From: Deltaproteobacteria bacterium
GTDB lineage: Bacteria; Myxococcota; JACRCW01
Assembly (NCBI GenBank): GCA_016218805.1
Contig: JACRCW010000159.1
Span: 1-64,000 of the forward strand
Length of the DNA: 64,000 bases
Direction: 5' to 3'
Position 1 is the stretch's first letter. Every line of letters starts with the position of its first letter. The position numbers and the translations under genes were made by a program. This document shows, in pieces, positions 1-64,000 of the stretch. The notes under the pieces were generated by a model. It did not search any database and was not told the DNA's origin. It saw only the letters and a list, made by a program, of their open reading frames with translations.

Positions 1-251
1 CATGTCGTCGTCAATCGGTCTGACTGACGACACTGCTCCCGTTTCCCGTTTCCCGCTACCCCCACCGTTGGCGGGAAACGCTTCCCGGAAACACCTCAAA
101 GAGCGTGATCCCATGTTCATCAATCTGCGTGGCTCTGCTCACCACCCCTCTCAAGCGCGGTCGACTCCGTTGATCCGTCGCAGGCCGTGGCGGACGGCGT
201 CACGCCTGCGGCCCATGCGCCTCCGCGTGTTGAGTCCCCAGAAATGCGCCG

Positions 252-1250
252 TTACTCGTGGACCACCGGCGCGTTGAGCATGTGGATGTAGTTTGCCCGC
301 TCAAACGCCGCGGGGTCCGGGCAGCGTTCCAGGGACATGCATCCATGGAGCTGCTTGAAGGACTCGTAGCCGTTCTCGCCCATCCAGCGCTCCAGGCCTT
401 CGCGCAGGACGCGGAGGTAGTCCGGGCCATTGCGCATCAGGCAGGACACCACCTGGATGGCGGCGGCGCCGGACATCACCGCGCGCACGGCGTCCAGCGG
501 CTGGTGCACGCCGCCGCTGACGCACAGGTCCGTGCCCGCGCGGCCGTGCAGGATGCCCAGCCACATCAGGCGCAGCGGCAGTTCGGCGGACGTGGACAGG
601 TGGAGCTTGCGGACCATCTCCAGGTTCTCCACGTCAATGTCCGGCTGGAAGAACCGGTTGAACAGCACCAGTCCCTGCGCGCCGGCGCGTCCCAGCTGGT
701 TGGCCAGGTGGGGCAGTGCGGTGAAGAACGGGGACAGCTTCACCGCCACCGGGATGGGAACCGTGCGCCGGACCTCGCGCAGCATGTTCATCATCTCCTG
801 CTCCACCGCGTCGGAGCTCACCTTCACGTCGGTGACCACGCGGTACACGTTCAACTCCAGCCCGTGCGCGCCGGCCTGGTGCAGCCGCTTGGCGTATTCC
901 ATCCAATCGCCCAGCGTGGTGCCGTTGAGGGATGCAATGACCGGGACCTTCACCGCGTTGCGGATGCGCTGCACCTTCTCCAGGTATTCCTCGGGCCCCT
1001 GCTTGAGCATGTCCGTGGGGGGCAGGTAGCTGCGCGCTTCGGGGTGGCTGAGTTCATGGACGCGCACGTTGCTCTGCCAGTGCTGCTCCTCCTGGGTCAG
1101 TTCCTCCTGGAACAGCGACCGGATGACAATGGCGGAGGCGCCCGCGTCCTCCAGGCGCTTGACGGTGTCCAGGTTGTCCGCGAGCGGGCTTGCCCCCGGC
1201 ATGAAGGGGCTTGGGAGGTCAAAGCCCATGTACTTGGTTGACAGGTCCAC
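252..1250 (-). CDS. Dihydroorotate dehydrogenase-like flavoprotein (PFOR partner)
   Basis: A 332-aa TIM-barrel oxidoreductase resembling class 1 dihydroorotate dehydrogenases. It opens with MDLSTKYMGFDLPSPFMPGA, has the barrel strands 'VPVIASLN' and 'VAVKLSPFF', and a phosphate-binding 'CVSGGVH' plus 'VMSGAAAIQVVS' loop typical of FMN barrels. It lacks any Fe-S cluster motif, so it is not dihydropyrimidine dehydrogenase. The gene follows the PFOR gene with a 12-bp gap on the same strand and is surely co-transcribed. This DHODH-like protein is a known neighbour of nifJ in many bacteria, but its substrate is not established to my knowledge. Orotate synthesis is possible but not favoured; an electron-transfer role linked to ferredoxin is inference. 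Confidence 0.85.
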   Translation of the reverse strand: MDLSTKYMGFDLPSPFMPGASPLADNLDTVKRLEDAGASAIVIRSLFQEELTQEEQHWQSNVRVHELSHPEARSYLPPTDMLKQGPEEYLEKVQRIRNAVKVPVIASLNGTTLGDWMEYAKRLHQAGAHGLELNVYRVVTDVKVSSDAVEQEMMNMLREVRRTVPIPVAVKLSPFFTALPHLANQLGRAGAQGLVLFNRFFQPDIDVENLEMVRKLHLSTSAELPLRLMWLGILHGRAGTDLCVSGGVHQPLDAVRAVMSGAAAIQVVSCLMRNGPDYLRVLREGLERWMGENGYESFKQLHGCMSLERCPDPAAFERANYIHMLNAPVVHE

Positions 1251-1262
1251 GGTGCGTTCTCC

Positions 1263-4200
1263 TCAGGCCTTGGGGGTGACGGGGTGGACGCCGGCCAGGC
1301 GTTCGTACAGTGCGCGGCGGAACTTCACGTCCTCCTCAGTGGCCTTCACCAGCTGCGCGTAGCGCGCCGGGTCCGCCTTTTCCGCCACGCGGAAGCGGCC
1401 TTCCTGGCGCATGTACTCCTCCGCGCGGACCTTGCCCGCGTCCGAATCCAGGTGCAGCTCGGACTCGCCCGTGCCGGCGCGGCGCGGGTCATAGCGGTAC
1501 AGGGGCCAGATGCCGCTGGCCACGGCGTTCTTCTGCTGGGTGAGCGCCATGGACATGTCATAACCATGGGCAATGCAGTGACTGTACGCGATGATGAGTG
1601 ACGCCCCGGGGTAGCTCTCCGCCTCCTGGAACGCCTTCACCGTCTGCACGTCCTTGGCGCCAAACGCCACCTGCGCCACGTACACGTTGCCGTACGCCAT
1701 GGCCATCAGGCCCAGGTCCTTCTTGCGCCCGGCCTTGCCGCGCGCGGCAAACCGCGCGGACGCACCGCGGGGCGTGGACTTGGACTGCTGGCCACCCGTG
1801 TTGGAATAGACCTCCGTGTCCACCACCAGCACGTTGACCTTGCGGCCCATGGCCAGCACGTGATCCAGGCCGCCGTAGCCAATGTCATACGCCCACCCGT
1901 CACCGCCCACGATCCACACGCTGCGCCGGACCAGGTGCTGGCACAGCGCGGCCAGGCGCTTGGCCTCGTCGGTGGGAATGCCGGCCAGCTTCTTGCGCAA
2001 CTCGTCAATCCGGGCGCGCTGTCCGCCAATCGCCTGCTCGGTGGACTGGTCCGCGTTGAGCAGCGCGTCAGCCAGGGCATCCCCCACCTTGGGCGCCAGC
2101 GCCTTGAGCAGCATCCGCGCCGCGTGCTCCTGCGCATCTGCGGCCAGCCGCATGCCCAGGCCAAACTCCGCGTTGTCCTCAAACAGCGAGTTGGCCCACG
2201 CCGGGCCGCGGCCCTCCGGGTTCACCGCGTAGGGCGTGGTGGGCAGGTTGCCGCCGTAGATGGAGGAGCAGCCGGTGGCGTTGGCAATGAGCAGCCGGTC
2301 CCCGTACAGCTGGGTGAGCAGCTTGATGTACGGCGTCTCGCCGCAGCCGGCGCAGGCGCCGCTGTATTCCATCAGCGGCTGCAGCAGCTGGCTGCCCTTG
2401 AGGTCCGCGCTGACGCGCGTGCGGTCCACCTCGGGGAGCTTCCGGAAGAACGCGGAATCGCGTGCGGCCTGTTCGCCGGCCTTCTCTGCGGGCTCCATGC
2501 GCAGCGCCTTGCGCCGCGGCTCCGTCTTGTCCTTGGCGGGGCACACCTCCACGCACAGGCGGCAGCCGGTGCAGTCCAGCCCGCTGACCGTGATGGCGTA
2601 CTTCTGACCTTCAAAATCGTGCCCTTTCCAGTTCATGGACAGGAATCCGGGGGGCGCGTTTTCCAGCAGTTTGGGTTCCACCACCTTGGCGCGGATGACG
2701 GCGTGCGGGCACACCAGCATGCACTTGTTGCACTGGATGCACAGCGCGTTGTCCCAGACGGGGATCTCGCGGGCGATATCCCGCTTCTCCCACTGCGTGG
2801 TGGCGGATGGCCACGTCCCGTCAACGGGGAACGCGCTCACGGGGAGCTTGTCGCCTTCACCGGCGATGATGCGCGCGGTGACGCGCTGGACAAAATCCGG
2901 GGCTTCCGGCGGCACCGGCGGGCGCCGCGTGGTGCGCGAACTGACCTTGCCCACAGTCACCGGGCGCATCTCCGTGGCGGCCGCGTCCAGCAGCGCCATG
3001 TTGCGCTTCACCACGTCCGGACCCTTCTTCTCGTACGCCTTTTCCACGCTGTGGCGCAGGCGCTTCATGGCCTCGTCACGCGGGAGGACCTCGGACAGGA
3101 GGAAGAACGCGGCCTGCAGCACCGTGCCCACGCGCCCGGCCAGGCCATGCTTGGTGGTGAGGGCGTCCGCGTCCATCACAAACAGCTTGAGCCCCTTGTC
3201 CACCACGGCCTGCTGGAACTCCACGGGGAAGGCGTCCCACGCGCGGTCCGGCTCCCACGGGCCGTTGATGAGCACCTTGGCGCCCTTGCCGGCCCGGTCC
3301 AGCAGCTCGCGCTGCTCAATGAACTGCGGCTGGTGGATGCCCACAAAGTCCGCCTGCTCCACCAGGTAGGGCGCCTGGATGGGGCTGGGGCCAAACCGCA
3401 GGTGGCTCACCGTGGCGGACCCGGACTTCTTGGAGTCGTACACAAAGTAACCCTGCGAATACCGGCCCTCGTCCTCGCCGATGATCTTGATGGACTGCTT
3501 GTTGGTGCCCACCGTCCCGTCCGCGCCCAGGCCGTGGAACAGCGCGCTGACCACGCCGGGCATGGGCAGGTTGAAGCCCGGGTCCACGTCCAGCGAGCGG
3601 TGGGTCACGTCATCATTGATGCCCACGGTGAAGTGGTTGCGCGGCGTCCCCAGGGACAGGTTGCGGAAGATGGCGTCCACCATGGCCGGGGTGAATTCCT
3701 TGGAGGACAGGCCGTACCGCCCGCCCACCACGGACCGCGCGCAGGTCTGCGGGAGCAGCCCGGCCTCGCGCGCCTCGTGCAGCGCCGCCACCACGTCCTG
3801 GTACAGCGGCTCGCCCACGGCGCCGGGCTCGCGCGTGCGGTCCATCACCGCCAGCCGCTGCGTGCTCTTGGGCAGCACGCCCGCCATCAGGCCCACGTCA
3901 AACGGCCGGTACAGCCGCACCGTCACCACGCCCACCTTGCGGCCGCGCTTGACCAGCTCGCGGACGGTCTCACGCACGGTCTCCGCGCCGGAGCCCATGA
4001 TGACCACCACGTGTTCGGCCTCCGGGTGGCCGTCATAGTCAAACGGCCGGTAACGGCGCCCCGTCAGCTTGCTGAACTGCTCCATGATCTCGGCAACCTT
4101 GGCGGGGGCCGCGTCGTAGAACAGGTTGCAGGCCTCACGCGCCTGGAAGAAGCAGTCCGGGTTCTGCGCGGTGCCCCGGATGGAGGGGCGGTCCGGGTCC

Positions 4201-4829
4201 AGCGCGCGCGCGCGGCACGCGGCAATGTCCGCGTCTGACACCATGGCGCGCAGCGCGTCATCCGGCAGCGCGGTGATCTTGTTGACTTCCGACGACGTGC
4301 GGAACCCGTCAAAGAAGTGCATGAACGGCAGGCGCGTCTTCAGCGTGGCCGCGTGGGCCACCGCCGCCAGGTCCTGCGCCTCCTGCACGCTGCCGCTGCA
4401 CAGCATGGCCACGCCCGTCTGCCGGCAGGCCATCACGTCCGAATGGTCACCAAAGATGGACAGCGCGTGCGTGGCAATGGTGCGCGCCGCCACGTGGATG
4501 GTGAACGGCGTCAGCTCGCCGGCAATCTTGTAGAGGTTGGGAATCATCAGCAGCAGGCCCTGTGACGCGGTGAACGTCGTGGCCATGGCGCCCGCCTGCA
4601 ACGCGCCGTGGACCGCGCCCGCCGCGCCTCCCTCGCTCTGCATCTCCACCACGTCGGGAATCTGCCCCAGCAGGTTGGTGGTGCCCTCCGCCGCCCACTC
4701 CTCGGACAACTCCGCCATCGAAGAAGACGGGGTGATGGGGTAGATGGCAATCACCTCCGACAGCCGGTAGGCCACCCGTGCCACCGCTTCGTTTCCGTCC
4801 ACCACCAGCATCTTCTTGGCTTCAGCCAT
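1263..4829 (-). CDS. nifJ: Pyruvate:ferredoxin (flavodoxin) oxidoreductase, single-chain
   Basis: A 1188-aa homodimeric-type PFOR that oxidatively decarboxylates pyruvate to acetyl-CoA and reduces ferredoxin or flavodoxin in the cytoplasm. Domains in order: N-terminal pyrimidine-binding domain ('IYPITPSSSMAEL'), transketolase C-like domain, gamma domain, a two-cluster ferredoxin domain near residues 694-760 (CIQCNKCMLVCP and CTGCRLCVEVCP), and the TPP-binding domain with 'CAGCGETPY' near 825 and 'GGDGWAYDIG' near 975. The open frame extends upstream to 4979, but MAEAKKMLVVDG at 4829 matches the family N-terminus and has a GGGAG ribosome site. It is upstream of and co-oriented with the DHODH-like gene. 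Length is normal for the family (about 1180 aa). Confidence 0.97.
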   Translation of the reverse strand: MAEAKKMLVVDGNEAVARVAYRLSEVIAIYPITPSSSMAELSEEWAAEGTTNLLGQIPDVVEMQSEGGAAGAVHGALQAGAMATTFTASQGLLLMIPNLYKIAGELTPFTIHVAARTIATHALSIFGDHSDVMACRQTGVAMLCSGSVQEAQDLAAVAHAATLKTRLPFMHFFDGFRTSSEVNKITALPDDALRAMVSDADIAACRARALDPDRPSIRGTAQNPDCFFQAREACNLFYDAAPAKVAEIMEQFSKLTGRRYRPFDYDGHPEAEHVVVIMGSGAETVRETVRELVKRGRKVGVVTVRLYRPFDVGLMAGVLPKSTQRLAVMDRTREPGAVGEPLYQDVVAALHEAREAGLLPQTCARSVVGGRYGLSSKEFTPAMVDAIFRNLSLGTPRNHFTVGINDDVTHRSLDVDPGFNLPMPGVVSALFHGLGADGTVGTNKQSIKIIGEDEGRYSQGYFVYDSKKSGSATVSHLRFGPSPIQAPYLVEQADFVGIHQPQFIEQRELLDRAGKGAKVLINGPWEPDRAWDAFPVEFQQAVVDKGLKLFVMDADALTTKHGLAGRVGTVLQAAFFLLSEVLPRDEAMKRLRHSVEKAYEKKGPDVVKRNMALLDAAATEMRPVTVGKVSSRTTRRPPVPPEAPDFVQRVTARIIAGEGDKLPVSAFPVDGTWPSATTQWEKRDIAREIPVWDNALCIQCNKCMLVCPHAVIRAKVVEPKLLENAPPGFLSMNWKGHDFEGQKYAITVSGLDCTGCRLCVEVCPAKDKTEPRRKALRMEPAEKAGEQAARDSAFFRKLPEVDRTRVSADLKGSQLLQPLMEYSGACAGCGETPYIKLLTQLYGDRLLIANATGCSSIYGGNLPTTPYAVNPEGRGPAWANSLFEDNAEFGLGMRLAADAQEHAARMLLKALAPKVGDALADALLNADQSTEQAIGGQRARIDELRKKLAGIPTDEAKRLAALCQHLVRRSVWIVGGDGWAYDIGYGGLDHVLAMGRKVNVLVVDTEVYSNTGGQQSKSTPRGASARFAARGKAGRKKDLGLMAMAYGNVYVAQVAFGAKDVQTVKAFQEAESYPGASLIIAYSHCIAHGYDMSMALTQQKNAVASGIWPLYRYDPRRAGTGESELHLDSDAGKVRAEEYMRQEGRFRVAEKADPARYAQLVKATEEDVKFRRALYERLAGVHPVTPKA

Positions 4830-5052
4830 GTGCGCGCTCCCGAGTGGGCTGGCCCGGACTGCAAGCGTTGCGCCACGTGAATTGGCGGGCAGAAATGCGC
4901 CTGACGTGCGAACGGATTGCGTAGTCCCGCCATGCAGCGAAAACAGTTCCGGTGCCGGCCGACATGCATGGCATCCCATTGATACGGAATCTGCGTGGCA
5001 GAGAGCCCACGGCGGGGCTGCCCGCGTGGTGAAGGTGCCTTAGGATGGGGTC

Positions 5053-5247
5053 ATGCAGGTGACTTCGGCAGCCGCCATTCTGGAGCGCGCGTTCCCGCGC
5101 GAGTCACGGCGCCGCAGCTGGGCGGTCCGCGTGGTCATGGCCGCGTGGCTGGCGGCCACGGTGGGTCTGGCGGCGTTCAACACGGGGACGCTCCGTCCGC
5201 AGTCACAGGGCAGCCAGGGCGGCCCGCCGGCGTCCTCCGGATCCTGA
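5053..5247 (+). CDS. Small single-pass membrane protein, hypothetical
   Basis: A 64-aa reading frame with a basic stretch (ESRRRSW) followed by one hydrophobic segment (about residues 24-42, VRVVMAAWLAATVGLAAF) and a polar tail. A weak AGGATGGGG lies just upstream of the ATG. It fills the gap between the divergent start of nifJ and the 3' end of tatD. No family is recognised. It could be a chance frame in GC-rich DNA; the plausible membrane topology is the only support. Confidence 0.35.
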   Translation: MQVTSAAAILERAFPRESRRRSWAVRVVMAAWLAATVGLAAFNTGTLRPQSQGSQGGPPASSGS

Positions 5248-5276
5248 AACGCGGCAGGTTGCGTGGTTGGTGGCCC

Positions 5277-6044
5277 TCACCGCAGGCCCAGCCGCCGGAT
5301 TGCGTTCTGCGCGGTGCGGGCCCGCGTCTCCTCCGGATCCAACCCGCGGGCGGCGGCAATCGCATCCGCCACGTGCGCCACAAATGCGGGCTCATTGCGC
5401 TTCCCGCGGTGCGGCACCGGCGCCAGGTACGGGCTGTCCGTCTCCGTGAGCAGCCGGTCCAGCGGCGCCTCACGCACAATGGTGGGCAATTCACCGGGTT
5501 TCTGGAACGTGAGCACGCCGGGGATGGACAGGTCGAACCCCAGGTCCAGCGCCTTCTTTCCCCACGCCCAGGTGCCGGTGAAGCAGTGCATGATGCCGCC
5601 CACCTCCTGGCCCTTCTCCGCCAGCAGGATGTCCATCAGCTCGTCATACGCGTCGCGCACATGGATCATCAGCGGCTTCTTCACCCGCCGCGCCAGCGCC
5701 ACCTGGCGGGCGAACACCTCGCGCTGCCGCTCCCGCGGGCTGTGGTCGTAATAGTAATCCAACCCGCATTCCCCCACCGCCACCACGCGCGGATGGGCAA
5801 AGTGCGCCGCCAGCCCGTCAACAAAATCGTCCGTGACCTCCGCCGCGTGGTGCGGATGGATCCCCACGGTGCACCAGGTATCCGCGTGCACGTCCGCCAG
5901 CGCGCGCGCCCGCCGGATCCCTTCCGGATCGCAGCCCACCGTCACCAGGTGGGTGACTCCCGCGGCCCGCGCCCGCGCGATCATCTCGCGGCGGTCGTCG
6001 TCATACCGGCGGTCATCCAGGTGGCAGTGCGCGTCGGCCAGCAT
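5277..6044 (-). CDS. tatD: TatD-family metal-dependent hydrolase (deoxyribonuclease)
   Basis: A 255-aa TIM-barrel hydrolase of the TatD/YcfH family. The metal-ligand motifs are present in order: HCHLDD at residues 6-11, 'GECGLDYYYD' (Glu and Asp ligands), 'MIHVRDAYDE', 'HCFTGTWA', and 'TETDSPYLAPVPHRGKRNEP', the family signature near the C-terminus. Members are 3'-5' exonucleases on single-stranded DNA/RNA with roles in oxidative DNA damage and quality control; the exact substrate here is unknown. It is read toward the left, with the coiled-coil gene 24 bp upstream on the same strand, so the two may be co-transcribed. Confidence 0.95.
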   Translation of the reverse strand: MLADAHCHLDDRRYDDDRREMIARARAAGVTHLVTVGCDPEGIRRARALADVHADTWCTVGIHPHHAAEVTDDFVDGLAAHFAHPRVVAVGECGLDYYYDHSPRERQREVFARQVALARRVKKPLMIHVRDAYDELMDILLAEKGQEVGGIMHCFTGTWAWGKKALDLGFDLSIPGVLTFQKPGELPTIVREAPLDRLLTETDSPYLAPVPHRGKRNEPAFVAHVADAIAAARGLDPEETRARTAQNAIRRLGLR

Positions 6045-6068
6045 GCAGGGCAGGGTACGGGGCGCGGA

Positions 6069-6512
6069 TCAGACGTGCGGCTTCTTCTTCTTGCGCGGCT
6101 GCGCGCGGGACATGCCACGCGCCAGCTTGGACACCGGGATCTGCGTGGAGCGCCGCGGCGGATCAATGTCGTCCAGCGCTTCCACGCGCCGTTCCAGCTC
6201 GGACAGCTTCTGCGCCACCGCGGCAATGTCGTCCTCGCTGGGGATGGTCAGGCGCTTGATCGCGTCGCCAACGGCGCTGTCCACGCGCGCGGCCAGTTCG
6301 TTGCGGCGCTGCTCCACCAGGTCGCGCACTTCGGCAAACATCCGCGTGGATTCCTCCCGGCTGAACGTCCCCAGCTCCACCAGCCGCCCCATCAGCGCTT
6401 GCGTCTCCTCCTCCGCGTTGTTGAGCGCCCCCAGCACCGCCTGCCATGCCTCCCGCAGCGGCCGTTGGCGCGCCTCATCGGCCGCCGCCTGCTCGGTCTC
6501 CCTCTCGCCCAT
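6069..6512 (-). CDS. Coiled-coil protein, phasin/granule-associated-like
   Basis: A 147-aa highly charged protein predicted to be almost entirely helical. Its central segment (EESTRMFAEVRDLVEQRRNE) is followed by a second coiled coil with a leucine/valine heptad pattern (IAAVAQKLSELERRVEALD). The C-terminus ends in a basic tail QPRKKKKPHV. A longer frame continues upstream to 7010, but ATG 6512 has GGAGG spaced 6 nt upstream, and the upstream part is antisense to serS, so I chose 6512. The layout (helical core, basic tail) resembles poly-hydroxyalkanoate granule-associated phasin-like proteins; that is a similarity of form only. It is divergent from serS and upstream of tatD. Confidence 0.75.
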   Translation of the reverse strand: MGERETEQAAADEARQRPLREAWQAVLGALNNAEEETQALMGRLVELGTFSREESTRMFAEVRDLVEQRRNELAARVDSAVGDAIKRLTIPSEDDIAAVAQKLSELERRVEALDDIDPPRRSTQIPVSKLARGMSRAQPRKKKKPHV

Positions 6513-6553
6513 GGCCGCCTCCGCGTTCTTTGGGAATACCCGCCAACGCGTAG

Positions 6554-8026
<1,473 letters not shown>

Positions 8027-8051
8027 TTCTGCAAGCAGGTGAGGAAGTTTC

Positions 8052-8079
8052 TTGCCCCGGGCACCCCTGTAGGTATACG
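8052..8079 (+). promoter_or_regulatory. Candidate sigma70-type promoter for the hadAB-like pair
   Basis: TTGCCC at 8052-8057 and TATACG at 8074-8079 are separated by 16 bp, about 50 bp upstream of the first dehydratase ATG at 8130. The matches to TTGACA/TATAAT are 4 of 6 and 4 of 6, so this is a prediction only. Confidence 0.35.
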
Positions 8080-8129
8080 GTGCGCGGCACAAAGCCGCTG
8101 TCCACGACGACACCCTCGGGCGACCCTTC

Positions 8130-8579
8130 ATGCAAACACCCAAGAACACACATAAAATCGTGAGCAAGCGCGTGGTGGAGGTGGAGCAGGGCGACATCCG
8201 GCGTTACGCGGATGCCATCTACGCGGGCATGCCCATCCATCATGACCTCGCCGCCGCCAAGAAGGCCGGGTATCCGGGCCTGGTGGCGCCGCCCACGTTC
8301 ACCGCCACGCTGGGTGACCACGCGGCGGTCCTGGGCGAAATGGAACTCAATCCCCGCACCATCCTGCACAGCGAGCAGGAACTGCTGGAGTACGAAGCGG
8401 TGTGCTCCGGTGACGTCCTCAATGTCACCACCACGCTGGTGGAAAGCTACGAGAAGACGGGCGGTTCCACCAACACCGGGTTCGTTATCGTGGAGGATGT
8501 GGGGACCAACCAGAAGGGGAAGAAGGTCTTCCACGCGCGCCGTGTGTTTGCCATCCGCGGTGGGTTCCCACGTCGCTGA
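8130..8579 (+). CDS. MaoC-like (R)-hydroxyacyl dehydratase subunit, HadA-like
   Basis: A 149-aa single hotdog-fold protein of the MaoC/FAS1-DH N-terminal type. The stretch 'MPIHHDLAAAKKAGYPG' followed by 'LVAPPTFTATLGD' is typical of the non-catalytic, substrate-binding HadA-type subunit of mycobacterial HadAB dehydratases; 'HSEQELLEYEAVCSGDVL' and the C-terminal 'GKKVFHARRVFAIRGG' are also family-like. The HadB-like gene starts 24 bp downstream on the same strand, so the two probably form a heterodimer that dehydrates (3R)-hydroxyacyl-ACP or -CoA in fatty-acid synthesis or beta-oxidation. The thioester carrier is not determinable from sequence. Confidence 0.88.
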   Translation: MQTPKNTHKIVSKRVVEVEQGDIRRYADAIYAGMPIHHDLAAAKKAGYPGLVAPPTFTATLGDHAAVLGEMELNPRTILHSEQELLEYEAVCSGDVLNVTTTLVESYEKTGGSTNTGFVIVEDVGTNQKGKKVFHARRVFAIRGGFPRR

Positions 8580-8603
8580 AGGATTACCGGAGATTCCCGA
8601 GCC

Positions 8604-9572
8604 ATGGCCAAGCTCTACCTGGACACCGTTGAAGTCGGCGATCCCATTCTGGCGCTCCAGAAGCCGCCCATCACGCGCACGCAGATTGCCAAGTTTGCCG
8701 CGGCCAGCCGGGACTACGGGCCGCTCCACGTGGACGAGGAAGTGGCGCGCGCCTCCGGGTACGGCAGCGTCTTTGCGCACAGCATGATTGCCATGTCCTA
8801 CGTGGGCGAAATGCTGGAACGCTGGCTGGAGAACGGCCGCGTGGCGCGCCTGCACTGCAAGTTCCAGAAGTTCATCTGGCCGGGGGATGTGCTCTCCGCC
8901 AAGGGCGTGGTGGTCCCCAAGGTGGATCAGGACGGGCTGCCCACCATTGTGTGTGACGTCTGGGTGCAGAACCAGAACAATGACAAGGTGCTGGCCGGCA
9001 AGGCCGTGTGCGTCCTGTACCGCTCCGCGGAGGAGGAGAAGAAGCACGGCAAGGGCAGGCCGGAGTCGGTCAACATCACAAGCGAATACCAGTCCCCGCA
9101 CAAGAAGCAGGACGCGCCCAGGGTCACGGGCCCCGCGGACAAGCCGCCGCCCCGCCCACCGCCCAAGGCCAGTGGCACTCCGGTGGAAGTGAAACCGGAC
9201 GCCGCTGCCCCGCATGGGAAGGCCGCTGCGGCCAAGGCGCCCCCGGCAGACAAGAAGCACGCGTCCAAGCCGCCCATGCCCGCCGCCAAGCCGGAGCCGC
9301 ACAAGAAGGCGCCGGAGGCCAAGAAGCCCGAGCCGCCAAAGAAGGTGCCCGAGGCCAAGAAGCCTGAGCCGCATGCGAACAAGAAGCCGGCCGAGGCGAA
9401 GAAGCCGGAGCCCAAGAAGGCGCCGGAAGCCAAGAAGCCGGAACACAAGAAGGCGCCGGAGGCCAAGAAGCCGGAGCCCAAGAAGGCCCCTGAGGCCAAG
9501 AAGGCCCCTGAGGCCAAGAAGGCCCCTGAGGCCAAGAAGCCGGACCCCAAGAAGCACGCCAAGAAGAAGTGA
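8604..9572 (+). CDS. MaoC-like dehydratase, HadB-like, with long Lys/Pro/Glu/Ala tail
   Basis: A 322-aa protein. Residues 1-~145 are a MaoC hotdog domain with the hydratase-2 dyad Asp37 and His42 in 'SRDYGPLHVDEEVA', so this is the likely catalytic partner of the HadA-like protein. Residues ~145-322 are low-complexity: Pro/Lys-rich, then repeated 'APEAKKPEPKK' units ending KKHAKKK, strongly basic and resembling histone H1-like C-terminal tails. The DNA under the tail is repetitive, including three perfect 18-bp units. A normal HadB is about 140 aa, so the tail doubles the protein. The tail continues in frame with no stop; a frameshift artefact is unlikely because the pattern is regular over 170 codons. 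Confidence 0.85.
   Translation: MAKLYLDTVEVGDPILALQKPPITRTQIAKFAAASRDYGPLHVDEEVARASGYGSVFAHSMIAMSYVGEMLERWLENGRVARLHCKFQKFIWPGDVLSAKGVVVPKVDQDGLPTIVCDVWVQNQNNDKVLAGKAVCVLYRSAEEEKKHGKGRPESVNITSEYQSPHKKQDAPRVTGPADKPPPRPPPKASGTPVEVKPDAAAPHGKAAAAKAPPADKKHASKPPMPAAKPEPHKKAPEAKKPEPPKKVPEAKKPEPHANKKPAEAKKPEPKKAPEAKKPEHKKAPEAKKPEPKKAPEAKKAPEAKKAPEAKKPDPKKHAKKK
9486..9539 (+). repeat. Three perfect 18-bp tandem repeats in the dehydratase tail
   Basis: The unit GCCCCTGAGGCCAAGAAG occurs three times head to tail (9486-9503, 9504-9521, 9522-9539) and encodes APEAKK each time. It sits within a longer degenerate run of related units from about 9290 to 9570. This is coding repeat expansion, likely prone to slippage. 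Confidence 0.95.
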
Positions 9573-9651
9573 TGGGGTCGGTCCCCGCGCTGCCGCGGGG
9601 CAGGTGACAAGCGCTCGCCGCAAGCCTACACGGGCGCCGGAGGGCGTCGCC

Positions 9652-10131
9652 GTGAAACTCGTATTTGTCCGACACGCCATTGCCGTGGAGAAACACCCGG
9701 ACGGGGACGGGGCCCGGGAGTTGACCGCCGAGGGCCGCAAGAAAGCCCTGGAAGTGTGCCGCGCGGTAGCCGGCATGGACCTGGGGATTGAACGGATCCT
9801 CACCAGCCCGCTGCAGCGATCCGTCCAGACCGCACAGATCCTCCGCGAAGTCCTCAAGCTCCCCAAGGCGCCCGAGGAGACCAAGGCGCTGCTCCCCGAG
9901 GCCGAGCCGCAGGCCCTCACCGCCATCCTCAAGTCCGCCAAGGCCGAGTGCATTGCCCTGGTGGGCCATGAGCCGCATATCTCGCGCTACACCGCCTGGA
10001 CCGTGGGCGGCGGCAAGTTTGATGTCCGCAAGTGCGGCGTGGTGGTCCTGGAAGGGGCCGGGGTTCCCGGTGCGGGCCAGGGTGCACTGGCCGGGCTGTT
10101 TGCTCCCCGCCACCTCAGGCCGCTGGTCTGA
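9652..10131 (+). CDS. SixA-type histidine phosphatase
   Basis: A 159-aa phosphohistidine phosphatase of the histidine phosphatase superfamily. It has the N-terminal RHA variant of the RHG motif (KLVFVRHAIAVE), 'SPLQRSVQTAQIL' with the second phosphate-pocket arginine, and the C-terminal 'LVGHEPHISR' histidine. SixA proteins remove phosphate from histidine of phosphotransfer proteins. The open frame extends upstream to 9214 through the dehydratase tail region, but the GTG at 9652 has GGAGGG 7 nt upstream and begins at the conserved N-terminus. The gene follows the dehydratase pair by 79 bp and ends just before a double-hairpin element shared with the convergent rpiB-glyA gene. Confidence 0.88.
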   Translation: MKLVFVRHAIAVEKHPDGDGARELTAEGRKKALEVCRAVAGMDLGIERILTSPLQRSVQTAQILREVLKLPKAPEETKALLPEAEPQALTAILKSAKAECIALVGHEPHISRYTAWTVGGGKFDVRKCGVVVLEGAGVPGAGQGALAGLFAPRHLRPLV

Positions 10132-10133
10132 TT

Positions 10134-10193
10134 CCCCCCCACCCGACTCGGCGCCAGGCGCCGAGTCGACCTCCCCCCGCAAGCGGGGGGAGG
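10134..10193. repeat. Double-hairpin dispersed repeat, copy 1 (likely bidirectional terminator)
   Basis: A C-run and ACCCG are followed by a perfect hairpin (ACTCGGCGCC / GGCGCCGAGT, 10146-10166), a CGAC spacer and a second perfect hairpin (CTCCCCCCGC / GCGGGGGGAG, 10171-10192). It lies between the convergent ends of the SixA gene and rpiB-glyA. A close copy is at 21126-21180. The position suggests transcription termination for both sides; the repetition suggests a REP-like element. Confidence 0.8.
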
Positions 10194-10210
10194 CAAGACA
10201 ACGGCCGCGC

Positions 10211-11908
10211 TCACCCGCCCAGGCGCTCCGGGTACAGCGGGAAACGCAACGCCAGCGTGTGGACCTTCTCCTTGATCGCGGCCAGCGCCTTGTCGTCCGC
10301 CCGCGCCTTCACGGCGGCAATCACCAGCTCACCGATTTCCCGCATTTCCGGCTCGCCCATGCCGCGCGTGGTCACCGCCGGCGTCCCCAGCCGGATGCCG
10401 GAGGTCACCGCCGGCTTTTCACTGTCATACGGGATCATGTTCTTGTTCACCGTGATGCCCGCCTTGCCCAGGGCGCCTTCGCACTCCTTGCCCGTGGCGC
10501 CAAACGGACGGACGTCCAGCAGCATCAGGTGGTTGTCCGTGCCCCCGCTGGCCAGCTTGCCCCCCAGGTCCAGCAGCGTCCGCGCCAGCGTGGCCGCGTT
10601 CTTCACAATCTGCTCCTGGTAACCGCGGAACCCGGGCTGCAGCGCTTCCTGGAAGCACACCGCCTTCCCAGCAATGACGTGCATCAGCGGCCCGCCCTGG
10701 ATGCCCGGGAACACCCGCCCGTCCACCTGCTTCTGGTCCGCGCCGCGCGCCAGGATCAGCCCGCCGCGCGGGCCGCGCAGCGTCTTGTGCGTGGTGGTGG
10801 TGACATAGTCCGCGTGCGGCACCGGACTGGGGTGCTGTCCGGCGGCCACCAGCCCCGCAATGTGCGCCATGTCCACCATCAGCCGCGCGCCGCTGGCCTT
10901 GGCAATGGCCGCAAAACGCGGGAAATCAATGATCCGCGGGTACGCGCTGGCTCCGGCGACAATGAACTTGGGCTTGTGCTCCTGGGCGAGCTTCTCCACC
11001 TCGTCATAATCAACACGCCCGTCATCCTTGCGCACGCCGTACGGGACGATCTTGTACAGCCGCCCGCTGAAGTTCACCGGCGAGCCATGCGTGAGGTGTC
11101 CCCCGTGCTCCAGGTTCATGGCCAGGATGCGGTCCCCCGGTTCCAGGAAGCTCATGTAGACGGCCATGTTGGCCTGCGCGCCTGAGTGCGGCTGCACGTT
11201 GGCGTGCTCCGCGCCGAACAGCTTCTTGGCGCGGTCAATGGCCAGCTGCTCCACCACGTCGTGGAATTCGCAGCCGCCGTAGTAGCGCTTGCCGGGGTAG
11301 CCCTCCGCGTACTTGTTGGTCAGCGGGCTGCCCACCGCCTCCATGACCGCGGCGGACACAAAGTTCTCTGACGCAATGAGCTCCACCCCCTCCGCCTGCC
11401 GGCGCGTCTCCTTGACCACGAGGTCATAGATGTCCGGGTCCGCCGCGCGCAGCGCACCCATGAGGGGGACAGCGGTCTGCTCCTGCTTGGCAATCTTGTC
11501 CACGCGGACCTGGTGGCGGCCGGCCTCAAACTCCGCCGCCAGGAACGCGTCCACCACGGAGGTGGCCAGGCCTGCGCCCACCACGCGTTCGCCCAGGCAC
11601 ACCACGTTGGCGTTGTTGTGCTGCCGCGCATAGCGCGCCTGCCACTCATCCACGCAGTTGGCGGCGCGGATGCCGCTGTACTTGTTGGCGGCAATGGCCA
11701 TGCCCGTGCCGCTGCCGCACACCAGGATGCCCAGGTGCGCGCGCCCGCCGTTCACCGCCGCGCAAACCGCGCCCACCACGTCGGGGTAGTCCACCTTCTC
11801 GGCCCCGGTGGGGCCGGTGTCTGTGACGTCGTGGGCGCCCTGCAGGTGCGCAGTGATCTCTGCCTTGAGCTTCTGTCCCGCGTGGTCCGCGGCAATGACC
11901 AGCTTCAT
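10211..11908 (-). CDS. Ribose-5-phosphate isomerase B / serine hydroxymethyltransferase fusion
   Basis: A 565-aa single ORF with two complete enzymes. Residues 1-~145 are RpiB: 'IAADHAG' N-terminus, 'DYPDVV', and Cys64 in '[15 protein letters not shown]', plus '[15 protein letters not shown]'. Residues ~150-565 are serine hydroxymethyltransferase: '[13 protein letters not shown]', '[18 protein letters not shown]', PLP lysine 375 in '[14 protein letters not shown]', and '[11 protein letters not shown]'. RpiB interconverts ribose-5-P and ribulose-5-P; SHMT makes glycine and methylene-THF from serine. Separate adjacent rpiB and glyA genes are common in bacteria; here there is no stop or second strong start between them. 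Both active sites look intact. It ends at the double-hairpin repeat. Confidence 0.95.
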
Positions 11909-12006
11909 GGAGAATCCCCTGTTGTCGGTGTGACGGGTGCGGGCGTGTAGACGAGCACCGGGCTGCCCACAAGGGGCGGCCGGCGCCGCACCGACGACGG
12001 GGGGCC

Positions 12007-12651
12007 TCAGGCGGGCCGGCCCAGCAGGCGGGAGCGCAGCTCCGCGGCGTGCGGCACCTCCAGCACGGCGTGGGGCTCACCCGCCACGTCCAGAATCTGC
12101 ACCACGCGTCCTGTCCCCTCCAGGGGCGGGCGGGCGGCGGACGCCACGTGGACCTGGAACTTTGCCTCCGTCTGCACGGGTGGCGGCGCCCCGCCCGCGC
12201 GGATCATCACAAACCCCGTGGCCAGGTCTGCGCAGAAGCGCTCCAGGTCCGCGGCGGTGGCGCACTCCACGGACAGCGGCCCGTGCGCGTACGGGATGCC
12301 GGCACCCACGCCCAGGGCGGGCCGGGAGTGGATGGCCAGGAAGCGCACCCCCATCCCGTTGGCCAGCACGGAGCGCAGTTCCCCCGGCACAATCTGGTGC
12401 CGCGCCACCACGCCGTCCCGGTCCATGGTCCCGGTGGGGGAGTCCACGTGCATGTGGATGTGCGTCGCCAGCGGAACAAGGTCGCGCGTGACCAGGAACA
12501 GGCCGGTGGATGAGATGTCGTGCGTAAGAGCGACATAGCGCAATTCGTCCACGCCGTAGGTGACGCGGAAGCGCCGCCGTTCGCGGACGGCGCGTGCCCG
12601 GTGGTCCGTTCGCATGCTGTATTCCGAATGGGTCCGCTGGACCGTCTGCAT
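12007..12651 (-). CDS. PilZ-domain protein (c-di-GMP-binding candidate)
   Basis: A 214-aa cytoplasmic protein. An N-terminal PilZ-like signature is visible: basic '[12 protein letters not shown]' near residues 24-35 and then '[18 protein letters not shown]' (the D/NxSxxG motif). The remainder contains 'GMGVRFLAI', typical of the PilZ barrel, and a second region of about 90 aa without clear motifs, perhaps a second barrel. PilZ proteins bind cyclic di-GMP and modulate motility, exopolysaccharide or transcription. I chose ATG 12651, which has GAGG five nt upstream, over the GTG at 12657. The gene lies 98 bp upstream of rpiB-glyA on the same strand but may have its own promoter. Confidence 0.8.
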
Positions 12652-12791
12652 GGGCACCTCGCGGAGAACCGGTGGTTGCCAAGCCCCCCACGGACTTAGC
12701 GTTCACCGTTTGCTGGCGCAGCCCCTCGTCACAACACGATAGGTCATGTGGCCAACTGCGCCACACCGCTGGGATCCATGGGACGCGTGTG

Positions 12792-13532
12792 TCAGCGCAG
12801 GTAATTCACCACGGGGCCCAGGTGCAGGTGGTCTGCCGCCACGTCCAGCACGATGTCCTCCAGCGTGCCGAACGGATCAATGATGGCCATCAGCACGCTG
12901 CGGGGTATCCCCGGCGCCATCTGGGCCTTGATGAGCATCTTGGTGCGGAACAGCGCCTCACCCAGCATGGCGCCGCCGGTGTTGGCTAGCACGTCATTGA
13001 GCGCGGGCCGTTCCGCAGCGGCCTCCACCAGGTACTCCCACAGGATGGCCCACATGACGACGATGGCGATGGACTGCCACCAGCTCACGCCGTGGTTGCG
13101 GTACAGCATGTGGATGGTGGCACCCAGCCACGGGTGCATGAGGTAGTTGTACCCCATGGCGTCACGGTCCGGAAAAACCGGCAGGCTGGTCATGTTCAGC
13201 GCCCAGTTGCGGAAGCTGGGTTCATGCCAGTTGTTGAACTCCAGGATGGCGTCCCGCGCTTCATTCAGCGGCGTGTGCCGTTTGCCCACCGTGGCGTCAA
13301 AGGTGGCGAATCCCAGGCTGACAAACAGGTAGGGCAGGTTGCACACGCCCACCTCCAGCGTGGGCAGCAGGAAGCGCCGTGAGCTGTTGCGCAGCAGTCG
13401 GCTGAAGCGTGACGACGGCGGGTCCTCGCTCCAGGTGGACGCCGGGGCCGGCACGCCGTGGGGCGGGTCGGGGAGCGGGGGCGGAAGCGCGACGTGCAGC
13501 GCACCCGCCATCAGCACGGCGAGCATGGGCAT
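12792..13532 (-). CDS. DUF3943-like membrane/envelope protein
   Basis: A 246-aa protein with an N-terminal signal-like segment (MPMLAVLMAGALHVALPPP), a Pro-rich linker, then a hydrophobic domain. The stretch 'NYLMHPWLGATIHMLYRNHG' followed by 'WAILWEYLVEAAAERPALND' and 'TGGAMLGEALFR' matches the conserved pattern of DUF3943 (NxxxHPxxG, WE...E, ND..xTxGG..lGE). Function of the family is unknown; members are envelope proteins often near lipid or polysaccharide genes. It is divergent from the 197-aa gene at 13706 and lies 140 bp upstream of the PilZ gene on the same strand. The family assignment rests on my recollection of the pattern. Confidence 0.6.
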   Translation of the reverse strand: MPMLAVLMAGALHVALPPPLPDPPHGVPAPASTWSEDPPSSRFSRLLRNSSRRFLLPTLEVGVCNLPYLFVSLGFATFDATVGKRHTPLNEARDAILEFNNWHEPSFRNWALNMTSLPVFPDRDAMGYNYLMHPWLGATIHMLYRNHGVSWWQSIAIVVMWAILWEYLVEAAAERPALNDVLANTGGAMLGEALFRTKMLIKAQMAPGIPRSVLMAIIDPFGTLEDIVLDVAADHLHLGPVVNYLR

Positions 13533-13705
13533 GGGACGCCGACACTACGCGAGGCCAGCGCCGGTCGGCAAACAACGAACCGGCCACCGCGCTGTCCGGT
13601 CCTGCGCGTGGGCCGCGTCTGTTGGAGGCATGGAGCGGCGGCGCGGCCCTACGCGGCCGTTTCGGGGAATGGCGTCACCGGTCCGGGCGTGGTTAGGGTG
13701 CGCGG

Positions 13706-14299
13706 ATGGATTTCACCCGCGTGACAAGATTCCAGCAATCCGTTCCGGGCGGCTGGGACGCGTATCCGGACTACCAGCAGAAAGCGTCCATTTACCGTGA
13801 ATTCCTCGCGCGCGTGGACCTTGCGCCGCACGCGGCCGCCCTGCCGCCGCCGCTGCGGCGCCTGGTTGAAGAGCCCGTGCCCGTCAGCTCCTGGATTCCG
13901 GAGGCGCACAGTTGTGGTCTGTTCCTGGCCATGGCGGACGTCCTGGGCAGTGACGCGGCTTTTGTGACGCACTCCTACGAATCCAACCGCGCGTTGCTCT
14001 CCGGCCCCGCGTACGGGTTCCTCTTCAAGCTGCTGGGCGCGCGGACGGTGCTCAAGGGCGCGCGTACACGGTGGGGGCAGCTGCACCGCGGCATCACCAT
14101 GGACGTGACCTGGGGAGACACCCGCAACGAAGCCTCCCTGATCATGCACTTTCCCGAGCACCTGCTGCCGCCGTTGTTGCTGCGCAGCTACGCCACCGCC
14201 TTCCGCGCAGCGTTGGAGGTGGCCGGCGCATCGGCGGTGGAGGTGCGCGTGGGGGACGCGGCGGCAACGTCAGCGCAGTTCCATGCGGCGTGGAAGTAG
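13706..14299 (+). CDS. Hypothetical protein, possibly DUF2378-like (myxobacterial family)
   Basis: A 197-aa soluble protein starting MDFTRVTRFQQSVPGGWDAY. It has mixed alpha/beta composition with 'SWIPEAHSCGLFLAMADVLG' and 'GAYGFLFKLLGAR'-like hydrophobic helices, then a strand-rich C-terminus ('ITMDVTWGDTRNEASLIMHF'). The spacing of helices and the late beta segment recall the paralogous DUF2378/TIGR02265 family of myxobacteria, a heme-NO-binding-like fold, but I see no diagnostic motif and hold this loosely. It has an AGGGTG upstream of ATG 13706. Convergent with hydA (23 bp apart). Confidence 0.6.
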   Translation: MDFTRVTRFQQSVPGGWDAYPDYQQKASIYREFLARVDLAPHAAALPPPLRRLVEEPVPVSSWIPEAHSCGLFLAMADVLGSDAAFVTHSYESNRALLSGPAYGFLFKLLGARTVLKGARTRWGQLHRGITMDVTWGDTRNEASLIMHFPEHLLPPLLLRSYATAFRAALEVAGASAVEVRVGDAAATSAQFHAAWK

Positions 14300-14322
14300 C
14301 TGCCGCTCCGGGGGCTGCATTC

Positions 14323-15720
14323 CTACAGCGTGTGCGTGCGCCGGCGGATGAACTGCCCGTCGCCGGGACGGGCCAGGAACTGGTCATTCTTCACGATCAC
14401 GCGGCCGCGCTGCAGGACGTGGGAGGGACCGCCGCGGACTTTCTTCCCTTCATACGGGTTGTAGTCCACCTTCATGTGCATGGTCTTGACGGAAAGCGTG
14501 ACTTCCTTCTGCGGGTCCCACACCACAATGTCCGCGTCCGCACCCACGGCCAGCGTGCCCTTCTTCCCGTACATGCCAAAGATCTTTGACGGCGTGGTGG
14601 ACGAAATGTCCACGAAACGGTTCAGGTCGATCTTGCCCTGCTGCACCGCCTCCCACAGCAGGTACATGCGGGACTCCACGCCGGGCATGCCGTTGGGGAC
14701 CTTGGAGAAGTCATCCCGGCCCAGCTCCTTCTGGTCCTTCATGCAGAACGGGCAATGATCCGTGGCCACCACCTGCAGGTCATGGTTGCGGATGCCGCGC
14801 CACAGTTGCTCATGGTGGTGCTGCGGCCGCAGCGGCGGCGTGCAGATGTACGCGGCGCCGTCAAACCCGGGGCGCGCCAGGTCATCCTGGGACAGGAACA
14901 GGTACTGCGGGCAGGTCTCCGCAAACGCGGGCAGGCCGCGGTCCCGCGCTTCGCGCACGCGCTCCAGCGCGCGCGCCGCGGACAGGTGCACAATGTAGAC
15001 GGGCACCTTGGCCATCTCCGCCAGGGCAATGGCGCGCTCCGTGCCCGTGGCCTCGGCGGCCTCCGGGCGGGTGAGGGCGTGGTAGACGGGGGCGCGTTCG
15101 CCGCGGGAACGCGCGCGTTCAATCAGCACATCAATGGGCAGCCCCGTCTCGGCGTGCATGCAGATGAGCGCGCCCAGCTCACCCGCGCGCAGCATGCCGC
15201 GGAAGATGGACTGATCATCCAGCAGCAGCACGTTGGGATAGGCCATGAAGAGTTTGAAGCTGGTCACGCCCTCATCAACAATCCGCTTCATCTCCTCCAG
15301 CCGCGCGGGCGGCAGGTCCGTGGCGATCATGTGGAACGCATAGTCCGCCACCGCCTTGCCGGACGCCTTCTTGTGCCAGGTGTCCAGCGCCTCCGTGAGC
15401 GTGCCGCCCTTCTGCTGGATGGCAAAGTCAATGATGGTGGTGGTGCCGCCGTACGCCGCCGCGCGCGTGCCGGTTTCAAAGTCATCACTGCTGGTGGTGC
15501 CGCCAAATGGCATGTCCAGGTGCGTGTGCACGTCAATGCCGCCGGGGAACAGGAACTGGCCCTTGGCGTCAATGGTCTCGTCAAATTGGGGGACGCGGTC
15601 CTTGGGGAGCGTCCCCACCGGGGCGGTGATGGCTTCCACTTTGTCGTCGTTGAGCCAGACGTCGGCCTTGAACGTTTCCGACGCGGTCACGACGGTGCCG
15701 TTGGCGATGAGCTTGCGCAT
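14323..15720 (-). CDS. hydA: Dihydropyrimidinase (D-hydantoinase)
   Basis: A 465-aa amidohydrolase that opens the ring of 5,6-dihydrouracil and dihydrothymine (and hydantoins) to N-carbamoyl-beta-amino acids. Binuclear zinc ligands are visible: His65 and His67 in 'GGIDVHTHLDMPFGG', carboxylated Lys156 in 'EGVTSFKLFMAYP', His in 'ICMHAETG' and 'YIVHLSAARAL', and Asp in 'VATDHCPFCMKDQ'. The C-terminal 'SSTTPSKIFGMYGKKGTLAVG' is also typical. The gene lies 46 bp downstream of the ureidopropionase-like gene on the same strand, giving the second and third steps of reductive pyrimidine catabolism in one transcript. The first enzyme (PydA) is not in the window. Confidence 0.95.
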   Translation of the reverse strand: MRKLIANGTVVTASETFKADVWLNDDKVEAITAPVGTLPKDRVPQFDETIDAKGQFLFPGGIDVHTHLDMPFGGTTSSDDFETGTRAAAYGGTTTIIDFAIQQKGGTLTEALDTWHKKASGKAVADYAFHMIATDLPPARLEEMKRIVDEGVTSFKLFMAYPNVLLLDDQSIFRGMLRAGELGALICMHAETGLPIDVLIERARSRGERAPVYHALTRPEAAEATGTERAIALAEMAKVPVYIVHLSAARALERVREARDRGLPAFAETCPQYLFLSQDDLARPGFDGAAYICTPPLRPQHHHEQLWRGIRNHDLQVVATDHCPFCMKDQKELGRDDFSKVPNGMPGVESRMYLLWEAVQQGKIDLNRFVDISSTTPSKIFGMYGKKGTLAVGADADIVVWDPQKEVTLSVKTMHMKVDYNPYEGKKVRGGPSHVLQRGRVIVKNDQFLARPGDGQFIRRRTHTL

Positions 15721-15766
15721 TCGCGGGTTCTCCAGGTTGTCTGGGGGATGTAGTGAACGGAAACGC

Positions 15767-16633
15767 TCAGGGCAGCTGCTTGGTCATGTCGTCGTACGTC
15801 TCGGGGCGGCGGTCACGGAAGAACTGCCAGGTGCGCCGCACCTCCTCAATCATGTCAAGGTCGCAGTCCGCCACCACCAGTTCGTCCTTGTCTTCACTGG
15901 CCTGCGCCAGGAAGTTGCCCCGGGGGTCCACCACGTAGGAGGTCCCGTAGAACCGGCCGATATTCCACGGCGCTTCCGTGCCCACGCGGTTGGAGCACGC
16001 CCAGAAGTTGCCGTTGGCCACCGCATGCGCGGGCTGCTCCAGCTTCCACAGGTATTGCGACAGGCCCGCCACCGTGGCGGAGGGATTGAACACGATTTCC
16101 GCGCCGTGCAGGGACAGCAGGCGCGCGCCCTCCGGGAAGTGCCGATCATAGCAGATGTACACGCCCACGTTGGCGTGCCGGGTCTTGAACACGGGATATC
16201 CCAGGTTGCCGGGCTTGAAATAGTACTTTTCCCAGAAGCCGCCGGTCTGCGGAATGTGCTGTTTCCGGTACTTCCCCAGGTACGTCCCGTCGGCGTCCAG
16301 CACCGCGGCGGTGTTGTAGTACACGCCGGCCATTTCGCGTTCATACACGGGGACCACCATGGCCATGTTGTACTTGCGCGCGTACTGGCTCAGCAGCTCC
16401 GTGGACGGGCCCGGCACGCTTTCCGCCGTGGCGTACCATTCCGGCGTCTGCGCCGGGCAGAAGTACGGCGTGGAGAAGATCTCCTGCAGGCCCAGCACCT
16501 GCACGCCCTTCTTGCCCGCCTCCTCAATGAGCGGGATGTGCTTGTCAATCATCGCCTTCTTGATGGCATCCATGTTCCCCGTCGTCATGGGGGTGGACGC
16601 CTGGATGAGACCCACCTTCACGATCCTGGCCAT
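15767..16633 (-). CDS. Nitrilase-superfamily amidohydrolase, beta-ureidopropionase-like
   Basis: A 288-aa carbon-nitrogen hydrolase with the catalytic triad Glu51 ('LQEIFSTPYF'), Lys124 ('GKYRKQHIP') and Cys161 ('VYICYDRHFPEGAR'). The sequence around the cysteine and 'GFWEKYYFKPGN' is like N-carbamoyl-beta-alanine amidohydrolase and N-carbamoylputrescine amidase. Being directly upstream of dihydropyrimidinase supports the former: N-carbamoyl-beta-alanine to beta-alanine, CO2 and ammonia. An AGGAG ribosome site precedes ATG 16633. It is divergent from slyD, with about 206 bp between the starts that should hold both promoters. Confidence 0.9.
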   Translation of the reverse strand: MARIVKVGLIQASTPMTTGNMDAIKKAMIDKHIPLIEEAGKKGVQVLGLQEIFSTPYFCPAQTPEWYATAESVPGPSTELLSQYARKYNMAMVVPVYEREMAGVYYNTAAVLDADGTYLGKYRKQHIPQTGGFWEKYYFKPGNLGYPVFKTRHANVGVYICYDRHFPEGARLLSLHGAEIVFNPSATVAGLSQYLWKLEQPAHAVANGNFWACSNRVGTEAPWNIGRFYGTSYVVDPRGNFLAQASEDKDELVVADCDLDMIEEVRRTWQFFRDRRPETYDDMTKQLP

Positions 16634-16839
16634 CGGCGGTGCTCCTGTGCTGTCGGGTTGGGAAGGGTGGGATTAAGCCGTGGGCAGGACCGCGGGCAAG
16701 CGGAGCCCGACGGTGCCGGGGTTTTCGGCGCGGCGCGGCATCAACGCCGGCGCGTGGCCCCGTGCGGCAAACCGGCTTGCGGGAGGTGGAACCCTGCGGT
16801 ACGGCAGGCGCCCCGCGAACCAACCCCCGACGAGAACGG

Positions 16840-17448
16840 ATGCATCCCATGACCCACGTGGCGGCGAACAAGGTGGTGACGATGTCCTTCCAGCTGAAGG
16901 ACAAGGACGGCAAGTTGCTGGACGAGGCGGACGCGACGCACCCGCTCACCTACCTGCATGGCCACGACAACCTGCCCACGGGCATTGAGAAGGTGGTGGA
17001 GGGGGCCGCCGTGGGCGAGGCGCGGGAGGCGGCGTTGGCGGCGAAGGACGCGTTTGGCACGCGCGACGAGGCCAAGGTGGAGAAGATTGGCCGGCATCAC
17101 CTGCCCGCCAAGGCCAAGGTGCGCGTGGGGGACCTGCTGACGCTGGAGTCACGCGATGGCGTGCGCGACGCGGTGGTGACGGCGCTGACCCCGGTCACCG
17201 TCACGCTGGACTTCAACCACCCGCTGGCCGGCCGTGACGTGCAGGTGGCCATGAAGGTCATCTCCATCCGTGACGCGTCTGACGAGGAGAAGGAGCACGG
17301 CCACGCGCACGGGCCCGAGGGCCACGGGCACGATCATGATCATGATCATGGCCATGAACACGAGCACGATCACGAACACGATCACGGCGCTGAGCACGGG
17401 GAATGCGACGACCCTGCGCACGACCACACGCACGATCACGATCACTGA
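16840..17448 (+). CDS. slyD: SlyD-like FKBP-type prolyl isomerase with His-rich metal-binding tail
   Basis: A 202-aa peptidyl-prolyl cis-trans isomerase. Residues 1-~150 give the SlyD core: 'VVTMSFQLKDKDGKLLDEA', 'LTYLHGHDNLPTGIEKVVEG', an insert-in-flap chaperone domain, and 'VTVTLDFNHPLAGRDV'. The last ~55 residues are nearly all His, Asp, Glu and Gly (HGHDHDHDHGHEHEHDHEHD), a Ni/Zn-binding tail as in nickel-delivery SlyD proteins. Two in-frame starts (16840, 16849) are equally plausible. The DNA under the tail is repetitive (tandem ATCATG). Confidence 0.93.
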   Translation: MHPMTHVAANKVVTMSFQLKDKDGKLLDEADATHPLTYLHGHDNLPTGIEKVVEGAAVGEAREAALAAKDAFGTRDEAKVEKIGRHHLPAKAKVRVGDLLTLESRDGVRDAVVTALTPVTVTLDFNHPLAGRDVQVAMKVISIRDASDEEKEHGHAHGPEGHGHDHDHDHGHEHEHDHEHDHGAEHGECDDPAHDHTHDHDH

Positions 17449-17536
17449 CGCGCGACCGAGGCGTGTCCAAGTCTGCGCCGGCATCTGTTCCACGAATGCC
17501 ACGTCCGAACTGCATGCACGCTTTGTGTGCATGCGT

Positions 17537-17691
17537 GCCCCTTTGGGGGGCGGCCGGCGACGTCAGTCGCCGGGGGTGGGGGCCCCCCAACGGGTTTGGT
17601 CCCACCCGGGGAAGACGGCTGAAGCGGACCCCCCACCCCCCTCGCCGACGTCGCTGCGCTCCGTCGTCGAGGGCCGCCCCCCAAAGGGGGC
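17537..17691. repeat. ~155-bp palindromic element with 19-bp imperfect terminal inverted repeats
   Basis: The left end GCCCCTTTGGGGGGCGGCC (17537-17555) is inverted at the right end (17672-17691, one-base slip). The inner arms continue: GTCGCCGGGGGTGGGGG near 17566-17582 is matched in inverse orientation near 17632-17649. No ORF is inside. This looks like a MITE-like or REP-like element or a very long hairpin between the convergent slyD and lon genes. A small hairpin GCATGCAC / GTGCATGC (17512-17534) precedes it. Confidence 0.7.
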
Positions 17692-17700
17692 GGCGTAGAT

Positions 17701-17721
17701 GGGCTTGCCTGCGGCAAGCCC
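17701..17721. terminator. Perfect 9-bp stem hairpin between convergent slyD and lon
   Basis: GGGCTTGCC (17701-17709), loop TGC, GGCAAGCCC (17713-17721). No T-tract follows on either strand. It is 62 bp beyond the end of the Lon-family gene and probably helps terminate transcription from one or both sides. Confidence 0.55.
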
Positions 17722-17782
17722 GCCACGCGTCGTGGAACGGGCATCCGTTGCGCCGGATGGAATCCGCCGCGTGCGCGTACAG

Positions 17783-20278
17783 TCAGTCCGCCGAGCGACG
17801 CCGTGGCGTAGGCGGGTCCAGTTTGCGCCCGCGCGACGCCAGCCACGCCTCATGCAGCCCGTCCAGGCGCGCCCGGCACGCGGCGCCCACGCACCCCGGC
17901 GGGAAATGTCCGTGCGCATCCGCTGCTCCCAGCGGCGCCCCCATGGTGATTTCCACCGCCTCTTCCAGCGTGCGCACCGCGTGGATGGTGAAGCGCTTCC
18001 TTGCCACCGCTTCCACCACGTCGTCACGCAGCATCAGCTCGCTGACGTTGCCCACCGGCATCACCACGCCAATGCCGGGCTTTCCGCCCAGCGCCTGGCA
18101 GGTGTCAAAATAGCCCTCAATCTTTTCATTCACGCCGCCCACCGTCTGCACGTGACCCAACTGGTCAATGGAGCCGGTGACCGCCATGCCCTGCCGCAGC
18201 GGCACGCCGGAGAGCGCGGACAGCAGCGCCAGGCACTCAGCCAGTGACGCGCTGTCGCCCTCCACCTCGGAGTAGTTCTGCTCCATGCACAGCGTGGCAC
18301 CCAGCGTGAGCGGGGCGTGCTTGCCAAAGCGGTCTCCCAGGATGGCCTGCAGGATGATGACGCCCTTGCTGTGGATGGGCCCGCCCAGGTCCACTTCGCG
18401 CTCAACGTCAATGACGCCGCCCTTGCCCACGTGCACCCGCGCCGTGATGCGGCTGGGGTGGCCAAAGCTGTAGCTGCCCAGCTCCACCACGGTGAGCCCG
18501 TTGACCTGGCCCACCACCGCGCCCTCCGAATCAATGCGGATGGAGCCGTCCTTGACCGCCTCGCGCAGGCGGTCCTCCAGGTAGCGTTCGCGGTCGCGGC
18601 GGGCGTCCAGCGCGGCGGTCACATCACGCAGGTTGATGACGCGGCTGCGCCGCCGCGTGGCCCAGAAGCTCGCTTCACGCACCAGGTCGGCAATCTCACC
18701 GAACCGAGTGCTGAGCTTCTTGCGGTCCGACGCCAGGCGCGCCGCCTCCTCAAGAATCCGCGCGAGTCCCGTGGCGTCAAACCGGCGCAGTCCCTCTTCG
18801 CGTGCCAGCGCAACAATAAATGTGGCGAAACCCCGCAGGCGCTCCGGCGTGCGGTCCATCTCAACGTCAAAGTCCGCTTTGATCTTGAAGAGCTTCTGGA
18901 AATCCGGGTCACCCTTGCTGAGCTGGTAGTAGAGGTCCGGCGTCCCGACGATGATCACCTTCACCTGCAGCGGGATGGGCTCCGGACGCAGCGCGGCGAT
19001 GCTGATCATCCGCCCCGGCTCGCCGGCGTCTTCAATCTCCAGCGCGCGGTTCTTGAGCGCGCGCTTGAGGGCTTCATACGCCGGGGGCTCACGGAACAGC
19101 TCCATGGCATCAATGAGCAGGTACCCGCCGTTGGCGCGGTGCAGCGCGCCGGCCTTGATGCGCGTGAAGTCCGTGATGGTCTCGCCGCCCCGCAGCCGGT
19201 GCTCAATGCGGCCCATCAGGTTGAACATGGTGGGGTGCGTCTCCTCAATGACCGGCGCACCCTTCTGCGAGCGGTTGTCCACCAGCGCGTTGATCCGGTA
19301 GCGCGTGAACAGGTTCTCGCCGTCCTGGCCGGAGTCCGCGGAGGGCACCAACAGCTGCGGGCGCTGGGGCATCTGGTCGCCCGGCGGCGCCTGTCCCTCG
19401 GCGGGGGTTTCCTGGGTCTCGTCCGGCGGGCGCAGTTCCGCGGTGTGCTCCACCAGGTCGTCAATGACGCGCTCAAAGTGCCAGCGCAGCATGTCCTGTT
19501 CCCGGTACGCCTCGGCCACCTCCATCACCATGGGCGTGACCACGCGGCGCACTTCCTCCTTGTCCAGATCCTGCAGCGCCTTGTCGGTCTCGCGCTGCAG
19601 CCCGCGGATCTGCCGCACCACGTCGTCCAGCAGCTCCTCCACCGCGGAGCCCTGCTGTTCCAGCCGCTGCCGCTCCTTGCGGGGCAGCGAGCGGAACTGT
19701 TCCTCCGTCATGGGCTCCCCGTCGGTGGCGGGTCCCAGCGCCAGGCCGGTGGGGCTGCGCTGCAGCGCAAAGCCGCGCCGCGCGGCCTCCTTCTCCACGG
19801 AGCGGAGCCGCTTCTCCTCCTGGTCCGAGTGCCGGTCGATGATCTTCTGCCGCCGCTGGCGGTACGCGTCGCCCTCAAACGCGCGCATCAGCTCCTGCTG
19901 GAGGCGCTGGAGCATTTCGTCCACTTCGCGCTTGAGCTTGTGCGCGGTGCCGCGCGGCAGCTTCACCGCGCGCGGGCGGTCCGCGTCATCAAAGTTGTAC
20001 AGCAGCGCCCAGTCATCCGGGACCTCCTCCTTGCGCGCGCGCTCCAGCAGGATGGAGCGCACCGTGGACGTGCGGCCCGTCCCGGCCGCACCCACCACAA
20101 AGATGTTGAACCCGCGTTCCCGGATGCCCAGCCCCACGTCCAGCGCGCGCATGGCGCGTTCCTGGCCCAGCGCGCCGGGGCGCGCGGTCTTGGTCACGCG
20201 CTTCAGCGACGAGGCGACGGCGCGGGGGTCACAGGTCCAGCGGAGCTCGGATGCGGCGAGGGGCCGGGGTGTGCTCAT
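17783..20278 (-). CDS. Lon-family (S16) ATP-dependent protease, LonB/YcbZ-like
   Basis: An 831-aa AAA+ serine-lysine protease. The N-terminal part has the phosphate loop 'VVGAAGTGRTSTVRS' near residues 60-75, with Arg instead of the Walker A Lys, as I recall for Lon-like YcbZ relatives. A long charged coiled region (~120-300) interrupts the AAA domain, then 'LLIDAMELFREPPAYE' as a Walker-B-like site. The proteolytic domain has Ser676 in 'EGDSASLAECLALLS' and Lys719 in 'GGVNEKIEGYF', 43 residues apart as in LonB enzymes. There is no N-terminal Lon substrate-binding domain. It probably degrades misfolded or regulatory proteins. Starts at MSTPRPLAASELRW; neighbours give no operon partner. Confidence 0.9.
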   Translation of the reverse strand: MSTPRPLAASELRWTCDPRAVASSLKRVTKTARPGALGQERAMRALDVGLGIRERGFNIFVVGAAGTGRTSTVRSILLERARKEEVPDDWALLYNFDDADRPRAVKLPRGTAHKLKREVDEMLQRLQQELMRAFEGDAYRQRRQKIIDRHSDQEEKRLRSVEKEAARRGFALQRSPTGLALGPATDGEPMTEEQFRSLPRKERQRLEQQGSAVEELLDDVVRQIRGLQRETDKALQDLDKEEVRRVVTPMVMEVAEAYREQDMLRWHFERVIDDLVEHTAELRPPDETQETPAEGQAPPGDQMPQRPQLLVPSADSGQDGENLFTRYRINALVDNRSQKGAPVIEETHPTMFNLMGRIEHRLRGGETITDFTRIKAGALHRANGGYLLIDAMELFREPPAYEALKRALKNRALEIEDAGEPGRMISIAALRPEPIPLQVKVIIVGTPDLYYQLSKGDPDFQKLFKIKADFDVEMDRTPERLRGFATFIVALAREEGLRRFDATGLARILEEAARLASDRKKLSTRFGEIADLVREASFWATRRRSRVINLRDVTAALDARRDRERYLEDRLREAVKDGSIRIDSEGAVVGQVNGLTVVELGSYSFGHPSRITARVHVGKGGVIDVEREVDLGGPIHSKGVIILQAILGDRFGKHAPLTLGATLCMEQNYSEVEGDSASLAECLALLSALSGVPLRQGMAVTGSIDQLGHVQTVGGVNEKIEGYFDTCQALGGKPGIGVVMPVGNVSELMLRDDVVEAVARKRFTIHAVRTLEEAVEITMGAPLGAADAHGHFPPGCVGAACRARLDGLHEAWLASRGRKLDPPTPRRRSAD

Positions 20279-20395
20279 GCCCGACGGTATAGGCGCCCCT
20301 GGGACGGCGGGGAAGCGGGAATCACCGCACCCCCGACGGAACGCTGCCGCGCCCGAACCGCGCGACCAAGTAAGAGGCGCCCGGCACCACGCGCC

Positions 20396-21055
20396 TCATC
20401 CACCGCCTCCGTCGGGCGCGCCGCCGTCCACGTTGCATGACTGGCCCAACCGGTAACCGCCACGACACGTGCACAGACAGTCCGCCAGCGACTCCGGCTC
20501 AGCGCAGTACGGCGTGACCCGCAGCGTCTGCTGCAGGTGCCGCCCGTCCCGGTCCTCCAACGTGACTTCCAGATCAAACGGGTTGCCGTGCAGGTCCCGC
20601 TCCGTCCACTGGTTGGGGCACAGCGGGATGTTGGCAAACGTGGTGATGTTGGTCTCCGCGCTTTGCGCCCAGCCGCCGTCCGTGGCGCGCAGGTTCACCG
20701 TGCGCGCATCCAGGCGCACCTGCCGCGTCATGGTGTCCCGCAACACGCCCGTCAGCCGCGCCTGGCACGGGTCCACGTTGCGCGCCCGCACACCCACAAA
20801 CGCCACCCGCCCGCCCTGCGGCGGGAACATCATGGGCAGCGCGCCACCGTCCAGGAGCGCGGACGCGCGGTAGTGCTCGTCCAGCACGGTGACCTCCAGC
20901 TCCGCCGCCTGCCGTGGGTCACCCGCAAAAGGCAACTGGCACCGGCCCGTGCTGGTCCCCGAAGAACCCGCGTCCACCCCCGACCACGGAAGACCGCTGC
21001 AGGCGGACGCGGCCAGCGCAACAAGAAGCACGACGTGGTGCGGGTGGGGGAACAT
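20396..21055 (-). CDS. Secreted lipoprotein, Cys-containing, unknown function
   Basis: A 219-aa protein with a lipoprotein signal: MFPHPHHVVLLVALAASACSG gives an ASAC lipobox with Cys at residue ~19, followed by a Gly/Ser linker. The mature part is beta-rich with paired cysteines and ends in a short Cys-rich tail (CLCTCRGGYRLGQSC) and GGAPDGGGG. A longer frame reaches 21124, but the ATG at 21055 is the one that yields a signal peptide. No family is recognised. It probably sits on the outer membrane or in the periplasm. Confidence 0.8.
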   Translation of the reverse strand: MFPHPHHVVLLVALAASACSGLPWSGVDAGSSGTSTGRCQLPFAGDPRQAAELEVTVLDEHYRASALLDGGALPMMFPPQGGRVAFVGVRARNVDPCQARLTGVLRDTMTRQVRLDARTVNLRATDGGWAQSAETNITTFANIPLCPNQWTERDLHGNPFDLEVTLEDRDGRHLQQTLRVTPYCAEPESLADCLCTCRGGYRLGQSCNVDGGAPDGGGG

Positions 21056-21125
21056 GCGGACGCGGGACCGTATCACACGCTGCGGGCCGGTCTTCCCGCA
21101 CGCCGGCCCACGCACCGGCGCCACC

Positions 21126-21180
21126 CCCCCACCCGCCTCGGCGCTCCGCGCCGAGTCGACCTCCCCCCGCTTGGGGGGAG
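21126..21180. repeat. Double-hairpin dispersed repeat, copy 2
   Basis: Same design as at 10134: C-run, ACCCG, hairpin CTCGGCGC / GCGCCGAG (21137-21155), spacer TCGAC, then CTCCCCCC / GGGGGGAG (21161-21180). Outer sequence and spacer are the same, loops differ. It lies just past the stop of the glycosidase gene at 21197 and likely acts as its terminator. Confidence 0.8.
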
Positions 21181-21196
21181 GTTTCAGTTGGAACCC

Positions 21197-23830
21197 TCAG
21201 TCCAGCGTGGTGCGCGCGTCACGCGCGTGCGTCCGCAACACCAGGTCCGCCACCAGCCCCGTCCAGCCCGTCTGGTGTGACGCACCCAGGCCCTCGCCCG
21301 TGTCACCGTGGAAGTACTCAAAGAACCACAGGTGATCCCGGAAATGCGGGTCATCCTGCAGCCGACGACGACTGCCGTACACCGGCCGCGTCCCGTCCGG
21401 CGCCAGCTGGAAGATGCGCACCATGCGCCGTGACAGGTCCATGGCGATCTCCCCGCAGGTCAGCTCCGGACCCGTGCGCGCCGGACACCGCGCCGTGAAC
21501 TCGTCCCCAAAACAGCGCTGCAGCCGCGTCAGCGCGCGGATCACCAGGTAGCTCGTAGGAAACCAGATGGGCCCGCGCCAGTTGCTGTTGCCGCCCTTGA
21601 TGCGGCTCACCGCCTCGGCCGGCTCATAGCCCACGCTCATCCCCGCAAAACGGTACGGCTCCCGCGCGTGCTCCTTGGACAATGACCGCGGCCCAAACGG
21701 AGACAGCATGCGGTCCTCGTCCAGCAGACGCTGCAACACACGCGCAAGGCGCTCCCGGTTCAGCAACGACAGCGTGGTCCGCCCGTTGGGCGCGCGGATG
21801 AGGCTGCGCGCCAGCTCCGGCCGGCGCTCCAGGAACCAGAAGAACCGCCGGCTGAAGTTCGGGAGCCGCTCAAACACCTCCGGCTCCAGCACGTGCACCG
21901 CGAACATCGGGATGAGCCCCACCTGGCTGGCCACCCGCAAGTACCGCGCGTCCCCGTTCTTCGTTGTCAGCAGGTCGTAGTACCAGCCCTCCTTGTCATC
22001 CCACAGCGCGGGCGTGTCTGCAGTGCCGTGGTTGATGGCATCCGCAATGTACAGGAAATGCTCAAAGAACTTGGATGCCAGGTCCTCATACGCGCTGTTC
22101 TCCTGCGCCAGTTCCAGCGCCATGCGCATGAGGTCCAGGCAATACATCGCCATCCACGCCGTGGCGTCCGCCTGCTGCAGGCGCGCGCCGTCGGGCAGGC
22201 GCTCGGACCGGTCAAACAGCGAGATATTGTCCAGCCCAAGGAAACCGCCCTCAAACACGTTGTTCCCCTCGCTGTCCTTGCGGTTCACCCACCACGCAAA
22301 GTTCATCAGCAGCTTGTGGAAGATGCGCTCCAGGAACACGCGGTCCCGTTTCCCCGTGGCGCGCGCCTCAAACTTGTAGACCTGGAAAGCGGCCCACGCG
22401 TGCACCGGCGGGTTGAGGTCGGAGAAGTTCCACTCATACGCGGGGATCTGTCCGCTGGGATGCTGGTACCACTCCTTCACCATCAGCTTGAGTTGCGCCT
22501 TGGCCAGCTCCACGTCGATGTGCGCCAGCGCCACGCAGTGGAACGCCAGGTCCCACGCCGCAAACCACGGGTATTCCCACTTGTCCGGCATGGAGATCAC
22601 GTCCGCCACGTCCAGGTGGTGCCAGTGTGCGTTGCGGCCCGTGCGCCGCTCCGCCGGTGCATCATTGCGGTCCCCGCGCAGCCAGGTGTCCACGTCGTAG
22701 TGGTAGTACTGCATGGACCACAGCAGCCCCGCGCAAGCCTGGCGGTGGATGCGCCGCGCGTCCTCCGGCATCGCCGGTCCCTCCAGCGCGTCGTAGAAAT
22801 CGCGGCAATCGCGCGCGCGTTCGCGGACCACGGCGTCCGTGTCATTCACCGCGGCGGTGGAGACCTGGTTGGTCAGCCGCACATCCACGGTGGCGGACGC
22901 GCCGGCGTCCACCTCCAGGCGGTACCACAGCGCGGCCTTGGTCCCCATTGCGTCGGGATTCACCGCGTCCAGGCGCCCGTGCACCACGGCGTCATGGAAG
23001 GCATCCTTGGTCCACGGCGTGCGGTTGGGGCTGTCCCACAGGCGGCGGTGGTTGGATTCATTGTGCGTGAACAGCACCTGCGGCGCGCCGCCAAAGTACA
23101 GGTTCCACGTCCCCAGCTTCTCATGCATGGCCACCAGGCGGTTGCCGTCCCGCCCGATGTTGGGCACCACCGCCGGCAGCTCCGCCTTCCAGGACCAGGT
23201 GTTGCGGAACCACAGCGTGGGCAGCACGTGCAGCGGCGCGCGCTCCGGGCCGCGGTTGTGCACGGTGATGCGGCAGTGGATGTCGTCCGCGGTGGCCTTG
23301 GCGTATTCCACAAACACATCGAAATAGCGGCCATCGTCGAATATACCGGTATCGATAAGTTCGAATTCGCCGGGGTCACTACGCCGGCGCGCGTTCTCCG
23401 CGCGCAGGCGCTGGTAGGGGAAAGCGGCCTGCGGGTACTTGTAGAGCATGCGCAGGTAGCTGTTGGTGGGCGTGGCGTCGAGGTAATAGTAGACCTCCTT
23501 CACGTCCTCCGCGTGGTTGCCCTCCATCCCGGTGAGCCCGAACAGGCGCTCCTTGAGGAACGGGTCCCGGCCGTTCCACAGCGCCAGCGCGAGGCACAGG
23601 TGCTGGTCGCGGTCACAAATGCCCGCAATTCCGTCCTCGCCCCAGCGGTACGCCTTGGACATCGCCTGTTCATGGGTGAGGTGGCCCCACGCGTCGCCAG
23701 TGCGGCTGTAGTCCTCACGCACGGTGCCCCACGCGCGCTCCGCCAGGTACGGACCCCAGCGCCGCCAGCGGCTGCGGCCCACGCGGTTCTCCCTGATGCG
23801 CTCCTGCTCCCGCCCGGTCCTCGTCGTCAC
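21197..23830 (-). CDS. MGH1-like / GH63-type glycoside hydrolase
   Basis: An 877-aa (alpha/alpha)6-barrel glycosidase of the MGH1-like (GH63) group, whose members include alpha-glucosidases and mannosylglycerate hydrolases. N-terminal residues give 'WGPYLAERAWGTVREDYS' followed by 'HEQAMSKAYRWGEDGIAG', both typical; the barrel shows 'PDKWEYPWFAAWDLAFHC', with a likely general acid Asp, and 'AWAAFQVYKFEARATGKRD'. There is no signal peptide, so it acts in the cytoplasm. An upstream ATG at 23866 would overlap glk; GTG at 23830 has GGAGG and a 16-bp gap to glk, so I chose it. glk lies directly upstream on the same strand, suggesting that released glucose is phosphorylated at once. Confidence 0.88.
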   Translation of the reverse strand: MTTRTGREQERIRENRVGRSRWRRWGPYLAERAWGTVREDYSRTGDAWGHLTHEQAMSKAYRWGEDGIAGICDRDQHLCLALALWNGRDPFLKERLFGLTGMEGNHAEDVKEVYYYLDATPTNSYLRMLYKYPQAAFPYQRLRAENARRRSDPGEFELIDTGIFDDGRYFDVFVEYAKATADDIHCRITVHNRGPERAPLHVLPTLWFRNTWSWKAELPAVVPNIGRDGNRLVAMHEKLGTWNLYFGGAPQVLFTHNESNHRRLWDSPNRTPWTKDAFHDAVVHGRLDAVNPDAMGTKAALWYRLEVDAGASATVDVRLTNQVSTAAVNDTDAVVRERARDCRDFYDALEGPAMPEDARRIHRQACAGLLWSMQYYHYDVDTWLRGDRNDAPAERRTGRNAHWHHLDVADVISMPDKWEYPWFAAWDLAFHCVALAHIDVELAKAQLKLMVKEWYQHPSGQIPAYEWNFSDLNPPVHAWAAFQVYKFEARATGKRDRVFLERIFHKLLMNFAWWVNRKDSEGNNVFEGGFLGLDNISLFDRSERLPDGARLQQADATAWMAMYCLDLMRMALELAQENSAYEDLASKFFEHFLYIADAINHGTADTPALWDDKEGWYYDLLTTKNGDARYLRVASQVGLIPMFAVHVLEPEVFERLPNFSRRFFWFLERRPELARSLIRAPNGRTTLSLLNRERLARVLQRLLDEDRMLSPFGPRSLSKEHAREPYRFAGMSVGYEPAEAVSRIKGGNSNWRGPIWFPTSYLVIRALTRLQRCFGDEFTARCPARTGPELTCGEIAMDLSRRMVRIFQLAPDGTRPVYGSRRRLQDDPHFRDHLWFFEYFHGDTGEGLGASHQTGWTGLVADLVLRTHARDARTTLD

Positions 23831-23846
23831 GCCGTCCTCCGCGCGT

Positions 23847-24815
23847 TCAGTCGCGCTGCGCGGCAACGGCCGCGCCCATCAGCCCCAGCTGCGGCGCCTG
23901 CACCAGCCACGCGGGGATGGACTTCACCACGTGTGCCAGCCGCCCCTTGTTGTCGAATTCGCGGCGGAACGTCCCATCCGCCATGCGGTTGGCCATGCGC
24001 GGGGCAATTCCCCCGGCCACGTACACGCCGCCGCGCGCGACGATCTGCAGCGCGAGGTTGCCCGCCTCACTGCCCAGCACGCGCACAAAGATGTCCACCG
24101 CGCGTGTGCACAACGCGTCCTTCTCCTGCAGGCCCAGCCGTGTGACGACGGCGGCGGCGTCCTCGGCGGCCATCGCGTCGCGCGTGGTGGGCAGCACCTG
24201 GTCGGGGTGCTCGGCGGCAAGGAACGCGTAGAGGTCGCGGATGCCGGGGCCGGACACCACGCGTTCGTAGCTGGCGCGGCCGTACTTGCGGCGCAGGAAC
24301 GCGGCCAGGCGGTCCTGCTCGTCGTCCAGCGGGCCAAAGTCGCGGTGGCCGCCTTCAGTGGGAACCGGCTCATAGTGCATCCCGTTGTGCAGCAGGAACG
24401 CCACGCCCAGCCCGGTGCCCGCGCCCAGCACTGCAATGGGCGCCGTGGCCACGGGCAGCGCGTCACCGCCCAACGGCAGCGCCTGGCCGGGCCGCAACGC
24501 GGTGACGCCCAGGGCGGCCGCGTAGAAATCATTCACCACGCGGCAGCGGGAGACGCCCAGGCGCCGCTCAATGGCCCGCCCGTCCACCACCCACGGCAGG
24601 TTGGTCACGCGGCATACGTCCTGGGCCACGGGGCCGGCCACACCCAGGCACGCGCGTTCCGGCTGGCGCCCGGCCGCGCGCAGGAACGTCTCCAGGATGG
24701 TTTCCACCTCCGCGGCCTGCGCGGACGGGTACTGCCGCTCCAGCACAATCTCGCCGTGGTCGACGAGCGCGAGCCGCGCGTTGGTGCCACCGATGTCACC
24801 GGCAAGAACCAGCAT
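23847..24815 (-). CDS. glk: Glucokinase
   Basis: A 322-aa ATP-dependent glucokinase of the bacterial Glk type. N-terminal phosphate loop 'GDIGGTNARLALVD', 'NDFYAAALGV' with the catalytic Asp, 'LGAGTGLGVAFLL', and the glucose-binding 'PTEGGHRDFGPLDDEQ' are all present. ATG 24815 with GGAG 9-12 nt upstream fits the family N-terminus; the frame continues to 24935 into a repeated segment. It is the first gene of a pair with the MGH1-like glycosidase. The sequence directly upstream of its start, including the RBS region, is duplicated about 1.3 kb to the right (26154-26246). Confidence 0.95.
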   Translation of the reverse strand: MLVLAGDIGGTNARLALVDHGEIVLERQYPSAQAAEVETILETFLRAAGRQPERACLGVAGPVAQDVCRVTNLPWVVDGRAIERRLGVSRCRVVNDFYAAALGVTALRPGQALPLGGDALPVATAPIAVLGAGTGLGVAFLLHNGMHYEPVPTEGGHRDFGPLDDEQDRLAAFLRRKYGRASYERVVSGPGIRDLYAFLAAEHPDQVLPTTRDAMAAEDAAAVVTRLGLQEKDALCTRAVDIFVRVLGSEAGNLALQIVARGGVYVAGGIAPRMANRMADGTFRREFDNKGRLAHVVKSIPAWLVQAPQLGLMGAAVAAQRD

Positions 24816-24821
24816 GGGGGA

Positions 24822-24913
24822 ATCTCCGGCCGGGGCTTGTAGCGCATCAGGGCGGGACGGGTCTTGTTGCGCGCTGGGGGCGCCGGGTCTCCATGCGGCA
24901 TGCTCCGCCGCCG
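24822..24913 (+). repeat. Left copy of the glk-upstream direct repeat
   Basis: The ~92-bp stretch from near the glk RBS outward (CTCCGG..GGGGCTTGT..GGGCGGGACGGGTCTTG..CATGCGGCATGCTCCGCCGCCG) recurs at 26154-26246 in the same orientation with about 80 percent identity. It is one bracket of the 24.8-26.9 kb cargo. Confidence 0.85.
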
Positions 24914-25010
24914 CAGCGAGCGCCGAACAGCGCACCGGTGACGAGCCGGAGGCATTTCAGATCATTGACCGCGGCGTCCTGGTGGCCTGGAGGTCACCGA
25001 GCCCAACGTG
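24914..25010 (+). pseudogene. Truncated, frameshifted copy of the 71-aa ORF at 26699
   Basis: Translating the + strand gives ASAEQRTGDEPEAFQIIDRG, aligning with ASAEHRVGDEAEAFCIIYRD of the intact 71-aa protein, then a one-base deletion shifts the frame (after GTCCTGGTGG). It aligns with 26752-26845. The lipoprotein gene that precedes the intact copy is absent here, so the left copy lacks about 505 bp relative to the right copy. Confidence 0.8.
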
Positions 25011-25126
25011 GCGTCGACGCCGAAGGGGTCAAGGTTGCGCTACAAGTCATCCACGTTGGAAAGAAATGATCTGCTGCGCAAGGTTCCCCGATGCTTTGCG
25101 CGGCTTAACGCGGGTCAATGTCAACG

Positions 25127-25387
25127 TTAGGCCGCGCTCCGATAGCGCGCGACAACCACCTCAGCATCCACATCCGCCACGCGCTCTATGATCCGCTGAA
25201 TTGAGTCCACAACTGCACCAGCCAAGAACGGCTCGCTGCAATCCCCGCAGACGCTGGCAGGAACTCCCTTAACGGTCACAACTCGTTCCCCACGGACGAA
25301 CGGCGCTGTGACGATGCCGGGCCCGAGCCGGCCTCCACAAAAAGCGCATGTTCCAGCAGCCACCTTATCGCCGTCGAGTGAAGCCAT
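25127..25387 (-). CDS. YgiT-type zinc-finger antitoxin-like protein
   Basis: An 86-aa protein with two CxxC pairs (CAFCGGRLGPG, then SVCGDCSEPFLAG), the N-terminal zinc ribbon characteristic of YgiT/MqsA-type antitoxins; a C-terminal helix-turn-helix is missing, as in the short YgiT-type subfamily. Its start overlaps the 3' end of the DUF4258 toxin-like frame by 23 bp, the normal toxin-then-antitoxin order. The coding frame looks intact, but the partner toxin is broken, so it may be a relic. Located inside the cargo bracketed by the glk-upstream repeats. Confidence 0.75.
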   Translation of the reverse strand: MASLDGDKVAAGTCAFCGGRLGPGIVTAPFVRGERVVTVKGVPASVCGDCSEPFLAGAVVDSIQRIIERVADVDAEVVVARYRSAA

Positions 25388-25660
25388 CGGACCACCTCAT
25401 TGGATCAGGACGATACGCTGTCACAATCACAACTCGATTGGAAGCCTTGTCGACGGCAACCACCGCGTGCACCGGAGCACCAGCCGCGGCCCAGCCCAGC
25501 ACAAGACAATCAGGCAGCGGCCGATGCACCGCCGGATAGTCTTCAATCACGGACCCGTCGGAGAGTGCACGCTCACGTCCCGGCGCAACAGGTTCTCGTC
25601 CACCATCCGCTTCACAGCGTGAATGGACCAGAGAATCGCGGCGGCGTCGCCATTCGCGGA
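25365..25660 (-). pseudogene. DUF4258-type toxin, frameshifted
   Basis: The C-terminal two-thirds is clear: LSDGSVIEDYPAVHRPLPDC followed by VVAVDKASNRVVIVTAYRPD and 'RWSDGFTRRR', a DUF4258 (MqsR/RelE-like) signature. The N-terminal part (ILWSIHAVKRMVDENLLRRD, the typical helical start of the family) lies in another frame, just upstream near 25581-25645, so at least a one-base change near 25575 breaks the gene. It overlaps the YgiT-like gene. A sequencing error would restore a full toxin; otherwise it is a decayed toxin-antitoxin module. Confidence 0.65.
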
Positions 25661-25745
25661 CGACCGCGTGCGCTCGTGTATGATCGACAGTTTCTCGGCG
25701 ACGTCCACGCGTATCCGCTACCATGCATTCTGCCGCACGGTCCAC

Positions 25746-26153
25746 GCGAAAAGCACGGCGGAACTTTGGCGCGTAAGCCTGGCGGCTGGAGGGGTGGAAC
25801 GTCGTTCCGCCGTGTACACGCCATCTAGAGCAGGGAACGGCAGCGCGGCATGAGCATCAACGCCGAGAAGAACCTGTGCAGCACCATCACGCCGACGGGA
25901 ACGCCGTACTTCTCGCATGCCCGGTGTGCCAGGCCTGCACGCGGCCAAGGAACGCCCTCTGTATCGCGACTCCTCCACCACCTCCCGGAGGAATGTGCCG
26001 AAATGCTTCGTGCAACGCGGTATTTCCGGCAGGTGTCGCTTCCGCCTTACGGGCCGATGACGGAACGGCCCGTGCCGGACCAGGTGAGCCACTGCGTCGC
26101 GCGAGCGGGTTTCCCGCCCTTCACCGCGACATCCCTGTCAGGATTCAGGGGTG
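25746..26153. other. Cargo segment with no supported gene
   Basis: About 400 bp to the right of the toxin remnant. Short open frames occur on both strands, but none has a family match or an RBS I trust. It has more A/T than its surroundings and may be the remains of inserted DNA. Confidence 0.5.
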
Positions 26154-26246
26154 GGCTTCCGGTCGGGGCTTGTGGGGGAGCTGGGCGGGACGGGTCTTGC
26201 TGCGCGCTTGGCGTGCCGGCTCCCCATGCGGCATGCTCCGCCGCCG
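26154..26246 (+). repeat. Right copy of the glk-upstream direct repeat
   Basis: Matches 24822-24913 at about 80 percent, same orientation. It now lies 30 bp upstream of the lipoprotein gene at 26276, so it provides or overlaps that gene's upstream region. Confidence 0.85.
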
Positions 26247-26275
26247 TCGGCGACGGGCGGGTTGGTGGAGGCAAC

Positions 26276-26686
26276 ATGCGGTGTGGACGTGGATGGGTGA
26301 CGGGGTGTCTGCTGGCGCTGGTGGCCGGGTGCGGGTCGCCGCTGACCGAGCGCTGGGAGGGCGCCCAGAGCCGCTGCGACAGCGGCAACGGCTCCACGAC
26401 GGTAGAGTTGATGCTGGACGGCCCTGTCACGCTGTCCCCCAGCGGCACGTGGCGGCGGAACAACGTCGGCAACACCTGGGTGGAGTTCGATATCCTCGAC
26501 GCGACCTACATTGGCACGACGTTGACGTTCAGCACCGAGGCACGCGTGGAATTGTTCGGCGTGGTGACCATCATCCCCACGGACTACGAACTCACGCGGT
26601 CACCCGGGAAGCTCCAGGGCACGTCCACCACCCGGAGCAGCAGCATCACCGTCACGTGCGAGATTGATCTCAAACCTTCCCACTGA
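26276..26686 (+). CDS. Small beta-rich lipoprotein, hypothetical
   Basis: A 136-aa lipoprotein. The signal MRCGRGWVTGCLLALVAGCG contains the lipobox LVAGC, and the mature part is a Thr/Ser-rich beta sheet (e.g. 'TTVELMLDGPVTLSPSGTWR') with a C-terminal cysteine, suggesting a small lipocalin-like or immunoglobulin-like barrel. GGAGGCAAC precedes ATG 26276; the frame is open much further upstream, but only this start gives a signal peptide. The following 71-aa ORF starts 12 bp downstream, and the histidine kinase then overlaps it, so the three may be one transcript. No function is recognised. Confidence 0.75.
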   Translation: MRCGRGWVTGCLLALVAGCGSPLTERWEGAQSRCDSGNGSTTVELMLDGPVTLSPSGTWRRNNVGNTWVEFDILDATYIGTTLTFSTEARVELFGVVTIIPTDYELTRSPGKLQGTSTTRSSSITVTCEIDLKPSH

Positions 26687-26698
26687 GCCACCAGCCGC

Positions 26699-26914
26699 AT
26701 GCCACGCCTGCGTACGCGCGAAGAACGCCTGATGGGAGCCGCGGTCCTCCAGGCGAGCGCTGAGCACCGCGTCGGCGACGAGGCGGAGGCGTTTTGCATC
26801 ATCTACCGTGACGTCCTGGCGGACCTGGAGGTCACCGACGAGGAAGTGAGCGCGTTCCGCGCCGCGCACCGCTATGAGGTGGAGGCCCGCGTGCGCCGCG
26901 GCGGCCCGCCGTGA
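26699..26914 (+). CDS. 71-aa acidic protein upstream of a histidine kinase
   Basis: A 71-aa soluble helical protein (MPRLRTREERLMGAAVLQAS onward) rich in Glu, Ala and Arg, with a likely amphipathic helix in the second half. Its TGA at 26912-26914 overlaps the GTG start of the sensor kinase at 26911, so the two are translationally coupled. A truncated, frameshifted duplicate lies at 24914-25010, which indicates that it is real coding sequence that was duplicated. No family is recognised; a regulator or accessory protein of the kinase is possible. Confidence 0.65.
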   Translation: MPRLRTREERLMGAAVLQASAEHRVGDEAEAFCIIYRDVLADLEVTDEEVSAFRAAHRYEVEARVRRGGPP

Positions 26915-28398
26915 CCAGCGCGCCCGCCCGGCGGCCGCGCCGCTTGTCACTGGGTCCCCGGCTTGCGTTGGCGTTTGCCGCGCCGGCCACCGTGGCGGTG
27001 ATTGCCTGCGGGGCCGCGGCGTACCTGGGAACGCGCGCGTTGCTGGAGGAGGAGCTCGGTCGCCGGTTGTGTTCGTTGGCCACAGTGGGCGCCAGCCTGG
27101 TGGACCCGGAGCTGGCCGCCACGTTGGGGCCCAGTGACGAGGACACCCGCACCGCCCAGAACGTGCGCCGGCGCCTGGAGAGCGTGCGTGTGGGCGCCAG
27201 CGCATCGCGCGTGGTGCTGGTGGACCAGCAGCGCAAGGTGCTGATGGACACCAGCCGCGATCTTCCCATTGGCGCGGAGGCGCCGCGGCTGCGCCTGGAC
27301 CAGGTGGAACTGGAGCGCGCGGCGGGCGGTGCGCCCACCGCCAGCGTGCTGTTTGACGGGCCGGACGGGCGGCTGCACAAGAGCTGCTACGCGCGCGTTC
27401 CGGGCGACATGGCGATGTTTGTTGCCGTGGAGGGCGCGGCGGACCTGTTCAGCAACCTGGCCACGCTGGCCGGCCTGTACGCGCTGCTGTCATTGCTGGC
27501 TTTTGCACTCCTTACCGCGGTGGCCTTTGCGGTGGGGCGGCAGATTGCCCGGCCGCTGTTCCGCCTGTCCCAGGAGGTGCGCGCGGTGGGCGAGGGTGAC
27601 CTCAAGAGCCCCATCACCGTGTCTGACGACGACGAGGTGGGCCAGGTGGCCGCCGCGCTGGACGAGATGCGCCAGCGCATCAATGCACGTGATGCGGAGC
27701 GGCAGATGATGCTGGCGGGAATTGCCCACGAGGTACGCAATCCATTGGGCGGCATGGAGCTGTACGCGGGCCTGCTGGCCGAAGCCGCCGCCGAGCTGCC
27801 CGACGACAAGCCTGCCTTGAAGGAGGAGATTGTGAACGCGGCCGGGCGCATCCGGCAGGAGCTGCGCTACCTGGCGGGCGTGGTGAATGACTTCCTCACG
27901 TTTGCGCGGGACACGCCCCCGCAGCGCAAGGAGGTGCACGCCGCGCGGCTGCTGGGTGAAGTGGGGTCCCTGTGCGCGGGGGATGCGGGGAACAAGGGGG
28001 TGAACCTGGTGGTGCACCCGGCGGACCCGGCGCTGGTCATCCACGTGGACGAAGGGCTGGTGAAGGGGGCGCTGCTCAACCTGGTGCAGAACGCGGTGCA
28101 GGCCACGCCGGCCGGCGGCACGGTGGAGGTCCGCGCGGAGGTGCAGACCGCGCTGGTCCACCTGTCCGTGAAGGACAACGGCCCGGGCATGGACGAAGCG
28201 GCCCTGGAGAAAGCGCTCACGCCGTTCTTCACCACCAAGGAGAAGGGGACCGGCCTGGGCCTGCCGCTCGTCGTCAAGATTGCCCGGTCCCACGGCGGCC
28301 GGTTGGACATGAAGACGGCACCGGGCCAGGGCTGCCACGCGCAGCTGGTGATCCCCGCGCGGCTGACGGCGTCGGGAAGCCACGCGGTGATTGGTTGA
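26911..28398 (+). CDS. Sensor histidine kinase (HAMP, HisKA, HATPase), orphan
   Basis: A 495-aa membrane kinase. One membrane segment near residues 15-35, an extracytoplasmic sensor region to ~180, a second membrane segment (LYALLSLLAFALLTAVAFAV) near 190-208, then a HAMP domain, the phospho-acceptor His273 in 'GIAHEVRNPLGGMELYAGLL', and an ATP-binding domain with N-box Asn394 in 'LNLVQNAVQATP', G1 'DNGPGMDEAAL' and G2 'TKEKGTGLGLPLV'. It autophosphorylates in response to an unknown envelope signal. No response regulator gene is adjacent, so the partner lies elsewhere. GTG start overlaps the 71-aa gene. Confidence 0.93.
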   Translation: MTSAPARRPRRLSLGPRLALAFAAPATVAVIACGAAAYLGTRALLEEELGRRLCSLATVGASLVDPELAATLGPSDEDTRTAQNVRRRLESVRVGASASRVVLVDQQRKVLMDTSRDLPIGAEAPRLRLDQVELERAAGGAPTASVLFDGPDGRLHKSCYARVPGDMAMFVAVEGAADLFSNLATLAGLYALLSLLAFALLTAVAFAVGRQIARPLFRLSQEVRAVGEGDLKSPITVSDDDEVGQVAAALDEMRQRINARDAERQMMLAGIAHEVRNPLGGMELYAGLLAEAAAELPDDKPALKEEIVNAAGRIRQELRYLAGVVNDFLTFARDTPPQRKEVHAARLLGEVGSLCAGDAGNKGVNLVVHPADPALVIHVDEGLVKGALLNLVQNAVQATPAGGTVEVRAEVQTALVHLSVKDNGPGMDEAALEKALTPFFTTKEKGTGLGLPLVVKIARSHGGRLDMKTAPGQGCHAQLVIPARLTASGSHAVIG

Positions 28399-28404
28399 GG
28401 CGGG

Positions 28405-29154
28405 CTACTCCAGCTTGAAGTCCTTCTCGTCAATCTTGGGGGTCACATCCACCTTCTGCAGTTCCTCCACGCGCACCAGCACGCCGTCACGCCAGGTCTC
28501 AATGCGCGCGGGGAAGAACTCGCCGCCGGCGGTTGAGCCCCACGAACGGTAGCGCACGTCCACCCACGGACCCGATGGACCCGCGTCGGTGCGGGGGCCC
28601 ACGGGGTACACCGCCCGCATCAGCAGGTAGTCATCCTTGTCCACCCAGATTTGCGCCGTACCTGCCGCGGTGCCGCCCAACACCCACGCAATGCGTCCGT
28701 CCGCCCGGGAATACGCCACGTTCTCGCCCACGCCCCACGCCGCCAGCAGCGCCACCGCGCGTGCCTGCGCGGCTTCGCGTTCATCCGCATCCGCACCCAT
28801 GGCCCACAGCGACGCCAACAGGTCCGCCTCCGGCTCCACCTTGGTGCGCTTGTCTCCCTCCACGCTGAGGGCCCGCGCGGGGTCGGCCACGTACGCGTGC
28901 TTGCCCGTTGCGTCGGTCCACTCGCGGCGCCACCGGCCGCCGCTGCGGAAGGTGATCACTTCCTCCACGGGCTCACCCGCGGGCTGCCCGTTCACCAGCT
29001 CCGTGCGCTTGAACCACGCCCGCAGCGCTTCCAGCTTCTGCTTCTGCCGCTTCTGCGCCACCAGGCCCAGGATGTACGGCGCGGGTGGCGCGTACGCCTC
29101 CGCCACCGTCGTCACGGCCAGCACCACCGCCATTGTTGCCAGCGCGCGTTTCAC
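28405..29154 (-). CDS. Secreted protein, LolA/LppX-like fold possible
   Basis: A 249-aa protein with a signal peptide (MKRALATMAVVLAVTTVAEA). The mature part starts with a helix rich in Gln/Lys and continues with beta strands ('ITFRSGGRWRREWTDATGKH', 'IWVDKDDYLLMRAVYP', 'GEFFPARIETWRDGVLVRVE'). The pattern of strand pairs with the ending 'DEKDFKLE' recalls outer-membrane lipoprotein sorting (LolA-like) domain proteins, but I see no conclusive motif. Its start overlaps the galU stop by 4 bp (ATGA), so it is the second gene of a galU transcript. It ends 6 bp from the convergent kinase gene. Confidence 0.65.
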   Translation of the reverse strand: MKRALATMAVVLAVTTVAEAYAPPAPYILGLVAQKRQKQKLEALRAWFKRTELVNGQPAGEPVEEVITFRSGGRWRREWTDATGKHAYVADPARALSVEGDKRTKVEPEADLLASLWAMGADADEREAAQARAVALLAAWGVGENVAYSRADGRIAWVLGGTAAGTAQIWVDKDDYLLMRAVYPVGPRTDAGPSGPWVDVRYRSWGSTAGGEFFPARIETWRDGVLVRVEELQKVDVTPKIDEKDFKLE

Positions 29155-30065
29155 CGCGGCACCTCCTGGAGCAGGCGCTCCATCATGCTGCGCGTGGCCA
29201 CCTGCAGGTCAGGACGGGACAGCGCGTAGAACAGGGACGCCTCCAGGAAACCAACCTTGTCACCCGCGTCAATGCGGCGCCCCTCAAACTGGTAGCCGTA
29301 CAGCCCCTCACCGCGTGCAAGCGCGGCCAATGCGTCCGTCAGCTGGATCTCGCCGCCGGCGCCGGGGCGGGTGTGCTTGAGCGCATCCCAGATGGTGGCG
29401 GGGAGCACGTAGCGGCCAATGACCGCCTGGTCCGTCTTCTCCGTGCCCTTGGGCGGTTTCTCCACGAGCGCGGTGATGCGCATGAGCCGCGGGTCACCGC
29501 CTTCACCAAAGGAGCCCTCCGCGGCGCCGTACATGTGGATCTGCTCCCGCGGGACACCCATCAGCGCAATGACGCCGCGCCCGCCCACCGCGGCGGACGC
29601 GTCCATCAGTTGCTTGATGGCGGGCCGCTGCGCCGGGGACGTGCGGAAGATGAGGTCATCCCCCAGCAGCACGGCTGCGGGCCGGTTGCCGACGACGGGA
29701 TGGGCGGCCAGGACGGCGTGCCCCAGGCCGCGCGGCTCCTTCTGGCGGATGGCAATGACCTCCACCTGGTCGGCAATGGCCTTCAGCCGGTCCGCCTCCG
29801 CGGTCTTGCCGCGGGAACGCAGCGTCGTCTCCAGTTCGTACGCGTAGTCAAAGTGGTCAACAATGCTCTCCTTGTTGCGCCCCGTGACCAGGATGACCTG
29901 GCGGATGCCAGCGGCCACCGCTTCTTCGACGATGAGCTGGATGGTGGGCGTGTCCGCGATGGGCAGCATCTCCTTGGGGATGGCCTTGGCGGCGGGCATG
30001 AAGCGCGTTCCCAGCCCCGCGGCCGGGATGATGATGGACTCCACCTTGGGTGCCGGCGTGCTCAT
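29151..30065 (-). CDS. galU: UTP-glucose-1-phosphate uridylyltransferase
   Basis: A 304-aa nucleotidyltransferase making UDP-glucose from UTP and glucose-1-phosphate. The N-terminal 'IIPAAGLGTRFMPAAKAIPK' and 'EMLPIADTPTIQLIVEEAV' are the signature; 'RQKEPRGLGHAVLAA', 'VLLGDDLIF', 'VEKPPKG' and 'GGEIQLTDAL' complete it. ATG 30065 matches the family start; the frame upstream to 30134 reads through a promoter region. A secreted-protein gene overlaps the stop by 4 bp. The product feeds UDP-galactose (GalE, 42.3 kb), lipopolysaccharide and other glycans. Confidence 0.95.
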   Translation of the reverse strand: MSTPAPKVESIIIPAAGLGTRFMPAAKAIPKEMLPIADTPTIQLIVEEAVAAGIRQVILVTGRNKESIVDHFDYAYELETTLRSRGKTAEADRLKAIADQVEVIAIRQKEPRGLGHAVLAAHPVVGNRPAAVLLGDDLIFRTSPAQRPAIKQLMDASAAVGGRGVIALMGVPREQIHMYGAAEGSFGEGGDPRLMRITALVEKPPKGTEKTDQAVIGRYVLPATIWDALKHTRPGAGGEIQLTDALAALARGEGLYGYQFEGRRIDAGDKVGFLEASLFYALSRPDLQVATRSMMERLLQEVPR

Positions 30066-30169
30066 CGGGGTGTGCTCTCCGTGGGGCGCGCACCTCGTGG
30101 GAGGTGGCCGGGGTCGGGCCCGGACGCGTACCATACGGGGCCCCCCAGTCCGAAACCCCCGAGGTGCCT

Positions 30170-30856
30170 ATGGCGTGGGTCCCGCCCAAGAGCCTGCAAT
30201 ACAAGCCGGAGGAAATCCCGGCGGCGGTCCAGGCGCGCGTGCACCTGCAGCGCGCTGACGAGGTGAAGCAGCCGCACTTCCGTTACCTGGAACTGTGGAA
30301 GGGTTTTGAGGCGATGTACCGGGAAGAGGACAAGTCCTCCAACAAGCTGCTGGCCAACCGGCAGGGCGGCCGCGCGGCGGGTGAGCTGGACCTCATTGCC
30401 GCGCTGCTGACGTCGCTGTCACGGCCGCGCGCGGAGCAGCTGCTGGCGCACGCGGAGCTGCCCAACCTGCTGGGAGCGCTGGCGCGCAAGAATCTCAAGC
30501 GTCTCATTGGGGAAAACGACCTCATGCGGGACCTGGGCATGACCGAAGGCGAGTTCCACCACGCCAAGAAAGACCTGCAATTCAACCTCAAGGCGAATTA
30601 CTGGAAAGCCACGGAGGCGCTGGCGCGGCTGCTGTTCGTGGTCCGGGCCGCGTGCGATCCCACCGTGCGCAAGACCGACAACCTGGTCTCCGACGAGCCC
30701 ACGCTCAAGAGCGCCACGGAAATCCTGAAATTCGCGTTGCGCACGCTGACCGACCAGATGGGCGAGGAGCAGGGGACGTTCATGGGCGTGGGCAAGCGCA
30801 CGGAAGTTGCTGAGGGTGAGCGCAAACGCGCCCTGCAGCGCGGCCGCAAGGCCTGA
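30170..30856 (+). CDS. Hypothetical cytoplasmic protein
   Basis: A 228-aa, mostly helical, basic protein (MAWVPPKSLQYKPEEIPAAV start; 'HFRYLELWKGFEAMYREEDK'). There is no transmembrane segment or signal. GAGG lies directly upstream of ATG 30170. It is transcribed away from galU and toward the mevalonate genes, ending 140 bp before HMG-CoA reductase. No family is recognised; similar helical proteins in myxobacteria are uncharacterised. Confidence 0.7.
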   Translation: MAWVPPKSLQYKPEEIPAAVQARVHLQRADEVKQPHFRYLELWKGFEAMYREEDKSSNKLLANRQGGRAAGELDLIAALLTSLSRPRAEQLLAHAELPNLLGALARKNLKRLIGENDLMRDLGMTEGEFHHAKKDLQFNLKANYWKATEALARLLFVVRAACDPTVRKTDNLVSDEPTLKSATEILKFALRTLTDQMGEEQGTFMGVGKRTEVAEGERKRALQRGRKA

Positions 30857-30910
30857 CCCGCGCTGATCTGGCGCACCGGAACGCGGCAGCCGGCGAAGAT
30901 CCAAGCTGCA

Positions 30911-30925
30911 TTGGATGTCATCCAA
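30911..30925. promoter_or_regulatory. Perfect palindrome upstream of HMG-CoA reductase, possible operator
   Basis: TTGGATG-T-CATCCAA, a 7-bp inverted repeat with one central base, in the 140-bp gap before the reductase start. Its A/T-rich half-sites stand out from surrounding GC-rich DNA. Such short dyads are typical dimeric repressor sites, but chance occurrence cannot be excluded. Confidence 0.3.
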
Positions 30926-30996
30926 TCATGAAATCGGAGCGGTTCCGCGGCCGCGAGGGAGCCGGTACACCGGGCGTCACGCTTGCATTGACTGGG

Positions 30997-32367
30997 ATGA
31001 CCATGACGCAAAGGCCCTCTTCGCGGATTTCCGGTTTCTACCAACTCACCCCTGAGGAGCGCCGCGCGCGCTTGTTGGCCGCGGGCGGTGCTACCCGCGC
31101 TGACCTGGAGGCGCTGCTGCCGGCGCACGGGCTGACGCTGGAGGTGGCGGACAAGATGGTGGAGAACGTCATCGGCGTGCTGGGCATGCCGGTGGGGCTG
31201 GGGCTCAACTTCACCATCAACGGCAAGGACCGCCTGGTGCCCATGGCGGTGGAGGAGCCCAGCGTCATAGCCGCGGTGTCCTTTGTGGCGCGGCTGGCGC
31301 GGGACGGCGGCGGTTTCCAGACGGACGTGGACCCGCCCATGATGATTGGCCAGGTGCAGGTGGTGGAGCTGGCGGACGTGGCGGCGGCGGCCCGCGCCGT
31401 GACGCGCCACAAGCGCCGCATCATGGAGGCAGCCAACGCATGCGCGCCGCGCATGTCCGCGCGTGGCGGCGGCTGCAAGGACGTGGAGGTCCGCATCCTG
31501 CGGGACGAGCCCGACGCGGACGGGCGCACCGACGGTGGCGGGGACATGCTGTGCGTGCACCTGGTCATTGATTGCCGCGAGGCCATGGGTGCCAACGCGG
31601 TCAATGAAATGGCCGAGGGCGTGGCCGGCACGGTGGAGGATCTGACCGGTGGCCGCGTGGTGCTGCGCATCCTCTCCAACCTGGCGGACCGCCGGCGGGC
31701 GCGCGCCTCCTGCACCATCCCGTTCAAGAGCCTGCAGTGTGACGGCTACAGCGGCGAAGAAGTGGCGCGTGGGATTGTGGACGCGTGGCGGTTTGCGCGG
31801 CGGGACCCGTACCGCGCGGCCACGCACAACAAGGGCATCCTCAACGGCATTGACGCGGTGGCCCTGGCGACGGGGAATGACTGGCGCGCGGTGGAGGCCG
31901 GGGCGCACGCGTACGCCGCGCGTGACGGCCGCTACACCAGCCTGACGCGTTACGAGATCCGCGGGCAGGCGCTCCACGCCAGCATTGAGTTGCCCATGGC
32001 GGTGGGCGTCATTGGCGGGACCACCAGCCTGCACCCGGCCGTGTTGGCGTGCCGGCGCATCCTGCACGCGGACAGCGCCGGGGACCTGGCCGGAGTGATG
32101 GCCGCGGTGGGACTCAGCCAGAACCTGGGCGCGCTGCGTGCGCTGGCCACGGAGGGCATCCAGCGCGGCCACATGGCGCTGCACGCGCGCCAGGTGGCGC
32201 TGGCGGCGGGAGCCACCGGGGCTCTGGTGGATGAGGTCGCGGCCCGCCTGGTGGCCATGCGGCAGGTCAAACTGGACGCGGCCAAGGAGATCATGGCCGA
32301 GATGGGTGCGCGTCATGCGCGGAGCTTTCCCCCGGCGCCGGTTGAAGCGGAAGCCGCGGCGGGCTGA
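30997..32367 (+). CDS. mvaA: Hydroxymethylglutaryl-CoA reductase, class II
   Basis: A 456-aa class II HMG-CoA reductase converting HMG-CoA to mevalonate (or the reverse). Catalytic features: Glu in 'MVENVIGVLGMPVGL', substrate loop 'NFTINGKDRLVPMAVEEPSV', 'REAMGANAVNEMAEG', Lys in 'THNKGILNGIDAVALATG', and the C-terminal His in 'QRGHMALHARQVALAAGATG'. The order and spacing are as in Pseudomonas mevalonii-type enzymes and lack the membrane domain of class I. I took ATG 30997; an earlier ATG at 30928 is in frame but lacks a good RBS. Mevalonate kinase begins 3 bp after the stop. Confidence 0.95.
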   Translation: MTMTQRPSSRISGFYQLTPEERRARLLAAGGATRADLEALLPAHGLTLEVADKMVENVIGVLGMPVGLGLNFTINGKDRLVPMAVEEPSVIAAVSFVARLARDGGGFQTDVDPPMMIGQVQVVELADVAAAARAVTRHKRRIMEAANACAPRMSARGGGCKDVEVRILRDEPDADGRTDGGGDMLCVHLVIDCREAMGANAVNEMAEGVAGTVEDLTGGRVVLRILSNLADRRRARASCTIPFKSLQCDGYSGEEVARGIVDAWRFARRDPYRAATHNKGILNGIDAVALATGNDWRAVEAGAHAYAARDGRYTSLTRYEIRGQALHASIELPMAVGVIGGTTSLHPAVLACRRILHADSAGDLAGVMAAVGLSQNLGALRALATEGIQRGHMALHARQVALAAGATGALVDEVAARLVAMRQVKLDAAKEIMAEMGARHARSFPPAPVEAEAAAG

Positions 32368-32370
32368 CCG

Positions 32371-33345
32371 GTGCTGACGCCGCACCCCGGAGACCGCCCG
32401 GCGCGTGAGGTGCTGGGCCACGGCGAAGCGCCCGGCAAGGTCATCCTCCTGGGCGAGCACAGCGTGGTGTACGGGCACCCGGCCATTGCCGCGGCGCTGT
32501 CCCGCGGGGTGCGCGTGTCCATTGAATCCAATGACGAGGGGCCCACCTTCCGCGCGCCGCGGTGGGGCGTGGCCACCGTGCTGGCGGATGCGCCGGACGT
32601 GGCGCCGCTGGGCGTGGCGCTGGAGCGCGTCCGCCGGGCGGTGGCGCCGGGCCTGACGCGCGTGGCGGCGGTGGCGGAGGACCGCCTGCCGCTGGGCGCG
32701 GGCCTGGGCAGCTCCGCGGCGCTGACGGTGGCCACGGCGCGCGCGTTTGCCGCCGCGGCGGGAACCACGCTGACCGCGGAGCGGCTCACACAGGTCTGCC
32801 ACCTGGCCGAGCAGGTCTTCCACGGCAACCCCAGCGGCGTGGACCAGGCCACCGTGGTGCACGGCGGCATCCTGCGCTTTCAACGCCCGCCCGGGGGAAC
32901 GCCGGACCTCCGCGCTCTCAAGCCGCCCCAGCCCATGACGCTGGTGGTGGCGCTGATGCGCCCGCACGTGGGGACCAAGGAGGCCGTGGAGGGGCTGCGC
33001 GCGCGGCGGGAGCGGCACAAGCGCACGTTTGAAGCGCTGCTGCATGAGCTGGGCGCCCTGGCGCAGGACGGCGTGGCGCTGCTGGAGCAGGCGGACTGGG
33101 CGGGCCTGGGCGAGCGCATGGACCTGGCGCACGGGCTGCTGCACGCGCTGGGGGTGTCCAGCGACGACCTGGACCAGCTGGTCCGGCTGGGACGCAACCA
33201 CGGCGCGCTGGGCGCGAAGCTCACTGGAGCAGGGATTGGCGGTGCGGTGGTCATGTTGACCGACGGTGACCTCGATCACACGCGCCGGCTGGTGTTGGCG
33301 CTGAGGGCGCACGGCGCGCAGGCGTTTTCCACGGAAGTGGTGTAG
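32371..33345 (+). CDS. mvk: Mevalonate kinase (GHMP family)
   Basis: A 324-aa GHMP kinase phosphorylating mevalonate to mevalonate-5-phosphate. Visible motifs: motif 1 'GKVILLGEHSVVYGHPAIAA', the GHMP glycine loop 'LPLGAGLGSSAALTVA', 'FHGNPSGVDQATVVHGG' with the catalytic Asp, and C-terminal 'KLTGAGIGGAVVML'. GTG at 32371 is the likely start, three bases after the reductase stop, so the genes are coupled. Phosphomevalonate kinase and decarboxylase genes are not in the window. Confidence 0.95.
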   Translation: MLTPHPGDRPAREVLGHGEAPGKVILLGEHSVVYGHPAIAAALSRGVRVSIESNDEGPTFRAPRWGVATVLADAPDVAPLGVALERVRRAVAPGLTRVAAVAEDRLPLGAGLGSSAALTVATARAFAAAAGTTLTAERLTQVCHLAEQVFHGNPSGVDQATVVHGGILRFQRPPGGTPDLRALKPPQPMTLVVALMRPHVGTKEAVEGLRARRERHKRTFEALLHELGALAQDGVALLEQADWAGLGERMDLAHGLLHALGVSSDDLDQLVRLGRNHGALGAKLTGAGIGGAVVMLTDGDLDHTRRLVLALRAHGAQAFSTEVV

Positions 33346-33380
33346 GACGGGCGGCCTTGTTCGGCGGTTGGGAGGCTTCA

Positions 33381-33758
33381 ATGACGACGACAAAAACGCT
33401 TGGTCACGCCACGGGAACGGACGCCCCCGCCGGGCCCACCACGTTTGTGATTGAAGGACAGGGCGGGATCTTCCGTACCGTCACCGGCGCCGTGCACCAG
33501 GACGAAGCGGTGGTGGCGCTCCACGCGGACAACCCGCTGGTGAGCCTGCTGCAGCGGGGCGACACCATCCGTCTCATCCAGGCGGATGGCCGCGCCTGGG
33601 ACGCCACTGCGCACGCGGCCCCGGCATCCGCCAGCCTGGCCGCGGCGGTCCGCGCGCGCGCGCTGGCGGTGCCCCGCGCCACGGGAACGCCGCACGTGTT
33701 CCGCCTGGCGCTGGGCCGCCCCCACGGCGCCGAACGCGGCCACAGCCCGCTGACCTGA
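33381..33758 (+). CDS. Hypothetical protein, possibly co-transcribed with mevalonate genes
   Basis: A 125-aa protein beginning MTTTKTLGHATGTDAPAGPT with GGGAGG upstream. A short beta-rich middle ('TTFVIEGQGGIFRTVTGAVH') is followed by an Ala/Arg-rich tail. There is no signal peptide, transmembrane helix or recognisable motif. It follows mevalonate kinase by 35 bp on the same strand and is the last gene before a strong hairpin. Function unknown. Confidence 0.55.
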   Translation: MTTTKTLGHATGTDAPAGPTTFVIEGQGGIFRTVTGAVHQDEAVVALHADNPLVSLLQRGDTIRLIQADGRAWDATAHAAPASASLAAAVRARALAVPRATGTPHVFRLALGRPHGAERGHSPLT

Positions 33759-33882
33759 AGCACGCCTTTCCGCCCGGAAGCGGCCCTCAGTGCACGTCCC
33801 CAGAGAAAGCTGATCCTATGAGGCGCGCTTGCGTGCGGGGTCCGCCATCGACGGCAGAGGGCGGGCATTGACCCTCGGCGTA

Positions 33883-33905
33883 GGGCGGGGGCTCGTCCCC
33901 CGCCC
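33883..33905. terminator. GC-rich hairpin downstream of the mevalonate transcript
   Basis: GGGCGGGGG (33883-33891), loop CTCGT, CCCCCGCCC (33897-33905): a perfect 9-bp all-GC stem 125 bp past the end of the 125-aa gene. No clear T-run follows, so termination is likely but not certain. Confidence 0.5.
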
Positions 33906-34255
33906 GGTTCACTCAAACGCGGGCGCTCGCGCTTCCCTGACGGCATGGTGTGCGAGCCGCCCCATCACCGCACGGAGAGCAGGGTCGAGCCGAATCCGTT
34001 CTCTGCGACACGGCGGAGTAGGTCATTCGCGTCTGAACGGCTCTGCATCTCAATCGGGCGGGGGACTACGAGGAACGCGCGGAAACCAGCGTAAAGACTT
34101 GCGAAAACCCGCGGAAAGACCTGCGGAAACCAGAGAAAACACGCGGAACATCTCCCTCCGACACAAGCGGCGGCTGGAACGCACCGATCCACGGCGCCTT
34201 GGCGGCAGCGGCGCAGAAGCCCGCTCACAAGGTCACCGTTCTCCGGGGAGGGTAC
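33906..34255. other. 350-bp region without a supported gene
   Basis: Contains a purine-rich stretch of degenerate GCGGAAA-type units around 34075-34155 (GAAACCAGCG, GCGAAAACCCGCGGAAAG, GCGGAAACCAG, GAAAACACGCGG) that is less GC-rich than its surroundings. I see no homology; weak open frames on both strands are not convincing. It separates the mevalonate genes from the minus-strand protease gene. Confidence 0.5.
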
Positions 34256-35665
34256 TCAGCGCACGCGGCGCCGCGCCAGGAACAGCGCTGACAGCAGCAC
34301 GCGCCACCACGCCGGCGCCCGGCCGGGCGCTGCGCACGCACAGCCGTCGTCGGGGGGAGGTTCCTCGGGGACTTCTTCGTAGGGCGGGTAATACGGCCCT
34401 GCCGCGTCCGCGGTGCCCCCGTCCGGGCGCGGTGTGCCGGCATCCGTCCGCGGCCCCGCGTCCGGCACCACCACCACACCACCGTCCTCCTTGGGCGGGG
34501 CCACCGCGCAGCGCAGGTCACCCGCAGCACCGCGGCACGCCAGGCCCACGCACTGGTACGGGTTCAGGCACGCGTCGCCGGTGGGGCGCGTGCCGGGCTC
34601 CGCGCAGATCCCCGCGCCGTAACCCAGGTCAATGCACCGCGCCGGTGCGGTGCAGTTCCCGTCCCGCATGCACAGGTGGCGGCAGCGGTAGGCACCGTCA
34701 AAGTCCAGCAGGCAGCGGTTGTTGGACCCGCCACCGCAGTCCGCGTCCACCACGCAACCCCGCCCCGGTGCGCAGACGTGCGCGGCGCCCACCGCCGCGC
34801 AGGCGTCCCCCGCCTGGCAGTCCGTGCCACCCGGTGTGCACGCGCGGGAGCACGCCCCCGGGTCGTACCCGTCGGTGCTCCACACGTCCCGCAGGCACAG
34901 GCCCGTGGTGCACTGGTTGTCATCCACGCATTCCGCGCCGTAGCCCGCGGCGCCCGGGACGCACGCGCCGCCGTTGCACACCAGGCGCGTGTTTTCACCG
35001 CCCAGCCGGCGGATGAGCAGCGGGCAGTCCGCGTTGGAGGTGCACGTGAACGCGCCGGGCGACAGGTAGCGCGCACCGCGGATGTCGTCGTCAGACAACT
35101 GGTGGCGGAACGTGGTCCCCCGGCGGGCCCCCGTGTACATGGCCACGCGCGAATCCCACGCGTGCCACAGCCCCAGCAGGTGGCCCAGTTCGTGGCCGGC
35201 AATGGACTGCACGTCCACGCCGAACGGGTTGCCGTCCGTGACCCACGGCGCCTCGGTGCCGTTGAGCAGCACGTCCGCGTCCGTGAACGTGCTGGGGTTG
35301 CCCGCCTGGATGTTGGGAATGGTGGTGCCCAGCGCGCCGTCCGCGGCGCCGGGCCAGCCGCTCTCCACAAAGATCACCGCGTTCACGCCGTCATCGCCCC
35401 ACGCGCGTGATGAGACGGGCGCGCCCTCCGTCACCGTGAGCCGCCCGCCCAGCGCCGTATTCCATTGGGTGATCGCCGCGCGCACGGCCGCAAGATCAGA
35501 CCCGTCCGTGACGTCATCCGAGCCGTCTGACTGCAGGACCACACCCACGCTGGAAGACGGCCAGCGCACCGGCGCGTTGGGATGGGAGGGATCCGTGAAC
35601 GCGGCGAAGGCCCGCGCAGGGAAGGGCAGGGCGGCGGCCAGCGCCACGCCGAGGAGGCGCCTCAT
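34256..35665 (-). CDS. Secreted matrixin-type zinc metalloprotease with MYXO-CTERM-like tail
   Basis: A 469-aa exported protein: signal peptide (MRRLLGVALAAALPFPARAF), catalytic domain with the metzincin motif 'SIAGHELGHLLGLWHAWDSR' (HExGHxxGxxH) and downstream Met ('VAMYTGARRG'), then a series of Cys-rich repeats of the 'CNADCPLL / CVDDNQCTTGLC / CVVDADCGG' type, a Pro/Asp-rich linker, and a C-terminal segment 'CACAAPGRAPAWWRVLL' + 'ALFLARRRVR'. That end (Cys, hydrophobic helix, basic stop) is like a MYXO-CTERM sorting signal that anchors proteins at the surface. The ATG overlaps the stop of the 167-aa gene by 4 bp. A substrate is not known. Confidence 0.82.
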   Translation of the reverse strand: MRRLLGVALAAALPFPARAFAAFTDPSHPNAPVRWPSSSVGVVLQSDGSDDVTDGSDLAAVRAAITQWNTALGGRLTVTEGAPVSSRAWGDDGVNAVIFVESGWPGAADGALGTTIPNIQAGNPSTFTDADVLLNGTEAPWVTDGNPFGVDVQSIAGHELGHLLGLWHAWDSRVAMYTGARRGTTFRHQLSDDDIRGARYLSPGAFTCTSNADCPLLIRRLGGENTRLVCNGGACVPGAAGYGAECVDDNQCTTGLCLRDVWSTDGYDPGACSRACTPGGTDCQAGDACAAVGAAHVCAPGRGCVVDADCGGGSNNRCLLDFDGAYRCRHLCMRDGNCTAPARCIDLGYGAGICAEPGTRPTGDACLNPYQCVGLACRGAAGDLRCAVAPPKEDGGVVVVPDAGPRTDAGTPRPDGGTADAAGPYYPPYEEVPEEPPPDDGCACAAPGRAPAWWRVLLSALFLARRRVR

Positions 35666-36165
35666 GGCCGGCCCCGCAGCAACGGGCGCAGCGCGTCCAG
35701 TGTGAGGGTGCGGGCGGGGGACACGCGCAGGGCGGTGCCGTCCCACACGGGCGCGGTGGCCTGCCAGGACAGGATTCCGCCGGGACCCACGCGCAGGCGG
35801 CCCTGGCTCATGCCCGCAAGGTGGAATTCCCCCGGCGCGGGCGCTGCGCGCAGGAACAGCACCACGCGGTCACCCGGCTGCAGGTCCGCCACGCCCTCCA
35901 CGGGCTGGATGTCGCGGCCCACCCGGCCGCCCAACTGCACCACCCGCACGCTGTCCGGGCGCGGCCCGGCCAGCACTTCGTCCACGGTGACGTCTGTGAG
36001 CGTGTGGATCACCCGCCCGCGCCACTCCGCGCGCGAAGCGCCCACCGTCCCGCGCACCACCACGGCGGAACGGGCGGCCAGCTCCTCAAGGGTGAACGCC
36101 TGGAGCACCGTGGCTGCCGCGGGCGCCGTGCAGGCGACCGCCGCCACCAACGCCATCACGCGCAT
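35662..36165 (-). CDS. Secreted protein upstream of metalloprotease, hypothetical
   Basis: A 167-aa protein with a signal peptide (MRVMALVAAVACTAPAAATV) and a beta-rich body ('HTLTDVTVDEVLAGPRPDSV', 'PGDRVVLFLRAAPAPGEFHL'). The gene overlaps the metalloprotease start by 4 bp, so the two are translationally coupled. Such pairs suggest a propeptide-like inhibitor, chaperone or partner for the protease, but that is inference. No family is recognised. Confidence 0.7.
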   Translation of the reverse strand: MRVMALVAAVACTAPAAATVLQAFTLEELAARSAVVVRGTVGASRAEWRGRVIHTLTDVTVDEVLAGPRPDSVRVVQLGGRVGRDIQPVEGVADLQPGDRVVLFLRAAPAPGEFHLAGMSQGRLRVGPGGILSWQATAPVWDGTALRVSPARTLTLDALRPLLRGRP

Positions 36166-36186
36166 GTTGCCTCCCGGGACGTGTGG

Positions 36187-36672
36187 TCAGGCTTCCACGT
36201 GGGGAGGCAACAGTGCCACCGGTTGCTCGCCCGCGGAAAGCAGGGACGGCTCCGACCGGGGGTCGGCCACCAGGGACGGGCGCACCGGGACGGGGTTGCC
36301 GTCGCTTTCCAGCGCTGCTTCCACGCGGTCCCGCACGTCGTCTGCGTGGCGCTCCAGGTCCGCGCCGCGCCGTTCCATCAGCATGAGGTGGCTCTCCTGC
36401 GCGCGCCGCTCCATCTGCAGGCGCGCGGTCACCAGCGCCGGGTCAAACGACGACGGCGTGGTGCCGGCCACGCCACCCAACACCTGCGCAAAGGTCACGC
36501 CCAACTGCGCCCGGGAGGCTCCCCCCGCGCTGCCCAACGCGTTCATCTGCGCGCGAGCGGCCTCCTGTGCGCGCACGGCGGACACGTTGTCCCCCGCGCC
36601 GACGGCATACGCCGCCCGGAGCGCCGCCGTGGTGGCGCTGGCAACCCTGGAGATTCCGCGGACGGGGCCCAT
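36187..36672 (-). CDS. Helical cytoplasmic protein, hypothetical
   Basis: A 161-aa Ala/Arg/Glu-rich protein beginning MGPVRGISRVASATTAALRA. A predicted amphipathic helix (ARLQMERRAQESHLMLMERR) forms the centre, and the tail is Pro-rich. There is no membrane segment or signal. It is in line with the downstream secreted-protein gene (22 bp gap). Function unknown; it might be a scaffold or regulatory factor, but nothing in the sequence shows this. Confidence 0.55.
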   Translation of the reverse strand: MGPVRGISRVASATTAALRAAYAVGAGDNVSAVRAQEAARAQMNALGSAGGASRAQLGVTFAQVLGGVAGTTPSSFDPALVTARLQMERRAQESHLMLMERRGADLERHADDVRDRVEAALESDGNPVPVRPSLVADPRSEPSLLSAGEQPVALLPPHVEA

Positions 36673-36740
36673 GGAACGCAGGTGACTCTAGCGGAGCGCC
36701 CGCGGCCTGCAACCGCCGCCAACGTCGACAAACGGCGGAT

Positions 36741-39700
36741 TCAACCCTGCTCCTTGCCCTTGCCCTGCAGGTCAATCAGGGCGCGCAACCGGCGCGCCAG
36801 CACGGTGAAAAGCCCGCGCGTGAGCTCCGGCCGGTCCATGACCAGGTCCATGAACGCGTCACAGTGGATGCTGAGCAGTTCCGCGCCCAGCCCGCTGGCC
36901 ACCACGGCGGTCGTCGGGCGCGGGCCGCGGTCCAGCAGGCTCACCTGGCCCAGGGATTCGCCCGGACCCAGCCGAAGGAACGCGCGCTGCTGCCGGATGA
37001 GGTCCACCTGGCCGCTGACCAGCACCATCATCGTCTCGCCGGGCTCGCCCTCGCGGTACAGCACCTCGCCGGGCTCCGCGTGGCGCTCTTCCGCCACCGC
37101 CGCCATGGCGGCCAGGTCGTCCACGGACAGGCCCTCAAACAGGTCCACCTTCTCCAGCGCCAGGATGCGGGATAGGAGCTTTTCGTCCATGGGGACTGCC
37201 TCCTCGGAGTCCGTGGGGTCATTGACCTGCGGCAGTGGGATGTCCGGGTCCGTGGGCGGCATGGGCATCAGCAGCGCGGCCGCCGGGCGCGAGGATTCAT
37301 CATCCCGGATGACACCGCTGCGCAGCACGCGCTGCGCCCAGACGGCCACCAGCGGGTCCGTGCTCACGCGCAGCGCGCGGACGGTGTCCGCCACCTGGGC
37401 CCACGGCACGTTGCGGTCACCGCGGATGGGTGGCGCGGGTTCCAGCACGCGGATGACCTCGTCATGCAGCGGGTCTCCCTGCAGCGCCACGTCCATGACC
37501 TCCAGCGCGTCACCGCGGAGCATCTGCACCTCCTCCAACGACGCGCCCAGCAGCGCGCGCCGCTCCGCCTCCGCCAGGCGCCGCGCCGCGCGGTCCATCC
37601 GCTCCGTGCCGCGGTGCAGCCCCAGCAGGCGCACGGACATCTGCAGGTTCTGCAGCAGCCGGTCAAAGGTGGTGTGCCGCAGCATGTTCCACGCGCGTCC
37701 TGCGGGGCCGCCGCGCGGGGCGGAGACGTCACCGGCGGCCAGCGCGTGGCACAGCGGCCGGTAGTGCTCAAACGCGGCCAGGCGGCGGCGGCACGCGTCA
37801 TCCGTGCGGTCCCGGTCCAGCGGGATCTCCGGGTGGCGGTGATGCAGCTGGAACAATGAACTGGCAATGCGCCACCGCAGCGACGGGTTGTCCCGGATGT
37901 TGCTGAACAGCAGCGCGTCCGCAGCCAGCGGCGTTCCCACCAGCCGCAGCAGCCGGGGGATCTCAATGCGCACGGCCAGCGGCAGTGAGCGGTCATCCAG
38001 GTTGGCGCGCAACTGCGGGACCACGGCGTCACCCAGCCGGGCCAGGGCCTGGCGCGCCTCGGCGCGGTCCTGCCGCGCGGCCAGGCGGGCCTGCACCGCG
38101 GGCACCAGGTCCATGACGTCATCCGGACGGCCGCGCCGCACCGCAGCCTCCGCCAGGTGCGCCGCGGATTGCAGCGCAATGGCGCGCACGGACGCCTCAG
38201 CGTCACGCAGCAGCGTGGGAAGCTCATCCACCGCCCACGACGGAGGCAGCTCACCCAGCAGGCGCGCCAGCTCGCGGCGTTCCGCGGTGGGGGCCTGGCC
38301 CCGGCGGGACAGCAGTTCCTCCAGGCGCCCTTCCGCTTCAGTGCGCGCCTCCGGCAGGCGGTGGAGCGCGGCGACGACGGCGCACGACACGCCGGGGTCC
38401 GCGTCATGCAGGTAGGGCCGCAGGATCTCCACCGCGCGCTCCGGGTTGACGCGTGCCAACGCGCGTGCCGCCGCGGCCCGCGGGCGCCGGCGGTCCGCGG
38501 CAAGGATGGCGCCCAGGGTGGATTCAATGGCGGCCGTGGGGTGCGCGGGCACCAGATCCAGCCCGGCCAGGCGCACGGCCTCGTCGGGGTGGGTCAGCAG
38601 GTCCGCCAGGTGGTCCTCCGGGCGGAAGCCGCGGTGCCGCTTGAGGATGTCCAGCGCGGCCAGCACGTCCGTGGGCTGCGGTGAGCGCAGCGCGTGCCGC
38701 AGCGCATCCCGCGTGGCGCGGTCCACCACGTCCACGGTGAGCACCACGCGCGCGCGGGACCCGCGCAGCTTCTCCTCCAGCGCGCCCAGGTACGCGCCGC
38801 GCAGCAGGCGGATGAGCACCAGGCAGGCCACCGCGGGGAACGCCACCAGCCACGGCGAGGCCAGGCGCGGAAACACGGACACCAGCCCGGAGATGAACGC
38901 GCCCGCGCCGGCCATCCCGCCCTTCTTCACCAGCCCGTCAATGAACGCGCGCACGGCGGGGCGGTTCTCCGCCGGCACCGGGTTGTACAGCAGCTGCATG
39001 CCGGCCTGCAGGATGGAGTAGCTGCCCGCCATCTCCAGCGCCTTCATGACAACGAGCAGCCAGAATGCGCCGGTCAGCGCGGCCGCGCCGGAAGTGAACA
39101 GCAGCAGCACGGGCACCACTGCCAGGAACAGGAACAGGCCGCCGCGGTCCAGCACGCGGTGCGTGAGGAACACCTGGTAGAGCACCGCGGCCAGCCCCAC
39201 GGCCGCGTTGAGGTCACCAAACAGCGCGGCCAGCTGCGGTTCTGTGAGCCGGTCCGCCGCGCCCAGGCGGAACACCCAGTCCACAAACGCGCCCAGGCCG
39301 GAGAACGTGGCGGCCAGCAGCGCCACCGCGCGCGGGTAGGTGCGGCCGGCCAGATAGCGGGCGCCGGCAAACATGCCCGGGTTGCGGCTGCGCTCCGGCG
39401 CGGTCCGCCCCGCGTCCGCCAGCAGGCCCAGCGCAGCCACCGTCACCAGCACGGAGACCACCGCGATGACAACGGAGCCCACCAGGTGCGCCAGCACGCG
39501 CGTGGCCAGGCCGCCCACCAACGCGCCCAGCATGCCGCCGGCGGAGATGAGCCCAAACGCACGCCGTGACGAACGCGCGTCAAACCAGCCGGACACCACG
39601 CTCCAGAACAGGATGGACAGGGTGGTCGCGTACAGCTCGCCCACGACGTACAGCGGTCCCAGCACCTGCGGGAGGTCCGCCAGGAACAACGCGCACGCGG

Positions 39701-39983
39701 CGGACACCAGCACGGCGAAGCCCCACGCGCCCGCGCGCAGCAGCGTGGCCGGCGTGTAGCGGGCCAGCGGGCCGGCAAGCATCACCGTGGTGAGTGCCAT
39801 CAGCACGGCGACGGAGATGTACAGCTGCGCCAGGCCCTCCGGCGGGCGGTGGGCCAGGTACAGCGCGTTGGTGGCGCACTTGAGCGCCGTGACCGACCCG
39901 ACGAAGGCCGCGTGGAACGCCGCCGCGCGCACCGTGTGGGGCGCCACGCTGCCAAGTCCCAGCCGCTCCAGCCAGCCGCTCAT
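36741..39983 (-). CDS. NTT-type nucleotide transporter-like membrane protein fused to HEAT repeats and a cNMP-binding domain
   Basis: A 1080-aa protein with three parts. Residues ~1-430 are a ~12-helix transporter-like module: 'NALYLAHRPPEGLAQLYISV', 'LFWSVVSGWFDARSSRRAFG', 'LGALVGGLATRVLA', matching ATP/ADP translocase (NTT/Npt) style. Residues ~430-930 are HEAT-like repeats ('LTHPDEAVRLAGLDLV', 'LRDAEASVRAIALQSAAHLA'). Residues ~935-1060 are a Crp-type cyclic-nucleotide domain ('VDLFEGLSVDDL', 'YREGEPGETMMVLVSGQVDL', 'GPRPTTAVVA'), where the usual Glu of the phosphate cassette is Gln ('SLGQVSLL'). The first ATG that starts the transporter is 39983; the open frame runs on to 40253. The neighbour at 40039 may be a partner. 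Which nucleotides, if any, are moved is unknown. Confidence 0.82.
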   Translation of the reverse strand: MSGWLERLGLGSVAPHTVRAAAFHAAFVGSVTALKCATNALYLAHRPPEGLAQLYISVAVLMALTTVMLAGPLARYTPATLLRAGAWGFAVLVSAACALFLADLPQVLGPLYVVGELYATTLSILFWSVVSGWFDARSSRRAFGLISAGGMLGALVGGLATRVLAHLVGSVVIAVVSVLVTVAALGLLADAGRTAPERSRNPGMFAGARYLAGRTYPRAVALLAATFSGLGAFVDWVFRLGAADRLTEPQLAALFGDLNAAVGLAAVLYQVFLTHRVLDRGGLFLFLAVVPVLLLFTSGAAALTGAFWLLVVMKALEMAGSYSILQAGMQLLYNPVPAENRPAVRAFIDGLVKKGGMAGAGAFISGLVSVFPRLASPWLVAFPAVACLVLIRLLRGAYLGALEEKLRGSRARVVLTVDVVDRATRDALRHALRSPQPTDVLAALDILKRHRGFRPEDHLADLLTHPDEAVRLAGLDLVPAHPTAAIESTLGAILAADRRRPRAAAARALARVNPERAVEILRPYLHDADPGVSCAVVAALHRLPEARTEAEGRLEELLSRRGQAPTAERRELARLLGELPPSWAVDELPTLLRDAEASVRAIALQSAAHLAEAAVRRGRPDDVMDLVPAVQARLAARQDRAEARQALARLGDAVVPQLRANLDDRSLPLAVRIEIPRLLRLVGTPLAADALLFSNIRDNPSLRWRIASSLFQLHHRHPEIPLDRDRTDDACRRRLAAFEHYRPLCHALAAGDVSAPRGGPAGRAWNMLRHTTFDRLLQNLQMSVRLLGLHRGTERMDRAARRLAEAERRALLGASLEEVQMLRGDALEVMDVALQGDPLHDEVIRVLEPAPPIRGDRNVPWAQVADTVRALRVSTDPLVAVWAQRVLRSGVIRDDESSRPAAALLMPMPPTDPDIPLPQVNDPTDSEEAVPMDEKLLSRILALEKVDLFEGLSVDDLAAMAAVAEERHAEPGEVLYREGEPGETMMVLVSGQVDLIRQQRAFLRLGPGESLGQVSLLDRGPRPTTAVVASGLGAELLSIHCDAFMDLVMDRPELTRGLFTVLARRLRALIDLQGKGKEQG

Positions 39984-40038
39984 TGAGGTGCGGACGCTAG
40001 CGCCCCCGTTCCGACGGGGCCAAGCGGTGTGGGGCGGC

Positions 40039-42237
40039 TCACGGGCGGTCCACCGCCGCGGGTTGGTCAGGCTCCGTTGGGGGATGGGCCACGTGCCAGG
40101 TGTACGCGGCGAAGGCGAGGGCGCCCGCCAGGCAGAGGAGGGCCAGCGCCCACGACGTCCAGGGCACCGGCGGGGTGCCCGCGGCCCCGCGGCCCGCGCC
40201 AGCAGCCACGGTCCCGGGAGGCAGCGGCGGAATGCGCGTGAACAGCGCGCCAATGCGCCGGGTCACCACCAGCGGCACGTTCACCGCCCAGCCGTTGGCC
40301 TCCAGCAGGATGCTCATGTCGCGCCGGCGCAGCTTGAGCCAGCCCAGGAATCCCGCAAAGCCCGCCACCACCGCCACCAGGCTGGCCACCGCGGCCACGG
40401 CACTGAGCGGATTGATGGATGACAGTGCGCTCACCGCGTACGCGAACGCGGAGCCCAGCGCGGCAAACGCGATGCTGCCGCCCAGCAGCAGGTCCCGCCC
40501 GTTGAACCCGCCCGGGGCGGCGGGCTTGACGTCGGGCGGCGGGGTGGCGGGAGGTGCCGGGGCCGGGGCCGGGAGACCCGGGAGCGCGGCGCCCGTGCTG
40601 AGCGCCCGCTTTTCCGCCGCGGCCAGCTGCGCGGCCGCCAGCTCATCAATCTTGCGGGACACCAACTGCGACGCGCGCCGGAACGGCGCCTTCATTGCCT
40701 CCAGGATGGAGATGGGGTTCTCCACCAGGTCCACCACGGTGGCGTCCCACTCGCGCCCGTCCAGGTCCACAAAGATGCCGCGTTTCCCCACCCGGATCCG
40801 GCCGCGTTCACCCGCCGTCACCGGCGCGGCGATCTCATAAGACGGCGCGGTGCCGTCCTTGTCCGAAATGGACGCGTAGACCAGGAACAGCAGGCTCTCC
40901 GCCGCCACCTTCTTGTGCGCGCTCCGGTCCTCCACCCGGACGCAGAACTCCAGGCGCCGGCCGTCAATGACCAGCGATCCCATCTCCAGCAGCGCGTGCC
41001 GCTCCGGGTCAAAGATGGCCGAGAAGTTCACAAAGTTGTTCACGAGGTCCAGCAGCCAGCGCTGGTGCAGCACCAGTCGTTCCAACTCGGACAGCTGTTC
41101 CACCTCGGGGGCGGCCGCCCGGTCCACGGCAATGAAGTGGCGCACCCGCCCCGGCAGCGGCCCGTCCAGCGCCGCGCGCAGCGCGCTCTCGGACAGCTTC
41201 TCAAACGGCTCCGCCGGCCGCTCACGTTGCCAGGCCTGGTATCCGTCAAACACGGCGCGTGCGCGGCGCCAGTCATCACGCGTGATGGAGGTGGTGTCCG
41301 CCCCCAGCGCGCGGGACAGCACCGCCGCCAGCTCCATCAGCCGCGCCCGGAACGCCGGGTTCACCCGGCCCGTCAGCGGCAGCCTCCCGTCGGCCTGGGG
41401 CGGCGCCAGCGGGCTCTCCGCCAGGTACCTCTCAATCGCCGCTCCACTCCCGGCGCGCAGCGCCTTGAGCTCGTCGGCGGACAGCCGGGACGCCGCGCCG
41501 TCCACGGACTCGGCGGCCAGCAGGTCACAGTGCAGGAAGTACTCCTCCACCCTGGCATCCAGCCCGCAGATGGCCGCGGCCGCCGCGGCCGTGCCTTCGC
41601 CCCAGGGGAGCAGCGCAGGCTCCGCCGCCGCCCGCGCCTTCCATGAAAGATACGCGGCCCCCCGCTCCAGGAACCGGTCCAGTTCCGCCGTCCCCACGCC
41701 GTCCTCGCCGCTGGCATCACGCGATCCCCCGACGACACCAAGCACGTCCTGCATGAACGCCGCCACCGGCGGCTCCGTGACGCATGCGGGCGGGACAATG
41801 CCGTCCCCGTTGGCCAGCGTCTTGGCGTAGGACGAGCGGAAGGCGCGGATGTCCGCCAGCGCCAGCCGCGTGCGGTCCGGTGCGTTGATCTCGCGCAACA
41901 GGTGCTCCGCCGCCGCGGCCAGGCGTTTTCCGTCGTCATTGCTGCGGTCCAGGTCCTCCAGCACCAGCACGTCTGTCCGGTCCGCCAGCCGCGCGTGCCG
42001 CGCCAGGCGGCGGAACAACCAGTCCCGGGCGCGGATGAGCTGCGCCACGCGGATGCGGCCCTTGCTGTCGGTGTCTACAAACGCAAGGAAGGCGGGATCA
42101 CAGTGCAGGTCACGCAGGGGTGCGCTGGTGGCGGCCCAGCGCGCGGCGTCCAGGCGGTCAATCACGCCCAGCTGATCCGCGTCATCCACAACGGCCTGCA
42201 GGCTGCCGCCCAGATTCCGGAAGGTCATGGGTGCCAT
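40039..42237 (-). CDS. 732-aa C-terminally membrane-anchored protein, EF-hand-like N-terminus
   Basis: A large protein of unknown function. Near the N-terminus 'FVDTDSKGRIRVAQLIRARD' resembles an EF-hand loop (D-x-D-x-x-G-x-I) and a second acidic loop occurs at 'ASGEDGVGTAELDRFLERG'. The centre is helical with a beta segment ('RIRVGKRGIFVDLDGREWDA'), then a Pro-rich linker and about three hydrophobic helices ('GGSIAFAALGSAFAYAVSAL', 'AAVASLVAVVAGFAGFLGWL', 'WTSWALALLCLAGALAFAAY'). It sits 55 bp upstream of the NTT-like gene and 17 bp downstream of galE on the same strand, so they may form one transcript. No known family is recognised. Confidence 0.7.
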   Translation of the reverse strand: MAPMTFRNLGGSLQAVVDDADQLGVIDRLDAARWAATSAPLRDLHCDPAFLAFVDTDSKGRIRVAQLIRARDWLFRRLARHARLADRTDVLVLEDLDRSNDDGKRLAAAAEHLLREINAPDRTRLALADIRAFRSSYAKTLANGDGIVPPACVTEPPVAAFMQDVLGVVGGSRDASGEDGVGTAELDRFLERGAAYLSWKARAAAEPALLPWGEGTAAAAAAICGLDARVEEYFLHCDLLAAESVDGAASRLSADELKALRAGSGAAIERYLAESPLAPPQADGRLPLTGRVNPAFRARLMELAAVLSRALGADTTSITRDDWRRARAVFDGYQAWQRERPAEPFEKLSESALRAALDGPLPGRVRHFIAVDRAAAPEVEQLSELERLVLHQRWLLDLVNNFVNFSAIFDPERHALLEMGSLVIDGRRLEFCVRVEDRSAHKKVAAESLLFLVYASISDKDGTAPSYEIAAPVTAGERGRIRVGKRGIFVDLDGREWDATVVDLVENPISILEAMKAPFRRASQLVSRKIDELAAAQLAAAEKRALSTGAALPGLPAPAPAPPATPPPDVKPAAPGGFNGRDLLLGGSIAFAALGSAFAYAVSALSSINPLSAVAAVASLVAVVAGFAGFLGWLKLRRRDMSILLEANGWAVNVPLVVTRRIGALFTRIPPLPPGTVAAGAGRGAAGTPPVPWTSWALALLCLAGALAFAAYTWHVAHPPTEPDQPAAVDRP

Positions 42238-42253
42238 GGGTGCTCCATCGCCG

Positions 42254-43276
42254 TCACGCGGGGCGGGTGTCGTAGCCGTCCGGGTGCGCGGTCTGCCAGC
42301 GCAGCGCGTCCCGGCACATGTCGTCCAGCGTGTGCGTTGCCGTCCAGCCCCACAGCTGCCGGGCCAGCGAGGGGTCCGCCCAGCTTGCGGTGGCGTCGCC
42401 CGCGCGGCGCGGGGCGTTCCTCGTCGGGAGTGGCCGGCCCAGCACGCGTTCCATGGCGCTGATCACTTCGCGCACGGAGTGGCCGCGGCCGGTGCCCAGG
42501 TTCACCGCGCGCGCACCGCGCAGTGACGCCAGGCCCTGCACCGCCGCCACGTGGCCCCGCGCCACGTCCACCACGTGGATGTAGTCGCGGATCGCCGTGC
42601 CGTCGGGCGTGGGGTAGTCCGTGCCAAACACGGACAGCGCCTCCAGCCGTCCCACGGCCACCTTGGTGATGAAGGGCATGAGGTTGTTGGGGATGCCGCG
42701 CGGGTCTTCGCCCATCAGCCCGCTGGCGTGCGCGCCCACGGGGTTGAAGTAACGCAGCAGCGCCACCTGCCAGTCCGCGTTGGCCGCGCAGAAGTCACGC
42801 AGGATGTCCTCAATCATCAGCTTGGTGCGCCCGTAGGGGTTGACCGCGGACAGCGGCATGTCCTCCGTGAGCGGCACGCGCGTGGGGTTGCCGTACACCG
42901 TGGATGATGACGAGAACACCAGCCGCTGCACGCCGTGCCGGGCCATGGCTTCCAGCAGGTTGAGCGTGGTGCCCAGGTTGGTGCGGAAGTAGCGCAGCGG
43001 CTGGGCCACGCTTTCACCCACGGCTTTCAGCCCTGCAAAGTGGATGACCGCGTCAAAGCTGCGCCCAGCAAACACCGTCTCCAGGCGCGCTGCGTCCAGG
43101 ATGTCCAGCTGGTGCAGGTGCACAGGCCGCCCCGCCAGGCGCTCCACGCGGCGCAGGGCCTCCGGGCTGGAATTGGAGAAATCATCCACCACCACGACGT
43201 CATGCCCCGCGAGCAGGAGCTCCACGCAGGTGTGGCTGCCGATGTAGCCTGCGCCGCCGGTGACGAGGATGAGCAT
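42254..43276 (-). CDS. galE: UDP-glucose 4-epimerase
   Basis: A 340-aa short-chain dehydrogenase-type epimerase interconverting UDP-glucose and UDP-galactose. NAD site 'LVTGGAGYIGSHTCVELLLAG', the Ser/Tyr/Lys active site 'FSSSSTVYGNPT' and 'NPYGRTKLMIEDILRDF', 'LRYFNPVGAHASGLMGEDP' and 'IRDYIHVVDVARGH' are all present. ATG 43276 fits the family start; upstream codons to 43384 have no role. Divergent from xdhA (about 110 bp between starts). It probably works with GalU (29.2 kb) to supply UDP-galactose for envelope glycans. Confidence 0.96.
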   Translation of the reverse strand: MLILVTGGAGYIGSHTCVELLLAGHDVVVVDDFSNSSPEALRRVERLAGRPVHLHQLDILDAARLETVFAGRSFDAVIHFAGLKAVGESVAQPLRYFRTNLGTTLNLLEAMARHGVQRLVFSSSSTVYGNPTRVPLTEDMPLSAVNPYGRTKLMIEDILRDFCAANADWQVALLRYFNPVGAHASGLMGEDPRGIPNNLMPFITKVAVGRLEALSVFGTDYPTPDGTAIRDYIHVVDVARGHVAAVQGLASLRGARAVNLGTGRGHSVREVISAMERVLGRPLPTRNAPRRAGDATASWADPSLARQLWGWTATHTLDDMCRDALRWQTAHPDGYDTRPA

Positions 43277-43386
43277 GGCGCGGCTCTTACACCACGCACG
43301 CCCGGGGTGTCGCCACGACGGGTCAGCGCGCCAGACGACCCCGCGCGCCCCGCCGGTGCTATGAACACAGCCCGCTGGAGGCACCC

Positions 43387-44856
43387 GTGGACGTCATCCG
43401 GTTCACGCTCAATGGTCAGTCCGTGGAGGAGCGCGGCATCGCGCCCACCACGACGTTGCTCAACTACCTGCGCCACCGTGGCCTGACGGGCACCAAGGAA
43501 GGGTGCGCGGAAGGGGACTGTGGCGCGTGCACCGTGGCCCTGCTGGAGGAGGCTCCGGACGGCACCGGCCGCTGGCGCGCCGTCAACAGCTGCCTGGTGC
43601 TGCTGCCCATGCTGCAGGGGCGCGAAGTGGTCACCGTGGAGGGGATTGCCGACGGCGACCGTGCACACCCCGCGCAGACCGCCATGGTGCAGAACCTGGG
43701 CAGCCAGTGCGGGTACTGCACGCCCGGCGTGGTGATGAGCCTGTTTGAGGCGACCTACCGCTCCGACCTGGACGAAGCGTGGAAGCTGGACGACCAGATG
43801 TGCGGGAACCTGTGCCGCTGCACGGGCTACCGGCCCATTCGTGACGCGGCAAAGGCCGTGGCCGGGACGCGCCCGCGCGACCGGTTCCTGGAGCGCGCGG
43901 CCGTACGCGCCGGACAGGGGATGAAGCTGGCCTATGCGGCCGGGGTGCAGCGCTACTTCAACCCGGTCTCCGTCGGGGAACTGTGCGAGCTGCTGGACAC
44001 GCACCCGGAGGCGCGCATTGTTTCCGGCGGGACGGACCTGTGCCTGGAGGTGACCAAGAAGCGGCGCGAGCTGCCGCTGCTGATCTCCGTGGAGGGCGTG
44101 CCCGAACTGCGCCGCATGGAACGGCGGCCGGAGGCGCTGGTGCTGGGGGCGGCGGCCAGTTTGTCCGACGTGGAGGCGTTCACCCGCGAGAGCTGCCCGC
44201 CGCTGCACCGGATGCTGCGGTATTTCGCGTCCCGGCAGATCAAGAACCGCGGCACGCTGGGTGGGAACGTGTGCAACGCGTCCCCCATTGGGGACACACC
44301 GCCGGTGCTCCTGGCGCTGGGCGCGTCCGTGACGCTGCGCCGCAGCTCCGGTACGCGCACCGTCCCGCTGGACGCGTTCTTCCTGGACTACCGCAAGACC
44401 GCGCTGCAGGCGGGTGAGTTCCTGGAGAGCGTGACCATCCCGTCCATCCCGGCGGGTGCGCGTGCTGCGGCGTACAAGGTCTCGCGCCGGCGTGAGTTGG
44501 ACATCAGCGCAGTGGCGGCGGGGTTCTTCGTTGTCACGGATGATGCGGGACGCGTGACGGAGGCGCGGCTGGCGTACGGGGGCATGGCGGCCATCCCGCG
44601 GCGCGCGGCCGGCGCCGAAGCGGCGCTGCGCGGCCAGCCGTGGAACGAGGCCTCCGTTGAGAAAGCGGTGGCAGCGCTGGCGAAGGACTTCACGCCCATC
44701 AGCGATCTGCGCGCGTCCGCGTGGTACCGCGCCACCGTGGCGGGGAACCTGCTGCGCGGTTTCCACCTGGAGACGCGCGACCAGCATGTCCCGCACTTGC
44801 CGCAGCGGCCCAACGCCACGCTGCACCTGCAGCCCTCCCCGGGAGGCCAGTCATGA
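43387..44856 (+). CDS. xdhA: Xanthine dehydrogenase, Fe-S/FAD subunit
   Basis: A 489-aa protein with two N-terminal [2Fe-2S] clusters ('GCAEGDCGACTVALL', then 'GSQCGYCTPGVVMS' and 'CGNLCRCTGYRPIRDAAK') and a FAD domain ('IVSGGTDLCLEVTKKRR', 'QIKNRGTLGGNVCNASPIGD'), giving electron transfer from the molybdopterin subunit to NAD. The GTG at 43387 has GGAGG upstream. It overlaps xdhB by 4 bp (ATGA), so the subunits are made together. With XdhB it oxidises hypoxanthine and xanthine to urate. A third gene, xdhC, needed to load the Mo cofactor, is not adjacent. Confidence 0.95.
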   Translation: MDVIRFTLNGQSVEERGIAPTTTLLNYLRHRGLTGTKEGCAEGDCGACTVALLEEAPDGTGRWRAVNSCLVLLPMLQGREVVTVEGIADGDRAHPAQTAMVQNLGSQCGYCTPGVVMSLFEATYRSDLDEAWKLDDQMCGNLCRCTGYRPIRDAAKAVAGTRPRDRFLERAAVRAGQGMKLAYAAGVQRYFNPVSVGELCELLDTHPEARIVSGGTDLCLEVTKKRRELPLLISVEGVPELRRMERRPEALVLGAAASLSDVEAFTRESCPPLHRMLRYFASRQIKNRGTLGGNVCNASPIGDTPPVLLALGASVTLRRSSGTRTVPLDAFFLDYRKTALQAGEFLESVTIPSIPAGARAAAYKVSRRRELDISAVAAGFFVVTDDAGRVTEARLAYGGMAAIPRRAAGAEAALRGQPWNEASVEKAVAALAKDFTPISDLRASAWYRATVAGNLLRGFHLETRDQHVPHLPQRPNATLHLQPSPGGQS

Positions 44857-47189
44857 GCCAGCCCACGCCCCTCCACCACCCGGCGCTCCATGAGAGCGGC
44901 CGCCTGCACGCCAACGGCGCGGCCCTCTACGTCGACGACATCCCGCCGCCCAAGGGGATGCTTGTTGGTCAGGTCATCCCCAGCCCGGTGGCGCGCGGGC
45001 GGATAGTGTCCATTGACGCCGCGGAGGCTGCGCAGGTCCCGGGCGTGTACGCCGTGCTGTTTGCGCGTGATGTGCCCGGGCACAACCAGGTGGGTCCCTC
45101 GTTTCCGGATGAGCCGCTGTTGGCGGAGGGTGAGGTGCACTGCGTGGGCCAGATTGTGGGCCTGGTGGTGGCGGAGGACCTGGCCGCGTGCAGGGCGGCC
45201 GCAGCCAAGGTGCGGGTGAAATACGAGGAACTCCCCGCGTTGTTGACGGTGGAACAGGCCGACGCGGCAGGCAGCTACATTGGGACGCCGCATTTCATGC
45301 AGCGCGGGGACCCGGACGTGGCGCTGGCAATTGCGGCGCTGCGGTTCAACGGTGTGGTGGAGACGCCGGGCCAGGACCACTTCTACCTGGAGACGCACTG
45401 CGCGCTGGCCATCCCCGGTGAGGACGGCACGTTCACCGTGCATTCCTCCACGCAGCATCCCTCTGAAGTGCAGGCCAAGGTGGCCGAAGTGCTGCACATG
45501 CCGCGCAGCCGCGTGGTGGTGTTGTCACCGCGCATGGGCGGCGGGTTTGGTGGCAAGGAGACGCAGGGCAACCACTACGCGGCGCTGGCCGCGCTGGGTG
45601 CGCTCAAGACGCGGCGCGCCGTGAAGGTCTGGCTGGACCGTGACGAGGACATGACCCAGACGGGCAAGCGCCACCCGTTCCGCATGACGTACGAGGCGGG
45701 GTTCTCGTCCGACGGGATGATCACGGCGCTGAAGGCGCGCCTGCTGGCCAATGGCGGCTGGGCGGCGGACCTCACCATTCCCATCCTGGACCGCTCGCTG
45801 TTCCACGCGGACAACGCGTACTTCCTGCCGCACGTGCGCCTGGAAGGCCGCGCGGTGCGCACCAACCTCCCGTCCAACACGGCGTTCCGCGGATTTGGCG
45901 GGCCGCAGGGGATGGTGCTCATTGAGGAGATCTTCAACCGCGCGGCGGAGCGGCTGGGCCTGGACCCCGCGGAACTGCGCCGGCGCAACTACTACGGGGA
46001 TGCCCCGCGCAACGTGACGCAGTACCACCAGGAGGTGAAGGACAACCGCCTGGCGCGCATCCACCAGGAGCTGATGGCGTCGTCAAACTATGTGGCCCGA
46101 CGCGCCGCCATTGAGAAGTTCAACGAACGTTCCCCGCACGTGAAACGCGGCATCGGGATGCAGCCGGTGAAGTTCGGCATTTCGTTCACCATGAGCATGC
46201 TGAACCAGGCCGGCGCGCTGGTGCTCATCTATTCCGACGGCAGCGTGCAGCTGAACCACGGCGGCACGGAGATGGGGCAGGGGCTGCACACCAAGATGCT
46301 GGTGGTGGCGGCGCATGAGCTGGGCCTGCCGCCCGAGCGCATCCGCGTGATGACCACCGCCACCGACAAAGTGCCCAACACGTCCGCCACGGCGGCCTCC
46401 TCCGGCGCGGATCTCAACGGCCAGGCGGTGCGGAACGCGTGTGCGGTCCTGCGGGACCGGTTGCGCCCGGTGGCGGCGCGGCTGCTGGGCCTTTCCGTGG
46501 AGGATGCGCACCGCGTGGTGTTCCTGGATGGCCACGCGTCCGTGCCCGGTGGGACGGAGCGCGTGCCCTGGGAGAAGGTGACCGAACGCGCGTACGTGGA
46601 GCAGGTGTCGCTGTCAGCCACGGGGTACTACCGGACGCCGGACATCAAGTACGACCGCGCGCAGGGACGCGGGAAGCCGTTCCATTACTTTGCGTATGGC
46701 GCCGCGGTGGTGGAGGTGGAGCTCAATGGGTTGACCGGCGAGCACCGCATGTTGCGCGCGGACATCCTCCACGACGTGGGCGACAGCCTCACGCCCACCA
46801 TTGACCGCGGGCAGGTGGAGGGCGCGTTTGTGCAGGGTGTGGGGTGGCTGACGTGCGAGGAGGTCATCTTTGACGCGAAGGGCCGCGTGCTCACGCACGG
46901 ACCGTCCACGTACAAGATCCCCGCGGTGGGCGAAGCGCCGGAGGACTTCCACGTGGCGCTGCTGGACCGCGCGCCGCAGGACGGTGTCATCCACGGGAGC
47001 AAGGCGGTGGGTGAGCCGCCGTTCATGCTGGGCATTGCCGTTGTCACCGCGCTGCGGCACGCGGTGGGCGCCTTTGGGCAGGTGGGCCGTGAGGTGGAGC
47101 TGGCGTTGCCGGCCAGCCCGGAAGCGCTGTTGCGCGCGGTTGAACGCGCGCGCAGCGCCGTGGCGCACGGCAAGGCGCGCGCCGGCTGA
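44853..47189 (+). CDS. xdhB: Xanthine dehydrogenase, molybdopterin-binding subunit
   Basis: A 778-aa large subunit of the xanthine oxidase family. The Mo-pterin-binding motifs are visible: 'RMGGGFGGKETQGN', 'NTAFRGFGGPQGMVLIEE', 'GGTEMGQGLHTKMLVVAA', 'TSATAASSGADLNGQAV', and 'GSKAVGEPPFMLGIAV', the last containing the catalytic Glu. The ATG at 44853 overlaps the xdhA stop. Length and motif order are those of xanthine dehydrogenase rather than aldehyde or carbon monoxide dehydrogenases. Ends 5 bp before the convergent gapN-like gene. Confidence 0.95.
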   Translation: MSQPTPLHHPALHESGRLHANGAALYVDDIPPPKGMLVGQVIPSPVARGRIVSIDAAEAAQVPGVYAVLFARDVPGHNQVGPSFPDEPLLAEGEVHCVGQIVGLVVAEDLAACRAAAAKVRVKYEELPALLTVEQADAAGSYIGTPHFMQRGDPDVALAIAALRFNGVVETPGQDHFYLETHCALAIPGEDGTFTVHSSTQHPSEVQAKVAEVLHMPRSRVVVLSPRMGGGFGGKETQGNHYAALAALGALKTRRAVKVWLDRDEDMTQTGKRHPFRMTYEAGFSSDGMITALKARLLANGGWAADLTIPILDRSLFHADNAYFLPHVRLEGRAVRTNLPSNTAFRGFGGPQGMVLIEEIFNRAAERLGLDPAELRRRNYYGDAPRNVTQYHQEVKDNRLARIHQELMASSNYVARRAAIEKFNERSPHVKRGIGMQPVKFGISFTMSMLNQAGALVLIYSDGSVQLNHGGTEMGQGLHTKMLVVAAHELGLPPERIRVMTTATDKVPNTSATAASSGADLNGQAVRNACAVLRDRLRPVAARLLGLSVEDAHRVVFLDGHASVPGGTERVPWEKVTERAYVEQVSLSATGYYRTPDIKYDRAQGRGKPFHYFAYGAAVVEVELNGLTGEHRMLRADILHDVGDSLTPTIDRGQVEGAFVQGVGWLTCEEVIFDAKGRVLTHGPSTYKIPAVGEAPEDFHVALLDRAPQDGVIHGSKAVGEPPFMLGIAVVTALRHAVGAFGQVGREVELALPASPEALLRAVERARSAVAHGKARAG

Positions 47190-47193
47190 CGCG

Positions 47194-48840
47194 TCAGAAG
47201 ATGTAGTCGGTGTTGATGAAGCTGCTCTTGCGGTCGCGCAGCAGGTCACGCACCAGCGCGTGGTTGGACTCCCCGTCCGGCATGGCCACCATGGCGCGGA
47301 TGGAGAAGCAGCGCAGCGCGTCGGAGACGGAGAGCGTGGCCTCAGCGGAGTCCTTGCGCCCGGTGAACGGGTAGACGTCCGGGCCGCGCTGGCACTGCGC
47401 GTTGAGGTTCACGCGGCTCACCTGGTTCACCAGGAAATCCACCAGTGGGCCCAGCACCGGTGGATCGCGCCCGAACAGCGACACCTGCTGCCCATAGTTG
47501 CTGTCCGCCACGTCGTCCGTGAACGTCGCCACGTCGTCGTAAACGCACACCGGGACCACCGGTCCGAATTGCTCCACCGTGTACAGCTGCGCGGGCCGCA
47601 CCACCGGGTACACCACCGACGGGAAGTAGAACGTCCCCACCGTCTTGCCGCCGTGCGCGTTGGCCACGGATGCGCCGTGCTTCCTGGCATCATCAACGAG
47701 CTTCCCCATCCACGCCGGCTTGTCCAGCTCCGGCAGCGGCGTGAGGCGCACGCCCTTCTCCCACGGCATCCCAAATGGCAGCGCGTCCACCGCGTCTGAC
47801 AGCGCGCGCACAAACCGGTCCGCCAGCGAGCGGTGCACGTAGATGAGCTTCAGCCCCGTGCACCGCTGGCCGTTGAACGTGAGCGCGCCGTTGACCACCT
47901 CACGCACCGCCAGGTCCAGGTCCGCGTCCGGCAGCACCAGCGCGGGGTTCTTGGCGTCCAACCCCAGCACGCACCGCAGGCGATTGGGCAGCGGGTGCTG
48001 CTTCTTGAGGATGTTGGCCACGCGCGAACTGCCAATGAACGCCAGGACGTTCACCTTGCCGCTCTCCAGCAGCGGGCCCGCCACCACGGGCCCCTGTCCG
48101 TTGATGATGTTCACCACGCCGCGCGGGAAGTGCGCCGCGAACAGCGGCAGCAACGGCGCCTGGCACAGCGCCCCGAACCGCGGCAGCTTCACCACCACGG
48201 GGTTGCCCATGATGAGCGCGGGGATCAACGTCGTGAAGGTTTCATTCAGCGGATAGTTGAACGGTCCCATGCACAGGGTGACGCCCAGCGGCGCGCGGCG
48301 GATCTGCGCCAGCACACCGCCCTGGCGGGAGAAACGGGACGCGGTGCGCTCCACTTCCTTGAGCGCCTCCACGGTGTCGTCGACGTACTGGACGGTGCGG
48401 TCGAACTCCTTCTCGGAATCCGCGCGCGTCTTGCCAATCTCCCACATCAGCAGGCGCACGCACTCCTCGCGCACGCCCTGCATGGCGCGGGTGAATGCCT
48501 GCACGGCATGGATGCGGTCCTGCACGCGCATCGTCGGCCACTTGCCGCGGCCCTTGTCCCAGGCGCGGTCCGCCGCGGCCAGCGCCGCCAGCGCCTCGTC
48601 ACGCGTGAGCTGCGCGGCGGGGCCCAGCACGCGGCGGGCGGGGGCGCCGCCGTCCGCCCGCAGGCACACGGGGGAACTCACGTCCTCCACCGCGCCGCTC
48701 CACGTGCGGACTTCGCCGTCCACCAGGTACTGCCGCCCGCCCGCGTACGTCCCGCCGCCGGCGGGAAAGTCGTGCTCGGCGGGGATGCTGTCCCGGCGGG
48801 GGAACATCTCTGCAAGCCGTTGGTCCACGGATGTGGTCAT
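47194..48840 (-). CDS. NADP-dependent glyceraldehyde-3-phosphate dehydrogenase-like ALDH (GapN-type)
   Basis: A 548-aa aldehyde dehydrogenase. The NAD(P) fold shows 'LCMGPFNYPLNETFTTLIPA' and 'VLAFIGSSRVANIL'; the catalytic Cys is in 'TFNGQRCTGLKLIYVHR'. The region normally holding the general-base Glu (typically LELGGK) reads 'VLGLDAKNPALVLP', so Glu is replaced by Gly, and the 48-aa N-terminal extension is unusual. GapN enzymes oxidise glyceraldehyde-3-P directly to 3-phosphoglycerate. The Glu replacement may be a subfamily feature; substrate is therefore uncertain. Convergent with xdhB. Confidence 0.8.
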   Translation of the reverse strand: MTTSVDQRLAEMFPRRDSIPAEHDFPAGGGTYAGGRQYLVDGEVRTWSGAVEDVSSPVCLRADGGAPARRVLGPAAQLTRDEALAALAAADRAWDKGRGKWPTMRVQDRIHAVQAFTRAMQGVREECVRLLMWEIGKTRADSEKEFDRTVQYVDDTVEALKEVERTASRFSRQGGVLAQIRRAPLGVTLCMGPFNYPLNETFTTLIPALIMGNPVVVKLPRFGALCQAPLLPLFAAHFPRGVVNIINGQGPVVAGPLLESGKVNVLAFIGSSRVANILKKQHPLPNRLRCVLGLDAKNPALVLPDADLDLAVREVVNGALTFNGQRCTGLKLIYVHRSLADRFVRALSDAVDALPFGMPWEKGVRLTPLPELDKPAWMGKLVDDARKHGASVANAHGGKTVGTFYFPSVVYPVVRPAQLYTVEQFGPVVPVCVYDDVATFTDDVADSNYGQQVSLFGRDPPVLGPLVDFLVNQVSRVNLNAQCQRGPDVYPFTGRKDSAEATLSVSDALRCFSIRAMVAMPDGESNHALVRDLLRDRKSSFINTDYIF

Positions 48841-48897
48841 GGGCGTCTCCTGGGTTGCGGGTGCTTTGGCGCGGCACCCTGCTGGCGCGCAAGTGCG

Positions 48898-51048
48898 TCA
48901 CGGCGGCGGGGTGAGGCCCACCTGGACCAGCGTGATGCCCGCCTGTTGGCCGGCCTGGGTCCGGCGCAACTCCACGTCGGCCACCACGCGGATCTCCGCG
49001 TTGGCGCAGGCCACGGTGTTCCCGCCCTGCCGGACCTGGCCACCGGAGGTGTGCCCCAGCGCCTGGGCGGACGCGAAGGGGAGCACGAGCCCCGGCGCGA
49101 GGCTGCCGACGAGGCCCTTGTTCTGTTGGAGCTGGGTGATGGAGAAGTCCACGGAGGTGGTGTCAATCACCAGCGGCGACGGCAGGCGCACGCGCTGGAG
49201 GGACGTCATCAGCTCCACGTCAGCGCACCCCAGGGTGTCTCCGCGTCCCCGGTCCACGCGCGCGCGGTCATGGCTGGCCGAGGGGAGGTTGGGCTCGATC
49301 ATGACGCTGCACGGTGGTGACGCCGTCGGGGCCTGGGACGTGTAGCGCCAGGACGCCAGCAGGAATGACGAGGACGCCACGTTGGAGAAGAAGAGCTCCG
49401 CCCGGACTTCGCCGGCCGGCAGCAGCAACTCCGCCCGGTCCACGGTGGCGCCGGTCAGCTCCACCACCTGGACGTGGTGCCGGCGGCCGCCACAGCCTGG
49501 CGCGTCCACGCGCACGGTGCCGCCGTCCTGCAGGGTGACCGTGGCAAAGTTGTCACTGTTGTAGGTGGTGCCGGCGCCGGTGGAGGAGAGCAGCAGGAAC
49601 GCGTTGGACGGGTTCACCGCGCGCGCCAACGGCGCGGTGACGGTGCCGCTGCTGCCGGAGCACTGGAGGTCCACCCGCTGGACGGTGGACATCCTGGCCA
49701 GCTCCAGCGTGTGCCACGTCAGCGTCCGCGCTGGGCCTGACACGGTGCGCTCGCAACTGATGGCGCCGGTGTCCACCAGGCGGCACAGGACCATCCCGTC
49801 GTTGGGCGCAAGTCCGTCGCTGGAGACCTGGGTGACCAGCACCGTCCGGTCCGCCCGGACCAGCGGCGGCACCACCGGGCAGGTCACGGAGGTGCTGGTG
49901 AGGGCGCACTCGCCGTGACGCACGGGTGGCACCACCACCACGCTGGCGGACAACGTGGTGCCCTCTGAGGTGGCCATGACCGGCCACGTGCCGGCCTGGC
50001 GGGACAGCGCGTGGACGGATGCCGTTCCGGAGGCGGCGGCGGGCGTCACGGTGACGCTGGCGGAGGGGTTGCTGCAGCCCGCTGCGGTGGAGACCCGGAC
50101 GCCCAGCGAACCGGTGACCTGAACCGGCGGGGTGCGGGTCTTGCCGACGAGGTTGCCGAACGCATCGCGCGGGGTGACGACGAGTTCCGTGCAGTCCCAC
50201 ACCGTCGTCGTCGGGGACAGCGGCGTGACCTCCACGGCGGTGACCGGCCCGGCCACGAAGTCCAACGTGAGCGTGCCGGTGGCGAGCGGTGGTGCGGTGG
50301 CCGTCAGGCTGGCGGATCCCGCCACGGGCTGGAAGAGGTAGAGCGACAGTGCAGTGGACCTTGCGGGAACCGTCACGCTGGACACGTCCGCGCCCGCGCA
50401 CGCCGAGGCGAGGTACCACTTGGCCTGCGGGCTGGACGCACCCAGGCCCACGACGAGGTCCGCGGCCGGCGCGAGCGGAGTCCCGCCGGGGCCGAGCACC
50501 TCCAGCCCGATGGGTCCCACACACCCCACCGTCAGCGGAGTTCCCGGCGGTGCCAGCAGCCGCAACGCGTCCGGGCCGGCGGTGCTGGAGGACGGGGCGG
50601 ATGAGGACGCCGCGGTGGCGGTGGAGGACCCGGCTGCGGCCACGGACGTTGCCCCCGGCGCTGACGAGTTGCCTCCCACGGAAGAGCCCGCGGAGGCGGA
50701 CGGCGTGCCTCCCGTGGTGGCCGCGCCGGTGCTGCCGGCGGAGGACGCGGAGGACGGGGACGCGGCGCTGGTGACCGTGTCCGCCGACGAGGAATCCGGG
50801 GTGGCGGAGGTGCTGCTGCTCACCACGCCGCCGCTGGATGACGACGAGGCCCGCGCGGCGCACACGCCGTCCACGCAGGCGTGCGAGGCCGGGCAATCCT
50901 GGGACGAGTTGCACGCTGTCAGGCACTGTCCGTCCCGCTCCACCTGGTCCGCACCGCAGGGGCTCCGCGGGCAGGCGGCCAGTGCCACCACGCAGGTGAT
51001 CACCGTCAGGGCTCCCCCGACGGCGCGCGGGGCCGCGGGCCGTGTCAT
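48898..51048 (-). CDS. Large Ser/Thr-rich surface lipoprotein, hypothetical
   Basis: A 716-aa lipoprotein with a signal and lipobox (ITCVVALAACP), a short Cys-rich EGF-like start ('CGADQVERDGQCLTACNSSQ', 'CPASHACVDGVCAA'), then a ~100-residue linker made almost wholly of Ser, Ala, Thr and Gly ('SSSTSATPDSSSADTV'), then four or more beta-sandwich domains, including 'VEVTPLSPTTTVWDCTELVV'. This is typical of large exported myxobacterial lipoproteins. The first Met that yields a signal is at 51048. The linker may be glycosylated. No family domain could be identified. Confidence 0.75.
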   Translation of the reverse strand: MTRPAAPRAVGGALTVITCVVALAACPRSPCGADQVERDGQCLTACNSSQDCPASHACVDGVCAARASSSSSGGVVSSSTSATPDSSSADTVTSAASPSSASSAGSTGAATTGGTPSASAGSSVGGNSSAPGATSVAAAGSSTATAASSSAPSSSTAGPDALRLLAPPGTPLTVGCVGPIGLEVLGPGGTPLAPAADLVVGLGASSPQAKWYLASACAGADVSSVTVPARSTALSLYLFQPVAGSASLTATAPPLATGTLTLDFVAGPVTAVEVTPLSPTTTVWDCTELVVTPRDAFGNLVGKTRTPPVQVTGSLGVRVSTAAGCSNPSASVTVTPAAASGTASVHALSRQAGTWPVMATSEGTTLSASVVVVPPVRHGECALTSTSVTCPVVPPLVRADRTVLVTQVSSDGLAPNDGMVLCRLVDTGAISCERTVSGPARTLTWHTLELARMSTVQRVDLQCSGSSGTVTAPLARAVNPSNAFLLLSSTGAGTTYNSDNFATVTLQDGGTVRVDAPGCGGRRHHVQVVELTGATVDRAELLLPAGEVRAELFFSNVASSSFLLASWRYTSQAPTASPPCSVMIEPNLPSASHDRARVDRGRGDTLGCADVELMTSLQRVRLPSPLVIDTTSVDFSITQLQQNKGLVGSLAPGLVLPFASAQALGHTSGGQVRQGGNTVACANAEIRVVADVELRRTQAGQQAGITLVQVGLTPPP

Positions 51049-51137
51049 GCACCGGAGCATGCCACCGCGGCCGCGCACCGTCACGACCCCACACGCGCGC
51101 TTGCCTTTCCACGTGCGCCGGGTACATGCAGGACGTC

Positions 51138-51521
51138 ATGAGCGAGGCGGTGACCCAGGGAATACGCGTGCGGGTAAGGTCCGAATACCGGCCGGAGCGT
51201 TCCCACCCGGCGCGGAAGCAGTATTTCTTCGCCTACACCGTCCGCATCCTCAACGAGAGCGAGCGCACCGTGCAGCTGGTGGCCCGCCACTGGATCATCA
51301 CGGATGCACACGGGCGCGCCGAGGAAGTGCGCGGCCCCGGCGTGGTGGGGGAGCAGCCGGTGCTGCGTCCGGGCGGGAGCTTTGAGTACACCTCCGGGTG
51401 CCCGCTGCCCACGGAGTTTGGGACCATGCACGGGACCTACCAGATGCGCTGCACGGACGGCGCGGAGTTTGACGCCGTCATTGCGCCGTTCCGGCTGGCG
51501 CTGCCCAACGCGGTGAACTGA
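51138..51521 (+). CDS. apaG: ApaG-family protein
   Basis: A 127-aa beta-sandwich protein. It contains 'GIRVRVRSEYRPERSHPARK', 'FFAYTVRILNESERTVQLVA', 'RHWIITDAHGRAEEVRGPGV', 'GEQPVLRPGGSFEYTSGCPL', and 'MHGTYQM', the ApaG signature. ApaG is a small protein of unclear molecular role, linked in literature to Co/Mg efflux phenotype. The upstream ATG at 51126 is in frame; I prefer 51138, which has AGGA six bases upstream. Divergent from the large lipoprotein gene and convergent with the following operon. Confidence 0.93.
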   Translation: MSEAVTQGIRVRVRSEYRPERSHPARKQYFFAYTVRILNESERTVQLVARHWIITDAHGRAEEVRGPGVVGEQPVLRPGGSFEYTSGCPLPTEFGTMHGTYQMRCTDGAEFDAVIAPFRLALPNAVN

Positions 51522-51573
51522 GGCGGCCGCCGTGGGTTCGGCCGTGGCCGCCGCGTGCGAGCACCCCTGACCC

Positions 51574-51777
51574 TCACCCCTGTTTGCGCGAGCGCCATAT
51601 CTGCGAGGCGCCCCAGCCGGCCATCACCACGCCCACCACGGTGAGCGCGGTGGTGCTCTGCGTCCCGAAGAGCACCAGCTTCCCGCTGAGCCCCCCCACA
51701 ATGAATCCGATGCCGAACACGAGGTTCCAGATCCCGGCGCCCATGAGCACTCCCGTCGTCAATCCTGCGCGTATCAC
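51574..51777 (-). CDS. Small two-helix membrane protein, coupled to lipB
   Basis: A 67-aa protein with two hydrophobic helices (IWNLVFGIGFIVGGLSGKLV and TTALTVVGVVMAGWGASQIW) and a basic C-terminus. The GTG start at 51777 overlaps the lipB stop as GTGA, indicating translational coupling. Such 'GLTTGVLMGAGIWN' proteins recur in myxobacterial genomes but are uncharacterised as far as I know. The open frame continues upstream into lipB only as a shadow. Confidence 0.7.
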   Translation of the reverse strand: MIRAGLTTGVLMGAGIWNLVFGIGFIVGGLSGKLVLFGTQSTTALTVVGVVMAGWGASQIWRSRKQG

Positions 51778-52469
51778 GGCCCCGCGGCCGCCTCCAGCCG
51801 GCGCCCCAGCGCGCGCGCCAGCGCGGGTGCCAGCGTGTCCATCACGGCGTCCATGGGGGGTGTGCGCGCGCCCAGGCGTGCCTGCAGGCTGGTGACGCCG
51901 CGGTGCTGCAGCCCGCACGGCACCACCAGCGAAAACACCGACAGGTCCGTGGTGACGTTGAACGCCAGCCCATGGCTCGTGACAAACCGCGTCCCCTTCA
52001 CGCCCACCGCGCAGATCTTCTCCATGCGGCCGCCGGGCGCGGGCGGGTCCAGGAACACGCCGCTCTCACCGGGGATGCGCTGTCCCGCCAGGCCCAGCCC
52101 CGCCATGACGTCCAGGACGGCCTGCTCCAGCGCGCGCACGTAACGGGGGAGGTCGCGTTCCTCGCCCTCCAGCTTCACAATGGGATAGGCCACCAGCTGC
52201 CCCGGCGCGTGCACGGTGACGTCGCCACCGCGGTCCACTTCAACCAGGTCAATCCCGCGTGCGGCCAGCAGCGCGTCGGTAGCCAGCACGTTGGTGCGGC
52301 CCCAGCGGCGCGTGATGGTGATGACGGCGGGGTGTTCCAGCAACAACAGCGTGTCGGGAATGACGTCGTCCTGGCGCTGGTCGCGCAGCTGCTTCTGCAG
52401 GTCAAAGGCGTCCCGGTACGGCACGGTCCCCAGCTTCCGCAGCCGGAGCACGGGTGCGGGGTCAGACAT
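51774..52469 (-). CDS. lipB: Octanoyl-[acyl-carrier-protein]:protein N-octanoyltransferase
   Basis: A 231-aa LipB-type octanoyltransferase that moves octanoate from ACP to lipoyl domains. Visible features: 'TRRWGRTNVLATDALLAARG', 'GGDVTVHAPGQLVAYPIVKL', the catalytic Lys in 'RMEKICAVGVKGTRFVTSHG', and the catalytic Cys in 'SLVVPCGLQHRGVTSLQARL'. ATG at 52469 overlaps the ileS stop by 8 bp and is the first good start. Lipoylation is needed by 2-oxoacid dehydrogenases and glycine cleavage. Confidence 0.94.
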   Translation of the reverse strand: MSDPAPVLRLRKLGTVPYRDAFDLQKQLRDQRQDDVIPDTLLLLEHPAVITITRRWGRTNVLATDALLAARGIDLVEVDRGGDVTVHAPGQLVAYPIVKLEGEERDLPRYVRALEQAVLDVMAGLGLAGQRIPGESGVFLDPPAPGGRMEKICAVGVKGTRFVTSHGLAFNVTTDLSVFSLVVPCGLQHRGVTSLQARLGARTPPMDAVMDTLAPALARALGRRLEAAAGP

Positions 52470-55374
52470 GCTCCACCACGTCCACGCAGCGTGCGCACAG
52501 CAGCGGGTGCTGCGCGTGTGTGCCCACCGACGGGGAGTGCAGCCAACAGCGCGTGCACCGTGCGCCCGCGGCCGGCTCCACGCGGATGCGAAGGCCCTGC
52601 ACGGTGGCAGCGTCCTGGAACGTGTCATCCCGGACCTGCTCCAGCAGCTCCACCTGGCTGGCCAGCAGCAGGCCGGGCAGCTCGTCACTCAGGCCGTTGA
52701 GGAAGTCCCGCAGCTCAAACGGGCAGCTCAACAGCACCGCGGCCTCCGCGCTGTGGTGTCCTTGGGCGCGGAACGCTTCCAGCGCCTTCTGCACGTCCTG
52801 CCGCACGCGCAACACGCGCTCAAACGTCGACAGCACCGTGGCGCGGTCCGCGCGGTCGTACCCGTCGGCCGGCGCGGGCAGCTCCGCCAGATGCACGGAG
52901 CCGGCGCGCTTGGGGTCGGGCGGCAGCGCGTCCCAGGCCTCTTCGCAGGTGAACGGCAGGATGGGCGCCGCCAGCGCACACAGCCCACGCGTGATGAGGT
53001 ACAGCGCCGTCTGCGCCGAACGCCGGCGCGCGCTGGTGGTGGCGTCGCAGTACAGCGTGTCCTTCTGCACGTCCAGATAGAACGACGACAGGTCCCCGGA
53101 GATGAACTCGTTCACCGCGTGGATGACCTGGTGGAACTCGTAGGCCTCGTACGCGGCGCGCACGCGCACCACCAGGTCCGTGAAGCGCGCCAGGATGTAG
53201 CGGTCCAGCGGCGGCAGTCCCTCCCGCGGCACCAGGTCCCGCGCCGGATCAAAGTCCGATGGATGCACGTTCCCCAGCATGAACCGCAGCGTGTTGCGGA
53301 ACTTGCGGTAGCCCTCGGACAGGCGCGCCAGGATGGTGCGGCTGATGCGGATGTCTCCCGTGTAGTCCGTGGCTGCCACCCACAGGCGCAACAGTTCCGC
53401 CCCGTGTTCCGCAATCACCTCGTCAGGCGGGATGTAGTTGGCGGAGCTCTTGGAATACTTGTGTCCCTTCCCGTCCACCACAAACCCGTGCGTGAGCACC
53501 GTGCGGTACGGCACCAGGTGACGCGCGCCCACGGCAATGAGCAGCGTGGAGTGGAACCAGCCGCGGTGCTGGTCGCTCCCCTCCAGGTACAGGTCCGCGG
53601 GCAGCGAGACGTGCCGCCAACGGCCGGACCCGCACACAGCGGCGTAGGACGCGCCGGATTCAAACCACACGTCCAGGATGTCCTGCTCCGGGCGGAAGCT
53701 GGTGCCGCCGCAGCCGCTGCAGGTCATCCCCGCCGGGTGCAGCTCGGCGGGCGCGCGCGTCCACCACGCGTCGGCGCCTTCGCGTTCAAACAACGCAGCC
53801 ACGTGTTCCATCACCTCACGCGTGGCCGTGGAGCGGCCGCAGCCCGTGCAGTGGAACGCCGGGATGGGGACGCCCCACACGCGCTGGCGGCTGATGCACC
53901 AGTCCGGCCGCGCCTGCAGCATCCCGCGGATGCGCTGGATGCCCCATGACGGGACCCAGCTCACCCCGGGCAGCGCGTCCAGCGCGGCCTGCCGCAATCC
54001 GGACGCTTCCATGGAGATGAACCACTGCTCCGTCGCGCGGAAGATGACCGGGTTCTTGCAGCGCCAGCAGTGCGGGTAGTCGTGCTCCACGCGCGCATCC
54101 GGACTGCCCAGCAGCATCCCGCGCTCCGCCAGCAGGCGCATCACCGCGGCGTTGCCGGATGGCCGGCCGCCACGGGACTGCACCACGTGCAGACCGGTCA
54201 GCGCCGGCTCCCGCGCCGCAGCGGTGAACAACCCATCCGCATCCACCGGCGTGGCAATCTCCAGGCCCACCTGCCGCCCCAGCACAAAATCCTCCGGCCC
54301 GTGCCCCGGCGCCGTGTGCACCAGCCCCGTGCCCTGGTCCGCTTTCACGCCCTCTGAGCGGATGAACGGGACGCGCAGCCCGGGCAGGAACGGGTGATCC
54401 GCGCCCAGCGTGTTGCGCCCATCCGGCGAGCACACCGCCCCCAGTTCCACCGGAATCCCGTCAACAAGCTGCGCGCCCGTGGCGGCCTCCACCGCCGCGC
54501 GCATCCGCTCCGCCACGATGTAGCGGCCCGCCCGCCCGTCCACGCGCCACGCGCGGTAGCCGAACGTGTCATCCCCGACGGCAATGGCGCGGTTGGCCGG
54601 CAGCGTCCAGGGCGTGGTGGTCCAGACCAGCGCGCTCACCCGTTCGGTGGCCAGCGCGGGGTTGAGCGCCACGCGCGTGGCGTCATCCGTGACGGGGAAG
54701 GCCACAAACGCGGACGGCGAGTGCAGCACCTGGTGCTCCACCTCCGCCTCCGCCAGCGCCGTGCGGCAGCTCCAGCACCAGTGCACCGGCTTGGTGCCCT
54801 TGTAGAGCGTGCGCCCGTCGGCAAACCGCGCCAGTTCGCGGATCACGGAGGCTTCGTAGGTGGGATCCAGTGTGCGGTACGGCGCGTCCCACTGCGCAAA
54901 CACGCCCAGGCGGCGGAACTGCTCGCGCTGCACGCCCATCCACTTCTCCGCCTCCTGGCGGCACCGTGCGCGCACCTCCAGGCGCGGGAGCGTGGCCTTC
55001 TCATCAGGCGAAAGCGCACGGTCCACGTTGAGCTCAATGGGAAGGCCGTGGCAGTCCCAGCCGGGGACCAGGTTGCACAGCCACCCGGTCATGTTCCGGT
55101 ACTTGGCCACAATGTCCTTCAACGTCTTGTTGAGGATGTGGCCGTGGTGGATGTTGCCGTTGGCGTAGGGCGGCCCGTCGTGGAGGACAAACAGCTTCCC
55201 CGCCCGGTTCTTCTCCAGCACGCGCGCGTACAGGTCCGTGCGCTCCCAGTGCGCCAGCAGCCGCGGCTCCAATTGCGGGAGGTTGGCCTTCATGGGGAAG
55301 TCCGTGCGCGGCAGCCGCACCGTGTCACGGTATCCGCCCGCGGCCACCGCGGGTGCCTGTGCGTCCGTAGTCAC
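52462..55374 (-). CDS. ileS: Isoleucyl-tRNA synthetase
   Basis: A 970-aa class I synthetase. 'PPYANGNIHHGHILNKTLKD' is the HIGH motif; 'YSKSSANYIPPDE' replaces KMSKS; 'DWCISRQRVWGVPIPAFHC' and 'CWRCKNPVIFRATEQWFISM' are typical; a C-terminal zinc finger 'CTRCWLHSPSVGTHAQHPLL' + 'CARC' is present. Starts: an upstream ATG at 55422 gives MTPTNAPRYGAA..., but the GTG at 55374 has GGGAGG five bases upstream and starts VTTDAQAP, so I chose it. The first ~70 bp and the upstream sequence are duplicated 1193 bp away at 56499-56862. lipB overlaps the stop. Confidence 0.95.
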   Translation of the reverse strand: MTTDAQAPAVAAGGYRDTVRLPRTDFPMKANLPQLEPRLLAHWERTDLYARVLEKNRAGKLFVLHDGPPYANGNIHHGHILNKTLKDIVAKYRNMTGWLCNLVPGWDCHGLPIELNVDRALSPDEKATLPRLEVRARCRQEAEKWMGVQREQFRRLGVFAQWDAPYRTLDPTYEASVIRELARFADGRTLYKGTKPVHWCWSCRTALAEAEVEHQVLHSPSAFVAFPVTDDATRVALNPALATERVSALVWTTTPWTLPANRAIAVGDDTFGYRAWRVDGRAGRYIVAERMRAAVEAATGAQLVDGIPVELGAVCSPDGRNTLGADHPFLPGLRVPFIRSEGVKADQGTGLVHTAPGHGPEDFVLGRQVGLEIATPVDADGLFTAAAREPALTGLHVVQSRGGRPSGNAAVMRLLAERGMLLGSPDARVEHDYPHCWRCKNPVIFRATEQWFISMEASGLRQAALDALPGVSWVPSWGIQRIRGMLQARPDWCISRQRVWGVPIPAFHCTGCGRSTATREVMEHVAALFEREGADAWWTRAPAELHPAGMTCSGCGGTSFRPEQDILDVWFESGASYAAVCGSGRWRHVSLPADLYLEGSDQHRGWFHSTLLIAVGARHLVPYRTVLTHGFVVDGKGHKYSKSSANYIPPDEVIAEHGAELLRLWVAATDYTGDIRISRTILARLSEGYRKFRNTLRFMLGNVHPSDFDPARDLVPREGLPPLDRYILARFTDLVVRVRAAYEAYEFHQVIHAVNEFISGDLSSFYLDVQKDTLYCDATTSARRRSAQTALYLITRGLCALAAPILPFTCEEAWDALPPDPKRAGSVHLAELPAPADGYDRADRATVLSTFERVLRVRQDVQKALEAFRAQGHHSAEAAVLLSCPFELRDFLNGLSDELPGLLLASQVELLEQVRDDTFQDAATVQGLRIRVEPAAGARCTRCWLHSPSVGTHAQHPLLCARCVDVVEHV

Positions 55375-55669
55375 GGAGACCTCCCGCGCGGCGCCGTAGC
55401 GGGGCGCGTTCGTCGGGGTCAAGGCCGGGCGGGGCTCTGGCGCGCGGGCCGCGCGGGCTATCTTGTGCGGATGCGCACTGCGTCACTGTTCCCGCTGCTG
55501 CTTTGCACCGTCACGGCGCGCGCGGACTTCCGCGACGACCCGGAGCGCGCCCCTCGCGTGAAGGCCGCACGGCAGCGCGCCACCGACGTCATCCAGGGCC
55601 ACTACCGGGCCGCCGGCGTGGCCTACCCCGGCCGCGTGCACCTGCGCGCGTTCAAGGGTGAAGGCGTGG
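55304..55669. repeat. Left copy of the 366-bp ileS/L,D-transpeptidase intergenic duplication
   Basis: Covers the first ~24 codons of ileS, the intergenic region and the first ~66 codons of the L,D-transpeptidase. It matches 56499-56862 at about 96-97 percent; the offset is constant at 1193 bp except for one gap near the left end. The match ends at GAAGGCGTGG (55669 / 56862). Confidence 0.95.
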
Positions 55670-55698
55670 CGACCGTGATCATCGGCCCGGGTGGGTGA
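55471..55698 (+). pseudogene. Truncated L,D-transpeptidase copy
   Basis: Encodes MRTASLFPLLLCTVTARADF and 55 more residues, nearly identical to the first 66 residues of the intact gene at 56664, then diverges into cargo sequence (VATVIIGPGG) and stops. It lacks the catalytic domain. It is a by-product of the segmental duplication. Confidence 0.9.
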
Positions 55699-55710
55699 GA
55701 AGGACCAGTG

Positions 55711-56263
55711 CTATGGGGTCGCGCGTAGGTCGGTGTACTCGGGGTGATGCTCCAACGCGGTCGTGGCTTGAGCGATCCACGTGGGAAGTGCGCCGTAGAC
55801 CTTGCGCAACTGGCCGTCCTGGGTGCGCGCACACAAGCGCGCGTCCGTGCCATCCACCGAGTTGTCGTAGATGTAGACGCGGTTGGCATGCCGCCGGCAA
55901 GTTGGCGAGTGACCGGGTCCAACGGGTGACGATCTTGTCGATGGGCACCGTGTGCCCGCCCTCGATGACGCGTGCCGTCACGCGCGCGGCGTTGATGGTG
56001 GGGTCGGACGTTCCGATGAAGAACACGCGGACGAAGTAGCCCGCAGCGCGGCACGCCTCGACGAACGCGACCTTGTCGCGGGTCGAGAACACGGTTCAAA
56101 CGCCAGGCTCGCACCCGCGGCGCGCAGTTCTTCGCGCCGGGCGGTGGTCCACTGCGCAGCGCGCATCACCGCCTCCGGCGAGTTCCAGTCTCCGAAGCGG
56201 TCACGGGACCGTTGTCTTGCCCGCGCCGTTGGGCCCTGCCACCACCGGCAGGACGGGGCTCAT
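55711..56263 (-). pseudogene. Zeta-type toxin kinase, multiply frameshifted
   Basis: Reading right to left: MSPVLPVVAGPNGAGKTTVP (P-loop GPNGAGKTT) then a stop; SPEAVMRAAQWTTARREELR and 'AAGASLAF' in another frame; 'EACRAAGYFVRVFFIGTSDP', 'RVIEGGHTVPIDKIVTRWTR' and 'SLANL' in a third; then 'NRVYIYDNSVDGTDARLCAR' ending 'DLRATP'. All are consecutive blocks of a zeta (UDP-GlcNAc kinase) toxin. At least three frame changes and a probable deletion after the P-loop mean no functional toxin. The ATG overlaps the upstream small gene's stop (ATGA). Confidence 0.8.
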
Positions 56264-56457
56264 GCGCGGCGGTCACCCAGAGGGGAGGGCGCGTCCACCG
56301 CGTTCGCGTCGGCAAGGCGGCGGACCTCCGCGTACAGCCGTTGCAGGGCGGCCTGGTGGCGCGCAGTGACGTCGGCAAAGGCTTCGTGTGACAACTCCAC
56401 GAGTTCCTCGTCCGTTGGCTCGTAAGCGGGGTCGGCGAAATTCGTCTTGCGCGACAT
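56260..56457 (-). CDS. Small antitoxin-like protein preceding the zeta toxin remnant
   Basis: A 65-aa acidic helical protein: MSRKTNFADPAYEPTDEELV then 'ELSHEAFADVTARHQAALQR' and an acidic tail. Its stop overlaps the zeta ATG by 4 bp, the usual antitoxin-before-toxin order, so I infer an antitoxin role. It has no recognised DNA-binding motif. The frame is intact although the toxin is not. Its ATG at 56457 lies about 40 bp from the duplication edge. Confidence 0.55.
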   Translation of the reverse strand: MSRKTNFADPAYEPTDEELVELSHEAFADVTARHQAALQRLYAEVRRLADANAVDAPSPLGDRRA

Positions 56458-56498
56458 GGCGCCATCGTAGTGCGCCGCCCGTCGTGGCACCAGCCCGG

Positions 56499-56862
56499 TG
56501 CGCGGCACCGCACGGCGTCCCGGTATCCGCCCGCGGGCGCCGCGGGTGCCTGTGCCTCCGTAGTCACGGAGACCTCCCGCGCGGCGCCGTAGCGGGGCGC
56601 GTTCGTCGGGGTCAAGGCCGGGCGGGGCTCTGGCGCGCGGGCCGCGCGGGCTATCTTGTGTGGATGCGCGCCGCGTCACTGTTCCCGCTGCTGCTTTGCA
56701 CCGTCACGGCGCGCGCGGACTTCCGCGACGACCAGGAGCGCGCCCCCCGCGTGAAGGCCGCACGGCAGCGCGCCACCGACGTCATCCAGGGCCACTACCG
56801 GGCCGCCGGCGTGGCCTACCCCGGCCGCGTGCACCTGCGCGCGTTCAAGGGTGAAGGCGTGG
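56499..56862. repeat. Right copy of the ileS/L,D-transpeptidase intergenic duplication
   Basis: Corresponds to 55304-55669. It carries a truncated ileS 5' end that continues into cargo on its left side and the intact transpeptidase gene to its right. About 10 differences over ~350 bp. Confidence 0.95.
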
Positions 56863-57395
56863 TGGAACTGTGGGCCGGACCCGACGGCCAGGAACTCAAG
56901 CGCGTGCGGTCTTTTGCGGTGTGCGCGCGCAGCGGCGGCCTGGGGCCCAAGCGCAAGGAGGGGGACGGCCAGGTACCGGAGGGGTTCTACCAAGTGGACC
57001 GGTTCAACCCATACTCCAACTTCCACCTCTCGCTCGGCGTGAGCTACCCCAACGCGGCGGACCGCGTGCGCAACAAGGGCAACCGCCTGGGCGGGGACAT
57101 CTTTGTGCACGGCAACTGCGTGACCATTGGGTGCCTGCCGCTGCGGGACGGGCCCATTGAGGAACTCTACGTGGCGGTGCTGGACGCGCGGCTGGGCGGG
57201 CAGAAGTCCATCCCCGTGCACATCTTCCCGCACCGCATGGATGATGAGGGCATGAAGTGGCTGCGCGCGTTGGGCCCGGATGACGCGTTGTGGGCGTTCT
57301 GGGAGGAACTGCGGCCCGGGTATGATGCGTTCGAACGGACGCACCGCGTGCCGCGCGTCGTCGTGGACCGGGCGGGACACTACGTCGTGAGATAG
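56664..57395 (+). CDS. L,D-transpeptidase (YkuD-type, YafK-like), exported
   Basis: A 243-aa exported protein with a signal peptide (MRAASLFPLLLCTVTARADF). The catalytic site is in 'GDIFVHGNCVTIGCLPLRDG' (HG..GC), so it may cross-link peptidoglycan or attach proteins to it in the periplasm. Other YafK-like features: 'VPEGFYQVDRFNPYSNFHLS' and 'YPNAADRVRNKGNRLGG'. A good -10-like TATCTT lies just upstream, shared with the divergent ileS. The first ~66 codons are repeated at 55471. Probably a single-gene transcript. Confidence 0.9.
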   Translation: MRAASLFPLLLCTVTARADFRDDQERAPRVKAARQRATDVIQGHYRAAGVAYPGRVHLRAFKGEGVVELWAGPDGQELKRVRSFAVCARSGGLGPKRKEGDGQVPEGFYQVDRFNPYSNFHLSLGVSYPNAADRVRNKGNRLGGDIFVHGNCVTIGCLPLRDGPIEELYVAVLDARLGGQKSIPVHIFPHRMDDEGMKWLRALGPDDALWAFWEELRPGYDAFERTHRVPRVVVDRAGHYVVR

Positions 57396-57460
57396 CCGCT
57401 GTCGTCGAGGGTGACCGCGGGGCGTGGCTCGGCAGGAGCCTCGCCCTCCCAGGCACACCA

Positions 57461-58315
57461 CTACTTCTCGGGCGGGTACTCGTAGAAGCCCGCGCCCGTC
57501 TTCCGGCCCAGCTTCCCCGCACGCACCAGGCGGCGGAGGATCTGCGGCGGACGGAACTGCTCGCCCACCTCGCGCCACAGGTGGTCCGCAATGGCCAGCC
57601 GCACGTCCAGCCCCACAAGGTCCGTCAGCTTCAGCGGCCCCATGGGGTGCCGGTACCCAAGCTCCATCGCGCGGTCTATGTCCTCCGGCGACGCCACACC
57701 CTCCTCCACCATGCGCATGGCCTCCAACCCCAGGATGATCCCCAGCCGCGAGCTGGCGAACCCCGGGCTGTCCCGCACCACAATGGCCTCCTTGCCCAAC
57801 CGCTTCACCAAATCCTTCGCCGCCGCCACCGTGGCGTCGTCGGTGCGTTCGCCGCGAACCACTTCCACCAGCTGCATCACCGGCACCGGGTTGAAGAAGT
57901 GCATGCCCACGCAGCGGCCCGGCTTCTGCAACGCGCTCCCCACCTGCGTGATGGACAGACTGGAGGTGTTCGTCGCCAGGATTGCGCGCTCGCTGATCAC
58001 CTTCTCCGCCGCCGCGAACAACCGCTGCTTGGCGCCCATGTCCTCGACGATCGCCTCCACCACCAGGTCCGCGCCTTCGCATGCGGCACGCACGTCAGTC
58101 GTCGTACGGAAGCGGCCGCGCGCGGCTTCCAGGTCTGCCGCGGACAGCTTGCCCTTCTCCGCCGCCTTGGCCAGGCCGCCCAGCACCTTCTGCTTGCCGC
58201 TCTCCAGCCGGCCTGCGTCCTCTTCCATGCCGCTGACGGTGAAGCCCGCCTGCAGCAGCACCTGCGCAATGCCGCTTCCCATGGTTCCCAGTCCCATCAC
58301 CGCTGCGCGTTCCAT
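57461..58315 (-). CDS. hbd: 3-hydroxybutyryl-CoA dehydrogenase
   Basis: A 284-aa NAD(P)-dependent dehydrogenase interconverting 3-hydroxyacyl-CoA and acetoacetyl-CoA-type substrates. Rossmann signature 'VMGLGTMGSGIAQVLLQAGF', 'TNTSSLSITQVGSALQKPGR', the catalytic His in 'GMHFFNPVPVMQLVEVV', 'SPGFASSRLGIILGLEAMRM' and the C-terminal 'LRRLVRAGKLGRKTGAGFYE' are diagnostic. ATG 58315 has GGAGG six bases upstream, better than the in-frame ATG at 58333. Its RBS and upstream ~79 bp are duplicated at 59972-60050. Convergent with the transpeptidase gene. Confidence 0.94.
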   Translation of the reverse strand: MERAAVMGLGTMGSGIAQVLLQAGFTVSGMEEDAGRLESGKQKVLGGLAKAAEKGKLSAADLEAARGRFRTTTDVRAACEGADLVVEAIVEDMGAKQRLFAAAEKVISERAILATNTSSLSITQVGSALQKPGRCVGMHFFNPVPVMQLVEVVRGERTDDATVAAAKDLVKRLGKEAIVVRDSPGFASSRLGIILGLEAMRMVEEGVASPEDIDRAMELGYRHPMGPLKLTDLVGLDVRLAIADHLWREVGEQFRPPQILRRLVRAGKLGRKTGAGFYEYPPEK

Positions 58316-58316
58316 T

Positions 58317-58396
58317 TCTGCCTCCGCCGTCATTGTGGCGGGCGCGGTGTGACGCCGTGGCGTGGCCGCGTCAAGGCCCGGTGATGCCGCGCGCCA
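58317..58396. repeat. hbd-upstream direct repeat, left copy
   Basis: About 79 bp beginning 2 bp upstream of the hbd ATG and including its RBS. It matches 59972-60050 at about 92 percent (6 differences). It brackets the 467-aa gene. Confidence 0.9.
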
Positions 58397-58559
58397 CCCG
58401 CTGGGCAAATTGGGGCGGGGACCTTCCGGGTCACCTCCATGACGACACGCGCAGCACGCGAAGGCCCAACGACACCCAGCGACGACGAGACGGACGACCC
58501 ACGTGCGCCTTGCCGGAGGGAGTGCGGCGGCGCAGGATTGCGGGGGGGGATAGCCCTGC

Positions 58560-59963
58560 ATGGACACGACAGCGATTCCAGGACGACGGATGGGCCCACT
58601 TTCCGGTGCTGAAGGAGCGCGTGGTCAACCGGGCACCCGGGTGGGCGGCCTGCCACGCCAACGAGCACGCCTGGTCACGTGCATCACCGCTGCGCTGTGT
58701 TGCATGGGGGAGGACTGTGGCGACGAAGGGGTCACCAACACGGTGATACACGGTGATGGGACGATCGAGCGCTCGGTGGTGCAACGGCGGGTTGCGTTTC
58801 CCGTAGACCCCGCGTCCGCGGGTTGGCAGCAGATTCGGAACAATGCGACTCCCGCGGACGCTGAGGCGAGTTGGCGGTCCCCGCAGAAGCCTCTTCAGGA
58901 AACGAATCTATTTGGCGTCCGGGGGCGCTTCTCCCGCGCCGAAGACATTCCGGCGCACACGCGACTCGCGAACGGGAGTGCGTATCCTGTTCGACGGAAG
59001 TACCAGCGGCGGGCGTTGGTGTTTGCATGGGAACACTCGTGGACAGAGACCTTTCCCCAGACGCGTCGCCTGTCGGCAGCCTTGGAGGCTGCGGAAATCA
59101 TGTACGACGACCGCGTGTGGGAGAATGAAGTACTTTTCGATGAGGTGTACGGGCGCGTTTGTGATGCATCTCCCTTCTATCGGTGGGCTCGCACCGAAGG
59201 GCGCACGTGGGTGCTTGAGTTGACAACCGCGCTCCTTGTCGCGGACTTTGACCCGCTTTCCGAAGCGTTTCTCGACGAGTACTTGGCCATTGCGCGGAAG
59301 CACGGGTTTGACCCCAGTGCGCAAGGTCCGTTCAAAGACGCATGGTGGCACCCCGTTTCCCGTTTCGCCCGGACCAGGTTTCTCGCGCTGGCCCGCCCGC
59401 GCGGAGACGCCGGACCCGTGTCAGAGGAGATGGCCTCGCTGGCAGTGGGGGAAGCGGAGGAACCGGACGGTGGGCCGATTGCGGACGCGAGGAAACGTGT
59501 CACGGCACGATTCGGCTCACCTCTTGGCTCCATTCGAGAGGAACCCTGGGCGCGACTCACTGGAGATCTCGCCTCTTCTCCGTCGACAACGGACACGCTC
59601 ACCATGCCGGGAATTGTCGTTGAATCAACCGGTGAGCAGATTGCGCCCAATCGGGTTCGCTGGCGAAGCGGGCGCAAGGAAGCGTGGAGCGCGCGCGGGC
59701 TGACCCTGGCCGCGACCTCCCTTGAACCCTCCGTCTCCGCACAGCGTGCCATGGGCGTGAAGATCACCACGCACGAAGACCTGGTGCGATGGCGCGACCT
59801 CTACAATGCGCTCGGGGAAGAAGACGCCGCACGCGTCGTGCAATCGGTGAAGCAACGTTCGCGCAGACCGTTGCTGGAGTGGTGGCGGTCTCCTGCTTGC
59901 GCGCGTGTGCCAGAAGTGGGTGCGGTCCTGGGCTTCCTGAAGTGGAAGCCTGGCCCCAGGTAG
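58560..59963 (+). CDS. Orphan secreted or membrane-associated protein, hypothetical
   Basis: A 467-aa frame with an uncertain start. A hydrophobic stretch with a lipobox-like LCCM (TCITAALCCMGEDCGDEGVT) near residues 40-60 suggests a lipoprotein whose real start is a downstream GTG (58641) or similar. The body is mixed alpha/beta ('YPVRRKYQRRALVFAWEHSW', 'RTEGRTWVLELTTALLVADF', 'FDPLSEAFLDEYLAIARKHG'). Codons such as GAA, TTT, CGA and AAT are more common than in neighbours, suggesting transfer. Inserted between two copies of the hbd upstream region. No family is recognised. Confidence 0.65.
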   Translation: MDTTAIPGRRMGPLSGAEGARGQPGTRVGGLPRQRARLVTCITAALCCMGEDCGDEGVTNTVIHGDGTIERSVVQRRVAFPVDPASAGWQQIRNNATPADAEASWRSPQKPLQETNLFGVRGRFSRAEDIPAHTRLANGSAYPVRRKYQRRALVFAWEHSWTETFPQTRRLSAALEAAEIMYDDRVWENEVLFDEVYGRVCDASPFYRWARTEGRTWVLELTTALLVADFDPLSEAFLDEYLAIARKHGFDPSAQGPFKDAWWHPVSRFARTRFLALARPRGDAGPVSEEMASLAVGEAEEPDGGPIADARKRVTARFGSPLGSIREEPWARLTGDLASSPSTTDTLTMPGIVVESTGEQIAPNRVRWRSGRKEAWSARGLTLAATSLEPSVSAQRAMGVKITTHEDLVRWRDLYNALGEEDAARVVQSVKQRSRRPLLEWWRSPACARVPEVGAVLGFLKWKPGPR

Positions 59964-59971
59964 CAGAGCTG

Positions 59972-60050
59972 TCTGCCTCCGCCGTGGTTCTGGCGGGCGC
60001 GGTGTGACGCCGTGGCGTGGCCGCGTCAACGCCCGTTGATGCCGCGCGCG
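59972..60050. repeat. hbd-upstream direct repeat, right copy
   Basis: Matches 58317-58396 in the same orientation. Unlike the left copy it is not followed on its left by hbd codons and on its right opens into degenerate sequence. Confidence 0.9.
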
Positions 60051-60526
60051 GCCAGGCGTTCCGTCATCTCAGCGAGGTACCGGCCTTGGGGCCGGAATCG
60101 CACAGATTGCACAGCTCAGCCATCCGGAGCGCACGTTGGACGTCGTAGCAGTGGGGCAATGCGGCGGCCGCTACCAGGTGTTTCCGTCGACATACCCATC
60201 CAGCCGCAGGGTGAGAAGCCACCGCGCACCATCTTGTCGACGGATCTCGCCATTCCATCTTCTATCCAGCCGGTGCGCTTGCCGTGGCAGTGGTGGCGGC
60301 CGTAGCACGACGTTGACACCCACCACCCAAGGAGACGCCAGGGCGACCCGTTCGGGCTGTCAAGTTCAACCTCGCCACCGCCATTGCGGCGCTGCCGGAT
60401 GAAGCGCGTCTCAAGGACCCCGGCCTCCGGGCAGACATCTACCGCGGTGAGGCGAGCGCCAGCGCCCTCAACGCCAAGGCGCAGCGCAGCAAGTTCCTCC
60501 CGTGCCGGGGTTCTCCGTCAGCCACG
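60051..60526. other. Degenerate region, no intact gene
   Basis: Contains one plausible coding fragment on the + strand (about 60359-60500, VKFNLATAIAALPDEARLKD and 'PGLRADIYRGEASASALNAK') without a start or stop context or recognised family. The rest shows only short frames on both strands. Confidence 0.5.
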
Positions 60527-60650
60527 TGCGGAACAGCCGCCCCTCCTGGTCAACCAGCGTGAAGACCGGCATGAACGCCACCGCGATGACCAGTGGCGAG
60601 AAGAACACGCCGGGCCCCACCTCCAGCAGTGCCTCCAGTCTCACGTCGTG
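60527..60650 (-). pseudogene. Fragment of a CzcA/CusA-type heavy-metal RND efflux pump
   Basis: The minus strand reads 'LEALLEVGPGVFFSPLVIAV' and 'AFMPVFTLVDQEGRLFRTW', which matches the conserved segment of CzcA/CusA/SilA pumps (EVGPALFFSLLVI...FLPVF.LE.QEGRLF). Only ~40 residues remain of an ~1040-aa protein. The CzcA frame is set between + strand phosphatase fragments. Confidence 0.8.
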
Positions 60651-60677
60651 GAAATCACCCATACGGCCCCCGGCAAT

Positions 60678-61123
60678 CCAATGGTGGCAGCGGTTCACCG
60701 GCTCCGGCGCGCTGTGGAAGCTGTGGGGCAACGAGGTCCTGGTGGCCCCGCTCATCGTCCCCAAGGTGTGCCCCACCGGCCTGGTGCGTGACGCCAACGG
60801 CGACCTCGTGCGTGCGTGGCGCTGAGGCTGGACTCGTGGGACTGGTTTGCCGCGGAACGCCAGGACATCCTCACGCGCTTGTGGCAGGGCAACGTCCGCA
60901 ACCTGCTGGTGCTCACCGGTGACCTGCGTTCCACCATCATGGCGTCCGCCTATTGACCCCGAGCTCGCCTGGACAGTGAACGCTGGGGTCACGGCGTGCT
61001 CGCAGCGGCGCCACGTGTGAGGTGGTGCAAGTGGACAAGAGCCTGGACGCAGACCCCGCCGAAGTGCTGGTGGTGCGGCAGGTGGCGGTGGACGCGGGCA
61101 GCACCGTGGTGCGCAACCTCTGA
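60678..61123 (+). pseudogene. PhoD-like alkaline phosphatase remnant
   Basis: Frame 1: 'WWQRFTGSGALWKLWGNEVL' followed by 'VAPLIVPK'; then after a one-base shift 'LDSWDWFAAERQDILTRLWQ' and 'GNVRNLLVLTGDLRSTIMAS', then another shift and 'EVVQVDKSLDADPAEVLVVR' ending at a TGA at 61121. This is the C-terminal part of a PhoD phosphatase (the D.WDGYPAER...VLTGDVHS pattern), with at least two frameshifts and the N-terminal domain missing. Confidence 0.75.
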
Positions 61124-61237
61124 TTGTCCCTGGGCCACCTCAGAACGCGCACGGGATGACCCGCATCACGCCGGGCCCGTCCACGCTCGTGATAGCGTCT
61201 GCGCCCCCGGATCCCCCGGTCCTACTGGGAGACGCTG

Positions 61238-64000
61238 ATGGCCCTCCTGCGCGCGCTTGTCATTCCCCGCCCTGTTCTTGCGTTCCCCTCCGCCCTGTTC
61301 TGCGCTTGCCTATCCACGCTGGCGTGCCACAACGCGGCCACGTCCTCCACCGTGACTCCGGCTCCCGCGCCCGCTGCCGCTCCGGCGGAACTTCCCGACG
61401 TGATGCGCCGCGCGCACTTCGCCTTCCATCCGGTTGGCGTGGCGGATTGGTCAGGCGGAGGCACGCACTACCAGGTGGACGTCCACCAGGGCGGTATCCG
61501 GTTCACGCCCGGGGTGTCGGAGGGCGGAGGTTCCTTCACCGCGGGACCGCCGCTGGAGCTGGAGACCCGGGGCGTGCGTCGCGGAGCGCGCGAGCGCCTG
61601 CTGGACGTGCCCGCGGCGCGCGGTGACGGCGAAGGCAGCCTGCGGATCTCCCGCGACGACGCCGAGGAGGTGCTGCAGAACACCGCGGACGGGCTGTGGC
61701 AGCGCTGGGAATGGACCACGGAGCCCGACGGCGACGGTGACCTGGAGGTCACGGTGGCGGCCAGCGGGTTGCCATATGCCGGCACATCCGACGAGGCGGT
61801 TCACTTCCGCGACCCGGGGTCGCCGGTGGGCGTGCGCTACTCGCATGCGACGTGGATTGACGCCGACGGGAACCGGACCCGCATTGAGGCCCGCTGGGAT
61901 CACGGACACATTGCCCTGGTGGTTCCCGCGGCGGTGTTGTCCGCATCCGCGTATCCGGCGGTGCTGGACCCGGTGGTGGGCCCGGAGGTGGCCGCGGACG
62001 CGGGTGCGGTGGTCGTCAGTGCGTCCGGCACGGCCGTCAGCGGGCCCCTGCTCGCGTACGGCGCTTCCACCTACCTGGCCATCTGGAACGACTCCCGGTT
62101 CGGCTACACCACGACGATGGGGGCGCGCTTCAACGCCGCCGGCACGGCGTTGGATCCCACCGGTTTTGTCATTGGGCGGTTGGCGGAAACACTGGCGTTT
62201 GACGGGACCAACTTCCAGGTTGCGTACGCGGACTACAATACCGGTCTGTACGGGTACCGGATCACCCCGGCCGGCGTCATCGACGGCAGCGTGTACACCC
62301 TCAATACCGCGCTTTACATGCAATACCCGCGCATGGCGTGCCAGGCGGCAACGCAGTGCCTGGTGGTCTACCGGAAGCTCAACACGGGCAACTTCCGGTA
62401 CGAAACCTGGGGCCATCGCATCAATCTGAATGCCACGCCGCTGGGCAGCGCGTTCGCCATCTATGTGTTGAACAGCACCAATTCTCACGACGTCGCCTTT
62501 GATGGCACCAATTACGGGATTGCCATTGAGCGGCAATACGCGTCCGGCGGTATTGTCCTTGGGCAGCGTGTCTCTACCGCGGGCACGCTGGTGGGTACGG
62601 AAGTCAACATCTCCACCGTGACGCCCACGGTGGCCCAGGCGTCTGTGCCCCGGATTGCGTACGGGGGAGGGAAGTACCTGGTGGCGTGGCAGGACAACCG
62701 CGCCGGCAGTGCCAGCGGGCCGTTTGACATCTACGGCGCGTTCTACGGCACCGACGGGACCGTGGGCGCCAACGTCCAGCTCGGCAACGCCGCGGGCGGC
62801 GAACAGGTCACGCCGGTGGTGTCCGGTGACGCGGCCAACTTCTTGGTGGCGTGGAACCACCTCCGGCCGGACGGGAAGAACGAGGTCTGGGCCAACCGCC
62901 GCCGCGTATCCGATGGCGCGCTGCTGGACGGGACGGGCGTGCTGCTGGTGGGCGCCGCGGGTGCGGATAACTCGGTTTCGGCGACTGTCTATGACAGCAC
63001 CGGACACGCGCTGGGATTCCGTGCCACGCCGGCGTTGTCCACCAACCAGGACAACTACCTGGCCCGCTACAACACGGGCGGCGCGGCCCTGGCGCTGCGG
63101 GACGCTGCGCCCCTGCTGATGACGACGTCCGGCAACCGGCAGGTGGTGCCGGATGTGGCGTATGACTCGGTCAACGCGTTGTATCTGGCGGTGTGGCAGG
63201 ACACGCGGCTGGGAGCCTCCAATCTGTACGGGGCACGCTTTGACAGCGGCGGTGCGTTGCTGGACGCCGCGGCGTTCCTCATTGCGCAGGGCGCCGGTTC
63301 CCGGGACAAGCCGCGCCTGGCGTTTGACGCCGCCAGCGGACGGTTCCTGGTGGTGTGGGAGGACAACCGCAACGGCGCCTGGGACATCTACGGGGGCCGC
63401 CTCACGTCGCCTGCCAGCCCCACGCTTCCAACGCTGGTGGACACCAGCGCGGGGTTCCTGGTCTCCAGCAACGGCGCCGGCGTGCCCGCCGCCAACAACC
63501 AGATCACGCCGGACCTGGTGCTGGCGCCCTCCACCGGCCGGATGCTGGTGGTCTGGAGCGATGGACGCACCGGGTCGGACATCTACGGTACCCGGGTGGA
63601 CATGACCGCGGCCTCGCCCGTGGTGGACCTCACCGGCAAGGTCCTGGTTGACACGGCGGCGGTGTCCCTGATCCTGCCCCGCATTGCGCACGAAGGCCCC
63701 AACTCGCTGCTGGTATGGGTGGATTATTGGGGTGATAAGATCGACGCGGCGCGTTTTGACGCCAGCCTCACCAAGATCGCCGCTTCGGACCTCACGGTGG
63801 ACACAGTGGTTCGCAGCTACACGCGTCCGTCCGTGTCGTTCGGCGGGGGCGCCTATATCGTGGCGTGGGAGAACTCCAGCTTGCGCATCAACGCGGCGCG
63901 CATCACCGCGGCCGGCGTGCTCTCCGGCGTGCAACGGGACGTCTGGTACAGCGGCGTGGTCAGCCCGACCTCACCGGACGTTTCATTTGATGGCACCTAC
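61238..64000 (+). CDS. Very large surface lipoprotein with DIYG-type beta repeats (partial)
   Basis: An open frame from ATG 61238 to the window edge (921 codons, no stop). RBS GGGAG precedes it. Signal and lipobox are in 'FCACLSTLACHNAATSST' (LSTLAC). The body is beta-rich and repetitive: 'YLVAWQDNRAGSASGPFDIY', 'YLAVWQDTRLGASNLYGARF', 'FLVVWEDNRNGAWDIYGGRL', 'MLVVWSDGRTGSDIYGTRVD', 'SLLVWVDYWGDKIDAARFDA'. Such V/A-W-x-D-x-R-x-G...DIYG-x-R repeats suggest a beta-propeller or stacked sandwich protein on the cell surface, of a kind common in large myxobacterial exoproteins. An 827-aa open frame on the opposite strand is a shadow. Confidence 0.85.
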   Translation, partial: MALLRALVIPRPVLAFPSALFCACLSTLACHNAATSSTVTPAPAPAAAPAELPDVMRRAHFAFHPVGVADWSGGGTHYQVDVHQGGIRFTPGVSEGGGSFTAGPPLELETRGVRRGARERLLDVPAARGDGEGSLRISRDDAEEVLQNTADGLWQRWEWTTEPDGDGDLEVTVAASGLPYAGTSDEAVHFRDPGSPVGVRYSHATWIDADGNRTRIEARWDHGHIALVVPAAVLSASAYPAVLDPVVGPEVAADAGAVVVSASGTAVSGPLLAYGASTYLAIWNDSRFGYTTTMGARFNAAGTALDPTGFVIGRLAETLAFDGTNFQVAYADYNTGLYGYRITPAGVIDGSVYTLNTALYMQYPRMACQAATQCLVVYRKLNTGNFRYETWGHRINLNATPLGSAFAIYVLNSTNSHDVAFDGTNYGIAIERQYASGGIVLGQRVSTAGTLVGTEVNISTVTPTVAQASVPRIAYGGGKYLVAWQDNRAGSASGPFDIYGAFYGTDGTVGANVQLGNAAGGEQVTPVVSGDAANFLVAWNHLRPDGKNEVWANRRRVSDGALLDGTGVLLVGAAGADNSVSATVYDSTGHALGFRATPALSTNQDNYLARYNTGGAALALRDAAPLLMTTSGNRQVVPDVAYDSVNALYLAVWQDTRLGASNLYGARFDSGGALLDAAAFLIAQGAGSRDKPRLAFDAASGRFLVVWEDNRNGAWDIYGGRLTSPASPTLPTLVDTSAGFLVSSNGAGVPAANNQITPDLVLAPSTGRMLVVWSDGRTGSDIYGTRVDMTAASPVVDLTGKVLVDTAAVSLILPRIAHEGPNSLLVWVDYWGDKIDAARFDASLTKIAASDLTVDTVVRSYTRPSVSFGGGAYIVAWENSSLRINAARITAAGVLSGVQRDVWYSGVVSPTSPDVSFDGTY

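Follow-up and report, generated by a model that had tools for sequence, protein, structure and literature searches.

The nucleotide transporters of the NTT family are usually taken as a mark of parasites living inside other cells. Major, Embley and Williams described in 2017 fusions of an NTT domain with HEAT repeats (NTT-HEAT) and with HEAT repeats plus a cyclic-nucleotide-binding domain (NTT-HEAT-cNBD) (PMC5381601). In the sections of that paper that treat these proteins, the NTT-HEAT-cNBD form is reported from Cyanobacteria, Deltaproteobacteria, Bacilli, Marinimicrobia and oomycetes, with a transfer to the oomycetes, and a separate cNBD gene beside NTT-HEAT is reported too. The same sections propose that the fusions bind cAMP and are controlled by it, describe the fused NTTs of cyanobacteria and Chlamydia as functionally uncharacterised, give no known substrate for any NTT-HEAT protein and say nothing on the residues of the cNBD cassette (PMC5381601). 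An open-access literature search retrieved no later functional study of NTT-HEAT fusions, absence from such a search being no proof that none exists.

The protein analysed here agrees with the 2017 fusions in its three modules and in their order, and as far as those sections describe them both share a mostly free-living bacterial spread and the occurrence of unfused NTT-HEAT genes beside a cNBD gene (PMC5381601). It is therefore the Myxococcota form of a known fusion and its architecture is not new, whereas the cNBD cassette of the myxobacterial group is variable and reads Gln in this protein. The gene lies in the window, that is, the whole stretch of 64,000 nucleotides that was analysed, as a single open frame at 36741-39983 on the minus strand, as are all the features of the window given below. 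It runs from an ATG at 39983 to a stop exactly at 36741 and encodes 1080 amino acids plus the stop, with no internal stop codon. An alternative ORF with a TTG start (40253) is longer and overlaps the upstream gene, and the alignment of the orthologues begins only at about residue 12-20; therefore, the ATG at 39983 is the better start. A simple promoter and terminator scan gave nothing informative.

Regarding its distribution, full-length orthologues were found in 28 other Myxococcota genomes, with fragments in two more, among the 58 genomes searched, so the fusion is a common myxobacterial gene. These 28 orthologues are collinear with the window protein and 32-43% identical to it, which rules out an assembly artefact and a chance or frameshifted fusion. 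A scan of named genomes with the single window protein gave no match, whereas the same scan with a six-sequence alignment recovered eight named relatives among Deltaproteobacteria/Myxococcota (MAGs) and one extra match in Actinotignum, which covered the cNBD only.

The N-terminal module is an NTT domain of the ATP/ADP translocase type with an MFS fold (residues 1-407, 38763-39983), with 12 membrane helices and both ends predicted to be cytosolic. It is followed by a HEAT-repeat solenoid (residues about 422-890, 37314-38720; PF13646 at 3.4e-10 and PF03130), a disordered linker (residues 896-930, 37194-37298; pLDDT below 50 in the full-length model) and a Crp-type cyclic-nucleotide-binding domain (residues 934-1075, 36759-37184; PF00027 at 2.3e-13), which matched CRP, PKA, PKG, Epac and HCN structures. 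The Pfam matches to cNMP_binding and HEAT_2 are both far over the cut-off, and no DNA-binding domain was found C-terminal to the Crp-type domain. The full-length model (pLDDT 86) has the HEAT solenoid, the disordered linker and the CNB fold; the HEAT region is helical, with pLDDT mostly between 80 and 96 and a dip to 67 in the block 751-760. In the loops of the NTT domain, 23 Lys/Arg residues are predicted inside against five outside, which places the HEAT repeats and the cNBD in the cytosol. By sequence and structure comparison the protein is thus an inner-membrane NTT-family transporter whose cytosolic part consists of a HEAT solenoid and, at the C-terminus, a CNB domain. Its identity as an NTT-HEAT-cNBD protein is practically certain: the initial annotation had read an NTT-type transporter, HEAT repeats and a Crp-type domain, and Pfam, the family profile, Foldseek and the models all bear this out.

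The membrane domain needed the closest examination. With the single sequence, the TLC/NTT family PF03219 scored 22.1 bits against a cut-off of 21, which taken alone would be a marginal match, and MFS_1 came near it with 18.6 bits, under its own cut-off. As NTTs themselves have the MFS fold, these figures might suit an unrelated MFS protein without NTT kinship, an outcome that the initial annotation had itself raised. However, a profile built from the membrane domains of 29 sequences and run against all PDB chains at E <= 10 matched only NTT1 chains, namely 9j3n from C. pneumoniae (5.9e-10) and 9j3j from A. thaliana (2.9e-8). Furthermore, the AlphaFold2 (AF2) model of residues 1-430 (pLDDT 91.5, 12 membrane helices) retrieved NTT1 structures at Foldseek ranks 1 to 4, with TM-scores of 0.57-0.75 by query; general MFS proteins came next, and the best NTT1 structures led by a factor of over 100 in E-value. 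Within the family, PF03219 was matched in 23 of 29 members and MFS_1 in 17 of 29. The NTT assignment is therefore secure, since profile and fold search agree on NTT1; an unrelated MFS family is rejected, and we consider it extremely improbable.

Compared with the NTT1 proteins of Chlamydia pneumoniae and Arabidopsis (9j3n, 9j3j-9j3m and 9j3o), the membrane domain is homologous and shares the 12-helix fold, although identity is at most 17% and the window protein adds the C-terminal HEAT repeats and cNBD, neither of which single-domain NTTs have. We take Lys155, Glu245, Glu385 and Lys527 to be the charged residues essential for AtNTT1; Glu245, Glu385 and Lys527 all land on Glu or Lys of 9j3j at one constant offset of 84, which supports this numbering. 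The acids of NTT1 are shared: in the profile alignment to 9j3j the Glu245 column is Glu116 (39636-39638), acidic in 29/29 members (21 Glu, 8 Asp), and the Glu385 column is Asp235 (39279-39281), which is invariant (29/29). The Lys527 column, in contrast, is Met357 (38913-38915), and Lys never occurs there in the family, nor in the unfused paralogues. The Lys155 column is probably Thr38 (39870-39872) of TM1; at this point an Arg-Asp pair is found in the unfused NTT-HEAT paralogues, and Thr, Ala or Ser followed by Asn in the fused family (Thr38-Asn39 here). Lys35, Arg239, Arg341 and Arg345 are invariant basic residues of the family, invariant charged and Gly residues occur along the membrane helices, and mean column identity is 47% in both the membrane-core and the whole-protein alignments. 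Judged from these alignments, the transport core is conserved, yet its charge pattern differs from that of ATP/ADP exchangers, and therefore the identity of the substrate should not be assumed. Actually, nucleotide exchange may be lost or altered, because there is no Lys at the Lys527 column and the Arg-Asp pair of TM1 is gone.

Regarding the cNBD, alignment to CRP proteins, including that of M. tuberculosis, places Gln1013 (36945-36947) at the cassette site where most CNB domains that bind cAMP have Glu. The cassette Arg is retained nine residues further on as Arg1022 (36918-36920), and it is followed by Pro, not by Ser, Thr or Ala. The initial annotation was correct that the cassette Glu is Gln here, but its suggestion that ligand binding may thereby be changed or lost needs correcting, as Gln by itself is no argument for loss in this protein. 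Epac1, a human cAMP sensor, also has Gln at this position, with the Arg nine residues on, and still binds cAMP; in an Epac1-based sensor the improvement brought by Q270E was limited to an EC50 of 4.4 µM in place of 10.7 µM (PMC3831346). The spacing also equals that of the PfPKG cassette, E484/R493 (PMC12422582). Since Epac1 binds cAMP with Gln and the spacing to Arg is kept, we rejected the equation of Gln with lost binding; by analogy, the Gln would be compatible with cAMP binding. The likeness to Epac1 is functional at most, a special kinship with the window cNBD being unsupported, and Epac1 controls a guanine-nucleotide exchange factor whereas the window cNBD is fused to a transporter. In this last respect the sperm Na+/H+ exchanger SLC9C1 is analogous, as it is also a transporter with a cytosolic cNBD and appears in the Foldseek list of the full-length protein; nevertheless, its transporter fold is unrelated to NTT and its TM-score is about 0.12 over the whole, so it was rejected as an overall structural match.

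Of 30 proteins in the orthologue group, ten have Gln at the Glu site of the cassette, eight Glu, five Gly, four Ser, two Asp and one His, and at the Arg site 21 have Arg and nine His, counts in which members of the same family are close relatives and thus represent few independent events. All the His cases at the Arg site belong to one family (f5), which also carries Gly or Ser at the Glu site, and this family has likely lost cAMP binding, to judge from its residues. Because of this cassette, cAMP sensing would not be universal in the orthologue group. Another family, f10, keeps Glu and Arg in seven of its eight members, the eighth having Asp. Elsewhere in the cNBD, Asp1018, Phe1044, Asp1046, Leu1047 and Asp1050 are conserved in 29/29.

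The genome that carries the window gene also has a second NTT-HEAT gene, without cNBD, at L045:7507-10491. On a different contig of the same genome, a cNBD with a canonical FGE...PRSA cassette is encoded on its own (L119:1399-1818) and may be the partner of that NTT-HEAT gene. In other genomes, 11 NTT-HEAT loci have a separate cNBD in the same stretch, with the cassette Glu in 10/11 and the Arg in 11/11. As unfused paralogues adjoin separate cNBD genes with canonical cassettes, the NTT, HEAT and cNBD modules have been tied together repeatedly. In a tree of the membrane domains, built from the NTT-HEAT sequences of this one phylum, with single-domain NTTs and other phyla left out, most fused proteins stand apart from the unfused ones and at least two changes between the two states are needed. 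One NTT-HEAT-cNBD protein (L087:537-3791) falls inside the unfused clade and has an intact FGE...PRSA cassette with both Glu and Arg; this is a clear case of an independent second fusion, apparently a younger one. A third fused lineage (L088-L091) is divergent and old, with Ile, Val or Leu at the cassette Glu site and with the Trp of TM4 replaced by Gly. Family f5 has a conserved operon (L056:4024-12218; also in L055, L057, L058, L059 and L066) in which NTT-HEAT genes, usually two in tandem but a single one in L066, are joined by genes for a DUF1571 protein and a ROK-family kinase and by a separately encoded cNBD whose cassette is canonical. The DUF1571 protein and the ROK kinase may be clues to the substrate.

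Around the fusion gene, no neighbour is conserved outside one family. A gene of 732 codons with no Pfam match (40039-42237) lies 55 bp upstream on the same strand; it has relatives in 19 other genomes (20/56 including the window's own), which never adjoin the fusion. The gene at 34256-35746 encodes a protein that looks secreted and has Cys-rich repeats along with a matrixin (M10) metalloprotease domain. A Ser/Thr kinase gene occurs near some orthologues and is absent near the window gene. As nothing is conserved near the window gene, we rejected the neighbours as a guide to function. Regarding the genome as a whole, 17 matches to class III cyclase domains and 28 to cNMP-binding domains were found, and a cAMP signal is therefore likely to exist in this organism. 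In addition, its 6.4-Mb size is unlike that of the genome of an energy parasite, which agrees with the initial annotation in setting energy parasitism aside.

The most likely function, as far as sequence comparison can suggest it, would be the regulated exchange of nucleotides, or of anions related to them, and not energy parasitism, and the putative gated or signalling role that the initial annotation had proposed is plausible. The NTT domain would work by alternating access, with nucleotides or some related phosphorylated anion as the exchanged substrate. A ligand in the cytosol would be sensed by the CNB domain, in the simplest case cAMP bound at the Epac1-like Gln/Arg cassette, and the resulting change would reach the transporter's cytosolic side by way of the HEAT solenoid, so that transport would be adjusted to the state of the cell. 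We hold this mechanism as a whole only tentatively, at slightly less than an even chance. Its regulatory step is where a rival reading enters, in which transport is intact but the fused CNB domain has ceased to sense cyclic nucleotides; the domain would instead have a structural role, serve oligomerisation or the docking of proteins, or bind another ligand. Several Crp/Fnr-type domains do bind ligands other than cyclic nucleotides, and both the spread of residues at the cassette of the orthologue group, with Arg replaced by His in nine of 30, and the Ile/Val/Leu of L088-L091 would fit such a loss, by contrast with the nearly uniform Glu and Arg of the separate cNBDs beside the unfused paralogues. 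The other conserved residues of the domain indicate that it is constrained for something. However, the window protein keeps the Arg and has the very residue with which Epac1 binds cAMP, and f10 retains the full cassette in nearly all members, so we regard this reading as possible but not the one to be preferred.

It is the transport step itself that is in doubt if the NTT domain were a transceptor, binding a nucleotide-like ligand without transport and signalling through the HEAT repeats and cNBD to protein partners. The loss of the TM1 Arg-Asp pair, the lack of a Lys527 equivalent, the long cytosolic scaffold and the position of the fused group apart from its unfused NTT-HEAT paralogues all lean that way, whereas a membrane core about as conserved as the whole protein, with its invariant charged and Gly residues, is what is expected of a working transporter, and no partner gene conserved nearby was found; we judge this reading unlikely. 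A broader version, in which the fused Myxococcota proteins are functionally separate from the operons of unfused NTT-HEAT and cNBD genes, with the basic-acidic pair of TM1 gone and the strict cNMP cassette no longer kept in most lineages, would make them either transceptors or transporters of a new substrate, with a ligand input that is Epac-like or entirely new, and seems to us rather unlikely as well. The regulated exchanger is thus the reading that we retain.

The conservation of this fusion in myxobacterial genomes of free-living size shows again that reading an NTT as the sign of a parasite is unsafe. What this analysis adds beyond the known fusion is the comparison of the cassette and of TM1, which makes cAMP control testable between relatives. 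Through the cassettes, the cAMP control proposed in 2017 for these transporters can be tested directly, because the predicted binding of cAMP differs among close relatives, which have Glu and Arg, the Epac1-like Gln and Arg of the window protein, or neither, as in f5, and this difference would be measurable.
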